Positions 1 to 64,000 of a stretch of 64,000 nucleotides of DNA are shown in pieces (the stretch's first letter is position 1; each line of letters begins with the position of its first letter). A program made the translations under genes and the position numbers. Source of the DNA: Methylobacterium sp. E-065 (GTDB taxonomy: Bacteria > Pseudomonadota > Alphaproteobacteria > Rhizobiales > Beijerinckiaceae); the NCBI RefSeq assembly GCF_022829605.1, contig NZ_JAKSYD010000054.1, positions 62,001 through 126,000 of the forward strand, read 5' to 3'. A model generated the notes under the pieces. It was not told the DNA's origin and did not search any database. It saw nothing but the letters and a program-made list of their open reading frames with translations.

Positions 1-46
1 GATCTCGCCGAAGGGGCTGCACCAGCCCATCAATCCCGCCGCCTGA
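1..46 (+). CDS. map: C-terminal fragment of an upstream gene, probably methionine aminopeptidase
   Basis: Only the last 14 codons are inside the window, read in the second frame and ending in TGA at 44-46. The residues ISPKGLHQPINPAA resemble the C-terminal tail of type I methionine aminopeptidase, which normally ends in a T-x-SP-x-GLH motif. Map often lies just upstream of radC in alphaproteobacteria, and radC starts 6 bases downstream here. The assignment is inference from a very short tail plus context; no catalytic residue can be seen. Confidence 0.5.
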   Translation, partial: ISPKGLHQPINPAA

Positions 47-52
47 CCGGCC

Positions 53-799
53 ATGGCGCCGTTGCCGGACGACGCCGCGGCGGGGCTGTTCGCCGACAGC
101 GCCGAAGCGGCCGCTCTGGGCAAGGAGGCGCCGCACTATCACGGCCACCGCGACCGGCTTCGGGAGAAGTTCGCGGCGGCGGGCAGCGATGCGCTGCCGG
201 ATTACGAGCTTCTGGAGCTGGTCCTGTTCCGGGCGATCCCCCGGCGGGACGTGAAGCCGCTCGCCAAGGCCCTGGTGGCCCGGTTCGGCAGCTTCGCCGA
301 AGCGGTGAGCGCCGAGCCGGTGCGGCTGATGGAGGTACCCGGCGTCAGCGCCGGCGTGGTGTCCGACCTCAAGGTGATCGAGGCGGCCGGGCGGCGACTC
401 GCCCGGGGTGCGATCCGCGAGCGCGAACTGCTCGGCTCGTGGAGCGCGCTGCATGAATACCTGCGCGCCACCATGGCGTTCGCGCCGCGCGAGGAGTTCC
501 GGATGCTGTTCCTCGACAAGCGCAACCACCTCATCGCCGACGAGGTGCAGGGGCGCGGCACCGTCGACCACACCCCGGTCTATCCCCGCGAGGTCGCCCG
601 GCGGGCGCTGGAACTCTCGGCCACCGCCATCATCCTCGCCCACAACCACCCGTCCGGCGATCCGACGCCATCGGCGGCCGATGTGGCGATGACCCGCGAG
701 ATCATCGCCGTCCTGACGCCGCTGAAGATCGTCGTGCACGATCACGTCATCCTGGGGGGAAACGGACATGCCAGCTTGAAAGGTTTGAAGCTGATCTGA
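53..799 (+). CDS. radC: RadC family JAB-domain protein
   Basis: This 248-residue protein belongs to the RadC/YeeS family, historically called DNA repair proteins although the biochemical role remains unclear. The N-terminal part (about residues 30-115) has the helix-hairpin-helix-like region of RadC with its PGVSAGV segment. The C-terminal half is a JAB/MPN-like metalloprotease domain with the diagnostic [14 protein letters not shown] motif from about residue 197, giving the two histidines and the aspartate for metal. The length is slightly above the usual 220-230. It starts 6 bases after the probable map stop, so it is likely co-transcribed with map. No strong ribosome binding site is visible. 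Confidence 0.93.
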
Positions 800-895
800 T
801 CCTTCGGCCGCCTTGAGCGTTGATGCGCACGCCTATAGCCGTGGCGGGATGGCGCGCCTCTTGCCTCAAGAGCAGGAGCGTAAGGGAGGAGTGGG

Positions 896-2335
896 ATGGC
901 GTTGACGGCCTTCGACGAGATGAACGGATTCGGCACCGGTACCGCCGATCCGGCCGCCGTCCGCGACGCCTACGGCCAGCTGAAGGCGTGGCTCGACGCG
1001 ACGCCACCGGAACACTTCAACACCCGCCGCAGCCAGGCCGAGCTGCTGTTCCGCCGGATCGGCATCACCTTCGCGGTCTACGGCGATAACGAATCGACCG
1101 AACGCTTGATCCCGTTCGACATCATCCCCCGGGTGATCACCAAGCCGGAATGGTCCTTCCTCGAGCGCGGGTTGAAGCAGCGGGTGACCGCCATCAACCT
1201 GTTCCTGAAGGACATCTACGGTGCCCAGGAATGCATCAAGGCCGGCATCATTCCGGCCGACCTCGTCTATCGGAACGCCCATTACCGCATGGAGATGCGC
1301 TCGTTCCGGGTGCCACACGACCTCTACGTCCACATCGCCGGCATCGACATCGTGCGCACCGGCGAGAACGACTTCTTCGTGCTGGAGGACAATGCCCGCA
1401 TTCCGTCCGGCGTGTCCTACATGCTGGAGAACCGGGAGGTGATGCTGCGCCTGTTCCCGGACCTGTTCTCCAAGCACCGGGTCGCCCCGGTGGAGAACTA
1501 TCCCGATGCCTTGCTCGCCACCCTGCGCAGCCTCGCGCCGGGCACGGCCACCCGGGACCCCACCGTCGTGCTGCTGACCCCCGGCCGCTACAATTCGGCC
1601 TTCTACGAGCACTCGTTCCTGGCGGACAAGCTCGGCGTCGAGCTGGTGGAGGCGTCCGACCTCTTCACCCGGGACGACGTGGTCTACATGCGCACAACCG
1701 AGGGCCCGCGGAAGGTCGACGTGATCTACCGCCGCCTCGACGATGATTTCCTCGATCCCCTGGTCTTCCGCCCGGACTCCGTGCTCGGCGTACCCGGCCT
1801 GATGAACGCCTACGAGCGCGGCACGGTCACCTTGGCCAACGCGGTCGGGACCGGCATCTCGGACGACAAGGCGGTCTACAGCTACATGCCGGAGATCGTG
1901 AAATTCTTCACCGGCGAGGAGCCGATCCTGCACAACGTGCCGACCTACCGCTGCCGCGAGAAGGACGCCTTCGCGTACGTGATGGACAACCTGTCCGAAC
2001 TCGTCGTGAAGGAGGTCAACGGCTCGGGCGGCTACGGCATGCTGGTCGGGCCGCACGCGAGCAAGCGCGAGATCGACGATTTCGCCAAGAAGCTCAGGCA
2101 CGCGCCGGACGGCTTCATCGCCCAGCCGACCCTGTCACTCTCCACCTGCCCGACCTTCGTGGCCTCGGGCGTCGCGCCCCGACACGTGGATCTACGGCCG
2201 TTCGTGCTATGCGGTGCCGATCAGATCCGCATCGTGCCGGGGGGGCTGACGCGCGTGGCGCTGAAGGAAGGGTCCCTGGTGGTCAATTCCAGTCAGGGCG
2301 GTGGCACGAAGGATACCTGGGTGCTCGACGCCTGA
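896..2335 (+). CDS. Circularly permuted type 2 ATP-grasp protein
   Basis: This 479-residue protein is a circularly permuted ATP-grasp enzyme (DUF404/DUF407 type). The family is predicted to form peptide-like amide bonds using ATP. Visible family features are the segments FNTRRSQAELLFRR, PSGVSYMLENR, VVKEVNGSGGYGMLVGP (nucleotide-binding glycine loop, about residues 370-390) and the C-terminal NSSQGGGTKDTWVL. An unusually strong Shine-Dalgarno run, AAGGGAGGAG, sits a few bases before the ATG. It is the first of a four-gene plus-strand cluster followed by an alpha-E protein, a transglutaminase and Anbu. The substrate is unknown; a peptide-tagging role is a family-level prediction. Confidence 0.92.
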   Translation: MALTAFDEMNGFGTGTADPAAVRDAYGQLKAWLDATPPEHFNTRRSQAELLFRRIGITFAVYGDNESTERLIPFDIIPRVITKPEWSFLERGLKQRVTAINLFLKDIYGAQECIKAGIIPADLVYRNAHYRMEMRSFRVPHDLYVHIAGIDIVRTGENDFFVLEDNARIPSGVSYMLENREVMLRLFPDLFSKHRVAPVENYPDALLATLRSLAPGTATRDPTVVLLTPGRYNSAFYEHSFLADKLGVELVEASDLFTRDDVVYMRTTEGPRKVDVIYRRLDDDFLDPLVFRPDSVLGVPGLMNAYERGTVTLANAVGTGISDDKAVYSYMPEIVKFFTGEEPILHNVPTYRCREKDAFAYVMDNLSELVVKEVNGSGGYGMLVGPHASKREIDDFAKKLRHAPDGFIAQPTLSLSTCPTFVASGVAPRHVDLRPFVLCGADQIRIVPGGLTRVALKEGSLVVNSSQGGGTKDTWVLDA

Positions 2336-2400
2336 GCCCCACGCCATCCGGACGTTCCGAGGCGCGGACATCGTGGTCCGCACGACTTGGCTGAAGACCG

Positions 2401-3348
2401 ATGCTTTCCAGGACCGCCGACAATCTTTTCTGGCTCTCGCGCTACGTCGAGCGCGCCGATTTCGTCGCCCGCATCCTCGATGCGGCGCACCGATTCGCCT
2501 CGTTGCCGACGAGTTATGGCGGCGGCGGTACCAATGAATGGGACTCCGCGCTGGCCTCGGCCGGCGACAGGGACGCGTTCAAGGCGCATTACAGCGTGGT
2601 GAACGCCGATACGGTCTGCGACTTTCTCGCCTTCAGCCCGCACAATCCATCCTCGATCCGCTCCTGCATCGAGGCGGCACGCGAGAATGCCCGTTCGGTG
2701 CGCACGGCGCTCACCACCGAGATGTGGGACGCGATCAACGGCGCATGGCTGGAGCTGCGCAACTACTCCGGCAAGGAGCTCAACCGCGACGAGTTCGGCC
2801 GCTTCCTCGACTGGGTGAAGACGGTGTCGCTGACCTTCGACGGCTCGGCCTTCCGGACGATGCTGCGCAACGACGGGTTCTGGTTCACCCGGCTCGGCAC
2901 CGCCATCGAGCGCGCCGACAACACCGCCCGCATCCTCGACGTGAAGTACAAGATCCTGCTACCCCAGGACGAGACGGTCGGCGGCAGCCTCGACTATTTC
3001 CAGTGGACCACGATCCTGCGCGAAGTCTCGGCCTTCAACGCCTACCACTGGGTGTATCGGGAGAGCGTGAAGCCGCTGCTGGTGGCGGACCTGCTGATGC
3101 TCAACAAGCAGATGCCGCGTTCCTTCGCGAACTGCTACGGCGTGATCGTCGAGTATCTCGACCTGATCGCCGACGCCTATGGCCGCCGGGGGCCGAGCCA
3201 GCGGCTCGCGGGCAACATGCTGGCCAAGCTCGAAGGCGAGGATATCGACCGGGTGTTCGCCTCGGGCCTGCACGAATTCGTCGAGGCCTTCGTTGCCGAG
3301 AACAATAATGTAGGCGAAGCCATCGCCAAGCAGTATCTGGTCGGCTGA
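2401..3348 (+). CDS. Alpha-E domain-containing protein
   Basis: This 315-residue, largely helical protein matches the alpha-E (DUF403) family. The N-terminus MLSRTADNLFWLSRYVERA is diagnostic, and a second similar signature, FWFTRLGTAIERADNTARILD, occurs near residue 160, suggesting an internally duplicated helical unit. The family almost always accompanies circularly permuted ATP-grasp proteins and transglutaminases, as here. Its biochemical function is not established; a scaffold or amino-group transfer role has been proposed from gene context. It begins 65 bases after the ATP-grasp stop with only a weak ribosome binding site, so it probably depends on the same transcript. Confidence 0.9.
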   Translation: MLSRTADNLFWLSRYVERADFVARILDAAHRFASLPTSYGGGGTNEWDSALASAGDRDAFKAHYSVVNADTVCDFLAFSPHNPSSIRSCIEAARENARSVRTALTTEMWDAINGAWLELRNYSGKELNRDEFGRFLDWVKTVSLTFDGSAFRTMLRNDGFWFTRLGTAIERADNTARILDVKYKILLPQDETVGGSLDYFQWTTILREVSAFNAYHWVYRESVKPLLVADLLMLNKQMPRSFANCYGVIVEYLDLIADAYGRRGPSQRLAGNMLAKLEGEDIDRVFASGLHEFVEAFVAENNNVGEAIAKQYLVG

Positions 3349-3369
3349 CCGAGACGGACAGGACGGCGC

Positions 3370-4197
3370 ATGCGCATTCGCGTGGTCCACGAGACCATCT
3401 ACACCTACGAGCAGCCCGCCCGCGGGCTCGTGCAGGTCCTGCGCCTCACGCCCAGGGATCATGACGGGCAGTATGTCCGGAACTGGCGGATCGACACCAC
3501 GGTCGACGGGCGGCTGACCGCCCGCGAGGACGGGTTCGGCAACATCGTCCATTGGTTCACCCCAGACGAGCCGACCGACGCCCTGATCATCAAGGTGACC
3601 GGTGCGGTCGATACCGAGGATACGCAAGGGGTCGTGCGCGGTACGATCGAGCGCCTGCCGGATGCGTTCTACCTGCGCGACACGGATCTCTGCGCGACGA
3701 GCGTCGAGCTGCAGGGATTCGCCGAGCGCGTCGCGACCGATGGGGACGCGTCGCCGCTGGCCTTGCTCCACCGCCTGATGGACGCTGTCCCCGAAGCGGT
3801 CGCGTTCGAGCCGGGTCCGGCCGCGAATGCCGTCCCGGCCGGCAAGGCCTTCACGGCGGGTCGGGGCATCTGCCAGGATCTGACGCACGTCTTCATCGCG
3901 GCGGCCCGGCATATCGGCATCCCGGCGCGCTACGTGGCTGGCTATCGGGCCCGCGACGACGGCGAGGCCGAGGTTGAGGCACCGCACGGCTGGGCCGAGA
4001 CATTGGTGCCGGATCTCGGCTGGGTCGCGTTCGATCCGTGCTTCGGGATGAGCCCGTCCGACAGCTACATCCGCGTTGCCACGGGACTCGACTATCTCGG
4101 TGCCGCGCCGATCCGCGGCAGCCGCACCGGCGGCGGCATCGAGACACTGGACGTGAAGCTTCACGTCGAGCAAGGCAGGGCCGCGATCCAATCCTGA
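3370..4197 (+). CDS. Transglutaminase-like family protein
   Basis: This 275-residue protein combines the N-terminal bacterial transglutaminase-associated beta region (about residues 1-80) with a transglutaminase-like cysteine peptidase core. The catalytic triad is visible: Cys168 in RGICQDLTH, His206 in APHGWAET and Asp222 in AFDPCFG. Such domains in bacteria usually cleave rather than form amide bonds. It lies 21 bases after the alpha-E gene and 41 bases before the Anbu gene. The expected partnership is an ATP-grasp ligase that makes an amide bond and a transglutaminase-fold peptidase that breaks it; the actual substrate is unknown. Confidence 0.92.
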   Translation: MRIRVVHETIYTYEQPARGLVQVLRLTPRDHDGQYVRNWRIDTTVDGRLTAREDGFGNIVHWFTPDEPTDALIIKVTGAVDTEDTQGVVRGTIERLPDAFYLRDTDLCATSVELQGFAERVATDGDASPLALLHRLMDAVPEAVAFEPGPAANAVPAGKAFTAGRGICQDLTHVFIAAARHIGIPARYVAGYRARDDGEAEVEAPHGWAETLVPDLGWVAFDPCFGMSPSDSYIRVATGLDYLGAAPIRGSRTGGGIETLDVKLHVEQGRAAIQS

Positions 4198-4238
4198 TTC
4201 CCGCGACACCGGCCCCGGCCGCACGAGAGCCCAAGACG

Positions 4239-4988
4239 ATGACCTACTGCGTCGGTGTCCTAGTCGAGGACGGGCTCGTGATGGTCGCCGACACCCGCAC
4301 CAATGCGGGGCTCGACGATATTTCGACCTATCGCAAGCTGCATCACTTCAACGTCCCGGGCGAGCGGGTGATGATGCTGGCCTCCGCCGGCAACCTGTCG
4401 ATCACCCAGTCGGTGCTGAGCCTGCTGCAGGAGGGGGTTCCCGGCGAGGACGATGAGCCGCCTCAGCGGCTCGTCGAGGCGCCGACGATGTTCCAGGCGG
4501 CGCAGCTGATCGGGCGCGCGATCCGTCGGGTCCGCATGATCGAGAAGGACGGCTTCGAGGCGGCCAATATCCGGTTCTCGATCTCGCTCCTGTTCGGCGG
4601 CCAGATCGGCACCGGCGAGATGCGGCTGTACCTGATCTACTCGGCCGGCAATTTCATCGAGTGCAGCATGGACGCGCCGTTCCTCCAGATCGGCGAGCAC
4701 AAATACGGCAAGCCGATTCTCGACCGGGCGGTGACCTACCGGACCGACCTGTACGACGCCCTGAAGGTGAGCCTCGTCTCGATGGATTCAACCATGCGTT
4801 CGAATCTCGGGGTGGGATTGCCGATCGACATCGCGGTGGCGCGCCGGAACGCCCTCAACCCGGAGGTGAACCACCGGATCGAGGCCGGCGAGGGGTATTT
4901 TCACGATCTGCGCGAGCGCTGGTCGGCGGCGCTCCGGGCGGCGCACCGGGCGATCCCGCGGCCGCCCTATGGGCCTTCGGAGAAGTAG
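4239..4988 (+). CDS. Anbu: proteasome-type self-compartmentalising hydrolase subunit
   Basis: This 249-residue protein is the bacterial Anbu (ancestral beta subunit) homologue of HslV and 20S proteasome beta subunits. The ATG at 4239 puts Thr directly after Met, so N-terminal processing would expose the nucleophile: MTYCVGVLVEDG. Counting from that threonine, Asp17 (VADTRT) and Lys32 (TYRKLHHF) are in the positions of the Ntn-hydrolase active site, followed by the glycine-containing ASAGNLS turn. The longer open frame begins upstream, but only this start exposes the catalytic threonine. It is the last gene of the ATP-grasp/alpha-E/transglutaminase cluster. A physiological substrate for Anbu is not firmly established. 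Confidence 0.93.
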   Translation: MTYCVGVLVEDGLVMVADTRTNAGLDDISTYRKLHHFNVPGERVMMLASAGNLSITQSVLSLLQEGVPGEDDEPPQRLVEAPTMFQAAQLIGRAIRRVRMIEKDGFEAANIRFSISLLFGGQIGTGEMRLYLIYSAGNFIECSMDAPFLQIGEHKYGKPILDRAVTYRTDLYDALKVSLVSMDSTMRSNLGVGLPIDIAVARRNALNPEVNHRIEAGEGYFHDLRERWSAALRAAHRAIPRPPYGPSEK

Positions 4989-5002
4989 CGAGGCGGAACG
5001 CG

Positions 5003-5632
5003 TCAGCCGGGCTGCAGAGCAGTTAGCAAGGTCCGCGCGGCTCCAGCCGGGTCGCTGGCGCGCATCAACCCGCCCATGATGGCGACGGCCGCCGCTCCGG
5101 CCTCCCGACACACGGCGACCGAGTCGGGTTCGATACCGCCGAGTGCCACGACCGGGAGGCCCGCACGTCGTACGGCGGCGATCCCCCCGGGACCGAGGGT
5201 CGGTCCGTAGCCCGGCTTGCTCGCAGTCGGAAAGATCGGGCTGAGCGTCACGTAATCGGCGCCGGCCGCCGCGGCCTGCGCGACTTCATACGGCGCATGA
5301 GCCGATACGCCGATCAGCGCCTCCGTTCTCAGCGCGTCCCGTGCAGCGGCGATCGCCTCCGCATCCGAGCCGCCGCCGAGATGCACTCCGTCGGCGCCGA
5401 GCGCCCGGGCCAGAGCGACATCGGCCCCGACTGTCAGGATCCCGCCCGCCGCCCTTACACGCTCGGCCACGGCCTCACCGAGCCGCAATCGGGCCTCGGG
5501 CTCCAGGTCGCGGTCACGGAACCAGATCCAGCGACCGCCGCCGGCCAGGATCGCCTGTACGGTCTCGGCGAGCGGCCGCGCGTTGCCGTGCCGGTCCGTC
5601 ACCGCCAGCAGCGGCGACGGGAGCTTCCTCAC
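5003..5632 (-). CDS. thiE: Thiamine phosphate synthase
   Basis: This 209-residue TIM-barrel protein should condense hydroxymethylpyrimidine diphosphate with carboxythiazole phosphate to give thiamine phosphate. Family segments are visible in order: WFRDRDL near the N-terminus, [31 protein letters not shown], and the phosphate-binding ALGGIEP and AAVAIMGG loops near the end. The GTG at 5632 is chosen because it overlaps the thiG stop as GTGA, giving a normal thiE length. The open frame continues much further upstream but there it is only the shadow of thiG. It is the last gene of thiOSGE. Confidence 0.93.
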
Positions 5633-6432
5633 GAGCCGACGAGGCCGAGTTGCGGGCTCGACGGCTCGGCCCGGCCGCGCCGCGGGATGCGTCCGGCCAG
5701 GTACGCGTCGCGCCCGGCCGCCACGGCCCGGCCCATGGCACGGGCCATGCGCACCGGGTCGTCGGCCTTGGCGACCGCGGTGTTGATCAGGCAGGCGGAC
5801 GCCCCGAGCTCCATGGCGATCACCGCATCCGACGCCGTGCCGATCCCGGCATCGACCACCACGGGCACTTTGGCCCGGCGGCAGATCAGCTCGAGATTGG
5901 CCGGGTTGGCCACCCCCATCCCGGAGCCGATCAGCGAGCCCATCGGCATCACGGCGGCGCAGCCGAGATCCTCCAGGCGCTGGCAGACGATCGGGTCGTC
6001 GTTGCAATAGGGCAGGACCACGAAGCCGTCGTCCACGAGGTGGCGGCAGGCCTCCATCAACTCGACGACGTCCGGGTACAGGGTCTCACGGTCGCCGATC
6101 ACCTCGACCTTGATCCAGTTGGTGTCCAACGCCTCACGGGCGAGTTCGGCGGTCATGATCGCGTCGCGGGCAGTCTCGCAGCCGGCGGTGTTCGGCAGGA
6201 AGCGCCTGCCCTTCAGCAACGTCACCGTGTCCGAGCCGTGGCCCTGAAGCGAGACCCGGCGGATCGAGGCGGTCACCACCTCGGCTCCGCTCGCCGCGAC
6301 GGCGTCGCGCATGATCGCCTGTGTGGGATAACCGGCGGTGCCGATGAACAATCGGGACGACAAGCTCACCCCGGCGATGGTGAAGCTGTCGGCCTCCGGA
6401 TCGGGGCGCAGCGGCGTGACGCTCTGGTCCAT
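5629..6432 (-). CDS. thiG: Thiazole synthase
   Basis: This 267-residue protein makes the thiazole phosphate carboxylate from 1-deoxyxylulose 5-phosphate, dehydroglycine and ThiS thiocarboxylate. Visible landmarks are [10 protein letters not shown] near the N-terminus, the Schiff-base lysine in [22 protein letters not shown], and the phosphate-binding [10 protein letters not shown] and [11 protein letters not shown] loops. The ATG at 6432 is preferred because a good AGGGAGG ribosome binding site precedes it at the end of thiS. An in-frame TTG two codons upstream, overlapping the thiS stop, is less likely. It overlaps thiE by 4 bases. Confidence 0.95.
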
Positions 6433-6434
6433 GG

Positions 6435-6647
6435 TCAACCTCCCTGCATGGCGCGGACGATCTCGACGCGGTCGCCCTCGGCGACCGGGGTCTCGCCCCA
6501 GTCCCGGCGGCGGAGCACCCGGCCGTTCAGCGCAATGGCGACGCCCTGCGGGCTCTCGATGCCGCTTTCCTCCGCCTCCTGGCGAAACAGGGCGTCCACG
6601 GTCCCGGCGTCGCGCTCGCGCGGCTCGCCGTTGATGAACAGCTTCAT
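6435..6647 (-). CDS. thiS: Sulfur carrier protein ThiS
   Basis: This 70-residue ubiquitin-fold protein carries sulfur as a C-terminal thiocarboxylate to ThiG. It starts MKLFINGEP and ends in the obligatory Gly-Gly (AMQGG). The core ALNGRVLRR and [10 protein letters not shown] segments are typical of ThiS. Its ATG overlaps the thiO stop by 4 bases (ATGA), and its stop lies 2 bases before the thiG start, so the four proteins are probably made by coupled translation. No adenylating ThiF homologue is present in this cluster. Confidence 0.95.
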
Positions 6648-7873
6648 GCCGAGGCCCTCCAGGGCTCGGCCTGAGCGAACCGCGCCCGGGTGAAGGGACG
6701 GGCCACCTCGGGCAATGCGCCGTCCGTCACCAGTTCGGCCACGGCATCGGCGGTGACGGGGGCCAGCAGATAGCCGTTGCGATGATGGCCGGTGGCGGCG
6801 ACAAGGCCGGGCGCCAGCGTGTCGATGATCGGCGCGTCGTCGTCCGAGGTCGGCCGGTAGCCGCTCCAGACGGCCTCGACGTCCATCTCCTCGATCCCCG
6901 GCAGGACCCGGCGCGCGCCTTCCAGCAGCGCGTAGAGGCCGCCCGCGGTGACGCCGGGGCGGAAGCCGCAATCCTCAACGGTGGCGCCGACGATGAGATG
7001 GCCGTCGCTCTTCGGCGCCATGTGGACCTGCTCGGTCCAGACCATCCGGCCGAGCGTGCCCGTCCGGCGCGTGGTGCGCAGGGCCAGGGACTGGCCCTTC
7101 AGGGGCCGCACCGGCAGCGACAGGGTTTCCGGCAGCAGCCCACCCTCCCCGCTCCAGGCGCCCGAGGCCAGGATCACGGTCCCGCACCGGACGGCGTGCT
7201 CGCCGACGCGGAGGCCCGCGACGCGGCCCCCCGACCAGTCGAGGGCGGTCACCGGGGCGTGCTCGATCAGGCTGACGCCGGCCCGACGGCAGGCCTCCGC
7301 CAAAGCGGCCATCACCCGGCACGGATCGACCTGATGGTCCATCGGGCAGTGAACGCCGGCGGTGATCGAAGGGCGCAGGCCGGGCTCCAGGCGCCGGACC
7401 TCGCTGCCCGGCAGCCACGTCGCGTCGAGTCCGGAGCGGCGTTGGAGATCGTAGCGGAAGCGCAGGCGCTCGACCTCGTCGCGGCCAACCGCCAGGACCA
7501 GCGTGCCGTCCGGCCTATAGTCGATCGACAGGCCCGCATCGGCCTCCAGGGCATCGCGGAAGGCCGGCCAGCGCCGGAGCGAGTCCAGGGCGAGCGGCAG
7601 CAGCGGATCGGAGCCGGGCTCGTGTTCGGCGGCCGGCGCCAGCATCCCGGTGGCCGCGAGGCTCGCGCCCGCGCCGATCGTCTCGCGCTCCAGCACGGTC
7701 ACGGAACGGCCGGCGCGGGCGAGCCGCCACGCGATCGACAGGCCGATCAGCCCGCCGCCGACAATCGCGATGTCGGTGGCGTCGGGAAGATGGACCTGCT
7801 CGCGTGCGATCGCGGGGCCGCGGCGTTGTCCGATCGGTGACGGGGGGCGGTCCAGGGACACGCGTCTCTCCAC
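6644..7873 (-). CDS. thiO: Glycine oxidase ThiO (FAD-dependent)
   Basis: This protein of about 409 residues is a D-amino-acid-oxidase-family flavoenzyme that oxidises glycine to the imine used by ThiG. The Rossmann FAD motif [19 protein letters not shown] follows about residue 36, and the C-terminal [15 protein letters not shown] segment is typical of ThiO. The start is uncertain. The longest candidate is GTG at 7873; an in-frame GTG at 7861 has a better upstream GGAGAG. It is the first gene of thiOSGE, downstream of a TPP riboswitch. ThiO instead of ThiH fits an aerobic organism. Confidence 0.92.
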
Positions 7874-7949
7874 AAGATTCCAACGTGGAGATCGGGCCAG
7901 GTGCTTCGGTGCGAAGCTGTGGCCTGCCTGTCGGGCGGCCGCGGTCCAA

Positions 7950-8053
7950 TCCCTACGCCGGTATGATCCGGATCAGGTTCGAAGGATTTCCGCGCCGCAG
8001 GTCCTGACGGACGTGCCAGCGGTTTCTCAGCCCCTTGCCGGGGATCTCCCTGG
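7950..8053 (-). promoter_or_regulatory. TPP riboswitch (THI element)
   Basis: Read on the minus strand, this stretch contains the near-invariant THI-box sequences: GGGGCTGAGA near 8033, then GAACCTGATCCGGATCATAC and CGGCGTAGGGA ending near 7951. These are the thiamine-pyrophosphate-binding helices of the aptamer. It ends about 80 bases before the thiO start, leaving space for an expression platform, so thiamine pyrophosphate should repress thiOSGE. The remaining 220 bases up to the divergent gene at 8276 show no coding potential and must hold the promoters of both directions. Confidence 0.95.
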
Positions 8054-8275
8054 AACAGGCATAGATTTGGTTGCCCGCCTGCCGCCGGTCAACCCCGCCG
8101 CCGGGGCGACGACCGGTCTTACGGCGAAAACAGCCGGGTTCCGGTCATGGTCCGGACACCACGCCGCGCGGAATCGGCACCTCACGGCGCCGGCGTCAGG
8201 TCCCGCGCACGATCCCTTCATGGGTCCGGGGTCTCATCGCCCAACGGCTGCACCCCCATCCACAGGCTGACCCGC

Positions 8276-8785
8276 GTGCGCACAATCCTGCTCGTCTGCA
8301 CACTCGGCTTCCTGGGTGTCACGGCCGTGCAGAAGCTGCGTGAGAGCCTCCGCCCCGTGCCGGCCGCCCTACTCGTCGCGTCCCAGACGGGGCCGGCCCT
8401 CGACGCCGCCGTGACGTCGGGCGTCGCGCTTCAGGCTGGCCGCAACGGCCATTTCTTCGTCCAGGCCCTGCTGGACGGCCGTACGCTGCCGATGATGGTG
8501 GATACCGGTGCGAGCGCCTGCGCCTTCTCCGAGGAGGATGCGGCACGCATCGGGATCCGGGTCGGTCCCGCGGATTTCACCCGCGTCTGGAACACGGCGA
8601 ACGGTCGGGTCCGGGTCGCACCGATCCGGATCGCGGTGGTGCAGATCGGATCGATCACGGTGCGGGACGTGGAGGCGGTGGTGATCCCGCGGGGGCTCCT
8701 CGCGACCAGCCTGCTGGGGATGTCGTTCCTCGGGCGCCTGCGTGAGTTCAGCGTTGCCGGCAGCACGATGACGCTCCGAGGTTGA
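8276..8785 (+). CDS. Retropepsin-like clan AA aspartic protease (TIGR02281 type)
   Basis: This 169-residue protein begins with a hydrophobic N-terminal anchor or signal (ILLVCTLGFLGV). It carries the catalytic aspartate motif MMVDTGASACAFS near residue 80, typical of single-domain, dimerising retropepsin-like proteases. The later VVIPRGLLATSLLGMSFLGRL segment is the usual second half of the fold in this family. The GTG at 8276 is chosen because it starts the membrane segment directly; the longer frame upstream overlaps the region divergent to thiO. It is transcribed divergently from thiOSGE. Its substrates are unknown, and periplasmic location is inferred from the anchor. Confidence 0.85.
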   Translation: MRTILLVCTLGFLGVTAVQKLRESLRPVPAALLVASQTGPALDAAVTSGVALQAGRNGHFFVQALLDGRTLPMMVDTGASACAFSEEDAARIGIRVGPADFTRVWNTANGRVRVAPIRIAVVQIGSITVRDVEAVVIPRGLLATSLLGMSFLGRLREFSVAGSTMTLRG

Positions 8786-9040
8786 CCGACCAGGACGCGT
8801 CCTCACGTTGCCTTCCGCCTCGCATCAGCGCGAAGACGTGCATGGTATGTGGCTGAGAAAAACAGACCCTATCGCTGTATCTGGCTATATGATCAACTTC
8901 ATAAAATCATTCTCCGCCAATCTATAAGTATAAACAATATATTAATCGTGTATCTTCGGTCGTTTTGCGCGTCCGATGCGCCATGTTATGTGCGCGGGTG
9001 ATTGCGATCGACCATCGAAATCGACGTGTGGGACAGTTCG
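8786..9040. other. AT-rich intergenic leader before the glycosyltransferase
   Basis: This 255-base stretch has strikingly low GC for the window, above all from about 8850 to 8960, where runs such as TATAAGTATAAACAATATAT occur. No open frame of interest was found. It probably contains the promoter of the following glycosyltransferase. The base composition resembles targets of nucleoid silencers or recently acquired DNA, but neither can be shown from sequence alone. Confidence 0.5.
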
Positions 9041-10212
9041 ATGAAGAAAAAACCCGGGCCTACGATCTGTCTATCGATGATCGTCAAGGATGAGGCCCAC
9101 GTTATCCGTCGGTGTCTGGATTCGGTCCGGCCGATTATTGATCACTGGATCATTGTGGATACCGGATCCACGGACGGGACCCAGGACATCATCCGCACGG
9201 CGATGGCCGATATGCCGGGCGCCCTCGTCGAGCGGCCCTGGGTCGATTTCGCCACGAACCGGAACGAGGCCCTGAAGCTCGCCCGGCGCCACGGGGATTA
9301 CGTGCTGATCATCGACGCCGATGACACGCTGATCATCCCGGACGGCTTCACGATGCCGAAGCTGACCGAGGCCGGTTATCGGTTCGAGATCATCGACGCG
9401 CATACGCGATACTGGCGCAACCAGCTCGTCAGCAGCCGGAAGGACTGGCGCTATCGCGGTGTCCTGCACGAATTCCTCGCCTGCCCCGACGTCGATGAGA
9501 TGCCGATCCTGCCCCTCGCGATGCGCCGGGGCGAGGACGGCGCGCGCCATCGCGACACGACGGCGGACGCGCGCGATATCGCCGTTCTCGGGGCGCGTTG
9601 GCGGTCGAGAGGGATCCCTTCATGATCGCGCGGTACACGATGTATCTCGGAACCACCTACGATGCGGCCGGTGAATACCGGAACGCCCTCGACTGTTTTC
9701 TGAAGCGGGTCGATCTGGGCGGCTGGAGCGAGGAAGTCTATTTCAATCTGCTGATGGCGGCCATCAACGCGGAGCGCGTGGGGGAGCCAGCCGACACGGT
9801 GCTGCGACTCTACGAGCGGGCCATGCGCGTCATCCCGGCACGGGCGGAAGCGAACCACGGGGCTAGCCGATATTGCAGGCAGAACAAGCGGTTTGCGGAG
9901 GGGTATCGCTACGCCGAGGCGGCCCTGAAGCTTGACCTTCCGAGCGAGGGCATATCGTTGAATCCGTGGGTCTACGAGTACGGATTGCTCGATGAGTTCG
10001 CTGTCAACGCCTACCACATCGCCCAATACGGCGCATGCGGATATGCCTGCCTGAAAATTCTGGGGCGCAGCAACGTCCCAAAGGACGTCTTTGCCCGCGC
10101 CAGCACGATGGCCCGGGAGGTGACGGAGAAGATGGTCGATCCGGTCTGGGGACTAAAGCCAGCCCCCTATAGTTCGGTGTTCGAACCGGAATGGGAGAGA
10201 TTGAGAGCTTAG
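9041..10212 (+). pseudogene. Glycosyltransferase family 2 protein with C-terminal repeat region, disrupted by a frameshift
   Basis: Two adjacent frames together make one protein of about 390 residues. The first (ATG at 9041, stop at 9623-9625) is a GT-A glycosyltransferase domain with SMIVKDEAHVIRRCLDSV, VDTGSTDGTQ, the DxD-like LIIDADDTL and the WRYRGVLHEFL motif. The second resumes in another frame near 9592 with ALAVERDPFMIARYTMYLG and contains tetratricopeptide-like helices to 10212. Loss of one A from an ancestral CTC GAG GGC GCG TTG would give exactly the observed CTCGGGGCGCGTTG at 9587-9600. A sequencing error or a real null mutation are both possible. Surface polysaccharide glycosylation is the likely original role. 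Confidence 0.75.
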
Positions 10213-10456
10213 AGCGCGGCGGGAGAGGTCGCGTGGCGACATCGTCAACAAGACCTAGAATCCTCCGGGGCGGCTGTCCAATCCACCTGTCATCTAAAGT
10301 GCCGGAGCGCGGGCCCCGAAAGAGTGACCGAGATGGCCTCGCGATCCCGGGCGCTCTCCTTCAAGGCTGCTGCGCAGCACTTAAGGATGAAGGGATTGGC
10401 GGTATCGCCCGGACACAGCGCGCTGTCTGGGGTCGCGGACGCCGTCGGCAGCGCGC

Positions 10457-11740
10457 TCAGCTTGGCTTGCGCGGCCGCAGGAATTTCGGTCGGAACACCG
10501 CCATCGGCTCCCGGAAGCCGTCGAGCGCGTGCTCGCCCAGCGGGATCGGATCCCCCCAGAGGAAATCGACGAACGGCTTCGACATCAGCAGCGGCTCGCC
10601 CAGGATCCGGTTGAGCTGGGCCAGACGGCTCGCGAGGTTCACGTCCCGCCCGATCACCGTGAAGTCGAGACGGGAGCCGGAGCCGACATTGCCGTAGGCA
10701 GCCTCGCCGTGGTGGAGCGCGATGCCCGCCGCCACCGGCACCGGGAACTGGTGCAGGGCGTTGGCCTCGTCGAGGGCCGCGAGCGCGTGCTGGGCCGCCG
10801 TGAGCGCTCCCTTGGCGGCGCCGCCCAGATCGTCGCCGGTCTCGCGAAAAATCGCCAGCAGGCCGTCGCCCAGGTACTTCAGCACCTCGCCGCCCTCGCG
10901 CTCGATCGGCGGCACGAGGCAGTCGAAGAATACGTTGAGCAGGCCCACCACCTCCTCGGGCGTCATGTCGGCGGAGGTGCGTGTGTAGTCGCGCATGTCG
11001 GCGAACAGGATCGCCGAGCGGATTCGTGTCACCTGCCCGCGGCGGATGTCGCCAGCCAGGATCGCCCGGTGGGGCTCGTCGCCGACGTAGAGCCGCAGCA
11101 CGTGATCGAGCTGCTTGTTGAGGACGCGCATCTCCATCACGGCCGCCAGCGCCGGCATGACGAAGCGCAGGATCGCGATGTCGTCGTCGCCGAACCCCTC
11201 CGGCGCCCGCGTGGCGAAGGTGATGCCGTTCTTGGTGCCGTTGGTGAAGAACAGCGGCGCCACGACGTAGGCCGTGTAGCCGCCGGCCTTCAGGTCCGGG
11301 ATGATCGCGAAGGCGTCGTCCGGCGTCTCGGCGAGGTCGAGGATCAACCACTCCCCGGTCTCGTGGACCGTGTGGAACGGGCTGTTGAGATAGGCGTCGG
11401 TCGAGCGGGCGCCGTGCGGGAACAGCCGGACCGTGGTGCCGCCGTCCCGGGTCCAGATCCGGCCGACGCCGGCATATTCCGAGTGCAGGGTGTCGATCGC
11501 CGTGGAGGCCCGGTCCACCGGCACGCCGATGGCGATCAGGCGCTCGGCGAGGCCTTCCAGCATCTCCTCGGCCTTCTCCAGCCGCGCACCCTCGCCGAGC
11601 AGCCAGTCGCGGATGCCGACGGAGGGCTGGAGTGCGCCGAAGGGCACGTCGTCGGCCTCCGAGCCGTCCGCGAAGGCCGTCGGCAGACCGGGCTTTGGCG
11701 GGCGGCGTTCGAGCATGGCGCCAGTGTCATGCCGCGCCAC
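10457..11740 (-). CDS. Class III adenylate/guanylate cyclase domain protein
   Basis: This 427-residue protein has an N-terminal region of unknown type (about residues 35-215, possibly GAF-like) and a C-terminal class III cyclase domain. The two metal aspartates are visible as Asp248 ([10 protein letters not shown]) and Asp292 ([11 protein letters not shown]). Lys288 before the second one and the later [14 protein letters not shown] segment, with the transition-state Asn and Arg, fit an active cyclase with adenine preference. No membrane segment is evident, so it is probably cytosolic. It lies 46 bases downstream of rpoD on the same strand, but a GC-rich hairpin separates them. Confidence 0.9.
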
Positions 11741-11760
11741 GGCGCGGTCGAAGGTCGGGC

Positions 11761-11780
11761 GCCGCGGCCCGTGCCGCGGC
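11761..11780 (-). terminator. GC-rich hairpin after rpoD
   Basis: An 8-base self-complementary arm, GCCGCGGC, occurs twice around a 4-base loop, 6 bases beyond the rpoD stop codon. No clear U-tract follows on the minus strand, so this is either a weak intrinsic terminator or a transcript-end stabiliser. Confidence 0.4.
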
Positions 11781-11786
11781 GGGGGC

Positions 11787-13775
<1,989 letters not shown>

Positions 13776-13902
13776 GATCAGCCTATTGTTTCGTGGGCGG
13801 GGCGCTGCGGAGGCCCTTGAGAGGCCGGTCCACGCCAGCGACGCCGCGGTACGGGATCGGCGCCGGATCGCTCCGTCGCCTTGAGTCGTCGGTATCCGTA
13901 TG

Positions 13903-13917
13903 CAAGCCTGAGGCTTG
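13903..13917. repeat. 15-base palindrome upstream of rpoD
   Basis: CAAGCCT and AGGCTTG flank a single central base, giving a perfect 7-base inverted repeat about 130 bases before the rpoD start in the dnaG-rpoD gap. It could be an operator or part of a promoter; no protein can be assigned to it. Confidence 0.35.
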
Positions 13918-13985
13918 ACCGATTGTTAACTATGACGGGCTGCCCCCTGTCGCTACCGCCAGCCCATACCGCCATGACACGGCCG

Positions 13986-15875
13986 TTAGGCAGCCGTCGA
14001 GTCGCTCGACTCCGGCTTGTCGGCCTCAGCCTCGGCGGCGATGACGGTCTCCAGCCTCGCCTTCACCTCGCAGAGCCATGTCCATCCGGCATCGGTCGGA
14101 TCGTTCTCAAACGCCTGCCGTGCTTCGCGAAGTTCGCTATGTAGCGCTCCTGCCTGCCGGTGCAAGATCATCGCCTGTCGGAGCGCGTCTGCGCGGTGCG
14201 CAGGATCGGCATGGGGCGCAAGGGTCAAGCGGTCTCGCGAGCGCCCCAGCGTCAGGATCCGCTCGGAGGCCGCCGTAAGTCCGGCACGACTGATGCGATT
14301 TTGCAACACGGCGGGCTCCGTGTGCGGATCTTCGGCCGCGCTGGCAAGAAGCACCGACAGAAGCGCCCGCGCGTCCGGATCCTCGAAATCCAGTTCGGCG
14401 ATCTCTTCGGCGAACTCGCCGAGCATCTCGGGATGCGCGAGCAGCGTCCCGACGATCACCGCCTCACGGACCGGCGCCGCACCGATGAAGCCCGCCGAGG
14501 CCGTCATGGATGCGCTCGGGCTGCCGGTGATCCGTGGCGAGACCGGCTCGCCGGGGCGGACGAAGCGGGTTCGCCCGCGGGGCGCCGGCCCGGCCGCACG
14601 CGCGCCGCGGGGCGACAGGCCGCGCAGCCGTTCCTCGATGTCGTCACGATAGTAGCGCCGCACGGTCTCGTCGCGGATCGTCGCGACGGTCGTGCGCAGG
14701 GTCTGGGTCAGGCCGGCACGCCGCTCGGGGGTGTCGATCGGACCGGCCTCGACCGCGCGACGCCAGAGAAGCTCCGAGAGCGGAAGCGCCGCGTTCAGCA
14801 CCTGATCGATCGCGCCCGCCCCGCCCGAGCGCAGCAGATCGTCGGGATCCTGACCGCCGGGGAGCAGCGCGATTCGCAGCGAGCGGCCCGGTTCGAGGAG
14901 CGGCAGGGCGATGTCGAGCGCGCGGAAGGCGGCCCGCTGGCCGGCCTTGTCGCCGTCGAAGCACAGGATCGGCTCGTCGGCGTGGCGCCAGAGCAGGCCG
15001 AGTTGCTCCTCGGTCAGCGCCGTGCCGAGCGGCGCCACCGTCTCGGGGTGGCCGGCCAACGTCATGGCGATGACGTCGACATAGCCCTCGACCGCGATGA
15101 TCGAGCCATGATCATGCGCGGCCTTACGGGCGCCGTGCAGGTTGTAGAGCGTCCGACCCTTGTGGAAGAGCGGCGTCTCAGGTGAGTTCAGGTACTTGGC
15201 ACGCACCTCCTTGGACAGCGCTCGCCCGCCGAAGGCCACGACCCGGCCGCGCGTGTCGGTGATCGGGAACATCACCCGGTCGCGAAAATAATCGTACGGG
15301 ACCGAGACGCCCTCCCCGGTCGCTAGAAGGCCCATCTCGAGCATCAAATCCTTCTCGACCCCCTGCCCGGCGAGATGATCGCGCAGGGCGTAGCGGTCGT
15401 TCGGCGCGTAGCCGAGCCGGAATTTTTGCTGGGTTTCGCGGCCAAGGGCCCGGCGTTCGAGGTAGGCGCGGGCCTCGCTGCCCTTCCCGGATTGAAGCTG
15501 GTCCTCGAACCAGCGGGCGGCCATCTCCATCACCTCGATGGCGCCGGCCCGCTTGGTCTCTGCGATACGGTTGTCCTCGGTGGGCGCGGGCAGGCTGACG
15601 CCAGCCTCCCCGGCCAGCCGCTCGACCGCCTCGGGGAAGCTGAGACCCTCCGTCTCCATCAGGAAGGTGAAGATGTCGCCGTGCTTGGACGAGGAGAAGC
15701 AGTGGTAGAACTGCTTCTGGTCGTTCACGTAGAAGGACGGGGTCTTCTCGGCGTTGAACGGCGACAGGCCGCGCCACTCGCGGCCGGCCTTCTTGAGCTG
15801 CACCCGCCGCCCGACCACGGCGGAGGCCGGCAGCCGGGCGCGGATCTCTTCCAGAATGTGGGGCGGATAGCGCAC
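13986..15875 (-). CDS. dnaG: DNA primase
   Basis: This 629-residue protein synthesises RNA primers at the replication fork. Domains in order are an N-terminal zinc-ribbon-like region (residues 1-95), the TOPRIM catalytic core (about 200-340, with FGGRAL, AVEGYVDVIAM and CFDGDKAGQ) and a C-terminal helicase-interaction region. The N-terminal domain lacks most zinc ligands: Ser38, Asn41 and Ser62 stand where Cys, His and Cys are expected, and only Cys59 remains (FYHCFSSSKHGD). The fold may be metal-free, possibly as a lineage trait. It precedes rpoD; the brnT/brnA-like pair separates it from yqeY. Confidence 0.97.
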   Translation of the reverse strand: MRYPPHILEEIRARLPASAVVGRRVQLKKAGREWRGLSPFNAEKTPSFYVNDQKQFYHCFSSSKHGDIFTFLMETEGLSFPEAVERLAGEAGVSLPAPTEDNRIAETKRAGAIEVMEMAARWFEDQLQSGKGSEARAYLERRALGRETQQKFRLGYAPNDRYALRDHLAGQGVEKDLMLEMGLLATGEGVSVPYDYFRDRVMFPITDTRGRVVAFGGRALSKEVRAKYLNSPETPLFHKGRTLYNLHGARKAAHDHGSIIAVEGYVDVIAMTLAGHPETVAPLGTALTEEQLGLLWRHADEPILCFDGDKAGQRAAFRALDIALPLLEPGRSLRIALLPGGQDPDDLLRSGGAGAIDQVLNAALPLSELLWRRAVEAGPIDTPERRAGLTQTLRTTVATIRDETVRRYYRDDIEERLRGLSPRGARAAGPAPRGRTRFVRPGEPVSPRITGSPSASMTASAGFIGAAPVREAVIVGTLLAHPEMLGEFAEEIAELDFEDPDARALLSVLLASAAEDPHTEPAVLQNRISRAGLTAASERILTLGRSRDRLTLAPHADPAHRADALRQAMILHRQAGALHSELREARQAFENDPTDAGWTWLCEVKARLETVIAAEAEADKPESSDSTAA

Positions 15876-16041
15876 GGGGCCTAGGAGGGGTTGCGGGATC
15901 GCCGATCATAGCGCGCCGGACGTGTCGGAGTCTCAACGCCGCCGTCTTGAAAAGGTATCGCTGGGGGATTGCGTGGAGAAGTGCGCGTACCGGTCATCGC
16001 CACGCGACGGCAACCGCGGGCCGGCGCTCCGGAGGACCGCC

Positions 16042-16055
16042 GATGTATATACATC
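16042..16055. promoter_or_regulatory. Perfect palindrome, candidate operator of the brnTA-like locus
   Basis: GATGTATATACATC is a perfect 14-base palindrome in an AT-rich patch about 55 bases before the toxin reading frame. BrnA-type antitoxins repress their own promoter through short inverted repeats, so its place and symmetry fit an autoregulatory operator. It lies between divergent dnaG and the toxin frame, so an effect on dnaG transcription is also conceivable. Confidence 0.5.
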
Positions 16056-16097
16056 TGTATCGACGGTGATTCGAGTTTGGTCTAGGATACGCCGCGG

Positions 16098-16367
16098 GAC
16101 GGGTTCACCTGGGACGAGAGCAAGCGAGCCACCAATCTCAAGAAGCGCGGTATCGATTTCCGCGACGCGATCGGCATCTTCGATGGACCGCCCCTGACAA
16201 CCAAGACGATCCGGAACGATGAGGTTCGGATGGTCAGCCTCGGTCGGATCGCCGAAAGCGTCATCGCCGTCGTGTGGACCGACCGGGCAGGTATCGTGCG
16301 GATCATCTCCGCGAGAGCAGCGAGGCGAAATGAACGACAGATCTTCGCGGCGCGCGTCGGTGCCTGA
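16098..16367 (+). pseudogene. BrnT-like toxin reading frame without a canonical start
   Basis: The frame reads FTWDESKRATNLKKRGIDF then RDAIGIFDGPPL, VRMVSLGRIAESVIAVVW and VRIISARAARRNE, which is the BrnT (RelE-fold ribonuclease) pattern of about 90 residues. Two defects are seen. An in-frame TAG at 16083-16085 lies just upstream, with no ATG, GTG or TTG between it and the conserved domain. The usual Lys-His-Gly is Lys-Arg-Gly. The frame overlaps the antitoxin start by 38 bases, as in intact brnTA loci. It is probably inactivated, although initiation at a rare codon such as the ACG at 16089 cannot be excluded. Confidence 0.65.
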
Positions 16368-16638
16368 GCGCCAGCCCGGTGTGACCGATCCGGCGCGGAT
16401 CTCCGCGCTGAGTGACCCGGAGATCGCAACGGCGGTCGCAGACGATCCCGATGCCGCGCCGCTCGATATCGATTGGTCGCGCGCCGAGGTCGTGGTCCCG
16501 GCGCGCAAGGTCGCCGTCTCCATTCGGCTGGACGCCGACATCCTCGACTATTTCAAGGATGGCGGCGGCGGCTACCAAAGTCGGATCAACGCGGTGCTGC
16601 GGAGCTATGTCAGGGCCCGCAATGCGGGCGAGACTTGA
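16330..16638 (+). CDS. BrnA-family antitoxin
   Basis: This 102-residue protein ends in a ribbon-helix-helix-type domain, VAVSIRLDADILDYFKDGG followed by GYQSRINAVLRSYV, which matches BrnA antitoxins. The N-terminal part contains the DPEIATAVADDPDAAPLDID segment often found before the DNA-binding domain. It should bind BrnT and repress its own promoter. The ATG at 16330 lies inside the end of the toxin frame. The stop is 6 bases from the convergent end of yqeY. The gene looks intact although the toxin does not, so it may persist as a stand-alone repressor. Confidence 0.85.
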   Translation: MNDRSSRRASVPERQPGVTDPARISALSDPEIATAVADDPDAAPLDIDWSRAEVVVPARKVAVSIRLDADILDYFKDGGGGYQSRINAVLRSYVRARNAGET

Positions 16639-16644
16639 GCGCCG

Positions 16645-17106
16645 TCACCCCTTCGCGGCGAGCGCGGCCTTCACCAGGCCGCTCGCCTTGCCGAAATCCA
16701 TTCGGCCGGCATAGGCGCCCTTCAGGGCGGCGATCACCTTGCCCATGTCCTTCGGGCCGGCGGCGCCGGTCTCGGCGATTGCAGCCTCGATCGCCGCCGT
16801 CGTCTCGGCTTCGTCCATCTGCTTCGGCAGGAAGCTCTCGATGATCGCGATCTCGGCGCGCTCGTTGGCGGCGAGTTCCGGGCGACCGCCCTGCTCGTAG
16901 ACGCTGGCCGATTCGGTGCGTTGCTTGATCATTTTCTGAAGCAGCGACAGGATCTCGTCTTCGGAGATCGGATCCTTGCCGTTGCCGCGAGCCTCTATGT
17001 CCCGGTCCTTCAGGGCCGCCTGGATCATCCGGACGGTCGCCAGCCGCTCCTTGTCGCCAGCCTTCATGGCCTCCTTCATTTCGGTGGTTAAGCGGGCGCG
17101 CAGCAT
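16645..17106 (-). CDS. GatB/YqeY domain-containing protein
   Basis: This 153-residue protein is a full-length YqeY: MLRARLTTEMKEAMKAGDKE at the start, then RMIQAALKDRDIEAR, LLQKMIKQRTESASVYEQGG and the C-terminal MGKVIAALKGAYAGRMDFGK. The fold resembles the tRNA-binding tail of the GatB amidotransferase subunit, but the exact function is unknown. The ATG at 17106 is chosen because the family begins with this sequence; a longer frame upstream is not conserved. It is divergent from carA and would normally read towards dnaG, from which the toxin-antitoxin locus now separates it. Confidence 0.93.
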   Translation of the reverse strand: MLRARLTTEMKEAMKAGDKERLATVRMIQAALKDRDIEARGNGKDPISEDEILSLLQKMIKQRTESASVYEQGGRPELAANERAEIAIIESFLPKQMDEAETTAAIEAAIAETGAAGPKDMGKVIAALKGAYAGRMDFGKASGLVKAALAAKG

Positions 17107-17206
17107 CTGATGAGCCTTCCAAAGGTCGAAACGAGGGGCTGGCCTGCGATTTGCGGATCTGCCCTGTATTGAGCAGACATTGAGCCCAGCGGCGGGCGGA
17201 GCCACA

Positions 17207-17236
17207 TTGACCCCATCGCGGGCCGCTCGCTAAGAG
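17207..17236 (+). promoter_or_regulatory. Possible promoter of carA
   Basis: A TTGACC box at 17207-17212 and TAAGAG at 17231-17236 are separated by 18 bases, about 80 bases before the carA start. The -35 match is good and the -10 match is poor. This is a pattern guess in a 211-base divergent gap shared with yqeY. Confidence 0.3.
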
Positions 17237-17317
17237 CGCCGCACACGATCATGCCGCAAGCCGAGAGCGCCGCAACACGGTGCTCCCCTTCGGCCGGACA
17301 TAAGCGAGACTCACCCC

Positions 17318-18550
17318 ATGCTGCAAGACGCTGCCGCGCACGCCCCAGACGCCACGGCGCCCGAGCCCTGGGCCGAGCCGGTCGCCACGGCCCTGCTGGT
17401 TTTGGCCGACGGGACCATCCTAGAGGGATTCGGCATCGGGCAGACCGGTATCGCCGACGGCGAGGTCTGCTTCAACACGGCGATGACCGGCTATCAGGAG
17501 ATTCTGACCGACCCGTCCTATGCCGGGCAGATCGTCACCTTCACCTTCCCGCATATCGGCAATGTCGGCACCAACGACGAGGATTTGGAGAGCCTGGATG
17601 CGGCCCCGGCCTCCGGTGTACGCGGCACGGTGATCGCCTCGGCGGTGACGAAGCCGTCGAGCTGGCGCTCCTCTTCGCATCTGGACGGATGGCTCAAGGC
17701 CCGCGGCATCGTCGGGATCACCGGCGTCGACACCCGCGCGCTCACCGCCCGCATCCGCGACCAGGGCATGCCGAACGCCGTGATCGCCAACGACCCGGAG
17801 GGCCGGTTCGACCGGGAGGCCCTGAAGGCCCGGGCCGCCGCGCTCGCGCCGATGGAAGGGCTCGACCTCGTGCCGCCGGTGACGAGCCGGGCGCCGTCCG
17901 AATGGTCGGAGACCGTCTGGGCGCTGGGCAACGGCTACGGCAAGCGCGCCGCCGGCGAGGGCCTGAAGGTCGTGGCGATCGATTACGGCGTGAAGCGCAA
18001 CATCCTGCGGTTGCTGGCCCAGGCCGGCTGCGACGTCACCGTGGTGCCGGCCACCACCCCGGCGGACGAGATCCTGGCGATGAAGCCGGATGGCGTGTTC
18101 CTGTCGAACGGTCCCGGCGACCCGGCGGCGACCGGCGCCTACGCGGTCCCGGTGATCCGCAAGCTGCTCGACGAGAAGGTGCCGACCTTCGGCATCTGCC
18201 TCGGCCACCAGCTGATGGGCCTGGCGCTCGGCGGCCGGACCGTAAAGATGGGCCAGGGCCATCACGGCGCGAACCATCCGGTGAAGGACAAGACCACCGG
18301 CAAGGTCGAGATCGTCTCGATGAACCACGGCTTCGCGGTGGATCCGACGAGCCTGCCGCAGACCGCGGTCGAGACCCACGTCTCGCTGTTCGACGGGTCG
18401 AATTGCGGCCTGACGCTCACAGACCGGCCCGCCTTCTCGGTCCAGCACCACCCGGAGGCCTCGCCCGGCCCGCGCGACAGCCACTACCTGTTCGAGCGAT
18501 TCGTGACGCTGATGCGCTCCGGCGAGCCGGAGGCGGCGGCAAAGGCCTGA
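17318..18550 (+). CDS. carA: Carbamoyl phosphate synthase small subunit
   Basis: This 410-residue glutaminase subunit hydrolyses glutamine and passes ammonia to CarB for arginine and pyrimidine synthesis. The N-terminal half has the family segments GEVCFNTAMTGYQEILTDPSY and GVDTRALTARIRDQG. The C-terminal class I glutamine amidotransferase domain shows the nucleophile cysteine in PTFGICLGHQLMGLALG and the HHPEASPGPRDSHYLF motif containing the catalytic histidine and glutamate. It is the first plus-strand gene of this region and is separated from carB by a small membrane gene and an antisense pseudoazurin gene. Confidence 0.97.
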   Translation: MLQDAAAHAPDATAPEPWAEPVATALLVLADGTILEGFGIGQTGIADGEVCFNTAMTGYQEILTDPSYAGQIVTFTFPHIGNVGTNDEDLESLDAAPASGVRGTVIASAVTKPSSWRSSSHLDGWLKARGIVGITGVDTRALTARIRDQGMPNAVIANDPEGRFDREALKARAAALAPMEGLDLVPPVTSRAPSEWSETVWALGNGYGKRAAGEGLKVVAIDYGVKRNILRLLAQAGCDVTVVPATTPADEILAMKPDGVFLSNGPGDPAATGAYAVPVIRKLLDEKVPTFGICLGHQLMGLALGGRTVKMGQGHHGANHPVKDKTTGKVEIVSMNHGFAVDPTSLPQTAVETHVSLFDGSNCGLTLTDRPAFSVQHHPEASPGPRDSHYLFERFVTLMRSGEPEAAAKA

Positions 18551-18628
18551 TCGGCAGCCCGGCGGTATCCCATTCGGGCCCCGCCGGGGCCATAAAATCC
18601 GCCGAATTGACCGGCTCTAAGACGACCC

Positions 18629-19072
18629 ATGACGGCCCTCGAACGGCAGCGCATCCGCGCCGACCGGCAGCGGCCCGTCACTGGGGAATGCCGGATGACC
18701 ATCGACGAGGCGCGCGACGATTTCTCCCGCCTGCACCGCACCTTCACGTTGCATCTCGGCGTCGCCGTCGGCCTGTCCTGGCTGACCGCCCTCACCGCCG
18801 CCTTCTACGCCCCATGGGTGCGCAACATCCGCGCGCTGATCGATCCGACCGGCGGCCTCGACCGCGTCGAGAGCACGGTGTCGTACCTCTTTGTCCTGCC
18901 TGCCGTCCTCGCCCTGGCCTGGGTGTCGCTGTATTTCGGCCGTGAGGCCCTGCGCCGTGCGCAGACGCTCTCCAACGTCGCCGTCGAGTTCGCCGCCGCC
19001 GCTTTGGTGGCCTTCGGGGTGTTCTACCTCTCGATCGACCGGGCCGTGGCCGCCCTCTACGCCGGCTTCTGA
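18629..19072 (+). CDS. Small membrane protein of unknown function
   Basis: I do not recognise a named family. The 147-residue protein has three predicted membrane segments: about residues 45-63 (LGVAVGLSWLTALTAAFYA), 85-105 (YLFVLPAVLALAWVSLYFG) and 118-140 (FAAAALVAFGVFYLSI). A second ATG at 18695 would start the protein at MTIDEARDDFSRLHR, which may be the true start because the preceding 22 residues are basic and low in conservation features. It lies 78 bases after carA on the same strand and could be co-transcribed with it. Confidence 0.65.
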   Translation: MTALERQRIRADRQRPVTGECRMTIDEARDDFSRLHRTFTLHLGVAVGLSWLTALTAAFYAPWVRNIRALIDPTGGLDRVESTVSYLFVLPAVLALAWVSLYFGREALRRAQTLSNVAVEFAAAALVAFGVFYLSIDRAVAALYAGF

Positions 19073-19102
19073 GACAGGGCGGCATCTGCCGCCCCGAACG
19101 GG

Positions 19103-19537
19103 TTACTGCACCTTCTCGAACAGCGGCTCGAACCGTTTGGCGGCGAGCTTGCCGTGCGGGACGGCCTTGGCGGCCTCCAGGTTCTCCGGCTTGTCGCCGA
19201 CCTGGATCAGGCCGACCATGCCCATGATGTCCTGCGGCGCGCATTTGAAGCCGTACAGGCCGGGCTTGTCGAAGGTCACGGCCTCCTCCTTCCCCACCAC
19301 GGTTTTGAAGCCCGGCGCACCCTCGGGGGCCATGCCTTTGATGAGTTCGGCGTTGTGGCCCTTGTCGGCTGGCACGAAGCGAATTGCGTCGCCGGGCTGA
19401 ATCTTCACGTAACCGGGATCGAAGACCATCATCCCGCCAGGGCCGCTGTTCAAGGTCTTCACGACGATCTCCGCGGCGCTCGCTCCCAAGATCGAGCCGA
19501 TCAGCGCGGCTACGGCTCCGATGGATGCCCTGATCAT
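19103..19537 (-). CDS. Pseudoazurin-like cupredoxin with altered copper site
   Basis: This 144-residue protein has a signal peptide of about 21 residues and a cupredoxin domain closely resembling methylotroph pseudoazurin (LNSGPGGMMVFDP, DKGHNAELIKGM, YGFKCAPQDIMGM). Pseudoazurins shuttle electrons in the periplasm using a type 1 copper bound by His, Cys, His and Met. Here His61, Cys99 and Met107 are kept, but the second histidine, three residues after the cysteine, is Gln102 (codon CAG at 19232-19234), and the next residue is Asp rather than Tyr. Copper binding may be altered or lost. The start at 19537 begins the signal peptide. Confidence 0.9.
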   Translation of the reverse strand: MIRASIGAVAALIGSILGASAAEIVVKTLNSGPGGMMVFDPGYVKIQPGDAIRFVPADKGHNAELIKGMAPEGAPGFKTVVGKEEAVTFDKPGLYGFKCAPQDIMGMVGLIQVGDKPENLEAAKAVPHGKLAAKRFEPLFEKVQ

Positions 19538-19843
19538 TGTCAATCTCGAATGATCATGATGTCGATCGACGGGAATGACGATCGCTGAAGCCTTATGGGC
19601 CGCGTCGACCACTCGCAAGCAATCACGTTTCCGCCAATAAAGTTAGAAATACTCAAAAACAATGCGCCGACGCCAGCCTGACGCGTCTTGTGCGCGCGTG
19701 GGGTGTAAGTCCGACCCGGCCTTCCAAAGCGTGGACGGCCCGTGTTAACGCGGGGCTCAACGACATTCCCGCCACGTGCGTCCGGGAGCACGGCTGAAAT
19801 CAGCCTTGCCCGATCGGGCGCGCTTGGCCTGAGAAGGCCTCCG
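19538..19843. other. Divergent control region between the pseudoazurin gene and carB
   Basis: No gene is seen in these 306 bases. They must hold the pseudoazurin promoter on the minus strand and the carB promoter on the plus strand. A 12-base palindrome, GCCCGATCGGGC, lies at 19808-19819, 25 bases before the carB start. The section near 19620-19680 is AT-richer than its surroundings. Confidence 0.5.
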
Positions 19844-23317
<3,474 letters not shown>

Positions 23318-23346
23318 GCCTCAGGGTTCCGCCGACTTAATCTCGT

Positions 23347-23390
23347 GGCCCGGAGGGAGTGCTACACTCTCGGCCGGGCCTCTTCATTGT
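23347..23390 (+). terminator. Probable intrinsic terminator after carB
   Basis: A stem built from GGCCCGG and CCGGGCC, with inner GAGTG and CACTC pairs, is followed by the T-rich TCTTCATT. It lies 30 bases after the carB stop and just before greA, so greA probably has its own promoter or receives read-through. Confidence 0.5.
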
Positions 23391-23401
23391 GGCGCGAGAC
23401 G

Positions 23402-23884
23402 ATGGCGATAGACAAAGTTCCGATCACGGTGGGCGGGCTCGCAGCCCTCGAAGAGGAGCTGAAGCACCGTCAGCAGGTGGAGCGCCAGCGCATCATCCAG
23501 GCGATTGCGGAAGCGCGGGCGCTGGGCGATCTGTCGGAAAACGCCGAGTATCATGCCGCCAAGGAGGCGCAGTCCCACAACGAGGGCCGCGTCATGGAGC
23601 TGGAGAGCATGATCGCGCGCGCCGAGGTGATCGATGTCTCGAAGCTCTCGGGCGACAAGATCAAGTTCGGCGCCACCGTGAAACTCGTCGACGAGGACAC
23701 GGAGGAGGAGAAGACCTACCAGATCGTTGGCGAGCCGGAGGCCGACGTGCGCTCTGGCCGGGTCTCGATCACGTCGCCGATCGCCCGTGCGCTGATCGGC
23801 AAGGGCGTGGGCGACACCGTCGAGGTGACCACGCCCGGCGGCGGCAAGTCCTACGAGGTCGTTGCCGTCCGGTTCGGCGGCTGA
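23402..23884 (+). CDS. greA: Transcription elongation factor GreA
   Basis: This 160-residue protein rescues backtracked RNA polymerase by stimulating transcript cleavage. The N-terminal coiled coil carries the acidic tip in [16 protein letters not shown], with Asp and Glu in the expected places. The C-terminal FKBP-like domain contains [20 protein letters not shown]. The ATG at 23402 ([12 protein letters not shown]) is chosen because a longer frame upstream runs through the terminator hairpin. It is followed after 4 bases by a secreted protein gene. Confidence 0.96.
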
Positions 23885-23888
23885 GCGC

Positions 23889-24389
23889 ATGCTTGCGCGT
23901 TCCCCGGGCTGGCTTGCCGGCCTGATCCTCTGCGCCGTCGCGGGCTCCGCGGCGGCAGACGACTTTCCGGCGACCGCCTGGTTCTCCGATATCCGCGTCG
24001 ACGTCCGGCCTCTGATCGACAAGGGGGCGGGCCTGCAGGCGGAGGCGCTGTCGGCCGACCTGACCGAGGCCCTGCGCAAGACTTTTGCGGGCCGGATCGG
24101 CGGGCGCGGACCGCGGCTCATCGTGGTGCTGAGCGGCCTGTCGCTGCGGCCTTTTGCCGGCAGTGGCGGACGGCCGGGCTTGGGCGGTAATTTCCAGACC
24201 GATTATCTCGAGGGCGAGGCGCTGCTCGTCGGGCCGAAGGGGCAGATCCTCGGCCGGCACCCGCAGATGACCGCAACGCCGTCGAGCTACGGCGGCGCGT
24301 GGTATGATCCAGACTTCGACGGGCGCCGGCTGGCGGCGATCGCCGACATCTACGCCCAGTGGCTCGCACGGGATCTGCCGAAGGAGTGA
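23889..24389 (+). CDS. Secreted protein of unknown function
   Basis: I do not recognise a named family. The 166-residue protein has a clear signal peptide (GLILCAVAGSAAA followed by DD) and a mature part of about 140 residues. Notable segments are WFSDIRVDVRPLIDKGAGLQ, a basic stretch, PRLIVVLSGLSLRPF, and DYLEGEALLVGPKGQILGRH, suggesting a periplasmic beta-rich domain. The ATG at 23889 follows greA by 4 bases, so the two are probably co-transcribed. No catalytic motif is evident. Confidence 0.75.
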   Translation: MLARSPGWLAGLILCAVAGSAAADDFPATAWFSDIRVDVRPLIDKGAGLQAEALSADLTEALRKTFAGRIGGRGPRLIVVLSGLSLRPFAGSGGRPGLGGNFQTDYLEGEALLVGPKGQILGRHPQMTATPSSYGGAWYDPDFDGRRLAAIADIYAQWLARDLPKE

Positions 24390-24660
24390 GAATGCTCCGC
24401 CGACGTTTTCGCGTTGGAGACGACGCGCTGATCCGTCGGCGCGGCATGTGTTGCAGGAGGGGGTTCTATCCCCTTCATTCGTCCGGAAGTGCAGAGGCCG
24501 TCGCTATAGGCGGTGCGATCCCGCGAGCCTTCGTTCGAGCCCCGTGACGTGGGCACCTCAGGATGGGGGGATGGATGGGGCCGATGGGCCGATCGCTAAA
24601 TGCGGTGTCCTGACGGTCGGGCTCGGCAGCGGAGCAGAGCGGGTTTTTCGAGCAAGGCGC
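24390..24660. other. Non-coding gap
   Basis: These 271 bases between the secreted protein and the ELM1-family gene contain no convincing gene, tRNA or strong hairpin. Open frames through it are short and have no family resemblance. It probably contains the promoter of the next gene. Confidence 0.4.
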
Positions 24661-25710
24661 ATGGCAAGCACTGACGTCACGGAGGCGAAACCTGCTTCGG
24701 GCAACCGCCCGGATGCGCGGTCCGAACCGCTGCCCGAACTGGCCCGCGCCCGCGCTTGGATCGTTACGGACGGCAAGGCAGGCGACGAGAACCAGTGCGT
24801 CGGAATCGCCGAGACATTGGGCGTTGCCTTCGAGATCCGGCAGGTTCCGGCCTCCGGGCCGTTCGGCTGGATGGCGCCTTGGGGCCCTATCGATCCGCGG
24901 GAGGGCCCCCGGCGTAGGGCCGGTGCCCTCGCGGGCCCCTATCCCGACATCCTGATCGCCTCCGGGCGCAGGTCGGTGCCCTACCTGCGCGCGGTGCGGC
25001 GCGCCACAGGCGGGCGCACCTTCACGGCTTTTCTCAAGGATCCGCGCACCGGCGACGACTGCGCCGACTTCATCTGGGTCCCGGATTACGACGACCTGCG
25101 CGGCCCGAACGTCTTCACCACGCTGACGGCACCGCATCTCGTGACTGCAGCGCGCCTCGCCGTCGCCCGCGCCCGGCCCGACCCACGCCTCGCGCAGCTC
25201 GACGGGCCACGGGTGGCCGTCCTGGTCGGCGGTGACAGCCGCCACCTGAGCTACCGCAAGACCGATATGGTCCGCCTCGTCGGCGACCTGCGCTCGCTGG
25301 TCGACAAGGGGTGCCGGTTGATGGTGACGATCTCCCGCCGGACCCCCGATCCGCTGCGGAATGCCGTGAAGGCGCTGACCGCGGAGACCGGCGGCTTCCT
25401 CTGGGACGGGACCGGCGAGAATCCCTACGTCGCCATGCTGGCCCTGGCCGAGGCGATCGTGGTCACGTCCGATTCGGCCAATATGGTGAGCGAGGCCGTA
25501 GCCACCGGCGCGCCGGTTCTGCTGTTCGACCTGCCGCGTACCTATATCCGGCATCGGCGGATGTTCGCCGGGCTGGCGATCGCCGGAGCCCTGCGGCCGT
25601 TCACCGGTCAGTTGGTGGATCTGTCGTACAAGCCCATCGACGCGACGCCGGTGATCGCGCAGGCGCTTGCGACCGCCTATGCTGCGCACCGCACGGCCGA
25701 CCACGCCTGA
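24661..25710 (+). CDS. Mitochondrial fission ELM1 family protein
   Basis: This 349-residue protein matches the ELM1 (DUF1022) family, named after a plant mitochondrial division factor and common in alphaproteobacteria. The N-terminal AWIVTDGKAGDENQCVGIAE, the middle VAVLVGGDSRHLSYRKTDM and the C-terminal VVTSDSANMVSEAVATGAPV are characteristic. The fold resembles GT-B glycosyltransferases, with the last motif like a nucleotide-sugar site, but no bacterial activity is established. The ATG at 24661 removes an unconserved upstream extension. It ends 12 bases before trxB, so the two are probably one transcript. Confidence 0.88.
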   Translation: MASTDVTEAKPASGNRPDARSEPLPELARARAWIVTDGKAGDENQCVGIAETLGVAFEIRQVPASGPFGWMAPWGPIDPREGPRRRAGALAGPYPDILIASGRRSVPYLRAVRRATGGRTFTAFLKDPRTGDDCADFIWVPDYDDLRGPNVFTTLTAPHLVTAARLAVARARPDPRLAQLDGPRVAVLVGGDSRHLSYRKTDMVRLVGDLRSLVDKGCRLMVTISRRTPDPLRNAVKALTAETGGFLWDGTGENPYVAMLALAEAIVVTSDSANMVSEAVATGAPVLLFDLPRTYIRHRRMFAGLAIAGALRPFTGQLVDLSYKPIDATPVIAQALATAYAAHRTADHA

Positions 25711-25722
25711 GGAGACCGAGAG

Positions 25723-26703
25723 ATGGCCCATACCCACGCCAAGCTGGTGATCATCGGCTCGGGGCCGGCCGGCTACACGGCGGCGATCTACGCGGCGCGC
25801 GCCATGGTCGAGCCGCTGCTGATCTCGGGCTTTCAGCCGGGCGGCCAGCTCATGATCACCACGGATGTCGAGAACTATCCGGGCTTTGCCGAGGCGATCC
25901 AGGGACCGTGGCTGATGGAGCAGATGCGGCTTCAGGCCGAGCATGTCGGCACCCGGATCGTCTCCGAGTACATCACGAAGGTCGATCTGAAGCAGCGGCC
26001 GTTCCGGTTGGAGGCCGATTCGGGCGAGACCTATTCGTGCGACGCGCTGATCATCGCCACCGGCGCCCAGGCCAAATGGCTCGGGATCCCCTCCGAGGCG
26101 ACCTTCCAGGGCGGCGGCGTCTCGGCCTGCGCCACCTGTGACGGCTTCTTCTTCCGCGGCAAGGAGGTCGTGGTGGTGGGCGGCGGCAACACCGCGGTCG
26201 AGGAGGCGCTCTATCTCGCCAACATCGCCAGCAAGGTCACGGTGGTCCACCGCCGCGATGCGTTCCGGGCCGAGCGGATCCTGCAGGAGCGCCTGTTCAA
26301 GCACCCGAACGTGGAGGTGCTCTGGCACCGGGAGATCGCCGAGATCTGCGGCGCGCTGAAGCCTGCGCCGGGCGTCACCCATGTCCGTTTGAAGGACCCG
26401 CGCTCCGGCGAAATCAGCGAGGTTAAGGCGGACGGGGTGTTCGTGGCGATCGGCCACCAGCCGGCGACCGCGATCTTCGAGGGGCAGCTGCCGATGCGCC
26501 ACGGCGGTTACCTGACCGTCAAGCCCGGCACAACGGAGACCGACATTCCCGGCGTTTACGCGGCGGGCGATGTGACGGATGACGTCTACCGGCAGGCGAT
26601 TACGGCCGCCGGCATGGGCTGCATGGCCGCGCTGGAGGCGGAAAAATTCCTGGCAAACCTCGAGATCGGCGAGAATCCTGTCCAGGCTGCGGCGGCCGAG
26701 TAG
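25723..26703 (+). CDS. trxB: Thioredoxin-disulfide reductase
   Basis: This 326-residue flavoprotein reduces thioredoxin with NADPH. The FAD motif [18 protein letters not shown] is at the N-terminus, the redox-active CATC is in [11 protein letters not shown] near residue 140, the NADPH loop is [16 protein letters not shown], and the C-terminal FAD segment is [21 protein letters not shown]. The size is normal. A GAGGAGACCGAGAG ribosome binding region precedes the ATG. It lies between the ELM1-family gene and an LsrB-type regulator, a neighbourhood conserved in Rhizobiales. Confidence 0.97.
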
Positions 26704-26979
26704 GCCAACATTCCCCAGTAACGCCACGTGCGGCTGTGATTGTGCTGCGGAAGCGCGGTCTTGCACGAGATTCCTGATCCATGCGCTTGCGCTCGACCAT
26801 GCGCCGTGCGCATAGGAGTATCGACTGCGCCGGGATGCATCTCACGCATACCCGCGCGACGCCGCGCGTGTTTCTCAATCGTCGGCGCCGCGCAGCTCGC
26901 CCGGTGATCCGCCCGCTACGCCACGTGTCCGCCGCGTTCGGGCACCGAGAGCGGGCTTGCGCTGGTAGGGATTCTCGCC

Positions 26980-27870
26980 TTGGACTGGGACAAGATCCGG
27001 ATCTTCCTGAACGTCGCCGAGGCGGGCAGCTTCACCAAGGCGGGTGACGATATCGGGCTCAGCCAGTCAGCAGTCAGCCGTCAGATCAGTGCCCTGGAGC
27101 GCGAGCTGAAGGCACCGCTGTTCCATCGCCACGCACGGGGCCTCCTCCTCACCGAGCAGGGCGACCTGCTGTTCCGGGCTGCCCGGGACATGAAGCTGCG
27201 GCTGGAGAATACCCGAGCCCGTCTCGTCGAGACCGCCGAGCGGCCGACCGGTGATCTCAAGGTGACCACGACGGTGGGCCTCGGCACCTCCTGGTTGTCC
27301 CAGCGGGTCGGTGAATTCCTTGATCTCTACCCGGACGTGCGGATCGAACTGATCCTCACCAACGAGGAGTTGGATCTCGCAATGCGCGAGGCCGACGTGG
27401 CGATTCGCATGCGCCGCCCGGCCCAGCCCGACCTGATCCAGCGGCGCTTATTCACCGTCCACTACCACGCCTTCGCGAGCCAGGATTACGTCAAGCGCTT
27501 CGGCGAGCCCAAATCGGTCGACGATCTCGACGACCATCGCCTCGTCTCGTTCGGCGGCAACGAGCCGTCCTACCTGCTCGCCGCCCATTGGCTGGCCGAT
27601 GCCGGACGGGAAGGCCGCGAGAGGCGCCAGGTCCATCTGACGGTGAACAATATCGGCGCGCTGCAACGCGCGATGGAGGCCGGCGCGGGCATCGGAATCC
27701 TGCCCGACTACGCGGTGGATGGCGACCAGCAGCTCGTGCAGGTCCTGCGCGAGACCGAGATGCCGAGCCTGGAGAGCTACCTCGTTTACGCCGAGGAGAT
27801 GCGGTCGGTCGCCCGGGTCCAGGCATTCCGCGACTTCCTCGTATCGAAGGCGCAGCGCTGGACCTATTGA
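26980..27870 (+). CDS. LysR-type regulator of the LsrB/VtlR group
   Basis: This 296-residue protein has an N-terminal winged helix (DWDKIRIFLNVAEAGSF, LSQSAVSRQISALERELKAPL) and a C-terminal periplasmic-binding-like effector domain. The sequence and its place after trxB match LsrB of rhizobia and VtlR of Brucella, which control oxidative stress, surface polysaccharides and small RNAs. The start is TTG at 26980, giving the conserved MDWDK N-terminus. No cysteine occurs anywhere in the protein, so the cysteine-based redox sensing reported for rhizobial LsrB cannot apply. The 276-base gap upstream shows no gene. Confidence 0.88.
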   Translation: MDWDKIRIFLNVAEAGSFTKAGDDIGLSQSAVSRQISALERELKAPLFHRHARGLLLTEQGDLLFRAARDMKLRLENTRARLVETAERPTGDLKVTTTVGLGTSWLSQRVGEFLDLYPDVRIELILTNEELDLAMREADVAIRMRRPAQPDLIQRRLFTVHYHAFASQDYVKRFGEPKSVDDLDDHRLVSFGGNEPSYLLAAHWLADAGREGRERRQVHLTVNNIGALQRAMEAGAGIGILPDYAVDGDQQLVQVLRETEMPSLESYLVYAEEMRSVARVQAFRDFLVSKAQRWTY

Positions 27871-27882
27871 GGTCGGACGGCT

Positions 27883-27909
27883 ATTGCCTCCCGCGAGACG
27901 GGAGGCAAT
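27883..27909 (+). promoter_or_regulatory. Perfect hairpin covering the ribosome binding site of the YARHG gene
   Basis: ATTGCCTCCCG at 27883-27893 pairs perfectly with CGGGAGGCAAT at 27899-27909 around a 5-base loop. The right arm contains GGGAGG, the ribosome binding site for the ATG at 27912. The 11-base stem would hide that site. It may also act as the terminator of the LysR gene, whose stop is 13 bases upstream, but no U-tract follows. Confidence 0.7.
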
Positions 27910-27911
27910 CG

Positions 27912-28178
27912 ATGCGCAACGTGTTGTTGGCTGCGATCCCGGTAGTCCTGTGCCTGACCACGAGCGTGCGGGCGGATGACTGCCAAGAAGCTTGGTATCA
28001 GCGCAACCTGATCTACAAGCAGGCAGGCTATTGCTTCCGCACGGAGCGGACGATCCGGACCTTCGGCAATGCCGATTGCCGCTACGACGCGATGCGGGAC
28101 GTGCGTCTGTCGCGCTCGGAGCAGCAGACGGTCGCCCAGCTGCAGGCCTTCGAGCGCGCCAACGCCTGTCCGCCCTGA
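27912..28178 (+). CDS. Small secreted YARHG-domain protein
   Basis: This 88-residue protein has a signal peptide (NVLLAAIPVVLCLTTSVRA) followed by a YARHG domain: AWYQRNLIYKQAGYCF, then IRTFGNADCRYDAM and a C-terminal helical part ending in NACPP. The four mature cysteines probably form disulfides in the periplasm. The domain occurs in exported proteins of unknown function. The start is set by the GGGAGG at 27900-27905, which is locked in a perfect hairpin. It lies 41 bases after the LsrB-like regulator and could be its target. Confidence 0.85.
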   Translation: MRNVLLAAIPVVLCLTTSVRADDCQEAWYQRNLIYKQAGYCFRTERTIRTFGNADCRYDAMRDVRLSRSEQQTVAQLQAFERANACPP

Positions 28179-28206
28179 GGCGGGAGTGCGGACGAAGCGG
28201 AAGGGG

Positions 28207-29160
28207 TCAGACGAACAGCCGCTCGCCCTCCAGACCCTTGTAGAGCCCAGCGACCTGCTCGCCGTAGCCGTTATAGATCAGTGTCGGCACGCGCTGGTCG
28301 GTGCCGAGTACGCGCTCGGTCGCCTGGCTCCAGCGCGGATGCGGCACGGCCGGGTTCACGTTGGCCCAGAAACCGTACTCGGACGCCTGCAGACCCTCCC
28401 AAAAGGTCTTCGGCCGATCGGCCGTGAACGACACCTTCACGATCGATTTCGCCGATTTGAAGCCGTACTTCCACGGCACCGCGATGCGGATCGGCGCGCC
28501 GAACTGGTTGGGCAGCGGCTTGCCGTAGACGCCCGTCACCACGAAGGCGAGGTCGTTCCCAGCCTCGGCCAGCGTCAGGCCTTCGGTGTAAGGCCAGGGG
28601 TAGTAGAAGGCGCGCTGGCCCGGGGCCATCGCCTTGTCCATGAAGGTCTCGAAGCGGATGTACTTCGCCCCCGACGTCGGCTTGGCCAGCGCCACCAGCT
28701 TCGCGAGCGGGAAGCCGGTCCACGGCACCGCCATCGACCACGCCTCGACGCAGCGGTGGCGGTACAGCCGCTCCTCCAGGCCGACCTTCCGGATGAGATC
28801 GTCCACGCCGATCTCGAACGGCTTCTCGACCAGCCCGTCGATCTTCAGAATCCAGGGCTGGGTCTTGAGCGCGTTCGCGGCCGGCAGCACGGTCTTGGAC
28901 GTGCCGAACTCGTAGAAGTTGTTGTAGTCGCCGCTGAACCGTTCGGACGTCACCGGCCGGTCGAGGGTGTAGGCAGGGTTCTGCGGCGCCGGATAGAGCG
29001 ACGGGTCGCCCGCGGCCGCCAGGGCGGTTCGGCCACCGAGGAGTGAGCCGGCGGCGAGCCCGGCCGCACCGCCGATCAGCGCGCGCCGATTGAGGAACAG
29101 GGATTCCGGGGTGACGAGATGCTCCGGGATCTCCCAGCCGCGTTTGCGCTTGATCAACAT
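28207..29160 (-). CDS. msrP: Periplasmic methionine sulfoxide reductase catalytic subunit MsrP
   Basis: This 317-residue molybdenum enzyme (formerly YedY) repairs oxidised methionine in periplasmic proteins. It has a twin-arginine signal (NRRALIGGAAGLAAGSLLGG) with cleavage near residue 50. The molybdenum-ligating cysteine is Cys137 in YRHRCVEAWSM, and the downstream PNQFGAPIRIAVPWKYGFKS motif is conserved. The ATG at 29160 gives the usual short N-terminus before the twin-arginine motif. MsrQ, the membrane haem partner normally encoded next to it, is not found on either side. Confidence 0.95.
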   Translation of the reverse strand: MLIKRKRGWEIPEHLVTPESLFLNRRALIGGAAGLAAGSLLGGRTALAAAGDPSLYPAPQNPAYTLDRPVTSERFSGDYNNFYEFGTSKTVLPAANALKTQPWILKIDGLVEKPFEIGVDDLIRKVGLEERLYRHRCVEAWSMAVPWTGFPLAKLVALAKPTSGAKYIRFETFMDKAMAPGQRAFYYPWPYTEGLTLAEAGNDLAFVVTGVYGKPLPNQFGAPIRIAVPWKYGFKSAKSIVKVSFTADRPKTFWEGLQASEYGFWANVNPAVPHPRWSQATERVLGTDQRVPTLIYNGYGEQVAGLYKGLEGERLFV

Positions 29161-29288
29161 CGCCGCCTCTTCGCGTTTCGCGCGCCTACAACTCACAGAT
29201 CGGCCCAGGCCGACAGGGCTGCAAGCGCCGCAGCCTCACCTTTCGGCGAGCGCGGCCGGGCGGTTACGCGTCAGGGCGTCGCGGGTCG

Positions 29289-31046
29289 TCATCCGGCCCC
29301 CGGCGTCTCGTCCCGCAGCACCCGCCGCAGCACCTTGCCGACGTTGGTCTTGGGCAGGGCCTCGTGGAGTACGATCTGGCGCGGGACCTTGTAGCCGGTG
29401 AGCTGCGTGCGTGCATGGGCCCGGATCGCATCGGGCGCGAGGGACGGATCCTTCAGCACCACGTGGGCCACCACCATCTCACCGGTCTCCGCATTCGGCT
29501 TGCCGACCACCGCGCATTCGAGCACGCCGGGATGGGCCGCGAGCACCTCTTCCACCTCGTTCGGATAGACGTTGAAGCCGGAGACGAGGATCATATCCTT
29601 CATCCGGTCGACGATCTTGAACTGGCCGTCCGGCAACATGATCGCGACGTCGCCGGTGCGGAAGAAACCGTCCGCCGTCATGGCACGGGCCGTCTCGTCC
29701 GCCCGGTTCCAGTAGCCGCACATCACCTGGGGGCCGCGCACGCAGATCTCCCCCGGCTGTCCGGGCGGGACCGGCTCGCCGGCCGCGTCGCGGATCGAGA
29801 CTTCGGTGGAGGGCAGCGGGAAGCCGATCGTACCGGAAAATTCGCGCATCCCCCGCGGGTTGACGCAGACGACCGGAGACGTTTCCGACAGGCCGTAGCC
29901 CTCGATGATCGTGTTGCCGGTGAGCGCCTTCCAACGCTCGGCCACGGCACGCTGGACCGCCGTTCCGCCGCCGACCACGAAATCGAGGTGCGAGAAGTCC
30001 ACCGTGCCGATTTTCGGGTGGTTGATCAGCACGTTGAACAGCGTGTTGACGCCCATCAGACAGGTGAAGCGATAGCGGCTCAGCGTCTTGACCATCCCGT
30101 CGCAGTCGCGCGGGTTGGGGATCAGCAGGCACGATCCGCCGCTGCGCATGAACTGGAAGAAGCACGCGGTCAGCGCGAAGATGTGGTAGAGCGGCAGCGC
30201 CGTGACGGCACAGCGCTCGATGGTCGGATCTTTCGAGTCGAACCAGAGCTGCGACTGCTCGACATTCGCCATGATGTTGCGGTGGCTCAGCATCGCCGCC
30301 TTGGCGATGCCCGTGGTGCCACCCGTGTATTGCAGGAACGCCAGGTCCTCCGGGCCGACCTTGGCCGTGGCCCGGGGCAGCGCGCGGCCCTGGCGGAGCA
30401 GTGCGGCGAAGGGCAGTGCGAGCCCCTCCGGCAGCCGGAACGGCGGCACCGCCTTGCGCACGTGCCGGCTGGCGAGGTTGATCACGCGGCCCTTCAGGCC
30501 GAGTCCATCCCCGGGTCCGACCAGGACGACGCGTTTCAGTGTGAGATCCGGCAGGGCGGACGCGACCGTGGCGCCGAAATTCTCCAGGACGATCAGGATC
30601 CGCGCGCCGGAATCGTTGAGCTGCTGCGTGAGTTCCCGGGGCGTGTAGAGGGGATTGGTGTTCACGACCGTCCCGCCCGCCAGCAGGACGCCGAAGATCG
30701 CCACCGCGTAGGCCGGCACGTTCGGCAGCATGATGGCGACGCGGTCGCCCTTGGCCAAGCCTTCCGCCTGAAGCCACGCGGCGAGGTCGCGCGCCTGCTG
30801 GCTCAGCGTGGCGTAGGTCATGGCCGAGCCGAAGCACAGCATCGCCGGGCGGTCCGAGAAGGTCGCCGCGCTGGTCTCGAACAGGTCGACCAGGGTGCCG
30901 AGTCGCGCCAGATCGATCTCGGCCGGTACGCTCGGGGGATACGACGCCAGCCAGGGCCGCGCCGCTTCGTCGCCGGCCGGTGAGTGCGGCATCATTCTGG
31001 ACGGCAGCGCCTGCGCGCCGTGATCGATCACGTTCGCCTCATGCAT
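29289..31046 (-). CDS. Long-chain fatty acid--CoA ligase
   Basis: This 585-residue protein belongs to the acyl-adenylate-forming superfamily and should activate fatty acids to acyl-CoA. The AMP-binding motif is LQYTGGTTGIAKAAMLSH near residue 240, followed by EGYGLSETSPVVCVNP, the TGDVAIMLPDGQ aspartate motif, DRMKDMILVSGFNVYPNEVE, and the catalytic lysine near the C-terminus in PKTNVGKVLRR. It resembles FadD in length and motifs, but chain-length preference cannot be read from sequence. A 128-base gap separates it from msrP, and 99 bases separate it from the membrane protein gene upstream. Confidence 0.92.
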   Translation of the reverse strand: MHEANVIDHGAQALPSRMMPHSPAGDEAARPWLASYPPSVPAEIDLARLGTLVDLFETSAATFSDRPAMLCFGSAMTYATLSQQARDLAAWLQAEGLAKGDRVAIMLPNVPAYAVAIFGVLLAGGTVVNTNPLYTPRELTQQLNDSGARILIVLENFGATVASALPDLTLKRVVLVGPGDGLGLKGRVINLASRHVRKAVPPFRLPEGLALPFAALLRQGRALPRATAKVGPEDLAFLQYTGGTTGIAKAAMLSHRNIMANVEQSQLWFDSKDPTIERCAVTALPLYHIFALTACFFQFMRSGGSCLLIPNPRDCDGMVKTLSRYRFTCLMGVNTLFNVLINHPKIGTVDFSHLDFVVGGGTAVQRAVAERWKALTGNTIIEGYGLSETSPVVCVNPRGMREFSGTIGFPLPSTEVSIRDAAGEPVPPGQPGEICVRGPQVMCGYWNRADETARAMTADGFFRTGDVAIMLPDGQFKIVDRMKDMILVSGFNVYPNEVEEVLAAHPGVLECAVVGKPNAETGEMVVAHVVLKDPSLAPDAIRAHARTQLTGYKVPRQIVLHEALPKTNVGKVLRRVLRDETPGAG

Positions 31047-31145
31047 CGTGAAGCCTCCCCCGGGCCCGGCTCTCGACGGCCGAGTCCCTCAACGCGGAAC
31101 GGGCTGACTCTGCGGGAACGGCGCGCGCCTCGCAAGGCGGTGCGC

Positions 31146-31877
31146 TCAGGAGGCCGGACGAAGCCGTCGCAGTGTCGTCAACGCAGCGTGCGGCAAGGCG
31201 GCGACGGCCAGAAGCAGGGCCGCCAAGCCAACTTCGTCGATGCGCAGCGCCCTGAGCGGCCAGGGGCCGAGGCCGAGCGTGCTGGACAGACCGATCACGG
31301 CCGCGCCGAACCAGAGCGCCAGGAAGGCGAGTGCCCCCGCGCCGAACCGCCTGAGTCGCGGTCGCAGCGGGCGACTCGCCACGATGGCGAACAAGCCGAG
31401 AATGCCGCCGAACAGGGCCGCCGCCACGCCGGCTCCGAGCGCGTAGGCCAGCCACAGGGGCTGGTGGGTCAGGAATGCCATCCCGCCGGTGGCGAAGCCG
31501 GCGCGCAGGATCACGCCGCCGAAGGTCGGATAGAGCCCCGCCAGCAGCAGGACCGCCGCGCCCAAGAGGCCGAACGCAATGCGCCGCGGGATCGAGGCTG
31601 GCCCGGGCCCTGCGGCCACGCGGGCGAGATGGGCGAGCCCGTAGACGAGGGCGAAGACGAAGAGCGGGTAGCGCCCGGCGAAATACCCGAACACCCAGGG
31701 TTCGACCGCCTCCGGCATCGCCGAGCGTTGGCTGAGACCGGTCGCCGCGACGAGGACCAGGGCGAGCAGCATGGCCAGGATCGGCCCGAGGGCCGCCAGC
31801 CACCGCGTGCCGGTACGTCGCCCGGCAGCCGGAGCCACGCCGGCCGGATCAATCGCTGTCGGCGGCGCAGGCCTCAT
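31146..31877 (-). CDS. Multi-pass membrane protein of unknown function
   Basis: I do not recognise a family. The 243-residue protein is strongly hydrophobic with about six predicted membrane segments, including WLAALGPILAMLLALVLVAA, RYPLFVFALVYGLAHLA, FGLLGAAVLLLAGLYPTF, WLAYALGAGVAAALFGGILG, ALAFLALWFGAAVIGLSS and EVGLAALLLAVAALPHAAL. The ATG at 31877 is chosen as the first methionine before the hydrophobic core; the frame continues upstream only over pepA. It lies 34 bases downstream of pepA on the same strand and is probably co-transcribed with it. Confidence 0.65.
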   Translation of the reverse strand: MRPAPPTAIDPAGVAPAAGRRTGTRWLAALGPILAMLLALVLVAATGLSQRSAMPEAVEPWVFGYFAGRYPLFVFALVYGLAHLARVAAGPGPASIPRRIAFGLLGAAVLLLAGLYPTFGGVILRAGFATGGMAFLTHQPLWLAYALGAGVAAALFGGILGLFAIVASRPLRPRLRRFGAGALAFLALWFGAAVIGLSSTLGLGPWPLRALRIDEVGLAALLLAVAALPHAALTTLRRLRPAS

Positions 31878-31911
31878 GCTCGGCTCCACGCCGCCGATCT
31901 GCGCCTCAAGC

Positions 31912-33423
31912 CTACTTCGCCTCGTAATGGTCCCGCACCAGCCGGTCGAGCAGGCGCACGCCCCAGCCGGCACCCCAGCTGCGGTTGATCTCGCTGGCAT
32001 TGGACGACATCGCCACGCCCGCGATGTCGAGATGCGCCCACGGCACCTCCTCGACGTAGCGCTTGATGAACGAGGCCGCCGTCGCCGCGCCGCCGTGACG
32101 ACCACCGGTGTTCTTCATGTCGGCGAACTTGGAGTCGATCGCCTTGTCGTAGGCGGGGATCAGCGGCATCCGCCAGACCTTCTCGCCCGTGGCCTCGCCC
32201 GCCGCATGAATGTTGCCCGCCAGCGTGTCGTCGTTCGAGAACATTCCGGCGATGTCCTGGCCCAGAGCCACGATGATCGCCCCGGTCAGCGTCGCGAGGT
32301 CCACCATCGCCTTCGGCTTGTAGCTGCGGACCACGTGGGTGATCACGTCGGCGAGCACGAGCCGGCCCTCGGCATCGGTGTTGATGACCTCGATGGTCTG
32401 GCCGGACATGGAGGTGATGATGTCGGACGGGCGGTAGGCGCCGCCATCCGGCATGTTCTCGACGATGCCGATGGCGCCGATCACATTGGCTCGCGCCTTC
32501 CGCGACGCGAGGGCGTGGAGCGCCCCGACCACCGCGGCCGCGCCGCCCATGTCGCCCTTCATGTCCTCCATGCCGCCGCCCGGCTTGATCGAGATGCCGC
32601 CGGAATCGAAGATCACGCCCTTGCCGATCAGGGCTACGGGTGCCTCGCCGGCGGCGCCGCCGTTCCAGCGCATGATCACGATCCGCGGCTCACGGACGGA
32701 GCCCTGCGCCACCGCGAGCAGCGCGCCCATGCCGAGCTCGCGCATCCGGGCGGGCTCCAGCACCTCGATCTCGACGCCGAGCTTGTCGAGTTCCGAGGCG
32801 CGCTTGGCGAACTCCTCGGGGAAGAGCACGTTCGGCGGCTCGTTCACGAGGTTGCGTGCCAGGATCACGCTGTCGGCGAGCGTCCGGGCGCCCTCCCCCT
32901 CGCCGGAGGCCGTGGCATGGTCGGAGAGCAGCAGGGTCAACGACGTCCCGGCCTTGTCCTCGGCATCGGGCTTCTTCTTGGTCTTGTAGCGGTCGAAGGT
33001 GTAGCTGCGCAGGCGCGCACCCAGGGCGAACTCGCCGGCCTCGCGGGCCGACACCGTCGCGCCCGGCCAGTCGAGCACCACGCGGGCGGTGCGGCCCGAG
33101 ACCTTGCCGGCCGTGAAGCCGCCGAGCGCCGGCCAGTCGGTCTTGGCGCGGTCCTTGTCGGAGCCGAGTCCCACGACCACGAGGCGATCCGCCGAGACGC
33201 CCGCGGGCGCCGGCAGGCTCATCGCGCTGAGCGAGCGGCCCTTGAACTTTTCCGAGGCGGCCGCGCGGGTGACGAGATCGGCGCCGGACGCACCGATGAT
33301 CTCCCGGGCCGCTGATCCGAGGGCCAAGTCTTCGCCGACGAAAACGACGAGATCGCCGGATCCACCCGGGCCCGGCCCGCTCGACTCCAGGGGACCGAAA
33401 CCGATCTCGATACCGTCCGCCAT
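31912..33423 (-). CDS. pepA: Leucyl aminopeptidase
   Basis: This 503-residue M17 metallopeptidase removes N-terminal residues from peptides. The N-terminal macrodomain-like part is followed by the catalytic domain. The metal and active-site motifs are visible: [19 protein letters not shown] (lysine and aspartate), the signature [13 protein letters not shown], and the C-terminal [20 protein letters not shown]. The size is normal for the family. The ATG at 33423 (MADGIEIG) is preferred, with another in-frame ATG four codons earlier possible. It is divergent from lptF across a 211-base gap. Confidence 0.96.
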
Positions 33424-33634
33424 ACCCGCCGCCATCCCTGCCGCTACTCGTGCCGCCCCTTGGCCCGCTTGTCCGGAGCCGCACCCCGAGGCCGCGCGGT
33501 GCCCGCACAGGCCATCCGCCCTGTGTAGCCGCTGAGACGAAGAACGCAACGCGGCGCGAAAGCCCTCGAATCGCCCCTTTTGTCGGGTCATCCCGCGGTG
33601 AGGGTGCGAAGGAACGAGCGGAACTGCCGGGCCG

Positions 33635-34795
33635 ATGAGGCAGATCGAGCGCTACATCTTCCGGATCGCCCTGGGCGCCACCTTGGCCTGCCTGATCGGG
33701 CTGACCGGCACCATCTGGCTGACGCAGGCCCTGCGCGAGCTCGACCTCGTGACCGCGAAGGGGCAGACGCTGCTCGTCTTCCTGTTCGTCACGGGATTGT
33801 CACTGCCGACGCTGATCGTCGTGATCGCCCCGGTGGCCCTGTTCATCGGCACGATCTACGCCCTCAACAAGCTCAACGGCGATTCCGAGCTGATCGTGAT
33901 GTCGGCGGCCGGCATGCCGCCCCGGGCGCTCCTGCGCCCGTTCCGCAGGCTCGCGGTGATCGTCAGCTTCGTGATCGGGTTCCTGGTGGTCGTCGTGATG
34001 CCGGCGAGCTTCCAGGAGCTGCGCGACGTCATCACCCGGGTGCGCGGCGACTTCATCGCCAACGTCGTCAAGGAGGGGCAGTTCACCCAGCTCGACAACG
34101 GCATCACCTTCCATTTCCGCGAGCGCGGACCCGGGGGCACCCTCAAGGGCCTGTTCATTCAGGACCGCCGCGAGGCCGGCAAGACCAAGGTCTACCTCGC
34201 CGACCGGGGCAACGCCGTCGATATCGACGGGCAGAGCTACCTGATCCTGGAGAATGGCAGCGTCCATCAGCAACAGACGGACTCGCGCGATTCCTCGATC
34301 CTGACCTTCGAGCGCTACACGATCGACCTCGCGGCCTTCGCGCCCCCGGATGCCGACACGATCTACAAGCCGCGCGAGCGCTCGACCACGCAGCTCCTGT
34401 TCCCCGATGCGAGCGAGGGCTACTACAAGCTGCAGAAGGGCCGCTTCCGGGCCGAGCTGCACGACCGGCTCTCCGCCTGCCTGTACCCGCTGGCATTCGC
34501 CTTCATCGCGTTCGCGGCGCTCGGCGACCCCCGCACCACCCGGCAGGGGCGCGGGCTCGCCATCGCGGGGGCGATCCTCGCGGTGGTGGGGTTGCGCATC
34601 GCGGGCTTCGCGGCGGTCAGTGCTGCGGCGCGCAGCCAGGCGGCGGTGGCGGCGGTCTACGGCGTGCCGCTGCTCGCCATCGGCCTGTCCTGTCTCGTGA
34701 TCTTCTTCGGGCCCCGGGTGCGGGCGTTCAACGCTGCGATGGCGCGAGGGCTGCGGGATCTGCTGCCCGGCCGCCGTCTCGCGCCGGCGACCTGA
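33635..34795 (+). CDS. lptF: Lipopolysaccharide export permease LptF
   Basis: This 386-residue inner membrane protein forms, with LptG and the LptB ATPase, the transporter that extracts lipopolysaccharide. It has the YjgP/YjgQ architecture: an N-terminal pair of membrane helices, a periplasmic beta-jellyroll domain (about residues 130-265, [18 protein letters not shown] onward) and C-terminal helices including [17 protein letters not shown]. The N-terminus [20 protein letters not shown] is typical of the family. It is the first gene of lptF-lptG-lptD-pdxA-rsmA and ends 7 bases before lptG. Confidence 0.95.
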
Positions 34796-34802
34796 CCCGG
34801 CC

Positions 34803-35891
34803 ATGTTCATCGGCCCAACTCTGGGGCGCTACTTCGCCGCCCGCTTCGCTCGTACGGTGCTCGGCGTCTTCGTCACCGTTTTCGCGCTGGTCTACACCCT
34901 CGATTTCGTGGAGCTGTTGCGCCGCGCCGGCGAGACCCAGGGCGCCTCCACCGGGCTGATGGCGCAGCTCTCCCTCTACCGGACCCCCGCGGTGGCCGAG
35001 GGCGTGCTGCCCTTCGCGGTCCTGTTCGGCTCGATGGCGGCCCTGCTCCAACTCTCGCGCAAGCTGGAGCTGGTGGTGGCCCGGGCGGCCGGCATCTCGG
35101 CGTGGCAGTTCCTGCAGCCCGGGATCTTCGTGGCGCTGGCCCTGGGTGCGGCGGCGGTCGGGATCTACAACCCGGTCTCGGCGATGCTGAAGCAGCGCTC
35201 CACCGAGATCGAGGCGAAGATCTTCGCCAAGGCCACGAAGGCGAGTTCCGGCAAGGATCTCTGGATCCGCCAGAGGGGCGTCGACGGCGAGGCGATCCTG
35301 CGCGCCGAGACCGCGATCGAGGGCACCACGATCCTGTCGGGCGTTTCGGTCTTCGCGTTCGACGCGTCGGGCAAGTTCGTGGACCAGCTGGTGGCCGCCC
35401 ACGCCACGCTCCACGACGGCTATTGGGAGCTGACCGATGTGCGCGTTCTCACACCGGACGCGCCGCCTGAGTCGTTCGACACCTACCTGATCGCCTCGAA
35501 TCTCGACCCCGGGCAGGTCCGGCAGCGCTTCACACCCCCGGAATCTGTGCCTTTCTGGCAACTCCCCACAACGATCGCACGGACCGAGCGGGCCGGTTTG
35601 GATGCCACCCGATACCGCCTCCAGTACGATGTCCTGTGGGCAAGACCCATCCTCTTCGTTGCGATGGTGATCGTCGCTGCAACCGTTTCCTTACGGTTCT
35701 TCCGCTTTGGTGGTGTTGGCAAACTCGTCCTCGGAGGCGTCGCGGCCGGCTTCGCCCTCTACGTGATCCGACAGGTCATGGAGGGGCTCGGAGCGTCCGG
35801 TCTCGTCGCCGCACCGGTGGCGGCCTGGTTCCCCGCCGTGGTAGGCAGTCTTCTCGGTACGCTCACGCTTCTGTACCAGGAAGACGGCTGA
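34803..35891 (+). CDS. lptG: Lipopolysaccharide export permease LptG
   Basis: This 362-residue protein is the second permease of the Lpt transporter. It starts MFIGPTLGRYFAARFARTVL, has membrane helices near residues 15-40 and 60-80, a periplasmic domain in the middle (about 130-265), and C-terminal helices including RPILFVAMVIVAATVSLRFF and GFALYVIRQVMEGLG. The order after lptF and before lptD is the standard alphaproteobacterial arrangement. It lies 7 bases from lptF, so translation is probably coupled. Confidence 0.95.
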   Translation: MFIGPTLGRYFAARFARTVLGVFVTVFALVYTLDFVELLRRAGETQGASTGLMAQLSLYRTPAVAEGVLPFAVLFGSMAALLQLSRKLELVVARAAGISAWQFLQPGIFVALALGAAAVGIYNPVSAMLKQRSTEIEAKIFAKATKASSGKDLWIRQRGVDGEAILRAETAIEGTTILSGVSVFAFDASGKFVDQLVAAHATLHDGYWELTDVRVLTPDAPPESFDTYLIASNLDPGQVRQRFTPPESVPFWQLPTTIARTERAGLDATRYRLQYDVLWARPILFVAMVIVAATVSLRFFRFGGVGKLVLGGVAAGFALYVIRQVMEGLGASGLVAAPVAAWFPAVVGSLLGTLTLLYQEDG

Positions 35892-35968
35892 CGCTCGCGG
35901 TCACGCGTGGGCAGGGAGACCGGTGGTGGGGTTGGTGGCGGTTGACGTCACAGGGGTTGGGACACGCG

Positions 35969-38548
35969 TTGCGTAAGGTCGCCGACATCCTGCGGAAGGC
36001 GGGTCTCCTGTTCATGCTGGCGCTCGCCGCGCCGCTGGCGGGTGGCCTGTCGGCGCACGCGCAAGGCCTGCCGGAGCTCAGGACCGGCAAGCCCGGCGAC
36101 AAGCTGTTGGTCGAGGCCGACGAGCTGATCTACGACAACGACCACAGCACGGTGACCGCGCGCGGCAATGCCGAGCTGCATTACGGGCCCCGGACCCTGC
36201 AGGCCAACCGGGTGCGCTACGACCGGAACACCGGCCGGGTCTTCGCCGAGGGCAACGTCCGCCTCACCGAAGCCGATGGCGGCGTGGTGACCGGCGAGCG
36301 CATGGAACTCACCGACGACTTCAAGACCGGCTTCGTCGATGCCTTCCGCGGCCAGCAGACGGTGCAGCGCAAGTTCGAGACCGTGCGCACCCGCTTCTCT
36401 GCGCCCCGGGCCGAGCGCCTGAACGGCGAGCAGACGAGCTTCGAGTCCGGCAGCTACACCGCCTGCGAGCCCTGCAAGGACCATCCCGAGACGCCGCCGC
36501 TCTGGCAGATCAAGGCGAAGAAGATCATCCACGACAACGAGACCCACACGGTCTACTTCGACGAATCGACGCTTGAACTCGCCGGCATCCCGGTCGCCTA
36601 CCTGCCGTATTTCGAGGCGCCGGATCCGACGGTGAAGCGCAAGACCGGCTTCCTGACGCCGCGCTTCGTCAGCACCACGGCGCTCGGCACCGGCGTGTCG
36701 ATCCCCTACTTCGTGGATCTCGCGCCGAACTACGACCTGACCCTGACGCCGACCGTGCTCAGCCGCCAGGGCCTCCTGGCGCAGGGCGAGTTCCGCCAGC
36801 GCGTCGACAACGGCTTCTACAACCTGCGCCTGTCGGGCATCTCGCAGACCACGCCCTCGGCCTTCCTGCCGAGCCCGCTCGGCGCCGGCGAGCGGGACTT
36901 CCGCGGCTCGGTCGAGTCCCAGGGCCGGTTCTACATCAACCCGCGCTGGCGCGCCGGCTGGGACCTCGTCGGCGTCACCGACAAGTGGTTCCTCGACAAT
37001 TACCGGATCCGCAACCAGAACATCACCACGGATTATTTCCGCGAGGCGACCTCGACCGCCTACCTGATCGGCCAGGGCGACCGTTCGTGGTTCGAGGCGC
37101 GGGGCTACTACTTCAAGGGCCTGTCGAGCTTCGACTGGCAGAAGCAGCAGCCGATCGTCGCGCCGGTGATCGACTACGACAAGCGCATCAACGGCCCGGC
37201 CGAGATCGGCGGCGAGGTGCGCTTCCAGGCGAACATCACCAGCCTCAACCGCGAGACGACGCAGTTCCAGGGCCTGCCGCGGACGTCGAGCTACCTGTTC
37301 TCGCCGAGCGTCAACGGCGTGAGCTTCCCGCTCTACCAGACCTGCACGATCTTCCAGCGCGGCACCTGCGCGATCCAGGGGCTCGCCGGCAACAACACCC
37401 GCGCCTCCGCGGAGCTGTCCTGGCGGCGCAGCTTCATCGACGACATCGGCCAGAAGTTCACGCCCTTCGCCTATCTGCGCACCGACGCGTTCTTCAACAG
37501 CACGGACTTCTCGGGCTACCAGAACAACCTCGTCCCGCAGATCGCCCATGTCGACCAGGGGCTGTCCGGCCGGGTCATGCCGGCGATCGGCCTCGACTAC
37601 CGCTACCCGTTCGTCGCCAATTTCGGCGCGCTCGGCGTCCACACCCTGGAGCCGATCGGCCAGATCATCGCCCGCCCCTCCGAGACGCGGATCGGCCATC
37701 TGCCCAATGAGGACGCGCAGAGCCTCGTCTTCGACGACACCTCGCTGTTCGAGTGGGACAAGTTCTCGGGCTACGACCGGGTCGAGGGTGGTGTGCGCAC
37801 CAATCTCGGCGGCCAGTACTCGGTGGTGACGCCGTCGGGCTGGTACGCGAACGTGCTGTTCGGCGAGTCGGTCCAGCTCGCGGGCGTGAACTCGTTCCGC
37901 CGCGGCGACATCGCCGATGTCGGGCTCGATTCCGGGCTGGAGACGCGGCGGTCGGACTTCGTCGGCCGGTTCCAGGTTTCTCCGAACCAGAACATCACCT
38001 TCATCACCCGGGCCCGGTTCAACCAGTCCGACTTCCACGTCTCGCGCCTGGAGACGGGGGCGACGGCCCGGTTCGCGCCATTCCTGCCGCTGACGCTGTC
38101 GGCGTTCTACTCGTACTACGAGGCGCAGCCGCTGCTGGGCTACAGCCACTATCGCGAGGGCGTCACCGCCACCGCCACCTACAACATCACGCCGAACTGG
38201 TTCATCTCCGGCTCGCTGCTGGTCGACCTCACGCACTACCTCGACGTGCGCAACACCTATCAGGACGCGCTGGCCTCCTATCTGGTCAACCCGATCGGGA
38301 CCGTGCCGAGCTACCAGAATCCGGGCCGGTTCTACATCTCCGGGGCAAGCTTCGGTGGCGGCTATCAGGACGAGTGCACCACGGTCTCGCTGAACTACAT
38401 CAACTCGCCGATCGCCACCGCCACGGGCGTGCGCGAGCGCAACCAGACGGTGCTGCTGCGCGTCGAGCTGAAGACGCTGGGCGAGGCGGACCTGCGCCAG
38501 AACGTCGGCACCGCGACCACGGCGGACGGCATCGCCTCGGTGCGGTAA
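35969..38548 (+). CDS. lptD: Outer membrane lipopolysaccharide assembly protein LptD
   Basis: This protein of about 859 residues inserts lipopolysaccharide into the outer leaflet. After a signal peptide (LLFMLALAAPLAGGLSAHAQ) comes the OstA/LptA-like periplasmic beta-jellyroll (DELIYDNDHSTVTARGNAEL, YGPRTLQANRVRYDRNTGRV), then a large beta-barrel to the end. Cysteines in TACEPCKDH, YQTCTIFQRGTC and DECTT could form the disulfides that LptD needs. The start is uncertain: TTG at 35969 gives a complete basic signal region, and the first ATG is at 36014. The frame continues upstream only as a shadow of lptG. Confidence 0.93.
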   Translation: MRKVADILRKAGLLFMLALAAPLAGGLSAHAQGLPELRTGKPGDKLLVEADELIYDNDHSTVTARGNAELHYGPRTLQANRVRYDRNTGRVFAEGNVRLTEADGGVVTGERMELTDDFKTGFVDAFRGQQTVQRKFETVRTRFSAPRAERLNGEQTSFESGSYTACEPCKDHPETPPLWQIKAKKIIHDNETHTVYFDESTLELAGIPVAYLPYFEAPDPTVKRKTGFLTPRFVSTTALGTGVSIPYFVDLAPNYDLTLTPTVLSRQGLLAQGEFRQRVDNGFYNLRLSGISQTTPSAFLPSPLGAGERDFRGSVESQGRFYINPRWRAGWDLVGVTDKWFLDNYRIRNQNITTDYFREATSTAYLIGQGDRSWFEARGYYFKGLSSFDWQKQQPIVAPVIDYDKRINGPAEIGGEVRFQANITSLNRETTQFQGLPRTSSYLFSPSVNGVSFPLYQTCTIFQRGTCAIQGLAGNNTRASAELSWRRSFIDDIGQKFTPFAYLRTDAFFNSTDFSGYQNNLVPQIAHVDQGLSGRVMPAIGLDYRYPFVANFGALGVHTLEPIGQIIARPSETRIGHLPNEDAQSLVFDDTSLFEWDKFSGYDRVEGGVRTNLGGQYSVVTPSGWYANVLFGESVQLAGVNSFRRGDIADVGLDSGLETRRSDFVGRFQVSPNQNITFITRARFNQSDFHVSRLETGATARFAPFLPLTLSAFYSYYEAQPLLGYSHYREGVTATATYNITPNWFISGSLLVDLTHYLDVRNTYQDALASYLVNPIGTVPSYQNPGRFYISGASFGGGYQDECTTVSLNYINSPIATATGVRERNQTVLLRVELKTLGEADLRQNVGTATTADGIASVR

Positions 38549-38551
38549 TCG

Positions 38552-38592
38552 CCGCCGGACGGCCGCGACGCGGATGCGCCCGCGTCCGGCGG
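38552..38592 (+). terminator. Hairpin between lptD and pdxA
   Basis: CCGCCGGACG at 38552-38561 pairs perfectly with CGTCCGGCGG at 38583-38592 around a 21-base loop, 3 bases after the lptD stop. No U-tract follows. It fills the spot where surA is found in many relatives and may attenuate read-through into pdxA. Confidence 0.45.
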
Positions 38593-38608
38593 GCGCTATA
38601 GACCCTCC

Positions 38609-39721
38609 ATGCCGCCCCTCGCCCTCACCCTCGGAGACCCCGCCGGAATCGGTCCGGAACTGGCGCTCAGCGCTTGGCTCGCGCGCGGCGGTGCCGATCC
38701 GCTGCCGCCCTTCTTCCTGGTGGCCGATCCGGCGTTCATCGAGCGCCTCGCGAACCGCCTGAACCGCCTTGTCCCGGTGGCCGAGGTTGATCCCGAGACC
38801 GCCGCCGAGGTGTTTCCCAGCGCCCTGCCGGTCGTCCCGCTGCCAAGCGGCGCCCTTGTCGGCGCCGAGCCCGGCGTTCCGGACACCGTCAACGCGGGCG
38901 CGACCATCGAGTCGATCACCACCGCCGTAGCCTTCGTGAAGGCCGGCCGCGCCAGCGCCGTTGTCACCAACCCGATCGCCAAGTTCGTGCTGACCCGGAC
39001 CGGCTTCGCCCATCCCGGCCATACCGAGTTCCTGGCGGCCCTGTCGGTGCCCCCCGGCCGCACGCCGCCGCGGCCGGTGATGATGATCTGGAGCGCGGGG
39101 CTGTCGGTGGTCCCGGTGACGATCCACGTGCCGCTCAAGGATGTCCCTCATCTCCTCACGCAGGAACTGGTGGAGGAGACCGCCACCATCGTCGCCCGGG
39201 ACCTGCAGGAGAAATTCGGCCTGCCCGAGCCGCGCCTCGTGCTCGCCGGCCTCAACCCCCATGCCGGCGAGGCCGGTACGATCGGCCACGAGGATCGCGA
39301 CGTGCTCGCCCCCGCGGTGGCGCGGCTGCGCGCGGCCGGGATCGACATCCGGGGGCCGCTCCCGGCCGACACCCTGTTCCATGCCCGCGCCCGGGCAGCC
39401 TATGACGTCGCCCTCGCGCCGACCCATGACCAGGCCCTGATCCCGGTCAAGACCATCGCGTTCGACGACGGCGTGAACGTCACCCTGGGCTTGCCCTTCG
39501 TGCGCACCTCGCCGGACCACGGCACGGCCTTCGACATCGCCGGCCAGGGGATCGCGCGGCCCGACAGCCTCATGGCGGCCCTGCGCCTGGCCGCCCGGCT
39601 CGCCGCCAACTCTGCCGATCCCGCCGCAACGCCCAGCGGCGAGGACATTCCGTTCAACGTCTATGCCGGACGGCCGAGACCCGCCGGCGCCCGGCACTTC
39701 GACCCCGAGGACGAGCTATGA
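38609..39721 (+). CDS. pdxA: 4-hydroxythreonine-4-phosphate dehydrogenase
   Basis: This 370-residue enzyme oxidises 4-hydroxythreonine 4-phosphate in the DXP-dependent pathway to pyridoxal phosphate. Family motifs are [15 protein letters not shown] at the N-terminus, [18 protein letters not shown] with a metal-binding histidine, [15 protein letters not shown] and the C-terminal [22 protein letters not shown]. The stop overlaps the rsmA start as ATGA. It follows lptD after 60 bases; the peptidyl-prolyl isomerase gene surA, often between them, is absent. Confidence 0.96.
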
Positions 39722-40596
39722 GCACCGGAGACGGTCTACCCCCGCTCCGCGAGGTCGTCGCGCGGCACGGGCTCGAACCCAAGAAGGCGCTCGGCCAGAA
39801 CTTTTTGTATGATCTCAATCTGACGGGCCGAATCGCCCGCGCCGCGGGGCCGCTCGAGGGCGTCACGGTGGTCGAGGTCGGCCCCGGGCCGGGCGGGCTG
39901 ACCCGGGCGCTGCTCGCCGAGGGCGCCGCCCGCGTCGTGGCGATCGAGCGCGACCCCCGCGCGTTGCCGGCGCTGGCCGAGATCGCCGCCCATTATCCCG
40001 GACGCCTGGAGGTGGTCGACGCCGATGCCCTCGCGTTCGATCCGCGGCCTTTGATCGGGTCCGGGCCGGCCCGGATCGTCGCCAACCTGCCCTACAATGT
40101 CGGCACGGCTCTGCTCACCGGCTGGCTCGACGGTGCGGCGTGGCCGCCCTGGTGGGATCAGGCCGTGCTGATGTTCCAGCGTGAGGTGGCCGAGCGGATC
40201 GTCGCCGGGCCGGAACAGCGGGCGGATTACGGGCGCCTCGGCGTGCTGTGCGGCTGGCGGACCGAGGCCGAGATCCTGTTCGACGTCAGCCCCACGGCCT
40301 TCGTGCCGCCGCCCAAGGTCACGTCGAGCGTGGTCCGGCTGCTGCCACGACGGGAGCCCCTGCCCTGTCGCGTCGGAGCGCTCGAGGCGGTGACCCGCGC
40401 GGCGTTCGGCCAGCGCCGCAAGATGCTGCGCCAAAGCCTGAAGGCCCTGACGCCGGAGGCCGGACGCCTTCTGGAGGCCGCGGGCCTCGCCGAGACCGCG
40501 CGGGCCGAGGAGATCCCGGTGTCGGGGTTCGTGGACCTCGCCAACCTGTGGGACGCCCAAAGAAAAACCGGCCCCGCGGAGACGGCGCCGGCTTGA
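39718..40596 (+). CDS. rsmA: 16S rRNA (A1518/A1519) dimethyltransferase
   Basis: This 292-residue KsgA-family enzyme dimethylates two adjacent adenosines near the 3' end of 16S rRNA during late 30S assembly. Motifs in order: [19 protein letters not shown], the S-adenosylmethionine-binding [28 protein letters not shown], the catalytic NLPYNVG, and the C-terminal [15 protein letters not shown]. The ATG overlaps the pdxA stop by 4 bases, indicating translational coupling. It is the last gene of the lptFG-lptD-pdxA-rsmA run and ends in a convergent junction. Confidence 0.97.
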
Positions 40597-40604
40597 GGGA
40601 AACG

Positions 40605-40624
40605 GCCCCGGCCCACGCCGGGGC
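40605..40624. terminator. Hairpin at the convergent end of rsmA and the Tim44-like gene
   Basis: GCCCCGGC and GCCGGGGC form an 8-base perfect stem around a 4-base loop in the 37-base gap between two converging genes. Either strand can form it. There is no T-tract, so its strength is uncertain. Confidence 0.5.
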
Positions 40625-40633
40625 GCGGTGCGA

Positions 40634-41602
40634 TCAGCGGGTCTGCTGGATCGCCGACAGCACCCAGCCGCGGCCGGGCTGGCGCTGGAAGGTCCAAAGC
40701 TCGGTGGCCTCCGACGAATCGGTGCTCACGATCCGACCGCCGGCCCGCTCCACCATCACGTCCTTGAGGGCGTAGCGCATCGCCACGGTGGCGTAGTCGG
40801 TGCGATCCTCCCCCCAAGATTCCGCGAGGTCGCCCTGGAGCAGCTTCACGTCGGTGATCTTGTTCACCACGCCGCGGGCCGCGTTGTTGCGCAGCTCCTC
40901 GTCGAAGTAGCTGACCATCTCGGGCGTCGACAGGTTGCCGAGCGTGACGCGATCCTCACGGGAGTAGGCGTCCTGGATGTCGCCAAGCAGGCGCTCGAAC
41001 GCCTGAAAGTCGTTCGGACCAATCTGCACGGGACGGGTCTGCGGCGGGCGCTGGCCGCCGAACATCCCGGCTCCGGGGGCACCGCCGGCTGCACCACCCA
41101 TCGGGCCGGTCGGACCCTGCTGGCCGTCGAGGGACGAGCGCGTGTAGGGCGCGCCCGCGCCAGCCGGCTCGTTCCGGCGGCGGAAGAAGCGGAGCGCCAG
41201 CATCACCACGACCACGACCAGACCGACCTGGAACAGCAGGCCGATCATCGAGGCGAGGCCGCCGAGGCCACCGAAGAAGCCGCCGCCGAGCAGCGCGCCG
41301 ATCAGGCCGGCGCCGAGCAGGCCCGCGAAGAAGCCGCCGCCGAACCGGCGACCCTGCGCGGGGGCCTGCATGCCGGGGCTGCCCATCCCGGGGGACGGAG
41401 ACGTCTGCGAACGCTGCATCGTCATGCCACCGCCGGGTGCGGTCGGCGTGGCAGAGGGCGCGTTGAAGGTGCGCGAGCCGCGCGAGCCCATGGAGCCGCC
41501 GCCGCCCGGACGGGCCTCGACGACGGGCGCCGCGACGGTCAACGCTGTGGCCAGCGCCAGGAGGGCGGCCACACGCCGGCGGCGCGAAATCTGAGTCAAC
41601 AT
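40634..41602 (-). CDS. Tim44-like domain protein
   Basis: This 322-residue protein has a signal or anchor segment at the N-terminus (VAALLALATALTVAAPVVEA), a glycine-, methionine- and proline-rich linker, and a hydrophobic stretch near residues 90-145 (FFAGLLGAGLIGALLGGG, then ASMIGLLFQVGLVVVVVMLA). The C-terminal Tim44-like domain runs from about residue 195 (DFQAFERLLGDIQDAYSRED) to the end (FQRQPGRGWVLSAIQQT). It is homologous to the mitochondrial import motor subunit domain; bacterial versions are membrane-associated with no settled role. It converges on rsmA. Confidence 0.88.
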   Translation of the reverse strand: MLTQISRRRRVAALLALATALTVAAPVVEARPGGGGSMGSRGSRTFNAPSATPTAPGGGMTMQRSQTSPSPGMGSPGMQAPAQGRRFGGGFFAGLLGAGLIGALLGGGFFGGLGGLASMIGLLFQVGLVVVVVMLALRFFRRRNEPAGAGAPYTRSSLDGQQGPTGPMGGAAGGAPGAGMFGGQRPPQTRPVQIGPNDFQAFERLLGDIQDAYSREDRVTLGNLSTPEMVSYFDEELRNNAARGVVNKITDVKLLQGDLAESWGEDRTDYATVAMRYALKDVMVERAGGRIVSTDSSEATELWTFQRQPGRGWVLSAIQQTR

Positions 41603-41747
41603 GAACAGGCCCCTGGGGACGAGAACCGAACGGCGCGGAGCGCCAGCAACAATATGGGAACGGCTGAGCGCGGGTTTTAGTCCTGCGCTCGCGACGACGC
41701 GGTGACGTCCGCTGTCATCATCGCCAATCCAACAGAGCGCATGCCCT

Positions 41748-42851
41748 CTAGTGCAGCGTCCGATCCGGTGCTGCCGGGAACGAAAGGCGTACCTCCGTCC
41801 CCACGCCGCTCCGGCTGTCGAGGGTGATGGTCCCGTTCTGCCGCTTCATCAGGCCGTGGACGATCGCGAGGCCCGCGCCGCGGCCGGCCTCGCGGCTGGT
41901 CTGGAACGGGGCGAGCGCCCGGGCCAGCATCTCGGGCGACATACCTTGCCCGGTATCGGCCACGAGGATGCCGACGCTGCCCTCCCCCGGATGCTGCATC
42001 GCCCGGTCGCCGGGGTCGATCCGGAAGGTCGAGAGCGTCAAAGTGCCCCCGGACGGCATCGCCTCGCAGGCATTGGCGACGAGGTGCCGCACGGCGAACT
42101 CGATCTGGGTCGGGTTGCTGATCGCCCGCGGCAGGCCGGCGGTGGGCGTGACCGTCAGGCGGATCCCGGTAGGCAGATCGGGCCCGATGCGCGCCGCGAG
42201 ATCCGCCACGATGGCATCGAGATCGACCGCCCGCACGTCCGGTGCGATGCGGCGGGAATAGGCGAGGAGCTGGCGCGTCAGGATGGCCGCCCGCTCGGTG
42301 GCGTCGGCCGAGCGGGAGATCGCCCGCTGGATGAACGGCTCCTGGCGGTCACCGAGCCGGCGCTTCAGGCCGTCGATGTAGCCGATCAGGATCTGGAGGA
42401 AGTTGTTGAACTCGTGGGCGACGCTGTTGGTCAGGAGCCCCAGCGCCTCGCGCTGCCGGGACAGGGCGAGCGCACCCTCGGCCTCGCGGCGTGTCGTGAT
42501 GTCGAGGATCTGGCCGATCCGGAACGGGGTGCCGGGCAGCGGTACCGTGGTCAGACAGGCCCAGAAACTCGTCCCGTCCGCGCGCGCCGCCGAAAATTCC
42601 TGCGCGCCGTCGCGGGCGGGATCGGGCGCGGTCGCATGCAGGGCCTGCGTGTGCGGGGCCTTGATGAGGTCGAGCCCCTGCCGGATCAGCGCCTCCGCCG
42701 GCTGCGCGGTCAGGCGTTCGAGGGCGGGGTTGGCGTGGCGAACGCGGCCCTGTGCATCGAGCAGCAGGCTCGGCGTCGGCAGGGCGTCGAAGAGCGCGCG
42801 TGCCTCGGGCGACAGCGCCTCCGCGTGGGGATCCGTCCCGGGCTGCGCCAT
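41748..42851 (-). CDS. PAS-domain sensor histidine kinase
   Basis: This 367-residue kinase has a PAS domain at about residues 17-120 (LFDALPTPSLLLDAQGRVRH ... FRIGQILDITTRREAEG). The dimerisation and phosphoacceptor helix has His146 in SVAHEFNNFLQ, and the ATPase domain shows NACEAMPSGGTLTLS (N box), VADTGQGMS (G1) and GRGAGLAIVHGLMKRQNG (G2). No membrane segment or receiver domain is present, so it is probably a cytosolic sensor signalling to a response regulator encoded elsewhere. It is 115 bases from the S24 regulator gene on the same strand. Confidence 0.92.
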   Translation of the reverse strand: MAQPGTDPHAEALSPEARALFDALPTPSLLLDAQGRVRHANPALERLTAQPAEALIRQGLDLIKAPHTQALHATAPDPARDGAQEFSAARADGTSFWACLTTVPLPGTPFRIGQILDITTRREAEGALALSRQREALGLLTNSVAHEFNNFLQILIGYIDGLKRRLGDRQEPFIQRAISRSADATERAAILTRQLLAYSRRIAPDVRAVDLDAIVADLAARIGPDLPTGIRLTVTPTAGLPRAISNPTQIEFAVRHLVANACEAMPSGGTLTLSTFRIDPGDRAMQHPGEGSVGILVADTGQGMSPEMLARALAPFQTSREAGRGAGLAIVHGLMKRQNGTITLDSRSGVGTEVRLSFPAAPDRTLH

Positions 42852-42966
42852 GCTGCGTTCGCGCTCAGCGGATGCGGGAGGCCCGCGACGGGCCAGCGAT
42901 AACGGCGAACGCCGCCGCGGCCAAGCCGTCGGTGACGATCGCGGCCTTCGGTCGGGCCGAAGGTCT

Positions 42967-43599
42967 CTATTGCCGCACCCACATCACCCGCGCCATCCAG
43001 GCGACCTCGCCGAGGTTCAGGACCCGGTCCGCGTGCTCAGGGTTCAGAGAGGCAAGCTCCACGGTCCGGGCCGTGCGCCGCCTCAGTTCCTTGGCCAGCA
43101 CTTCGCCCCCGTGCAGCCGCACCACGACGCGGTCGCCCTTGCGCACGCTGGCGGTCGGCGAGACGATCAGTACGTCGCCGTCGCGGAACAGGGGCATCAT
43201 CGAATCGCCCTGGATCTCCAGCGCGAAGGCGCGCTCCTCGCCGAGATCCGGGAACTCGATCTCCTCCCAGCCGGCACCGCCGGTGGGCATGCCCTCATCG
43301 GTGAACAGGCGACCGGCGCCGGCCTGGGTCAGACCGATCAGCGGGACCATGGTGCGGGCCGGGATCTCCCGCGCCTCGATCAGCCGCAGGAACTCGTCCA
43401 GGCTGGAGCCGGTCGCCGCCAGAACCTTCGAGACTGATTCCGTCGAGGGCCAGCGCTTGCGCCCGTCCGCACCGACGCGCTTGGAGCGGTTGAAGCTCGT
43501 CGCATCGAGTCCGGCCCGGCGGGCAAGGCCCGAGGCCGAATAACCGTGCCGTTCGGCGAGCCGGTCGATGGCGTTCCAGATCTGCTCGTGCGACAGCAT
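42967..43599 (-). CDS. S24/LexA-like repressor with helix-turn-helix
   Basis: This 210-residue protein has an N-terminal Cro/CI-type helix-turn-helix (residues 5-75) and a C-terminal S24 peptidase domain. The nucleophile is Ser133 (IQGDSMMPLF) and the general base is Lys170 (EVLAKELRR), with the same 37-residue spacing as in LexA. A probable self-cleavage Ala-Gly lies at 95-96 (TQAGAGRL). It may be an autocleaving repressor of DNA damage or stress genes. The ATG at 43599 begins MLSHEQIWNAID; an upstream extension is not conserved. It is not the canonical LexA, whose DNA-binding domain differs. Confidence 0.88.
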   Translation of the reverse strand: MLSHEQIWNAIDRLAERHGYSASGLARRAGLDATSFNRSKRVGADGRKRWPSTESVSKVLAATGSSLDEFLRLIEAREIPARTMVPLIGLTQAGAGRLFTDEGMPTGGAGWEEIEFPDLGEERAFALEIQGDSMMPLFRDGDVLIVSPTASVRKGDRVVVRLHGGEVLAKELRRRTARTVELASLNPEHADRVLNLGEVAWMARVMWVRQ

Positions 43600-43912
43600 G
43601 GCGGACTCGAAGGCTTCACCGTGAGCGGGCCGGCGCCTCCATCCTGCCAGCTTGAGGCTGACCGTCGTAGGGGCACGGAGACGATATCCCGCCGGGCAGG
43701 GCCGGCACCCCGCGGTTACGCACGGAAACATCAGACTTGCCGCGGCCGAGGCCTGACACTCCGGCCCGGACGTTGCTCTATGACGCGCCGCCTAGTCGTA
43801 GGAAAGTAGAACTATAGGCGGCAGATTGCAATCGCTCCTCGAATCGCGGGGCGTCTCGGTGTTGCCGCAGGTCGGCGGCACCTCTATCCACGCCACGGTT
43901 CGGGGAGCTTCG
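43600..43912. other. Divergent control region with an inverted repeat
   Basis: No gene is seen in these 313 bases. They separate the S24 repressor from the DUF952-pyrD pair. GCCGCCTA at 43787-43794 and TAGGCGGC at 43815-43822 form an 8-base inverted repeat with a 20-base spacer, a possible operator or stem-loop about 90-125 bases before the DUF952 start. Confidence 0.45.
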
Positions 43913-44263
43913 ATGGCGCTCATCTATAAGATCTGTCCGCGTGATCTGTGGCGTGAGGCCGAGGCCGCGGGGCGGTTCGAGGGTGCCCCGATCGACCGCC
44001 AGGACGGCTTCATCCACTTCTCCACCGCGGCGCAGGCGGCCGAGACGGCGGCCCGCCACTTCGCCGGGCAGGCCGATCTGCTCCTGGTCGCTGTCGACGC
44101 GGAAGCTCTTGGCGACGCCCTGCGTTACGAGCCGTCGCGGGGCGGCGATCTGTTCCCGCATCTCTACGGCCCGCTCCTCCTCGATGCCGTGAAATCGGTA
44201 GATGCGCTGCCCCGCGATGCGGAAGGCCGCCACGTCTTCCCGGCCGGGCTCCTGCCGGCATGA
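43913..44263 (+). CDS. DUF952 domain-containing protein
   Basis: This 116-residue protein is a full-length DUF952 member: [20 protein letters not shown], then the conserved [38 protein letters not shown] and the C-terminal [13 protein letters not shown]. The family is structurally related to ADP-ribosyltransferase-like folds, but no activity is known. The ATG at 43913 is the first that gives the conserved N-terminus; a TTG further upstream adds unconserved residues. Its stop overlaps the pyrD start as ATGA, so the two are translationally coupled. Confidence 0.9.
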
Positions 44264-45336
44264 TCGGCGCCGTCTTTCCGCTCGTCCGGCCGCTGCTCCA
44301 CCGCCTCGACGCGGAGCGCGCGCACGATCTGACCCTGCGCGCCCTCGCGCTGATGCCGGACGGACGCCGGCCCGACGACGATCCGCGTCTGGCCGTCGAA
44401 CTCCTCGGTCGCCGGTTTCCCAATCCGGTCGGGCTCGCCGCCGGCTTCGACAAGGGGGCGCGGGTACCGGACGCGCTGCTCGGCCTGGGCTTCGGCTTCG
44501 TGGAGGTCGGCGGCGTCGTGCCGCAGCCTCAGCCGGGCAATCCGCAGCCGCGGGTCTTCCGTCTCACCGCCGACCGCGCGGTGATCAACCGCTACGGCCT
44601 GAACAGCGAGGGGCTGGCGGTCGTGGCCGCCCGCCTGCGCGCCCGGGCCGGCCGGCCCGGCATCGTCGGCGTCAATATCGGGGCCAACAAGGAGTCGGCC
44701 GATCGCCTGGGCGATTACGCGGCGTGCACATCCACCCTGGCGCCGCTGGTCGATTTCGTCACCGTCAACGTATCCTCGCCGAACACGCCGGGCCTGCGCG
44801 ATCTCCAGGGCGAGGCGTTCCTGGACGATCTGCTCGCCCGCACGGTCGAGGCCCGGGACGCGACCGGCGCATCCGCGGCGATCCTGCTGAAGATCGCCCC
44901 CGACATGGCGCCGGACGCCCTTGACGCCGTCTGCGCGACCGCCCGGCGCCGGGGCGTGCAGGCGCTGGTCGTCTCGAACACCACGGTGGCGCGCCCTTCC
45001 AGCCTCGTCGAGCAGGGGCTCGCCCGGGAGACCGGCGGGCTCTCGGGCCGGCCCCTGTTCGGGCCGGCGACGCGGATGCTCGCCCAGGCACGGCTGCGCC
45101 TCGGCACCGACCTCCCGCTGATCGGCGTCGGCGGCGTCGACTCGGCCGAGGCCGCCTGGACCAAGATCCTGGCCGGCGCGAGCCTCGTGCAGCTCTACTC
45201 GGCCCTGGTGTATGACGGGCCGGGTCTCGTCGGGCGCATCAAGGCAGGGTTGCTGGAGCGGATGAACCGGGCGGGCGTGACGCGACTCGACGCGTTGGTT
45301 GGCCGCGATGCGGAAGACCTCGCCCGGGCCGCGTAA
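44260..45336 (+). CDS. pyrD: Dihydroorotate dehydrogenase (quinone), class 2
   Basis: This 358-residue flavoenzyme oxidises dihydroorotate to orotate in pyrimidine synthesis and passes electrons to quinone. The N-terminal amphipathic helix ([20 protein letters not shown]) is the membrane-docking part of class 2 enzymes. Catalytic and FMN motifs follow: [31 protein letters not shown], the active-site serine in [15 protein letters not shown], and the C-terminal [13 protein letters not shown]. It overlaps the DUF952 gene by 4 bases. Confidence 0.96.
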
Positions 45337-45494
45337 ATACCTTTGACCTTTCCTTAGAAAAACTTTGCACAACGGGCGTTTAGCCTGTGTCCCGTGCATG
45401 AGGGGCCTGCGCGCGCACGCCATTGTGAGGGCGGCGCGGACACGCTTATCTCGCGGTTGCGAGATCGCTCGCGTCATCAATTCCAGGACGGTTC
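45337..45494. other. Probable promoter region of the formate dehydrogenase pair
   Basis: No gene is present in these 158 bases. The first part is AT-richer than the coding DNA around it and includes TTTGACCTTTCC and AAAAACTTTGCAC, which suggest a promoter, but no -35/-10 pair is convincing enough to call. Confidence 0.35.
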
Positions 45495-47792
45495 ATGGCC
45501 CAGTCTGAAGGGTCTTCCAAGCGCTCCTCCGCCGCCGGCGGCTGGGGTGCTCTGAAGAGCTGCGGCAAGCACCTGCTCAGCAGCCGCGCACCCCTGACGG
45601 GCGCCCGCGCCCTGCTGAAGGCGAACCAGCCCGACGGGTTCGATTGCCCCGGCTGCGCCTGGGGTGACCCGGAGCACGGCTCGTCGTTCGAGTTCTGCGA
45701 GAACGGCGTGAAGGCCGTCTCCTGGGAGGCGACCGACAAGCGCGCGCCGCCGTCCTTCTTCGCCAAGCACACCCTCACCGAGCTGCGGACCTGGAGCGAC
45801 TACGCCCTCGAGGGCGAGGGTCGCCTCACGCACCCGCTGGGTTACGACGCGGCGAGCGACCGCTACCTGCCGGTGAGCTGGGACGAGGCCTTCGCGGAGA
45901 TCGGCGCGGAACTCCGCGGGCTCGACCACCCGGATCAGGCCGAGTTCTACACCTCGGGCCGCGCCTCGAACGAGGCCGCCTACATCTACCAGCTGTTCGC
46001 CCGCGCCTACGGGACCAACAACTTCCCCGACTGCTCGAACATGTGCCACGAGGCCAGCGGCGTGGCCCTCGTCGATGCGATCGGCATCGGCAAGGGCACG
46101 GTGCTGCTGGAGGATTTCGAGAAGGCGGATGCGATCTTCTGCGTCGGCCAGAATCCCGGCACCAACCATCCGCGCATGCTCGGCGACCTGCGCCGGGCAG
46201 CCGAGCGCGGCGCCGAGATCGTGGTGCTGAACCCGGTGCGCGAGCGCGGGCTGGAGCGTTTTGCCGACCCGCAGAACACCGTCGAGATGCTGCGCGGTTC
46301 GAGCGGCGCGATCGCCAGTCACTACCTGCAGCCGCGCTCCGGCGGCGACATGGCGGCGTTCCGGGGCATCGCCAAGATCGTATTCGCCCGCGACGCCGAG
46401 GCGCTGGCGGCCGGCCGGCCCTCGCTCCTCGACCGGGCGTTCGTTGAGCACCACACCGCGGGGCTCGACGCCTACCGCGCCGCCGTCGAGGCGACCGCCT
46501 GGGATGCGATCCTCGACCAGTCGGGCCTCACGATGGACGAGATCGCCGCGATGGCGGATGTCTATCTCGGAGCTCAGCGGGTCATCGCGACCTGGGCCAT
46601 GGGCGTGACCCAGCATCGGCACTCGGTGGCGACGATCCGCGAGATCACCAACCTCCTGCTCCTGCGCGGCCATATCGGCCGACCCGGCGCGGGGCTCTGC
46701 CCGGTGCGCGGCCATTCCAACGTGCAGGGGGATCGGACGGTCGGCATCAACGAGCGGCCGCCGGCGGACTTCCTCGATGCGCTGGAGCGGCATTTCGGGG
46801 TCGCCATGCCGCGCCGGCACGGCCACAACGTGCTGGCGGCGATCCGGGCCATGCGTGACGGAACGTCCAAGGCCTTCATCGGGCTCGGCGGCAACTTCTT
46901 GCGGGCGACACCCGATACCCCGGTGGTGGCGCAGGCGCTGGCCTCCTGCCGGCTCACCGTGCACATCGCCACGAAGCTCAACCACGGCCATCTCGTGCCG
47001 GGCGCGGTCGGCTACCTGCTGCCCTGCCTCGGCCGCACCGAGATCGACCGGAACGCGGAGGGCAAGACCCAGATCGTGACCGTCGAGGATTCGATGAGTA
47101 TGGTCCACGGCTCGGGCGGCATCAACAAGCCGGCCTCGAAGGAGTTGCGCTCGGAGATCGCCATCATCGCCGGCATCGCTGCGGCGACGGTCGGTACCGC
47201 GACGATCGACTGGGCCGGGTTCGCGGCCGATTACGACCGGATCCGGGAAGCGATCGGCGCCACGATCCCAGGCTTTTCCGACTACAACAGCCGGGTCCGC
47301 AAGCCACGCGGCTTCAAGCTCCGCAATCTCGCGGCCGAGCGGGTGTTCGAGACCGCAAACGGCCGGGCCAATTTCTCCGCCGATGCCCTGCCGGCCGAGA
47401 CCGAGCATCAGGCGGCGCGGAAGACGAACGACACCTTCGTGCTGCAGACCTTCCGCAGCCACGACCAGTACAACACCACGATCTACGGTCTGGATGATCG
47501 CTACCGGGGAGTCTACGGCGAGCGCCGCGTGGTGTTTGCCCATCCCGAAGACCTCGCGGAGATCCGCGACCGGCTCGGCGAGCGCGTCGACATCGTCGGG
47601 ACGCACGACGACGGCATTACCCGGCGCGCGGAGGATTTCCGCCTCGTGCCGTTCGACATGCCCCGCGGTGCGCTGGCAGGTTACTATCCGGAGCTGAACG
47701 TGCTCGTGCCGCTCTCGACCTTCGGCGAGAAGAGCGACACGCCGACCTCCAAATCGGTGCTGGTGACGCTTGAGGCGCGCGCGGCGGCGTGA
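45495..47792 (+). CDS. fdh4A: FdhF/YdeP-family molybdopterin formate dehydrogenase (Fdh4A-like)
   Basis: This 765-residue protein is a molybdopterin oxidoreductase of the FdhF/YdeP family. Near the N-terminus Cys51, Cys54 and Cys68 (DCPGCAWGDPEH, FEFCENG) probably help bind a [4Fe-4S] cluster. Cys184 in SNMCHEASGVAL is the expected molybdenum or tungsten ligand, and cofactor-binding segments such as FCVGQNPGTNHPRML and VRGHSNVQGDRTVGI follow. In methylotrophic Methylobacterium a protein of this type (Fdh4) is important for formate oxidation. The symbol is inferred from family and organism. Its stop overlaps the next start by 4 bases. Confidence 0.8.
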   Translation: MAQSEGSSKRSSAAGGWGALKSCGKHLLSSRAPLTGARALLKANQPDGFDCPGCAWGDPEHGSSFEFCENGVKAVSWEATDKRAPPSFFAKHTLTELRTWSDYALEGEGRLTHPLGYDAASDRYLPVSWDEAFAEIGAELRGLDHPDQAEFYTSGRASNEAAYIYQLFARAYGTNNFPDCSNMCHEASGVALVDAIGIGKGTVLLEDFEKADAIFCVGQNPGTNHPRMLGDLRRAAERGAEIVVLNPVRERGLERFADPQNTVEMLRGSSGAIASHYLQPRSGGDMAAFRGIAKIVFARDAEALAAGRPSLLDRAFVEHHTAGLDAYRAAVEATAWDAILDQSGLTMDEIAAMADVYLGAQRVIATWAMGVTQHRHSVATIREITNLLLLRGHIGRPGAGLCPVRGHSNVQGDRTVGINERPPADFLDALERHFGVAMPRRHGHNVLAAIRAMRDGTSKAFIGLGGNFLRATPDTPVVAQALASCRLTVHIATKLNHGHLVPGAVGYLLPCLGRTEIDRNAEGKTQIVTVEDSMSMVHGSGGINKPASKELRSEIAIIAGIAAATVGTATIDWAGFAADYDRIREAIGATIPGFSDYNSRVRKPRGFKLRNLAAERVFETANGRANFSADALPAETEHQAARKTNDTFVLQTFRSHDQYNTTIYGLDDRYRGVYGERRVVFAHPEDLAEIRDRLGERVDIVGTHDDGITRRAEDFRLVPFDMPRGALAGYYPELNVLVPLSTFGEKSDTPTSKSVLVTLEARAAA

Positions 47793-48070
47793 GCGAATCG
47801 CCCGAGGAAGCGGCGTTCGTCGCGGCCCTCGACCGGGTCGCGGCGGCCTATCCGGCGCTGAAGCCCCTGGAAACCGGCCTCCTGGCGGCGCTCGATCTGG
47901 GACTGCCGGGCGACAGCCGTGCCTTCGCGCGGACTTTCGCGGTGGAGCACGCGCTCGTGCTGCGGGCGTTGGCCGAGCTTGAGGAACTGGGCCACATCGC
48001 CGTCACGGCGCGGGACGAGCGGACGCAGCGGACGCGGTTTACGGCGGTCGGTGCGAATCAGCCGCTATAA
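47789..48070 (+). CDS. Small partner of the formate dehydrogenase (Fdh4B-like)
   Basis: This 93-residue protein begins at a GTG that overlaps the dehydrogenase stop (GTGA). It is mostly helical, with AFVAALDRVAAAYPALKPLE at the start. The part from about residue 45 (DSRAFARTFAVEHALVLRAL, then AELEELGHIAVTARDER) resembles a winged-helix fold ending in a beta hairpin. I do not recognise a named domain. The coupled translation implies that it works with the dehydrogenase, as a subunit, maturation factor or regulator. The name Fdh4B rests on position only. Confidence 0.65.
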   Translation: MSESPEEAAFVAALDRVAAAYPALKPLETGLLAALDLGLPGDSRAFARTFAVEHALVLRALAELEELGHIAVTARDERTQRTRFTAVGANQPL

Positions 48071-48085
48071 CCAGTCTGCTCCCTT

Positions 48086-48106
48086 CCTCCCCTACAGCGG
48101 GGGAGG
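48086..48106. terminator. Hairpin at a convergent junction, similar to the 61.4-kb repeat
   Basis: CCTCCCC and GGGGAGG pair around a 7-base loop in the gap between two converging genes. It resembles the outer hairpin of the element at 61402-61571, so it may be a solitary repeat unit that now serves as a bidirectional terminator. Confidence 0.45.
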
Positions 48107-48135
48107 CAGACCCGCGCAACCGTCCGCCCCGCTCC

Positions 48136-49029
48136 TCAGAACCCCTTCGCCTTGATGGCTTCCGCCCAGGTCACGGCGCGGCGGTTCACGCCGAGATGCT
48201 GGCGCTCGTAGAGCCGGCCCTCCAGCTTGATCGCGCCGCGCTTGGCGTATTCCGGCCGCTCGAATGCCTCGATCACGAGCTTGGCCCGGCGCACCTCCTC
48301 CTCGGTCGGTGCGAACGAGGTGTTGGCAGGCTCCAACTGGGTCGGGTGAATCAGGGTCTTGCCGTCGAAGCCGAGGTCTCGGGCCTGCCGGCATTCCTCC
48401 CGGCAGCCCTCGGTGTCGGCGATGTCGTTGTAGACGCCGTCGAGGATCGCCAGGCCCTCGGCCCGGGCGGCGGCCAAAGCCATCATTATCCAGGGCAGCA
48501 TCGGCACGCGGCCGGGCACGATCTTGGCCCAGGTGTCCTTGGCGAGGTCGTTGGTGCCGAGCACGAGGCAGGTCAGGCGGTTGCGCGGATCGCGCTTGGC
48601 CCGGGCGATCTCCTGGATGTTGAGGATCGAAGCGGGCGTCTCGATCATCGCCCAGATCGCGAGGTCGTCCGGTGCATCGAGGGATTCCAGCCGGTCTGCG
48701 ATGCTCTCCAGCACCGCCGGTGACGACACCTTCGGCATCAGGATCGCGTCGGGCTTGGCCTCGATGGCGGCATGGAGATCCGCCTCGCCCCAGGGGGTCT
48801 GTGGCGCGTTGACCCGGATCACAAGCTCCCGGCTGCCGTATTCCCCGCCTTTGACAGCCGCGCAGACCTGCGTGCGGGCGAGTTCCTTCTCCTCCGGGCC
48901 GACTGCGTCCTCGAGATCGAGGATGATGCTGTCCACCGGCAGCGTCTTCGCCTTGTCGAGCGCCCGCTGGTTCGAGCCGGGCATGTAGAGCACGCTCCGG
49001 CGCAGGCGCAGGTCGGTCGTCAGGGCCAT
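48136..49029 (-). CDS. HpcH/HpaI aldolase/citrate lyase family CoA-ester lyase (CitE-like)
   Basis: This 297-residue TIM-barrel protein belongs to the CitE-like group, which cleaves or hydrolyses malyl-, citramalyl- or methylmalyl-CoA type esters. Motifs are LRRSVLYMPGSNQRALDKAK, DSIILDLEDAVGPEEKE (metal-binding Asp and Glu region), ILMPKVSSPA, IWAMIETPASILN and the CoA-binding FDGKTLIHPTQLEPANTSF. It is unlike the serine-cycle malyl-CoA lyase in its N-terminus and is more likely a second paralogue such as a malyl-CoA thioesterase or citramalyl-CoA lyase. The exact substrate cannot be decided. Confidence 0.85.
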   Translation of the reverse strand: MALTTDLRLRRSVLYMPGSNQRALDKAKTLPVDSIILDLEDAVGPEEKELARTQVCAAVKGGEYGSRELVIRVNAPQTPWGEADLHAAIEAKPDAILMPKVSSPAVLESIADRLESLDAPDDLAIWAMIETPASILNIQEIARAKRDPRNRLTCLVLGTNDLAKDTWAKIVPGRVPMLPWIMMALAAARAEGLAILDGVYNDIADTEGCREECRQARDLGFDGKTLIHPTQLEPANTSFAPTEEEVRRAKLVIEAFERPEYAKRGAIKLEGRLYERQHLGVNRRAVTWAEAIKAKGF

Positions 49030-49245
49030 GGGCTTCTCCCGCGTGCGGCCGCTCGCGCGGCCCGTCGTCGTTGCAGTGCACCCTAAAGCACGTCACGCAG
49101 CGCGCCACACCCCAGAAGTACGGTTTCGTGAGTTCCGCCCCGGTTTGATACGACCTCAATTGTCGGGAGTCTAAGCCGCGGTTTGGTCATGTTCAGGCGA
49201 TTAAAGGCGGCCCGTATTCAAATCTCGGATTCTGGAATCTCTGAT

Positions 49246-49599
49246 ATGCGCAAAGTTCTGGCCGCCCTCGTTCTGGTCGGCGCGCTCGCCGTGCCGGAAG
49301 TGGCCGGCGCGCAGAGCCGGACGACACTCGGTGTCGGCTCCGGGGCCGTTGCGGGCGCGCTGGTCGGCGGCCCGATCGGTGCCGTGGCGGGGGCTGTGGT
49401 TGGCGGCTTCGTCGGCAATTCGACGGAACGGCGGCACCGCCGCGTGCGGCGCGGCCGCCGCGACAGCAATGCGGCTTCGCGGCGACCCCTCCAGCGCCGG
49501 GCGGAGGCCGCGGTACCGCGGGAGGCGCCTTCCGTGAAACGATCCGCAGCGGCAGACGCGCCCGCCCCCGTCGCCACCACGTGGAAGGATCCGCGCTGA
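49246..49599 (+). CDS. Secreted glycine-zipper protein
   Basis: This 117-residue protein has a signal peptide (RKVLAALVLVGALAVPEVAGA). A glycine-zipper segment with repeated G/A-x3-G spacing follows (VGSGAVAGALVGGPIGAVAG, then AVVGGFVGN), typical of outer membrane or membrane-inserting small proteins. The C-terminal half is very basic and low in complexity (RRHRRVRRGRRD and further arginines). The ATG at 49246 starts the signal peptide; a longer in-frame start upstream is less plausible. A 216-base gap separates it from the divergent lyase gene. The function is unknown. Confidence 0.75.
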   Translation: MRKVLAALVLVGALAVPEVAGAQSRTTLGVGSGAVAGALVGGPIGAVAGAVVGGFVGNSTERRHRRVRRGRRDSNAASRRPLQRRAEAAVPREAPSVKRSAAADAPAPVATTWKDPR

Positions 49600-49608
49600 C
49601 AGGGCGTC

Positions 49609-50973
49609 TCAGGCTGCATTCCGAAGCGATTGCGGGACATCGGACGTGAAGGTGGCGCGGGCGAGCGCCGGATACGCGACGGCCTGACCGACACCCCGGG
49701 CGCCCAGGAACGCCACGAAGGCGAGCCAAAGCCCGAAATTGCCGAGGCCGAGCGCTTGCACCAGCGCCAGCGTCGCGCCGTAGAAGGCCAGGGCGCACAG
49801 CATCAGGTTGCGCATCGCCCGCGTCCAGGTCGCCCCGATATAGATCCCGTCATAGGCAAACGGCGCCGCGGCCGCGAGCGGGGCCAAAGCGGCCAGGAGC
49901 AGATAGGCCCGCGCGGTCTCGCGCACCGGTGCGTTCGTCGTGACGAAGTCGATGAAGGCGGGGCCGCCAACCAGCGACAGCAGGCTCACCCCGAGCCCGA
50001 AGCCCAGGCACCAGCGCAGGCTCAAGATGGCCGAAGCGCGGAAGGCCTCTTCGTCCCGGGCGCCCACCGCGCGCCCGCACAGTGTCTGTGCCGCCGTGGC
50101 GAAGCCATCGAGGAAGAAGCCGCAGATCAGGAAGAGATTCCACAGCACCGAATTCGCCGCCAGCACCACGTCGCCCTGCCGGGCCCCGAGCGCCGAGAAC
50201 AGGACGATGGCGGTGATCAGCGCCAGCGTCCGCAGGATCACGTCGACGTTGACGCTCAGCGTCCGGCGCAGGGCTGCGGCGTCGCGCAGGTCGCGCAGGC
50301 GCACCCGGAACGGATGCGAACCCAACCGCCCGAGGACGATCAACCCCAGCCCGAATCCCAGCGCCTCCGCGCAGACGGTGGCCAGCGCCGCCCCGGCCAG
50401 CCCCAACGCGAAGCCCAGGACCAGGGCGAGCGTCAGCCCGATATGGATCAGGTTGATCGCCACGTGGAGCAGCAGGCCGAGATCGGTCCGGCCACGGCCC
50501 AGCACCGAGCCGAGCACCCCGTAATTCGCCAGCACGAAGGGCGCCGACAGGATGCGGGTGTGAAAATAGGTGGTGAGCCCGGCGCGCACCGCGTCGCTCG
50601 CCCCGCTGATCGCGAAGGCGACCGGGCCGATCAAGCCCTGCAGGGCCACGAGGGCGAGGCCGATCAGTCCGCCCGCCGCCAGCGTCCGGGCCAGGATCCG
50701 GTCGACCTCCCGGTCATCCCGGGCGCCGACCGCCTGCGCGGTCAGCCCGGCGGTCGCCACGCGCAGGGTGCCGAAGGACCAGAAGATCGCGTCGAAGACC
50801 ACCGCGCCGAGCGCGACGGCGCCGAGCAAAGCCGCGTCGCCCAGCCGGCCGATCACCGCCGCGCCCACGAAGCCGAGCATCGGCGTCGTGACGTTGGCGA
50901 GCGTCATCGGCAGGGCGAGCGCCAGCACGCGGCGATGCGTCGGTCGGTTCAGGCGCGTGGTCACGGGCGTCAT
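49609..50973 (-). CDS. MATE family efflux transporter (DinF-like)
   Basis: This 454-residue protein has about twelve membrane segments and the MATE layout of two similar six-helix halves. It opens with RRVLALALPMTLANVTTPML, typical of DinF/NorM-like members, and the second half restarts near residue 240 after the cytoplasmic loop rich in arginine (RDLRDAAALRRTLSVNVDVI). MATE proteins export cationic drugs or metabolites using sodium or protons. The substrate is not predictable. It converges on the glycine-zipper gene with a 9-base gap. Confidence 0.92.
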   Translation of the reverse strand: MTPVTTRLNRPTHRRVLALALPMTLANVTTPMLGFVGAAVIGRLGDAALLGAVALGAVVFDAIFWSFGTLRVATAGLTAQAVGARDDREVDRILARTLAAGGLIGLALVALQGLIGPVAFAISGASDAVRAGLTTYFHTRILSAPFVLANYGVLGSVLGRGRTDLGLLLHVAINLIHIGLTLALVLGFALGLAGAALATVCAEALGFGLGLIVLGRLGSHPFRVRLRDLRDAAALRRTLSVNVDVILRTLALITAIVLFSALGARQGDVVLAANSVLWNLFLICGFFLDGFATAAQTLCGRAVGARDEEAFRASAILSLRWCLGFGLGVSLLSLVGGPAFIDFVTTNAPVRETARAYLLLAALAPLAAAAPFAYDGIYIGATWTRAMRNLMLCALAFYGATLALVQALGLGNFGLWLAFVAFLGARGVGQAVAYPALARATFTSDVPQSLRNAA

Positions 50974-51059
50974 GCCGCAAGCTTAGCGGGCGCGAACGAT
51001 TCGTGAACCCACGCGGACGCAAACGTCCCTTGAACGCGCGCTGACGCGTGGGCTGCCGG

Positions 51060-51413
51060 TCAGCGCGAGACCGCGAACAGCCGCGCTATCAACCACAGCG
51101 GCACGACCACGATTGCCCCCGCGACGATCCAGCCGCCGAAATCGTGCAGCGAGGCGAGGCCGACCTCCAGCAGCGCCCGGGTCGAGTCGTACAGGTGCCA
51201 GAACAGGCGCCCCGGGGTCACGCCGAGCATCGACATGAAGGCGCCGACCAGGATCGACAGGAACAGCAGCCGCGCCATCACCCCGGCGGGCGAGCCGCCG
51301 AGAAAGCGCCGGAGCGCCGAGTCCCGGGGGCGAGGGGAATCCGGCCCGTAGGCGCCCGGCGGCACCGTATGGTGTGTATCGTCCCGCCGGTGCCGCTGAT
51401 GATCGACGAGCAT
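51060..51413 (-). CDS. Small membrane protein, possibly DUF6460-like
   Basis: This 117-residue protein has a polar, histidine- and proline-rich N-terminus (about 40 residues) followed by two membrane helices: AGVMARLLFLSILVGAFMSM and GGWIVAGAIVVVPLWLIARLF. The RRFLGGSPAGVMARLLFLS and GVTPGRLFWHLYDS pattern recalls a small alphaproteobacterial family that I believe is DUF6460; this is from memory and unverified. The ATG at 51413 gives a compact protein; the frame continues upstream without a conserved sequence. It lies 86 bases upstream of the MATE gene on the same strand. Confidence 0.6.
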   Translation of the reverse strand: MLVDHQRHRRDDTHHTVPPGAYGPDSPRPRDSALRRFLGGSPAGVMARLLFLSILVGAFMSMLGVTPGRLFWHLYDSTRALLEVGLASLHDFGGWIVAGAIVVVPLWLIARLFAVSR

Positions 51414-51690
51414 CGTGTCCTCGTGAAACTCTGTGCCGTTCGATCGACGATGAAGCGGGCGGAACCGTGGCCAGTACATCACACCGCATCGAAACCCGTC
51501 GGGCGATCGAGCGTTGGCTGATTTCTCCCGCGCTCTCGACATGGCAAGTGGCGATGACCTCGCCAAGATGTCCGGCGCGGCGGGATGCGCGTCCGGGGAA
51601 TGCCCGGCGTGCGTTGCGAAGGTTGCGGGAAGACCTCCCGGGGCCGCACGTTGCCGAGGGGTTTGAAGTGCCGACGGGACCAGACGCACG

Positions 51691-52647
51691 ATGATCGACC
51701 ACGCCCTGTTCGACCCGGCGACGATCGATCCCGAGATCACCCGGCTGAATGCCGAGATCGTGGCTGCCCACGCGGCCTTGCCCGATCCCTGGTCGCTGTC
51801 GATCGCAGAGGTGCGCGCGCGCCGTCGGGCCGGCACGAAGGCCGCGCCCGCGATGCCGCAGAGCGCCCGAGCCGAGTGGCTGACGATCGACGGGCCCGGC
51901 GGCCCGCTCAAGCTCCGCGTGATCAAACCCAAGGCGGGCATCAAGCTGCGCGGGGCCTACCTGCACATCCACCGGGGCGGCTGGGTCTGGGGTGCGGCCG
52001 ACGAGCAGGATCCCTGGCTGGAGCGGATCGCCGATGCCTGCGGCTTCGTCGCCCTGTCGGTGGAATACCGGTTGGCCCCCGAGCATCCCTACCCGGCCGC
52101 CCTCCTCGACTGCGAGGCGGCGGCCCTCTGGCTGGCCGGGCCCGGCAAGGCCGAATTCGGCATCAACGCCCTGACCATCGGGGGTGAATCGGTGGGCGCC
52201 CAGCTCGCCGTGATGGTGCTGCTGCGGCTGCGGGACAAGCACAATTTGACGCGGGCCTTCCGCGGCGCCAACCTCAATGCCGGGTTCTTCGACCTCGGTC
52301 TCACCCCGTCGGTGCGCAACTGGGGCGAGGAGCGCTTGGTCGTGAACACCCGCGACCTGACGCGGTTCGCCGACGATTATGTCCGCGAGGGGATCGACCG
52401 CCGCCGGCCGGACGTGTCGCCGATCTATGCCGAGCTGAAGGGGCTCCCGCCCGCTCTGTTCACGATCGGCACCAGGGATCCCCTGCTCGACGATACGCTG
52501 TACATGTCGGCGCGCTGGGCGGCGGCGGGCAATGGCGGCCACACCGCGATCTATCCCGGCGGCTGCCACGTCTTCGCCCGCTATCCGAGCCCGATCAGCG
52601 AGCAGGCCCTGGAGTTGATCGACCGCTTCCTGATGGCGCTCGCCTGA
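51691..52647 (+). CDS. Alpha/beta hydrolase (hormone-sensitive-lipase-like)
   Basis: This 318-residue esterase-like protein shows the oxyanion-hole motif HIHRGGWVWG near residue 90, the nucleophile elbow GGESVGAQLAV (Ser in GxSxG) near 167, the acid in TRDPLLDD near 270, and the histidine in GGCHVFARYP near 290. It belongs to the alpha/beta hydrolase fold-3 group acting on short-chain esters. The stop (TGA at 52645-52647) overlaps a CTG that is the probable start of the helicase gene. A 277-base region upstream holds no gene that I can support. Confidence 0.9.
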   Translation: MIDHALFDPATIDPEITRLNAEIVAAHAALPDPWSLSIAEVRARRRAGTKAAPAMPQSARAEWLTIDGPGGPLKLRVIKPKAGIKLRGAYLHIHRGGWVWGAADEQDPWLERIADACGFVALSVEYRLAPEHPYPAALLDCEAAALWLAGPGKAEFGINALTIGGESVGAQLAVMVLLRLRDKHNLTRAFRGANLNAGFFDLGLTPSVRNWGEERLVVNTRDLTRFADDYVREGIDRRRPDVSPIYAELKGLPPALFTIGTRDPLLDDTLYMSARWAAAGNGGHTAIYPGGCHVFARYPSPISEQALELIDRFLMALA

Positions 52648-55373
52648 GCGATCCAGCGGAGATCCTGCCGGAGCGGTTCCGGGCGTGGTTCGCCGCGCGC
52701 GGCTGGGCACCCCGGCCGCACCAGCTCGATCTCCTGCGGATCGCCGGGGCCGGCCGTTCGGCCTTGCTGGTGGCGCCGACCGGGGCTGGCAAGACGCTCG
52801 CGGGGTTCCTGCCGAGCCTCGTCGCTCTCGCGGAGCGCGGGCCGCAGAAGCTCAAGCCCAAGGGGCTCCACACCCTCTACGTCTCGCCGCTGAAGGCGCT
52901 GGCGGTCGACATCGCCCGCAACCTCGATGCGCCGATCGCCGAGATGGATCTACCGGTGCGCGTCGAGACCCGCACCGGCGACACGCCGGCCCATAAGCGC
53001 ACCCGTCAGATCAGTCGGCCGCCCGACATCCTGTTGACCACGCCCGAGCAGCTGGCGCTGCTGATCGCCCATCGCGAAGCGGCCGAGTTCTTTTCGGGAT
53101 TGCGCTGCGTGGTGCTGGACGAATTGCACGCGCTCGTGACGTCGAAGCGCGGCGATCTGCTGTCGCTGGCGATGGCCCGGCTGCACCGGCTGAGCCCGGG
53201 TCTCGCGGCGGTCGGGCTCTCCGCGACGGTGCGCGAGCCGGATGAATTGCGGAAGTATCTGGTGCCGCAGGGCCCGCTTCCCGCTCCCCCCTCTCCGAAC
53301 GCACCGTCGAAGTCGCACGAGGAGAAGGTCATCCCAGTCGTGGGGCCACGCGCGGGTCCCCTCTCCCGATCGGGAGAGGGACAGGGTGAGGGACGAGAAC
53401 TCTCCGAAGGAGGCGCGCCCGAGACGCGCGGCGATCCGGTGCCTGATCCTGAACCGTCTCATCCCTCACCCCAACCCTCTCCCGCACGGGAGAGGGGCCC
53501 GGTCGCGCCCCCCATGGCCGACCTCGTCACCGTAGCGGGAGGCGCCAAGGCCGACCTGCGCATGCTCGACCTCGGCCGGGCGCTGCCGATCTCCGGCCAC
53601 ACCGCCTGGCACTCGATGCCGGCGATCTACGAGCTGATCAAGGAGCACCGCACCACGCTGGTCTTCGTGAACACCCGCCTCCAGGCCGAGTACACGTTCC
53701 AGGAGCTGTGGCGGCTCAACGAGGATGCGCTGCCGATCGCGATCCACCACGGCTCGCTCGACGCCCAGCAGCGCCGCCGGGTCGAGGCCGCCATGGCGGC
53801 GGGGCAGCTGCGGGCGATCGTCTGCACCGCGACCCTCGATCTCGGCATAGACTGGGGCGACGTGGACCTCGTGGTCAATGTCGGCGCGCCCAAGGGCGCG
53901 AGCCGGATCATGCAGCGGATCGGCCGCGCCAACCACCGGATGGACGAGCCGTCGAAGGCCTATCTCGTCCCCGGCAACCGCTTCGAGATGCTGGAATGTC
54001 AGGCGGCGCTCGACGCCGTCGAGGAGGCCGCGCAGGACACCCCCGATGCAAGGCTGGGCGCCCTCGACGTGCTCGCCCAGCACGTGCTCGGCATGGCCTG
54101 CGCGGATGCCTTCGACCCCCTCGATCTCTACGACGAGATCGTCTCGGCGTCGCCCTATGCGGACCTCACCTGGGAATCCTTCGAGCAGGTGGTCGATTAC
54201 GTCGCCACCGGCGGCTACGCGCTGCGCGCCTACGAGCGCTTCGCCAAGATCCTGCGGGGGCCGGACGGTCTCTGGCGGGTGCGCGACGCCCGGACCGCGC
54301 AGGCCTATCGGATGAATGTCGGGACGATCGTCGAGGCGGCGCGGGTGCGGGTGCGCCTCGGCCGGTCGCTCCGCGGAAAACCCGGCACGGTCCTGCCAAA
54401 GACCGGCCGGGTGCTCGGCGAGATCGAGGACGAGTTCGCCGAGACGCTCACCGTCGGCGACACCTTCCTGTTCGCGGGCGAGACCCTGCGCTTCGAAGGG
54501 CTTGCCGAGGACGAGTGCCTCGTGACCCGCGCCCCGCCCGATACCGACCCGGCGATCCCGTCCTATGCCGGCTCGAAATTCCCGCTCTCGACCTTCCTCG
54601 CTGCCCGGGTCCGGGCGCTGATCGCCGATCCGTTCGAATGGGACCGGCTCCCGGAGCAGATCGGCGCGTACCTGCAGCAGCAGCGCCGCCGCTCGGTCCT
54701 GCCGGGCGAGCGCGACCTGCTGGTCGAGACGTTTCCGCGGGGCAAGCGCCACTACCTGACCGCCTTCCCGTTCGAGGGCCGTCTCGCCCACCAGACGCTC
54801 GGCATGCTGCTGACCCGAAGGCTGGAGCGCGGCGGGCTGCGGCCACTCGGTTTCGCGGCCAACGATTACGGCATCGCGATCTGGACGACCCGCGATGTCG
54901 CCGAGCGTGCCGCCCTCGATCCGGACTTCATCGGCGACCTGTTCGCGGTCGACATGCTGGGCGACGATCTGGAGGCGTGGCTCGATGAATCGGCGATGAT
55001 GAAGCGCACCTTCCGGCAATGCGCGGTGATCGCCGGCCTGATCGAACGCCATCACCCGGGCCTGAAGAAATCCGGCCGGGCGGTCACGATCTCGACCGAT
55101 CTGATCTACGACGTGCTGCGCAAGCACCAGCCCGACCACCTGCTGCTGCGGGCGGCGCGGCAGGATGCGGCAACCGGACTCCTCGACGTGAGGCGCCTCG
55201 GCATGATGCTAGAGCGCATCCAGGGGCGAATCATCCACAGGTCTCTCGACCGGGTCTCGCCGCTCTCCGTATCCGTGATGCTCGAGATCGGGCGCGAGCG
55301 GGTCTACGGCGAGGGCGCCGACGAGATCCTGGCCGAGGCCGAGGCGGAGCTTCTTCAAGAGGCTCTGTCCTGA
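52644..55373 (+). CDS. Ligase-associated DEXH-box DNA helicase (Lhr-like) with an in-frame repeat insertion
   Basis: This protein of about 909 residues is a superfamily 2 helicase of the Lhr-like DNA-repair group. Motifs visible are Walker A VAPTGAGKTLAGF, DELH in VVLDELHALV, LSATVREPDEL, TLDLGIDWGDVDLVVNVGAP and QRIGRANHR, then the long C-terminal region. The conserved N-terminus (ILPERFRAWFAARGW ... PRPHQLDLLRI) lies upstream of any ATG, GTG or TTG, so the likely start is CTG at 52644, overlapping the hydrolase stop. About 80 extra residues at about 211-290 are encoded by repeat DNA (53358-53497) and neighbouring sequence, inserted without breaking the frame. Confidence 0.88.
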   Translation: MSDPAEILPERFRAWFAARGWAPRPHQLDLLRIAGAGRSALLVAPTGAGKTLAGFLPSLVALAERGPQKLKPKGLHTLYVSPLKALAVDIARNLDAPIAEMDLPVRVETRTGDTPAHKRTRQISRPPDILLTTPEQLALLIAHREAAEFFSGLRCVVLDELHALVTSKRGDLLSLAMARLHRLSPGLAAVGLSATVREPDELRKYLVPQGPLPAPPSPNAPSKSHEEKVIPVVGPRAGPLSRSGEGQGEGRELSEGGAPETRGDPVPDPEPSHPSPQPSPARERGPVAPPMADLVTVAGGAKADLRMLDLGRALPISGHTAWHSMPAIYELIKEHRTTLVFVNTRLQAEYTFQELWRLNEDALPIAIHHGSLDAQQRRRVEAAMAAGQLRAIVCTATLDLGIDWGDVDLVVNVGAPKGASRIMQRIGRANHRMDEPSKAYLVPGNRFEMLECQAALDAVEEAAQDTPDARLGALDVLAQHVLGMACADAFDPLDLYDEIVSASPYADLTWESFEQVVDYVATGGYALRAYERFAKILRGPDGLWRVRDARTAQAYRMNVGTIVEAARVRVRLGRSLRGKPGTVLPKTGRVLGEIEDEFAETLTVGDTFLFAGETLRFEGLAEDECLVTRAPPDTDPAIPSYAGSKFPLSTFLAARVRALIADPFEWDRLPEQIGAYLQQQRRRSVLPGERDLLVETFPRGKRHYLTAFPFEGRLAHQTLGMLLTRRLERGGLRPLGFAANDYGIAIWTTRDVAERAALDPDFIGDLFAVDMLGDDLEAWLDESAMMKRTFRQCAVIAGLIERHHPGLKKSGRAVTISTDLIYDVLRKHQPDHLLLRAARQDAATGLLDVRRLGMMLERIQGRIIHRSLDRVSPLSVSVMLEIGRERVYGEGADEILAEAEAELLQEALS
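53358..53497. repeat. Inverted-repeat element inside the helicase gene
   Basis: A 36-base left arm (53358-53393, beginning CCCTCTCCCGATCGGGAGAG) and a right arm (53462-53497, ending CTCTCCCGCACGGGAGAGGG) are near-perfect reverse complements, and each has its own internal hairpin. The 140-base unit looks like a mobile intergenic repeat of the REP/BIME kind. It is read through in frame and adds residues such as LSRSGEGQGEGREL and PSPQPSPARERGPV to the helicase. Confidence 0.75.
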
Positions 55374-55411
55374 CCCATGATCCGCCCTCCCCCGACGACG
55401 AGGATGCGATC

Positions 55412-56125
55412 TTGGCGGCCGGCCTGAGACTCGAGAAGACTTCCAAACACCCGACCCTTCAGCTCGCGGGCGAGACCCTGGTACTCGACCTGTGCGGCGG
55501 CCTCTGGCTGCCGGAGCACCGGACGCTGATCGTATCGGATCTCCATCTGGAGAAGGGCTCCTCCTATGCGGCCCGGTCGGGCCAGTTCCTGCCGCCCTAC
55601 GACACCCGCGAGACCCTGGCCTGCCTGCACGAGGCGGTGATCCGCCACGATCCCGCCCGGGTGATCGCGCTGGGCGATTCCTTCCACGATGCGCGGGGCC
55701 CCGAGCGCATGGAGCCGGGCGACCGCGCCATGGTGGCGGCGCTGCAGGACGGCCGGGACTGGGTCTGGATCGCGGGCAACCACGACGCCGCCGTCAGCGA
55801 GGGCGTCGGCGGCCGCTACGCCGATGCGCTGACGCTCGGCGGTCTCCTCCTGCGCCACGAGCCGAGCCCCGGGGCGGCCCCCGGCGAGATCGCCGGTCAC
55901 CTTCATCCCTGCGGCAAGGTCGCGATGCGTGGCCGGGCGGTGCGCCGCCGCTGCTTCGTCACCGACGGCAGCCGCCTCGTCATGCCGGCCTTCGGCGCCT
56001 ATGCGGGCGGCCTGAACGTTCGCGACAAGGCGATCGAGGGGCTGTTCCCGAAGGGCTTCAACGCGCATCTCCTCGGCGACGGGCGGGTTTTCGCGATCGG
56101 CCGGGCGCAGCTCGCCCGGGACTGA
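55412..56125 (+). CDS. pdeM: Ligase-associated DNA damage response endonuclease PdeM
   Basis: This 237-residue metallophosphatase-fold nuclease has the metal motifs VSDLHLEKG, ALGDSFHDA, IAGNHDAAV and GHLHPCGK. It is encoded directly after the Lhr-like helicase, the usual order in the ligase-associated repair cluster, but the DNA ligase and exonuclease of that cluster are missing here. The start is uncertain. TTG at 55412 has GAGGA at a good distance; a CTG at 55370 overlapping the helicase stop would add 14 residues. No ATG or GTG lies near the conserved N-terminus. Confidence 0.88.
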   Translation: MAAGLRLEKTSKHPTLQLAGETLVLDLCGGLWLPEHRTLIVSDLHLEKGSSYAARSGQFLPPYDTRETLACLHEAVIRHDPARVIALGDSFHDARGPERMEPGDRAMVAALQDGRDWVWIAGNHDAAVSEGVGGRYADALTLGGLLLRHEPSPGAAPGEIAGHLHPCGKVAMRGRAVRRRCFVTDGSRLVMPAFGAYAGGLNVRDKAIEGLFPKGFNAHLLGDGRVFAIGRAQLARD

Positions 56126-56181
56126 TGCGGTTTATACGGCGACGGCTGCGTCGGGCCGATTGATACCCTACTCGCCGCGAC

Positions 56182-57558
56182 CTAATCCTTCTCCAACCCG
56201 GCGATCGCCCGGGCGAAATCCCGGGCCGCGAAGGGCTCCAGATCCTCCACGCCCTCGCCGACGCCGATGAAATGCACCGGCAGGCCGAACTTGGCCGCCA
56301 GCGCCACCAGGATCCCGCCCCGCGCGGTGCCGTCGAGCTTCGTCATCACGAGCCCCGAGACCGGCGCCGCCTGCGAGAACAGCTCCACTTGGCTGATCGC
56401 GTTCTGGCCGACCGTCGCATCGAGGACGAGGAGCGTGGCGTGCGGGGCGTGCGGATCCTGCTTGCGCAGGACGCGCACGATCTTCTCCAACTCGGCCATC
56501 AACCCGGTCTTGTTCTGGAGCCGACCGGCGGTGTCGATCAGCAGCACGTCGGTGCCGGCGGCCTGGGCCTGCTTCAGCGCGTCGAAGGCGAGCCCGGCCG
56601 CGTCCGCCCCCTGCGCCCCGCTCACCACCGGCGTGCCGGTGCGCGCCCCCCAGACCTTGAGCTGGTCGATCGCTGCCGCCCGGAACGTGTCGCCCGCCGC
56701 CAGCATCACGGTGCGGCCCTCTGCCCGCAGCTTCGAGGCGAGCTTGCCGAGCGTGGTGGTCTTGCCGGCGCCGTTCACGCCGACGGTGAGGATCACGAAC
56801 GGCTTCTTCCCGGCATCGACGGCCAGCGGCACCGCTACGGGTTCGAGCGCCCGCTCGACCTCGGTGGCCAGGATCGCCCGAACCTCGTCGGGCGAGATGC
56901 CCTTCTCGTAGCGGCCCTTGCCCACCGCCTCGGAGATCCGCATCGCGGTCTCCAGGCCGAAATCGGCTTGGATCAGGGCGTCCTCCAGGTCTTCCAGGGT
57001 CGTGGCGTCGAGCTTGCGCTTGGTGAACAGGCCCGTCACCCGCTCGGACAAAGCCGAGGAGGTCCGCTTCATCCCGGAGGTGAGGCGGGTCCACCACCCC
57101 TTGGCTTCCGGCTCGCGGTCCGGCCCCGCTCCGGCATCGTGGGCCAGAGCCGCCGCGGAATCGATCGGTTGGATGTCGGGCTGCGGCGCGATCACCGGTT
57201 CGCGGTTCGCATCCCCCGTGTCGACCGGGTCGGCGCCATGGGCGGGATCGTCGCCGGCCGTACCGGCGGGCGGACGCTCCAGCTCGCCTTCGATCGGCAG
57301 GAGGTCCGCCCCCTCGACGACGTCGGGGACCGGCTCCCCGGTCTCCTCCGGCGGCAGCGGAATGGTCGCGACATCCTCCGCCCCGGTGGCGAAGTCGGGC
57401 TGGCCTTCGGAGGGCGAGGCCGCCTCCGCGGGGAGGTCCGCCTCGGGCTTCTCATCGGACGTCGGCTCCGTGGTGTCCTGGGGCTTCTCCTCGGCCGCGT
57501 CGTGGCCCTTCCGCCCGAACAGGCGTCCGAACCAGCCGGGCTTCTCCTCGCTCGCCAT
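56182..57558 (-). CDS. ftsY: Signal recognition particle receptor FtsY
   Basis: This 458-residue GTPase docks the signal recognition particle with its ribosome at the inner membrane. The N-terminal 150 residues are acidic and proline-rich (the A domain), beginning with the amphipathic KPGWFGRLFGRKG. The NG domain has the P-loop GVNGAGKTTTLGKLASKLR, DTFRAAAIDQL, DTAGRLQNKTGLM and TKLDGTARGGILV. The size and arrangement are normal. It converges on pdeM and is divergent from the pseudouridine synthase gene with a 57-base gap. Confidence 0.97.
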   Translation of the reverse strand: MASEEKPGWFGRLFGRKGHDAAEEKPQDTTEPTSDEKPEADLPAEAASPSEGQPDFATGAEDVATIPLPPEETGEPVPDVVEGADLLPIEGELERPPAGTAGDDPAHGADPVDTGDANREPVIAPQPDIQPIDSAAALAHDAGAGPDREPEAKGWWTRLTSGMKRTSSALSERVTGLFTKRKLDATTLEDLEDALIQADFGLETAMRISEAVGKGRYEKGISPDEVRAILATEVERALEPVAVPLAVDAGKKPFVILTVGVNGAGKTTTLGKLASKLRAEGRTVMLAAGDTFRAAAIDQLKVWGARTGTPVVSGAQGADAAGLAFDALKQAQAAGTDVLLIDTAGRLQNKTGLMAELEKIVRVLRKQDPHAPHATLLVLDATVGQNAISQVELFSQAAPVSGLVMTKLDGTARGGILVALAAKFGLPVHFIGVGEGVEDLEPFAARDFARAIAGLEKD

Positions 57559-57615
57559 GTCGTCGCGTCCTCGCCCTACCTTGCCGATCCGGGATCAACC
57601 CTCTAGCCGATCCCG

Positions 57616-58317
57616 ATGTCCAACGCCTTCGACATAGGCGCACGCCTGCTCTACCGCGACGCCCTGCTGCTCGTCATCGACAAGCCGCCGGGTCTACCGG
57701 TCCATCCGGGGCCGCGCGGCGGCGAGACGCTGACCGACCATCTCGACGCCTTGCGGTTCGGCCTGCCGCGCCGGCCGGAGGCCGCGCACCGGCTCGACCG
57801 CGACACGTCAGGCTGCCTCGCGTTGGGGCGCCACGCCAAGGCGCTGGCCCGGCTGGGCAAGCTCTTCGCCGGCAGCGCGGTGGACAAGACCTACTGGGCT
57901 CTGGTCGAGGGCGGCCCCGCCGAGGAGGCGGGCCGCATCGACCTGCCGCTCGCCCGCCGCTCGGACGATCCACGCTCGTGGTGGATGAAGGCCGATCCCG
58001 CCGGCGACCCGGCGCTGACGCATTGGCGCGTCCTCGGCCGGGCGGACGGGCGCACATGGCTCGAACTGAAGCCGGTCACCGGCCGCACCCACCAGCTCCG
58101 CGTGCATTGCGCGGCCTCCGGCTGGCCGATTCTCGGCGACTCCATCTACGGGGCTGCCCCGCGCGGAAGCGCGCTGCATCTGCATGCGCGGACGCTGTCG
58201 ATCCCGCTCTATCCGAAGCGTGAGGCCATCACGGTGACGGCGCCGCCGCCGAACCACATCACCGCGGCAATCGCCGCGATGGGCTTTCAGGCCGCGATCA
58301 GCCGCCCGCCGTCATGA
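57616..58317 (+). CDS. RluA-family RNA pseudouridine synthase
   Basis: This 233-residue protein isomerises uridine to pseudouridine in rRNA or tRNA. The catalytic aspartate is in HRLDRDTSGCLALG near residue 60, with VIDKPPGLPVHPGPRGG before it and the C-terminal GRTHQLRVHCAASGWPILGD after it. It lacks an S4 RNA-binding domain, as in the shorter RluA/TruC-like members, so the target base cannot be predicted. Its 3' end overlaps the converging mtaB by 31 bases. Confidence 0.92.
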   Translation: MSNAFDIGARLLYRDALLLVIDKPPGLPVHPGPRGGETLTDHLDALRFGLPRRPEAAHRLDRDTSGCLALGRHAKALARLGKLFAGSAVDKTYWALVEGGPAEEAGRIDLPLARRSDDPRSWWMKADPAGDPALTHWRVLGRADGRTWLELKPVTGRTHQLRVHCAASGWPILGDSIYGAAPRGSALHLHARTLSIPLYPKREAITVTAPPPNHITAAIAAMGFQAAISRPPS

Positions 58318-59513
58318 GCCGCGATGGCGACCGCGCGCATGGTCCCGGGCTCCGTATCTGCCGCCAGCCGTACCGGCGTAAAATCCTCGGCGCGTCCCAT
58401 CCCGCCGCGCTCGGCGAGCACGGTCAGGTCTCGCCCGACCTGCGCGTCGAGGTGCCGCCGAAGCGCCTGCGCCCCCGCCTCCCGCAGCCGGGCCGCCCGC
58501 TCGCGGATCGCCCCTTGCGCCACCGGCGGCATCCGGGCTGCAGGCGTCTCGGGCCGGGGCGAGTACGGGAAGACGTGCAGATGCGTCAGGCCGCATTCGG
58601 CCACGAGGTCGAGGGAGCGCGCGAACTGCTCCTCGGTCTCGGTGGGGAAGCCGGCGATCAGGTCCGCACCGAACACGAGGTCGGGGCGCAGCCGCCGGGC
58701 TGTCTCGCAGAAGCGGATCGCGTCGGCGCGGCTGTGCCGGCGCTTCATCCGCTTCAGGATCAGATCGTCGCCGGCCTGAAGCGAAAGGTGAAGGTGCGGC
58801 ATCAGCCGCTCCTCCTCGGCCAGAGCCGCCAGCAGGTCCGCGTCCGCCTCGACGGAATCGATCGAGGACAGGCGCAGGCGCGCGAGGTCCGGCACCGCCC
58901 GGAGGATCGCGCGCACCAGAGCACCGAGGGAGAGGGACGAACCCGACAGGTCCCGGCCATAGGCCGTGAGATCGACGCCGGTCAGCACGACCTCGCGCCC
59001 GCCATGCGCCACGATCGTCTCGACCTGCGCGATCACCGCGGCGGCCGGCACCGAGCGCGACGGGCCGCGCCCGAACGGGATCACGCAGAAAGTGCACCGG
59101 TGATCGCAGCCGTTCTGCACTGGCACGAAGGCCCGCGTATGCCCCGCGACGGCCGCGATCCGGGTCGGATCGGCCGCGCGCGCAGCCATGACGGCCCCCG
59201 GCCCGGTCCCCGCGGGCGACCAGCCCTCCGGCCGCAGCTTCTCGCCGTTGCCGACGAGGCGCGACACCTCGGGCATGGCTGCGTAGGCTTCCGTCTCGAC
59301 CTCGGCGCCGCAGCCGGTGACGACGATCTCGGCCCCCGGTTGCTCGCGCGCGATCCGGCGGATCGCCTTGCGCGCCTGCCGACCGGCCTCGGCGGTGACC
59401 GCGCAGGTGTTCACCACGATCCGGTCGCGCCCGTCGGCGCCGGCATGGACCCGCAGGGCCTCCGACTCCACGATGTTGAGCCGACAGCCGAAGGTGAGGG
59501 TCTCGACGCCCAT
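58287..59513 (-). CDS. mtaB: tRNA t6A37 methylthiotransferase MtaB
   Basis: This 408-residue radical SAM enzyme adds a methylthio group to t6A at position 37 of tRNAs. The N-terminal domain has three cysteines for one [4Fe-4S] cluster (FGCRLN, NTCAVT, VTGCGAEVE). The radical SAM cluster motif is NGCDHRCTFCVIPFGRGPSR, and GADLIAGFPTETEEQF follows. The ATG at 59513 begins [13 protein letters not shown] and overlaps the dapF stop by one base (TGATG), so translation is probably coupled. The C-terminal TRAM-like domain ends the protein. Confidence 0.95.
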   Translation of the reverse strand: MGVETLTFGCRLNIVESEALRVHAGADGRDRIVVNTCAVTAEAGRQARKAIRRIAREQPGAEIVVTGCGAEVETEAYAAMPEVSRLVGNGEKLRPEGWSPAGTGPGAVMAARAADPTRIAAVAGHTRAFVPVQNGCDHRCTFCVIPFGRGPSRSVPAAAVIAQVETIVAHGGREVVLTGVDLTAYGRDLSGSSLSLGALVRAILRAVPDLARLRLSSIDSVEADADLLAALAEEERLMPHLHLSLQAGDDLILKRMKRRHSRADAIRFCETARRLRPDLVFGADLIAGFPTETEEQFARSLDLVAECGLTHLHVFPYSPRPETPAARMPPVAQGAIRERAARLREAGAQALRRHLDAQVGRDLTVLAERGGMGRAEDFTPVRLAADTEPGTMRAVAIAAHDGGRLIAA

Positions 59514-60400
59514 CAGGCGAGGCCGGAGAACAGCTCCGGCGCCAGCGTCCCCTCGGCCACGAGGGCGACGGGGCCGGTCATCAGGACGTGGTCGTCGGCC
59601 CGCCACTCCACGAACAGCTCGCCGCCGGGCAGCGCGACCTGCGCCTGCCGGCCGATCATCCGCAGCCGGGATGCCGCCACCACAGCGGCGCAGGCGGCGG
59701 TGCCGCAGGCGAGCGTCAGCCCGGCGCCGCGTTCCCAGACCCGCAGCTTGATCATCTCGCGATCCTTGACCTGGGCGATCGAGATATTGGCCCGCTCGGG
59801 GAAGAGCGGGTGGTTCTCCAGCATCGGCCCGATCCGGCCGAGATCGAAGGTCTCGGGGTCGGCCTCGACGAAGAACACCGCGTGCGGGTTGCCCATGTTC
59901 ACCACGGCCGGCGAGTGCAGGACCGGATCGTCGATCGGCCCGATCTGCAATTCGATCCGCCGCGTATCGGGAAACGGCTCCGACAGGGGAATCTCGTCCC
60001 AGGCGAGCTTCGGCCGGCCCATATCGACCGTGAAGGCGCGCTCCGACACCCGGCGCACGCCGAGGAGGCCGGCCTGAGTCTCCAGCGTCAGCCGGCCCCC
60101 CTCGGCCGGGCGGGCCATGGCCGGATCGTCGAGCATCGCGTAGGCGACGCAGCGGGTGCCGTTGCCGCAGGCGCCGGATTCCGAGCCGTCGGTGTTGTAG
60201 ATCCGCAGGAACGCATCCGTGCCGGGGCTCACGGGATCGTGCAGCACCATCATTTGATCGAACGACGAGGCCGGATCCTGCGCGATCGCCCGCGCTTCAC
60301 CGGGCTGGACCCGCGCGCTCGCGCCGCGCAGGTCCAGCACCACGATGGCGTTGCCGGCGCCGTGCATCTTCAGGAAGCGTCTGTGGGCGAGTGCGCTCAT
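59513..60400 (-). CDS. dapF: Diaminopimelate epimerase
   Basis: This 295-residue enzyme interconverts LL- and meso-diaminopimelate for lysine and peptidoglycan synthesis. The two catalytic cysteines are in [13 protein letters not shown] and [13 protein letters not shown]. The N-terminal [16 protein letters not shown] and [12 protein letters not shown] segments are family features. It is the first gene of the dapF-mtaB pair. The 234-base region upstream, shared with a divergent secreted protein, shows no other gene. Confidence 0.96.
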
Positions 60401-60634
60401 GCGGTCCCGCAGCTGGAAGGGGTCGGCCGGCTATATGGCAAACCCGAGGGGCCTACGCGAGTGGTTCGCCGTCGTGGCAGATGCGCCGCATCCGCGACCC
60501 TCTCGGGTTGCCCTCTTGCGCGGTCCTCTTGCGCAGCCCTGGTGCACGTCGCACTCGCGGGCGATCCCGATCACCGCTACCCTATGTGGTGGGAAGCCCG
60601 GACGATCCGCCGGGCCCCGATCGGAGCGCCCATC

Positions 60635-61372
60635 GTGATCCGCCTTCGTCCGCTCGCAATCCTGTCCGTCGGTCTCATGCTCGGTGTCGGCCCGCTGGCC
60701 GCTCAGCAGCCGGCTCCCCCGCCCTCGACCGCACCGTCCCCGGCCCAGACGAACCCGCTGCCGACCACCACGGCTCCGAACCCGGCGCCCGATCCGGGCA
60801 AGAGCCCGGCGCCGGCGCCCGAGCAGGCGGTGGCGCCGCCGCCGGCCGGGCAGAGCGCCGTTGGGACGCCGGCACGCCCGACCCTGATCGACAAGCCCGG
60901 CGAGCCGGGCGACGTCGACGAGGTGACGCTGCCCGCCAAGCCGGCCGCCATCGTCACCGGCAAGACGAAGTGGGAGGAGGCGGTTGTGAACCTCAAGCAG
61001 GCCTTCGCGCGGATCGAGGCGGATCTCGCCAAGCTCGGCGTCGCGCCGGCGGGCCGGCCGCTCGCGGTCTTCACCCGCACCGACGATGATGGCTTCGAGT
61101 TCGAGGCGATGATCCCGGTGGCGGCCGCGCCGAACCCCGTGCCCGCCGAGACGGACGGGCTGCGCTTCGGCACGACGCCCTCCGGCAAGGCGCTGCGCTT
61201 CGCCCACAGGGGCTCCTACGAGTCGATCGACAGCACCTACGAGACGTTGACCGCCTACCTCGATGCCAAGGACATCGTGGTGCAGGACCGGTTCGTCGAG
61301 GAATACGCCACCGACCTCAAGGACGGCACCGACGACAATCTCGACGTGAATATCTACGCGCTGGTGAAGTAG
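60635..61372 (+). CDS. Secreted GyrI-like domain protein
   Basis: This 245-residue protein has a signal peptide (LRPLAILSVGLMLGVGPLAAQ) and a long proline-, alanine- and threonine-rich linker to about residue 95. The C-terminal domain resembles the GyrI/SOUL-like effector-binding fold (KWEEAVVNLKQAFARIEADL, GRPLAVFTRTDDDGFEFEAM, FAHRGSYESIDSTYETLTAY, then DRFVEEYATD). Exported versions may bind small molecules; no ligand is known. The start is GTG at 60635, at the signal peptide; an ATG at 60584 is possible but adds 17 unlikely residues. Confidence 0.75.
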   Translation: MIRLRPLAILSVGLMLGVGPLAAQQPAPPPSTAPSPAQTNPLPTTTAPNPAPDPGKSPAPAPEQAVAPPPAGQSAVGTPARPTLIDKPGEPGDVDEVTLPAKPAAIVTGKTKWEEAVVNLKQAFARIEADLAKLGVAPAGRPLAVFTRTDDDGFEFEAMIPVAAAPNPVPAETDGLRFGTTPSGKALRFAHRGSYESIDSTYETLTAYLDAKDIVVQDRFVEEYATDLKDGTDDNLDVNIYALVK

Positions 61373-61401
61373 GGTGTCGTATCCACGGTTCCACGTCTCT
61401 C

Positions 61402-61571
61402 CCTCCCCCCTTTGCGGGGGAGGTTGGCCCGCGAAGCGGGTCGGGAGAGGGGAGCGACGGTGCAGAATTCAGCGCTGCGCCGCGCGAAGGTCGCGCCTCC
61501 TTTGGAACCCGGGCTCCCCTCTCCCGACCCCTGCTGACGCAGGGCCCACCCTCCCCCGCAGAGGGGGGAGG
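61402..61571. repeat. 170-base inverted-repeat element (REP/BIME-like)
   Basis: The left part (61402-61455) and right part (61513-61571) are imperfect reverse complements. Each starts or ends with a C-rich hairpin of the type CCTCCCCCC..GGGGGAGG and includes a CGGGAGAGGGGAGC segment. The centre, about 57 bases, is unrelated. The element fills most of the 313-base gap between the GyrI-like gene and the endonuclease III homologue, which holds no other feature. It may act as a transcription end point. Confidence 0.75.
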
Positions 61572-61685
61572 AATAGAAGTGGCGGCCCGTTAGGCTGATC
61601 CTGAAGCCATCGCACCCCGATCGGACAGATCGCCGCTGCCCCGCGCGCGCCGGAACAGCGGCGCCGGCTGGCGGATTCGACCGCT

Positions 61686-62447
61686 ATGCCCCTCGCCGAC
61701 CTCCGCACTGAAACCCGCCCGCGGGCCAGCCGCAAAGCCGCCCCCGCCCCCGGTGATCCCGCCCTCGCCGACAAGGCGATCGCCGTCCACGCGCGGCTCT
61801 GCCCGGTCTATGGCTGCCCGATCCCGTACTTCCACAGCCTGGATCCGGTCAGCGAACTCGTCTCCTCGCTCCTGTCGCACCGGACGCGCAACGCGGAATC
61901 GGGCCGGGCCTTCAAGGCGCTGCGCGCCCGCTTTCCCGACTGGGACGCCGTGATCGACGCGGACGTGCCGGAGATCGAGGCCGCCATCGCGGGCGTGACC
62001 TGGCCGGAGCTGAAGGCGCCGCGCATCCGCGACGTGCTGCGGGCCCTGCGCGATCGGTGCGGCAGCCTCGACCTCGCCTTCCTGGCCGACATGGAGGTCG
62101 AGGCGGCGCGGGCTTGGCTGCAGGCGATCCCGGGGGTCGGCCCGAAGACCAGCGCGGCGGTCCTGTCCTTCTCCACGCTCCGGATGCCGGCCCTGCCGGT
62201 TGACAGCCACCATCACCGGGTCGCCCAGCGCCTGGGGCTGATCGGCCCGCGGGTCGATGTCGGCCCCGCGCACCCGATCCTGCGGGCGCAGCTCCCCGAC
62301 GACTGGAGCGCGCAGGATCTCTACGACAATCATGAGATCCTGATGCTGCACGGTCAGAAGGTCTGCCACCATCACCGCCCGGCCTGCGGACGCTGCGTCC
62401 TGGTCGATCTCTGCCCGAGCGCGAAAGTGTCGACGCGGGAGCCGTGA
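61686..62447 (+). CDS. Endonuclease III-like base excision repair glycosylase
   Basis: This 253-residue protein is an HhH-GPD DNA glycosylase. The helix-hairpin-helix with catalytic lysine is IPGVGPKTSAAVLSF, the catalytic aspartate is in LPVDSHHHRVAQRL, and the C-terminal [4Fe-4S] loop has four cysteines in CHHHRPACGRCVLVDLC with the 6-2-5 spacing of endonuclease III. The N-terminal 30 residues are a basic, alanine-rich extension. It differs enough from Nth (SHRTRNAESG in place of the SAQATD motif) to be a paralogue with unknown lesion specificity. Confidence 0.9.
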   Translation: MPLADLRTETRPRASRKAAPAPGDPALADKAIAVHARLCPVYGCPIPYFHSLDPVSELVSSLLSHRTRNAESGRAFKALRARFPDWDAVIDADVPEIEAAIAGVTWPELKAPRIRDVLRALRDRCGSLDLAFLADMEVEAARAWLQAIPGVGPKTSAAVLSFSTLRMPALPVDSHHHRVAQRLGLIGPRVDVGPAHPILRAQLPDDWSAQDLYDNHEILMLHGQKVCHHHRPACGRCVLVDLCPSAKVSTREP

Positions 62448-62539
62448 ACCCATCCTTGACCGGTCCAGCCCACGGGTGCGAGTAACCCCCGCCCGGCTGG
62501 CGCGGAGCCCCGGTCTTATCTTGCTCAGGATCGGCGCCG

Positions 62540-63604
62540 ATGGCCGCGTTCACCGAATTGGTCTTCTCGGGCGTCCAGCCCACCGGCAACCTGCATCTCG
62601 GCAACTACCTTGGGGCGGTGAAGCGCTTCGTGGAGATGCAGGAGCGCGACGCGCAGTGCCTCTACTGCGTCGTCGACATGCACGCGATCACCGTCTGGCA
62701 GGACCCCGAGGCCCTGCGCGGCCAGATCCGCGAGGTCACGGCCGCCTTCCTCGCCGCCGGCATCGATCCCAAGCGCTCCATCGTGTTCAACCAGAGTCAG
62801 GTGCCGCAGCACGCCGAGCTCGCCTGGGTGTTCAACTGCGTCGCCCGCCTCGGCTGGCTGAACCGCATGACGCAGTTCAAGGAGAAGGCCGGCAAGGACC
62901 GGGAGAACGCCTCGATCGGGCTCTACGACTACCCTGTGCTGATGGCCGCCGACATCCTGGCCTACCGGGCGACGCATGTGCCGGTCGGCGAGGACCAGAA
63001 GCAGCACCTGGAGCTGACCCGGGACATCGCCCAGAAGTTCAACACCGATTTCGGATCCTCGATCGCGGCGCACGGCCACTGCGACGCGTTCTTCCCGATC
63101 ACCGAGCCGCTGATCGGCGGCCCGGCCGCCCGGGTCATGTCGCTGCGCGACGGCACCAAGAAGATGTCGAAGTCGGACCCGTCCGACAACGCCCGGATCA
63201 ATCTTACCGACGAGGCCGACACGATCGCCCAGAAGATCCGTAGGGCGAAGACCGATTCCGACCCCCTCCCCTCCGAGGTGGACGGCCTGAAGGAGCGGCC
63301 GGAGGCCGACAACCTCGTGGGGATCTATGCGGCTCTGGCTGGCATCACCCGCGAGGACGTGCTGCGCGATTTCGGCGGGGCGCAGTTCTCGACCTTCAAG
63401 CCGGCGCTCGCCGACCTCGCGGTGACGAGCCTCGCGCCGATCGCCGGGGAGATGCGCCGCCTCACCGCCGATCCGGGCCATATCGATGCGGTCCTGGCGG
63501 ATGGCAGCAACCGGGCCGAGACTATCGCGGCGCAGACGCTGGATGCCGTCAAGGACATCGTCGGCTTCGTCCGGCGCGGTCCGAGCCTCCAGGCGGTGCG
63601 GTGA
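62540..63604 (+). CDS. trpS: Tryptophan--tRNA ligase
   Basis: This 354-residue class I synthetase charges tRNA-Trp. The HIGH-like motif is in [19 protein letters not shown] near residue 15 and the KMSKS motif is in [16 protein letters not shown] near residue 200. The substrate-binding segments [14 protein letters not shown] and [16 protein letters not shown] are typical. Its stop overlaps the GTG of the next gene (GTGA), so a haloacid dehalogenase is probably translated with it. Confidence 0.97.
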
Positions 63605-64000
63605 CCGTCCGGGCGCTGGTCTTCGACGTCTTCGGGACGCTGGTCGACTGGCGCTCCGGCGTTGCCCGCGAGGCTGCGCGGCTGCTCGCGCCCGTCGCGC
63701 CGAACCTCGATGCCGGCGCCTTCGCGGATGCGTGGCGGGCTCGGTACAATCCCTCGATGGAGACGGTGCGCTCCGGCGCCCGGCCCTACGTCGATCTCGA
63801 CACGCTCCAGGCGGAATCCCTGCCCGGCGTGCTGGCGCAGTTCGGCATCTCGGGCGTGTCTGAAGATGTGCAGCGCGAACTGGTCCAAGCGTGGCACCGG
63901 CTCGATGCGTGGCCCGATGTGCCGGACGCGCTGCGGCGGCTGCGGGAGAAGCACCTCGTCGCGCCGAATTCGAACGGGCCTGTCCGGTTGATGGCCGACC
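63601..64000 (+). CDS. Haloacid dehalogenase type II (HAD superfamily), cut by the window end
   Basis: The first 133 codons are visible. The nucleophilic aspartate motif [17 protein letters not shown] is at the N-terminus, followed by a helical cap domain ([20 protein letters not shown]) and [16 protein letters not shown] before the second HAD motif, seen as APNSNGP. This is the pattern of type II 2-haloacid dehalogenases, which hydrolyse L-2-haloacids, though many members act on other substrates. It starts at a GTG overlapping the trpS stop. The C-terminal half, including the lysine and acidic motifs, is outside the window. Confidence 0.85.

Follow-up and report, generated by a model that had tools for sequence, protein, structure and literature searches.

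The window, a stretch of 64,000 nucleotides from Methylobacterium sp. E-065, carries at positions 896-4988 four plus-strand genes encoding a CP_ATPgrasp ligase, an Alpha-E protein, a transglutaminase-like protein (TG), and Anbu, in that order. Judged by gene content, the locus is the canonical Anbu operon, which is already in print (PMC5666114, PMC6376114); the operons of Yersinia bercovieri and others described in the available text of these papers share both the four families and their order. Its features are as follows.

850-864, plus strand: sigma-54 type site TGGCGCG-CCTC-TTGC (GG at 851-852, GC at 863-864), with 31 bases from its end to the ATG at 896
883-891, plus strand: Shine-Dalgarno sequence AGGGAGGAG of the first gene, read directly from the sequence
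896-2335, plus strand: circularly permuted ATP-grasp ligase (CP_ATPgrasp_2), 479 aa; Pfam E 2.4e-164, 3n6x E 1.2e-199
2401-3348, plus strand: Alpha-E helical protein, 315 aa; Pfam E 9.4e-96
3370-4197, plus strand: TG, 275 aa; Pfam Bact_transglu_N E 5.3e-22, Transglut_core E 5.9e-20
4239-4988, plus strand: Anbu, an N-terminal-threonine hydrolase of the proteasome/HslV group, 249 aa; Pfam Proteasome E 7.3e-6

The start of Anbu was set at ATG 4239, where homology begins; the mechanical ORF spans 4038-4988. Between the genes lie 65, 21, and 41 bases; downstream, the ORF at 5003-6007 is on the opposite strand. A single transcript across the four genes is therefore plausible.

Gene identities and conserved residues

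The four gene identities given in the original prediction were confirmed by Pfam and PDB matches. By sequence, the solved relative of the ligase is 3n6x and those of the TG are 3isr and 6g49, while Anbu matched five PDB Anbu sequences, including 5loy and 5nyj (best E 1.5e-78); a sequence search for solved relatives of Alpha-E returned none. According to Pfam, none of the four genes encodes an unfoldase. The key residues were likewise found intact in this copy, as had been predicted, including Cys168, His206, and Asp222 of the TG and the Anbu threonine. The ligase has a full-length CP_ATPgrasp domain with the conserved charged residues, and Glu164, Asn166, Arg280, Lys325, Lys372, Asp432, and Arg434 were kept in all 165 alignment rows; Glu164, Asn166, Lys325, and Lys372 presumably bind ATP or Mg. 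In all 147 of its rows, Alpha-E retained Glu17, Arg18, Arg24, Arg101, Asn113, Glu170, and Arg171, and with them both ER motifs (Glu17-Arg18 and Glu170-Arg171). Anbu of the window begins Met-Thr and contains Thr2, Asp18, and Lys33; position 2 held Thr in 152 of the 153 rows and Ser in the remaining one, and Asp18 and Lys33 were present in all 153, these rows not being de-duplicated. The same Anbu residues (Thr1, Asp17, and Lys, counted from the threonine) are present in the published operons. The strong ribosome binding site, previously read as a sign of an active system, says nothing about chemistry.

Linkage of Anbu was variable. It was unlinked to the ligase in 12 of the 85 Anbu genomes (in six of the 12, the genes lie on different contigs of drafts), and two more could not be placed. 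No Anbu followed the TG in 16 of 137 loci despite at least 1.5 kb of available sequence. The other proteins of the Anbu operon are sparsely present in archaea too (PMC5666114).

A conserved sigma-54 type site and nitrogen control

The site at 850-864 has GG and GC spaced by ten bases within TGGC-N7-TTGC, and a start codon follows shortly after it. The window contains no other exact match to TGGCNCG-N4-TTGC; 0.24 were expected, and at least one match occurred in 20 of 100 shuffles. A single match to a sigma-54 motif is by itself weak evidence, and only conservation counts. The site TGGCGCG-N4-TTGC was kept in 58 of 58 loci of the Methylobacterium group (L005-L061 and L066), and a sigma-54 site was found in 39 of the 84 loci of a phylum-wide sample versus 15 of 1274 control upstream regions. 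It was missing from all 13 Bosea-group loci. The rpoN gene is present in the genome of the window, and two of seven loci from genomes with no detected rpoN still scored above the site threshold. Across the genome of the window, TGGCNCG-N4-TTGC had 19 matches versus 34 for a reversed control, and TGGCAYG-N4-TTGC had 3 versus 7; a stricter sigma-54 consensus with up to two mismatches gave 4 matches in the window versus 7.4 expected. No sigma-70 type promoters were found in 700-5300 (0.7 expected). Taken together with conservation, the motif suggests that the Anbu operon is switched on through sigma-54, a mode of control shared by many genes of the nitrogen-stress response. The earlier view of the locus is supported in so far as it is a regulated unit kept by selection.

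A search for NtrC-like palindromes revealed no activator site upstream of the window operon. The NtrC core GCAC-N7-GTGC was matched at 7 or more of 8 letters upstream of 3 of the 58 Methylobacterium-group loci versus about 22% of shuffles. The full site TGCAC-N7-GTGCA showed no clear enrichment: it matched at 8 or more of 10 letters in 22 of 105 loci with a sigma-54 site versus about 15% of shuffles. Good NtrC-like palindromes were seen at a few loci (L169, L214, and L186).

Control of Anbu by sigma-54 is partly in print already. In an ntrC mutant of Burkholderia cenocepacia, expression of a ligase/Alpha-E/TG cluster, for which no Anbu is listed in the available text, dropped by log2 8.2 to 9.4 (PMC5491218). 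Under nitrogen limitation in P. putida, three of the four operon genes rose 11- to 15-fold and the Anbu gene PP_2685 just 1.12-fold in the wild type; an rpoN mutant also showed induction of the operon genes (PMC7801951).

Loss of the TG cysteine and a paralogous ligase cluster

The TG had been regarded as a working cysteine peptidase needed by the system. In that form the claim is not supported, since Cys168 is absent from 35 of 137 distinct operon TGs (present in 102), same-genus relatives included. The Cys-less TGs include two clades of Methylobacterium relatives, one of them sister to the window's own clade, and five operon TG proteins have no cysteine at all. His206, Trp208, and Asp222 occur in 137 of 137, including all 35 Cys-less proteins. 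Six changes at Cys168 were placed on the best tree, of which at least three are forced by well-supported branches. A modelled zero-cysteine TG still matched the TG fold (3isr, Foldseek E 9.3e-17, TM 0.63). Operons with a Cys-less TG are, by their substitution rates, under purifying selection and not decaying, because median dN/dS in the Cys-less Methylobacterium clade is low (TG 0.300, Anbu 0.070, ligase 0.078). Two Cys-less clades had median TG dN/dS values of 0.300 and 0.324, compared with 0.097, 0.150, and 0.216 for three Cys-bearing clades; values for the ligase and Alpha-E in Cys-less clades were also about 2-3 times those of Cys-bearing clades, so the relaxation is not limited to the TG. 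These comparisons suggest that the supposed catalytic cysteine can be lost while the operon persists. No published description of a Cys-less TG in an Anbu operon was found in the open-licence literature.

Inactive-site substitutions in close homologues, named in advance as evidence against the original prediction, were thus seen in the TG and not in the near-invariant ligase or Anbu; with essentially invariant key residues, the part of the hypothesis that concerns the ligase and Anbu still stands. The idea has been proposed before: according to PMC5666114, a peptide-synthesis system with Anbu as the peptidase goes back to Iyer et al. 2009.

The same genome contains a paralogous cluster (G000:C218) encoding a TG, a fused ATP-grasp/Alpha-E protein, and a large TG, which we take to be of the DUF2126 type. 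As in the window operon, a homologous ligase and Alpha-E are accompanied by TGs; here, however, the ATP-grasp and Alpha-E domains share one open frame of 860 codons, whereas the window has two separate genes. This fusion, together with the position of Alpha-E directly after the ATP-grasp gene in 141 of the 142 loci with room, argues for a joint ligase/Alpha-E step. No second Anbu was detected in the genome, the window's being the sole match, and a looser sigma-54 pattern found no site just upstream of the first gene of the paralogous cluster. A second ligase cluster was present in all 26 Cys-less genomes examined, and its TG retained a Cys motif in 7 of 7 checked. Throughout the phylum sample, Cys-less operon TGs occurred 7 times with and 0 times without a second ligase homologue, compared with 23 and 33 for Cys-bearing rows (Fisher p 0.0037, with no correction for kinship). 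The activity missing from Cys-less operons may therefore come in trans from this second cluster instead of being dispensable.

Proposed mechanism and its alternatives

Our preferred reading, held tentatively and at a little under even confidence, is that the canonical Anbu operon, with its sigma-54 type promoter, encodes an ATP-dependent amide-ligase system in which the TG fold is an accessory handling domain and Anbu is an amidohydrolase. Induction would depend on a sigma-54 activator and, if Pseudomonas and Burkholderia are a guide, would probably occur when nitrogen is limiting. Together, the ATP-grasp protein and Alpha-E would use ATP to activate a carboxylate and couple it to an amine or peptide through an amide bond. 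The TG-fold protein would bind or deliver the substrate or product of the ligase, with cysteine-type hydrolysis as an optional, non-essential extra, and Anbu would cut the amide product through its N-terminal threonine. In favour of this reading, the ATP-grasp protein of Y. bercovieri liberates phosphate from ATP; against it, none of three peptide substrates was cleaved by the Yersinia, Hyphomicrobium, and Pseudomonas Anbus, and a complex of Anbu with other operon proteins was not found, according to the available text of PMC6376114. Further points against it are the second ligase cluster of Cys-less genomes, the relaxation beyond the TG, the lack of a standout NtrC-type site, the P. putida results on the rpoN mutant and on PP_2685, the Bosea-group loci and the loci from genomes with no detected rpoN, and the variable linkage of Anbu. 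With less confidence, the operon TG may be primarily not a cysteine hydrolase but a partner of the ATP-grasp/Alpha-E ligase that serves in binding or acyl handling by means of its His, Trp, and Asp; its cysteine chemistry would have been lost several times while operon function was kept.

A rather unlikely alternative keeps the TG as a cysteine peptidase that processes, with Anbu, an amide or peptide made by the ligase, the paralogous TG supplying the cysteine in trans in Cys-less lineages. The second ligase cluster in Cys-less genomes, its intact Cys motif, and the skewed phylum counts are what it would predict, but that association may reflect shared ancestry only, and both the keeping of the Cys-less TG gene and its retention of His206, Trp208, and Asp222 are left unexplained. 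That the Cys-less TGs are decaying leftovers, uninformative on mechanism, appears improbable: their raised dN/dS fits such decay, yet the values stay well below 1, the frames are intact, and His, Trp, and Asp were kept in 35 of 35 across several separate losses. We consider it quite improbable that proteins are tagged by the ligase, alone or together with the TG, and degraded in bulk by Anbu in nitrogen starvation, in the manner of a small proteasome system. This proposal is already in print, as reported in PMC6376114, and agrees with the kinship of Anbu to the proteasome and with nitrogen control in other species (PMC5491218, PMC7801951); however, the four genes include no unfoldase, peptidase activity was not found for the Anbus in PMC6376114, and some TG loci have no downstream Anbu.

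Among known systems, the rlo operon of Pseudomonas aeruginosa also comes close. There, one process involves an ATP-grasp protein together with a protease and a transglutaminase domain that is inactive (PMC12239564), but the families of the rlo operon differ, being a RimK-like ATP-grasp protein, a membrane-bound TG, and an aspartic protease, with no Alpha-E or Anbu named in the available text. Compared with the published Anbu operons, the species group of the window has a fixed sigma-54 site and close relatives without the TG cysteine; what is added to the published operon is the conservation of this site within its own group and a TG nucleophile that can be lost. Given the natural Cys-less variants, a TG mutant with Cys replaced by Ala may yield little information, and the conserved His/Trp/Asp face would be the part to probe. 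For study of the operon, the sigma-54 site points to an inducing condition, probably low nitrogen.

The operon, its neighbourhood and its distribution

The window, from a Methylobacterium genome, contains a further member of the published Anbu system (PMC5666114, PMC6376114), with four genes:

896-2335, plus strand: ligase gene (CP_ATPgrasp); family match, PDB 3n6x by sequence
2401-3348, plus strand: Alpha-E gene; family match
3370-4197, plus strand: transglutaminase-like (TG) gene (Bact_transglu_N/Transglut_core); family match, PDB 3isr and 6g49 by sequence
4239-4988, plus strand: Anbu gene (proteasome group); family match, five Anbu sequences in PDB

The gene calls, coordinates, and TG triad (Cys168, His206, and Asp222) of the original prediction were correct. 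No solved relative of Alpha-E was found by sequence in PDB. The strain's own genome (6.99 Mb, 304 contigs) contains a second cluster, in which ligase and Alpha-E share a single frame (the fused paralogue). The ligase is 100% identical to that of the nearest named locus, Methylobacterium sp. J-088 (L005). PMC6376114 gives the conserved order of the four genes and reports phosphate release by the ATP-grasp protein, no detected peptidase activity for the Anbus tested, and no detectable complex among the operon proteins. PMC5666114 credits Iyer et al. 2009 with the proposal of a peptide-synthesis system in which Anbu is the peptidase.

A tool-drawn phylum sample of 249 genomes (G numbers) included 85 with Anbu and 132 with a ligase homologue. 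Among the matches listed, a standalone-type ligase occurred in 131 genomes, and 71 of the 85 genomes with Anbu had the two genes within 12 kb of each other. Anbu was not within 12 kb of the ligase in 12 of the 85 (six of them on different contigs in drafts); the remaining two were G094, without a ligase match, and G149, whose ligase match had no placed position. Of 142 loci with sufficient sequence, 141 had Alpha-E after the ligase on the same strand and 126 had a TG within 3.5 kb; two of those without one in this range (L041 and L047) carry a longer insertion ahead of TG.

Several neighbouring ORFs were noted by eye. An ORF of ~500 aa, transporter-like, separates Alpha-E from TG in the Methylorubrum-type operons L040, L041, L042, and L047. 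In L204, ~2 kb (5387-7432) separates TG from Anbu, the longest ORF (479 aa, minus strand) being substrate-binding-protein-like. Near ligase-unlinked Anbu genes, two mechanical ORFs recurred: a mutS-like one in six loci (L147, L148, L149, L154, L155, and L156) and a second conserved, alpha/beta-hydrolase-like one in six (L147, L148, L149, L153, L155, and L156). In the window, a TPP riboswitch (7932-8060, minus strand; 58 bits, gathering score 54.3) stands upstream of minus-strand, apparently thiamine-related genes oriented toward the operon. The plus-strand ORF 8147-8785 carries a VDTGAS motif and looks retropepsin-like, which would make it a possible aspartic protease.

Loss of the TG cysteine

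The TG set comprised 137 distinct complete operon TGs of 221-339 aa, including that of the window; identical copies, incomplete genes, and sequences that matched the paralogous TGs better had been removed. Cys168 was present in 102 and absent in 35, which had Gly (12), Pro (11), Ala (6), Ser (4), Thr (1), or a gap (1); an earlier count on rows not de-duplicated gave 33/140. His206, Trp208, Trp218, and Asp222 were kept in all 137 and Glu210 in 134. The Cys-less members include ten Methylobacterium TGs (L051-L058, L060, and L091), the pair L019 and L023, Bosea, Alsobacter, and others. Five of the Methylobacterium TGs contain zero cysteines of any kind, so that for these five a displaced nucleophile is ruled out; the predicted model of one (L054; pLDDT 72.6, pTM 0.74) matches 3isr. 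In a tree built by a quick method with SH-aLRT support only, L019 and L023 were sister to the 16-row clade of the window's TG (fork support 96%). The best tree requires six changes at Cys168, of which well-supported branches force at least three.

TG was the fastest-evolving operon protein in every group compared. Its median dN/dS was 0.300 and 0.324 in the Cys-less Methylobacterium clade and Bosea, respectively; three Cys-bearing groups had medians of 0.150, 0.097, and 0.216. The same Methylobacterium clade gave 0.070 for Anbu, 0.078 for the ligase, and 0.160 for Alpha-E; the Cys-bearing groups showed 0.040-0.044 (ligase) and 0.046-0.075 (Alpha-E), so the relaxation extends beyond TG.

A second cluster may act as a back-up. 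The genomes of 20 of the 29 named Cys-less loci were searched for the fused paralogue, and all 20 had a homologue. All seven Cys-less genomes of the phylum sample had a second ligase match and a further TG carrying a Cys motif. As G167 and the genome of L059 have nearly the same match places, they were counted as one, making 26 genomes examined. In the phylum sample, rows with and without a second ligase match numbered 7/0 for Cys-less and 23/33 for Cys-bearing TGs (Fisher p 0.0037); since the test ignores kinship, the association is suggestive only. A neighbouring Anbu was missing for 9/35 Cys-less vs 7/102 Cys-bearing TGs plus one cut contig, a kinship-confounded comparison.

A sigma-54 type site upstream of the ligase gene

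Within the window, TGGCNCG-N4-TTGC is matched exactly at one place only, 850-864 (TGGCGCG-CCTC-TTGC). With 0.24 matches expected and 20/100 shuffles positive, this match proves little on its own. The site was kept, 43-65 bases ahead of the ligase start, in all 58 loci of a set that consists of L005-L061 plus L066 and covers Methylobacterium, Methylorubrum, and a single Beijerinckiaceae-labelled MAG; TGGC and TTGC were invariant, and each of the 25 preceding bases was at most 66% conserved. L072, a MAG labelled Methylobacterium outside the 58, lacks the site, and its TG clusters with Bosea. No activator site (NtrC-type core GCAC-N7-GTGC) was found upstream in the same 58 loci.

A wider scan used a sigma-54 matrix, with the threshold at 1% of mononucleotide shuffles. 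It was passed by 65/80 named loci and by 39/84 phylum-sample loci (98 rows minus 14 duplicates, from part of the 131 genomes; 4/84 of the same genus) vs 15/1274 control upstreams of other mechanical ORFs of at least 200 aa. rpoN was detected in 223/249 phylum-sample genomes, including the strain's own. The outcome varied by lineage: all 13 Bosea-group loci fell below the threshold and 2/7 loci from one family's genomes without detected rpoN still reached it; therefore, single weak matrix matches are not trustworthy.

Sigma-54 or nitrogen regulation of these genes is not wholly new. According to a 2025 survey (PMC12316311), the sigma-54 regulon members that are enriched in the alpha, beta, and gamma classes include the COG3484 proteasome-type protease, and PMC5491218 describes a B. 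cenocepacia ligase/Alpha-E/TG/large-TG cluster as NtrC- and sigma-54-dependent. In PMC7801951, P. putida PP_2686-2688 rose 11- to 15-fold under nitrogen limitation. Two results of that paper speak against such regulation: wild-type induction of the Anbu gene PP_2685 was only 1.12-fold, and PP_2686-2688 induction persisted (14- to 20-fold) in an rpoN mutant.

Reading of the operon

Within the operon, the ligase, the ER motifs of Alpha-E, and the Thr/Asp/Lys of Anbu hardly vary, and flexibility lies in the TG cysteine. Ligase key residues were kept in 165/165 rows, and Anbu residue 2 was Thr in 152 and Ser in 1 of 153 rows (some genomes counted twice in both sets). This pattern favours an amide-ligase system in which the TG fold would serve as an accessory domain, Anbu would act as the hydrolase, and the operon may be induced via sigma-54.
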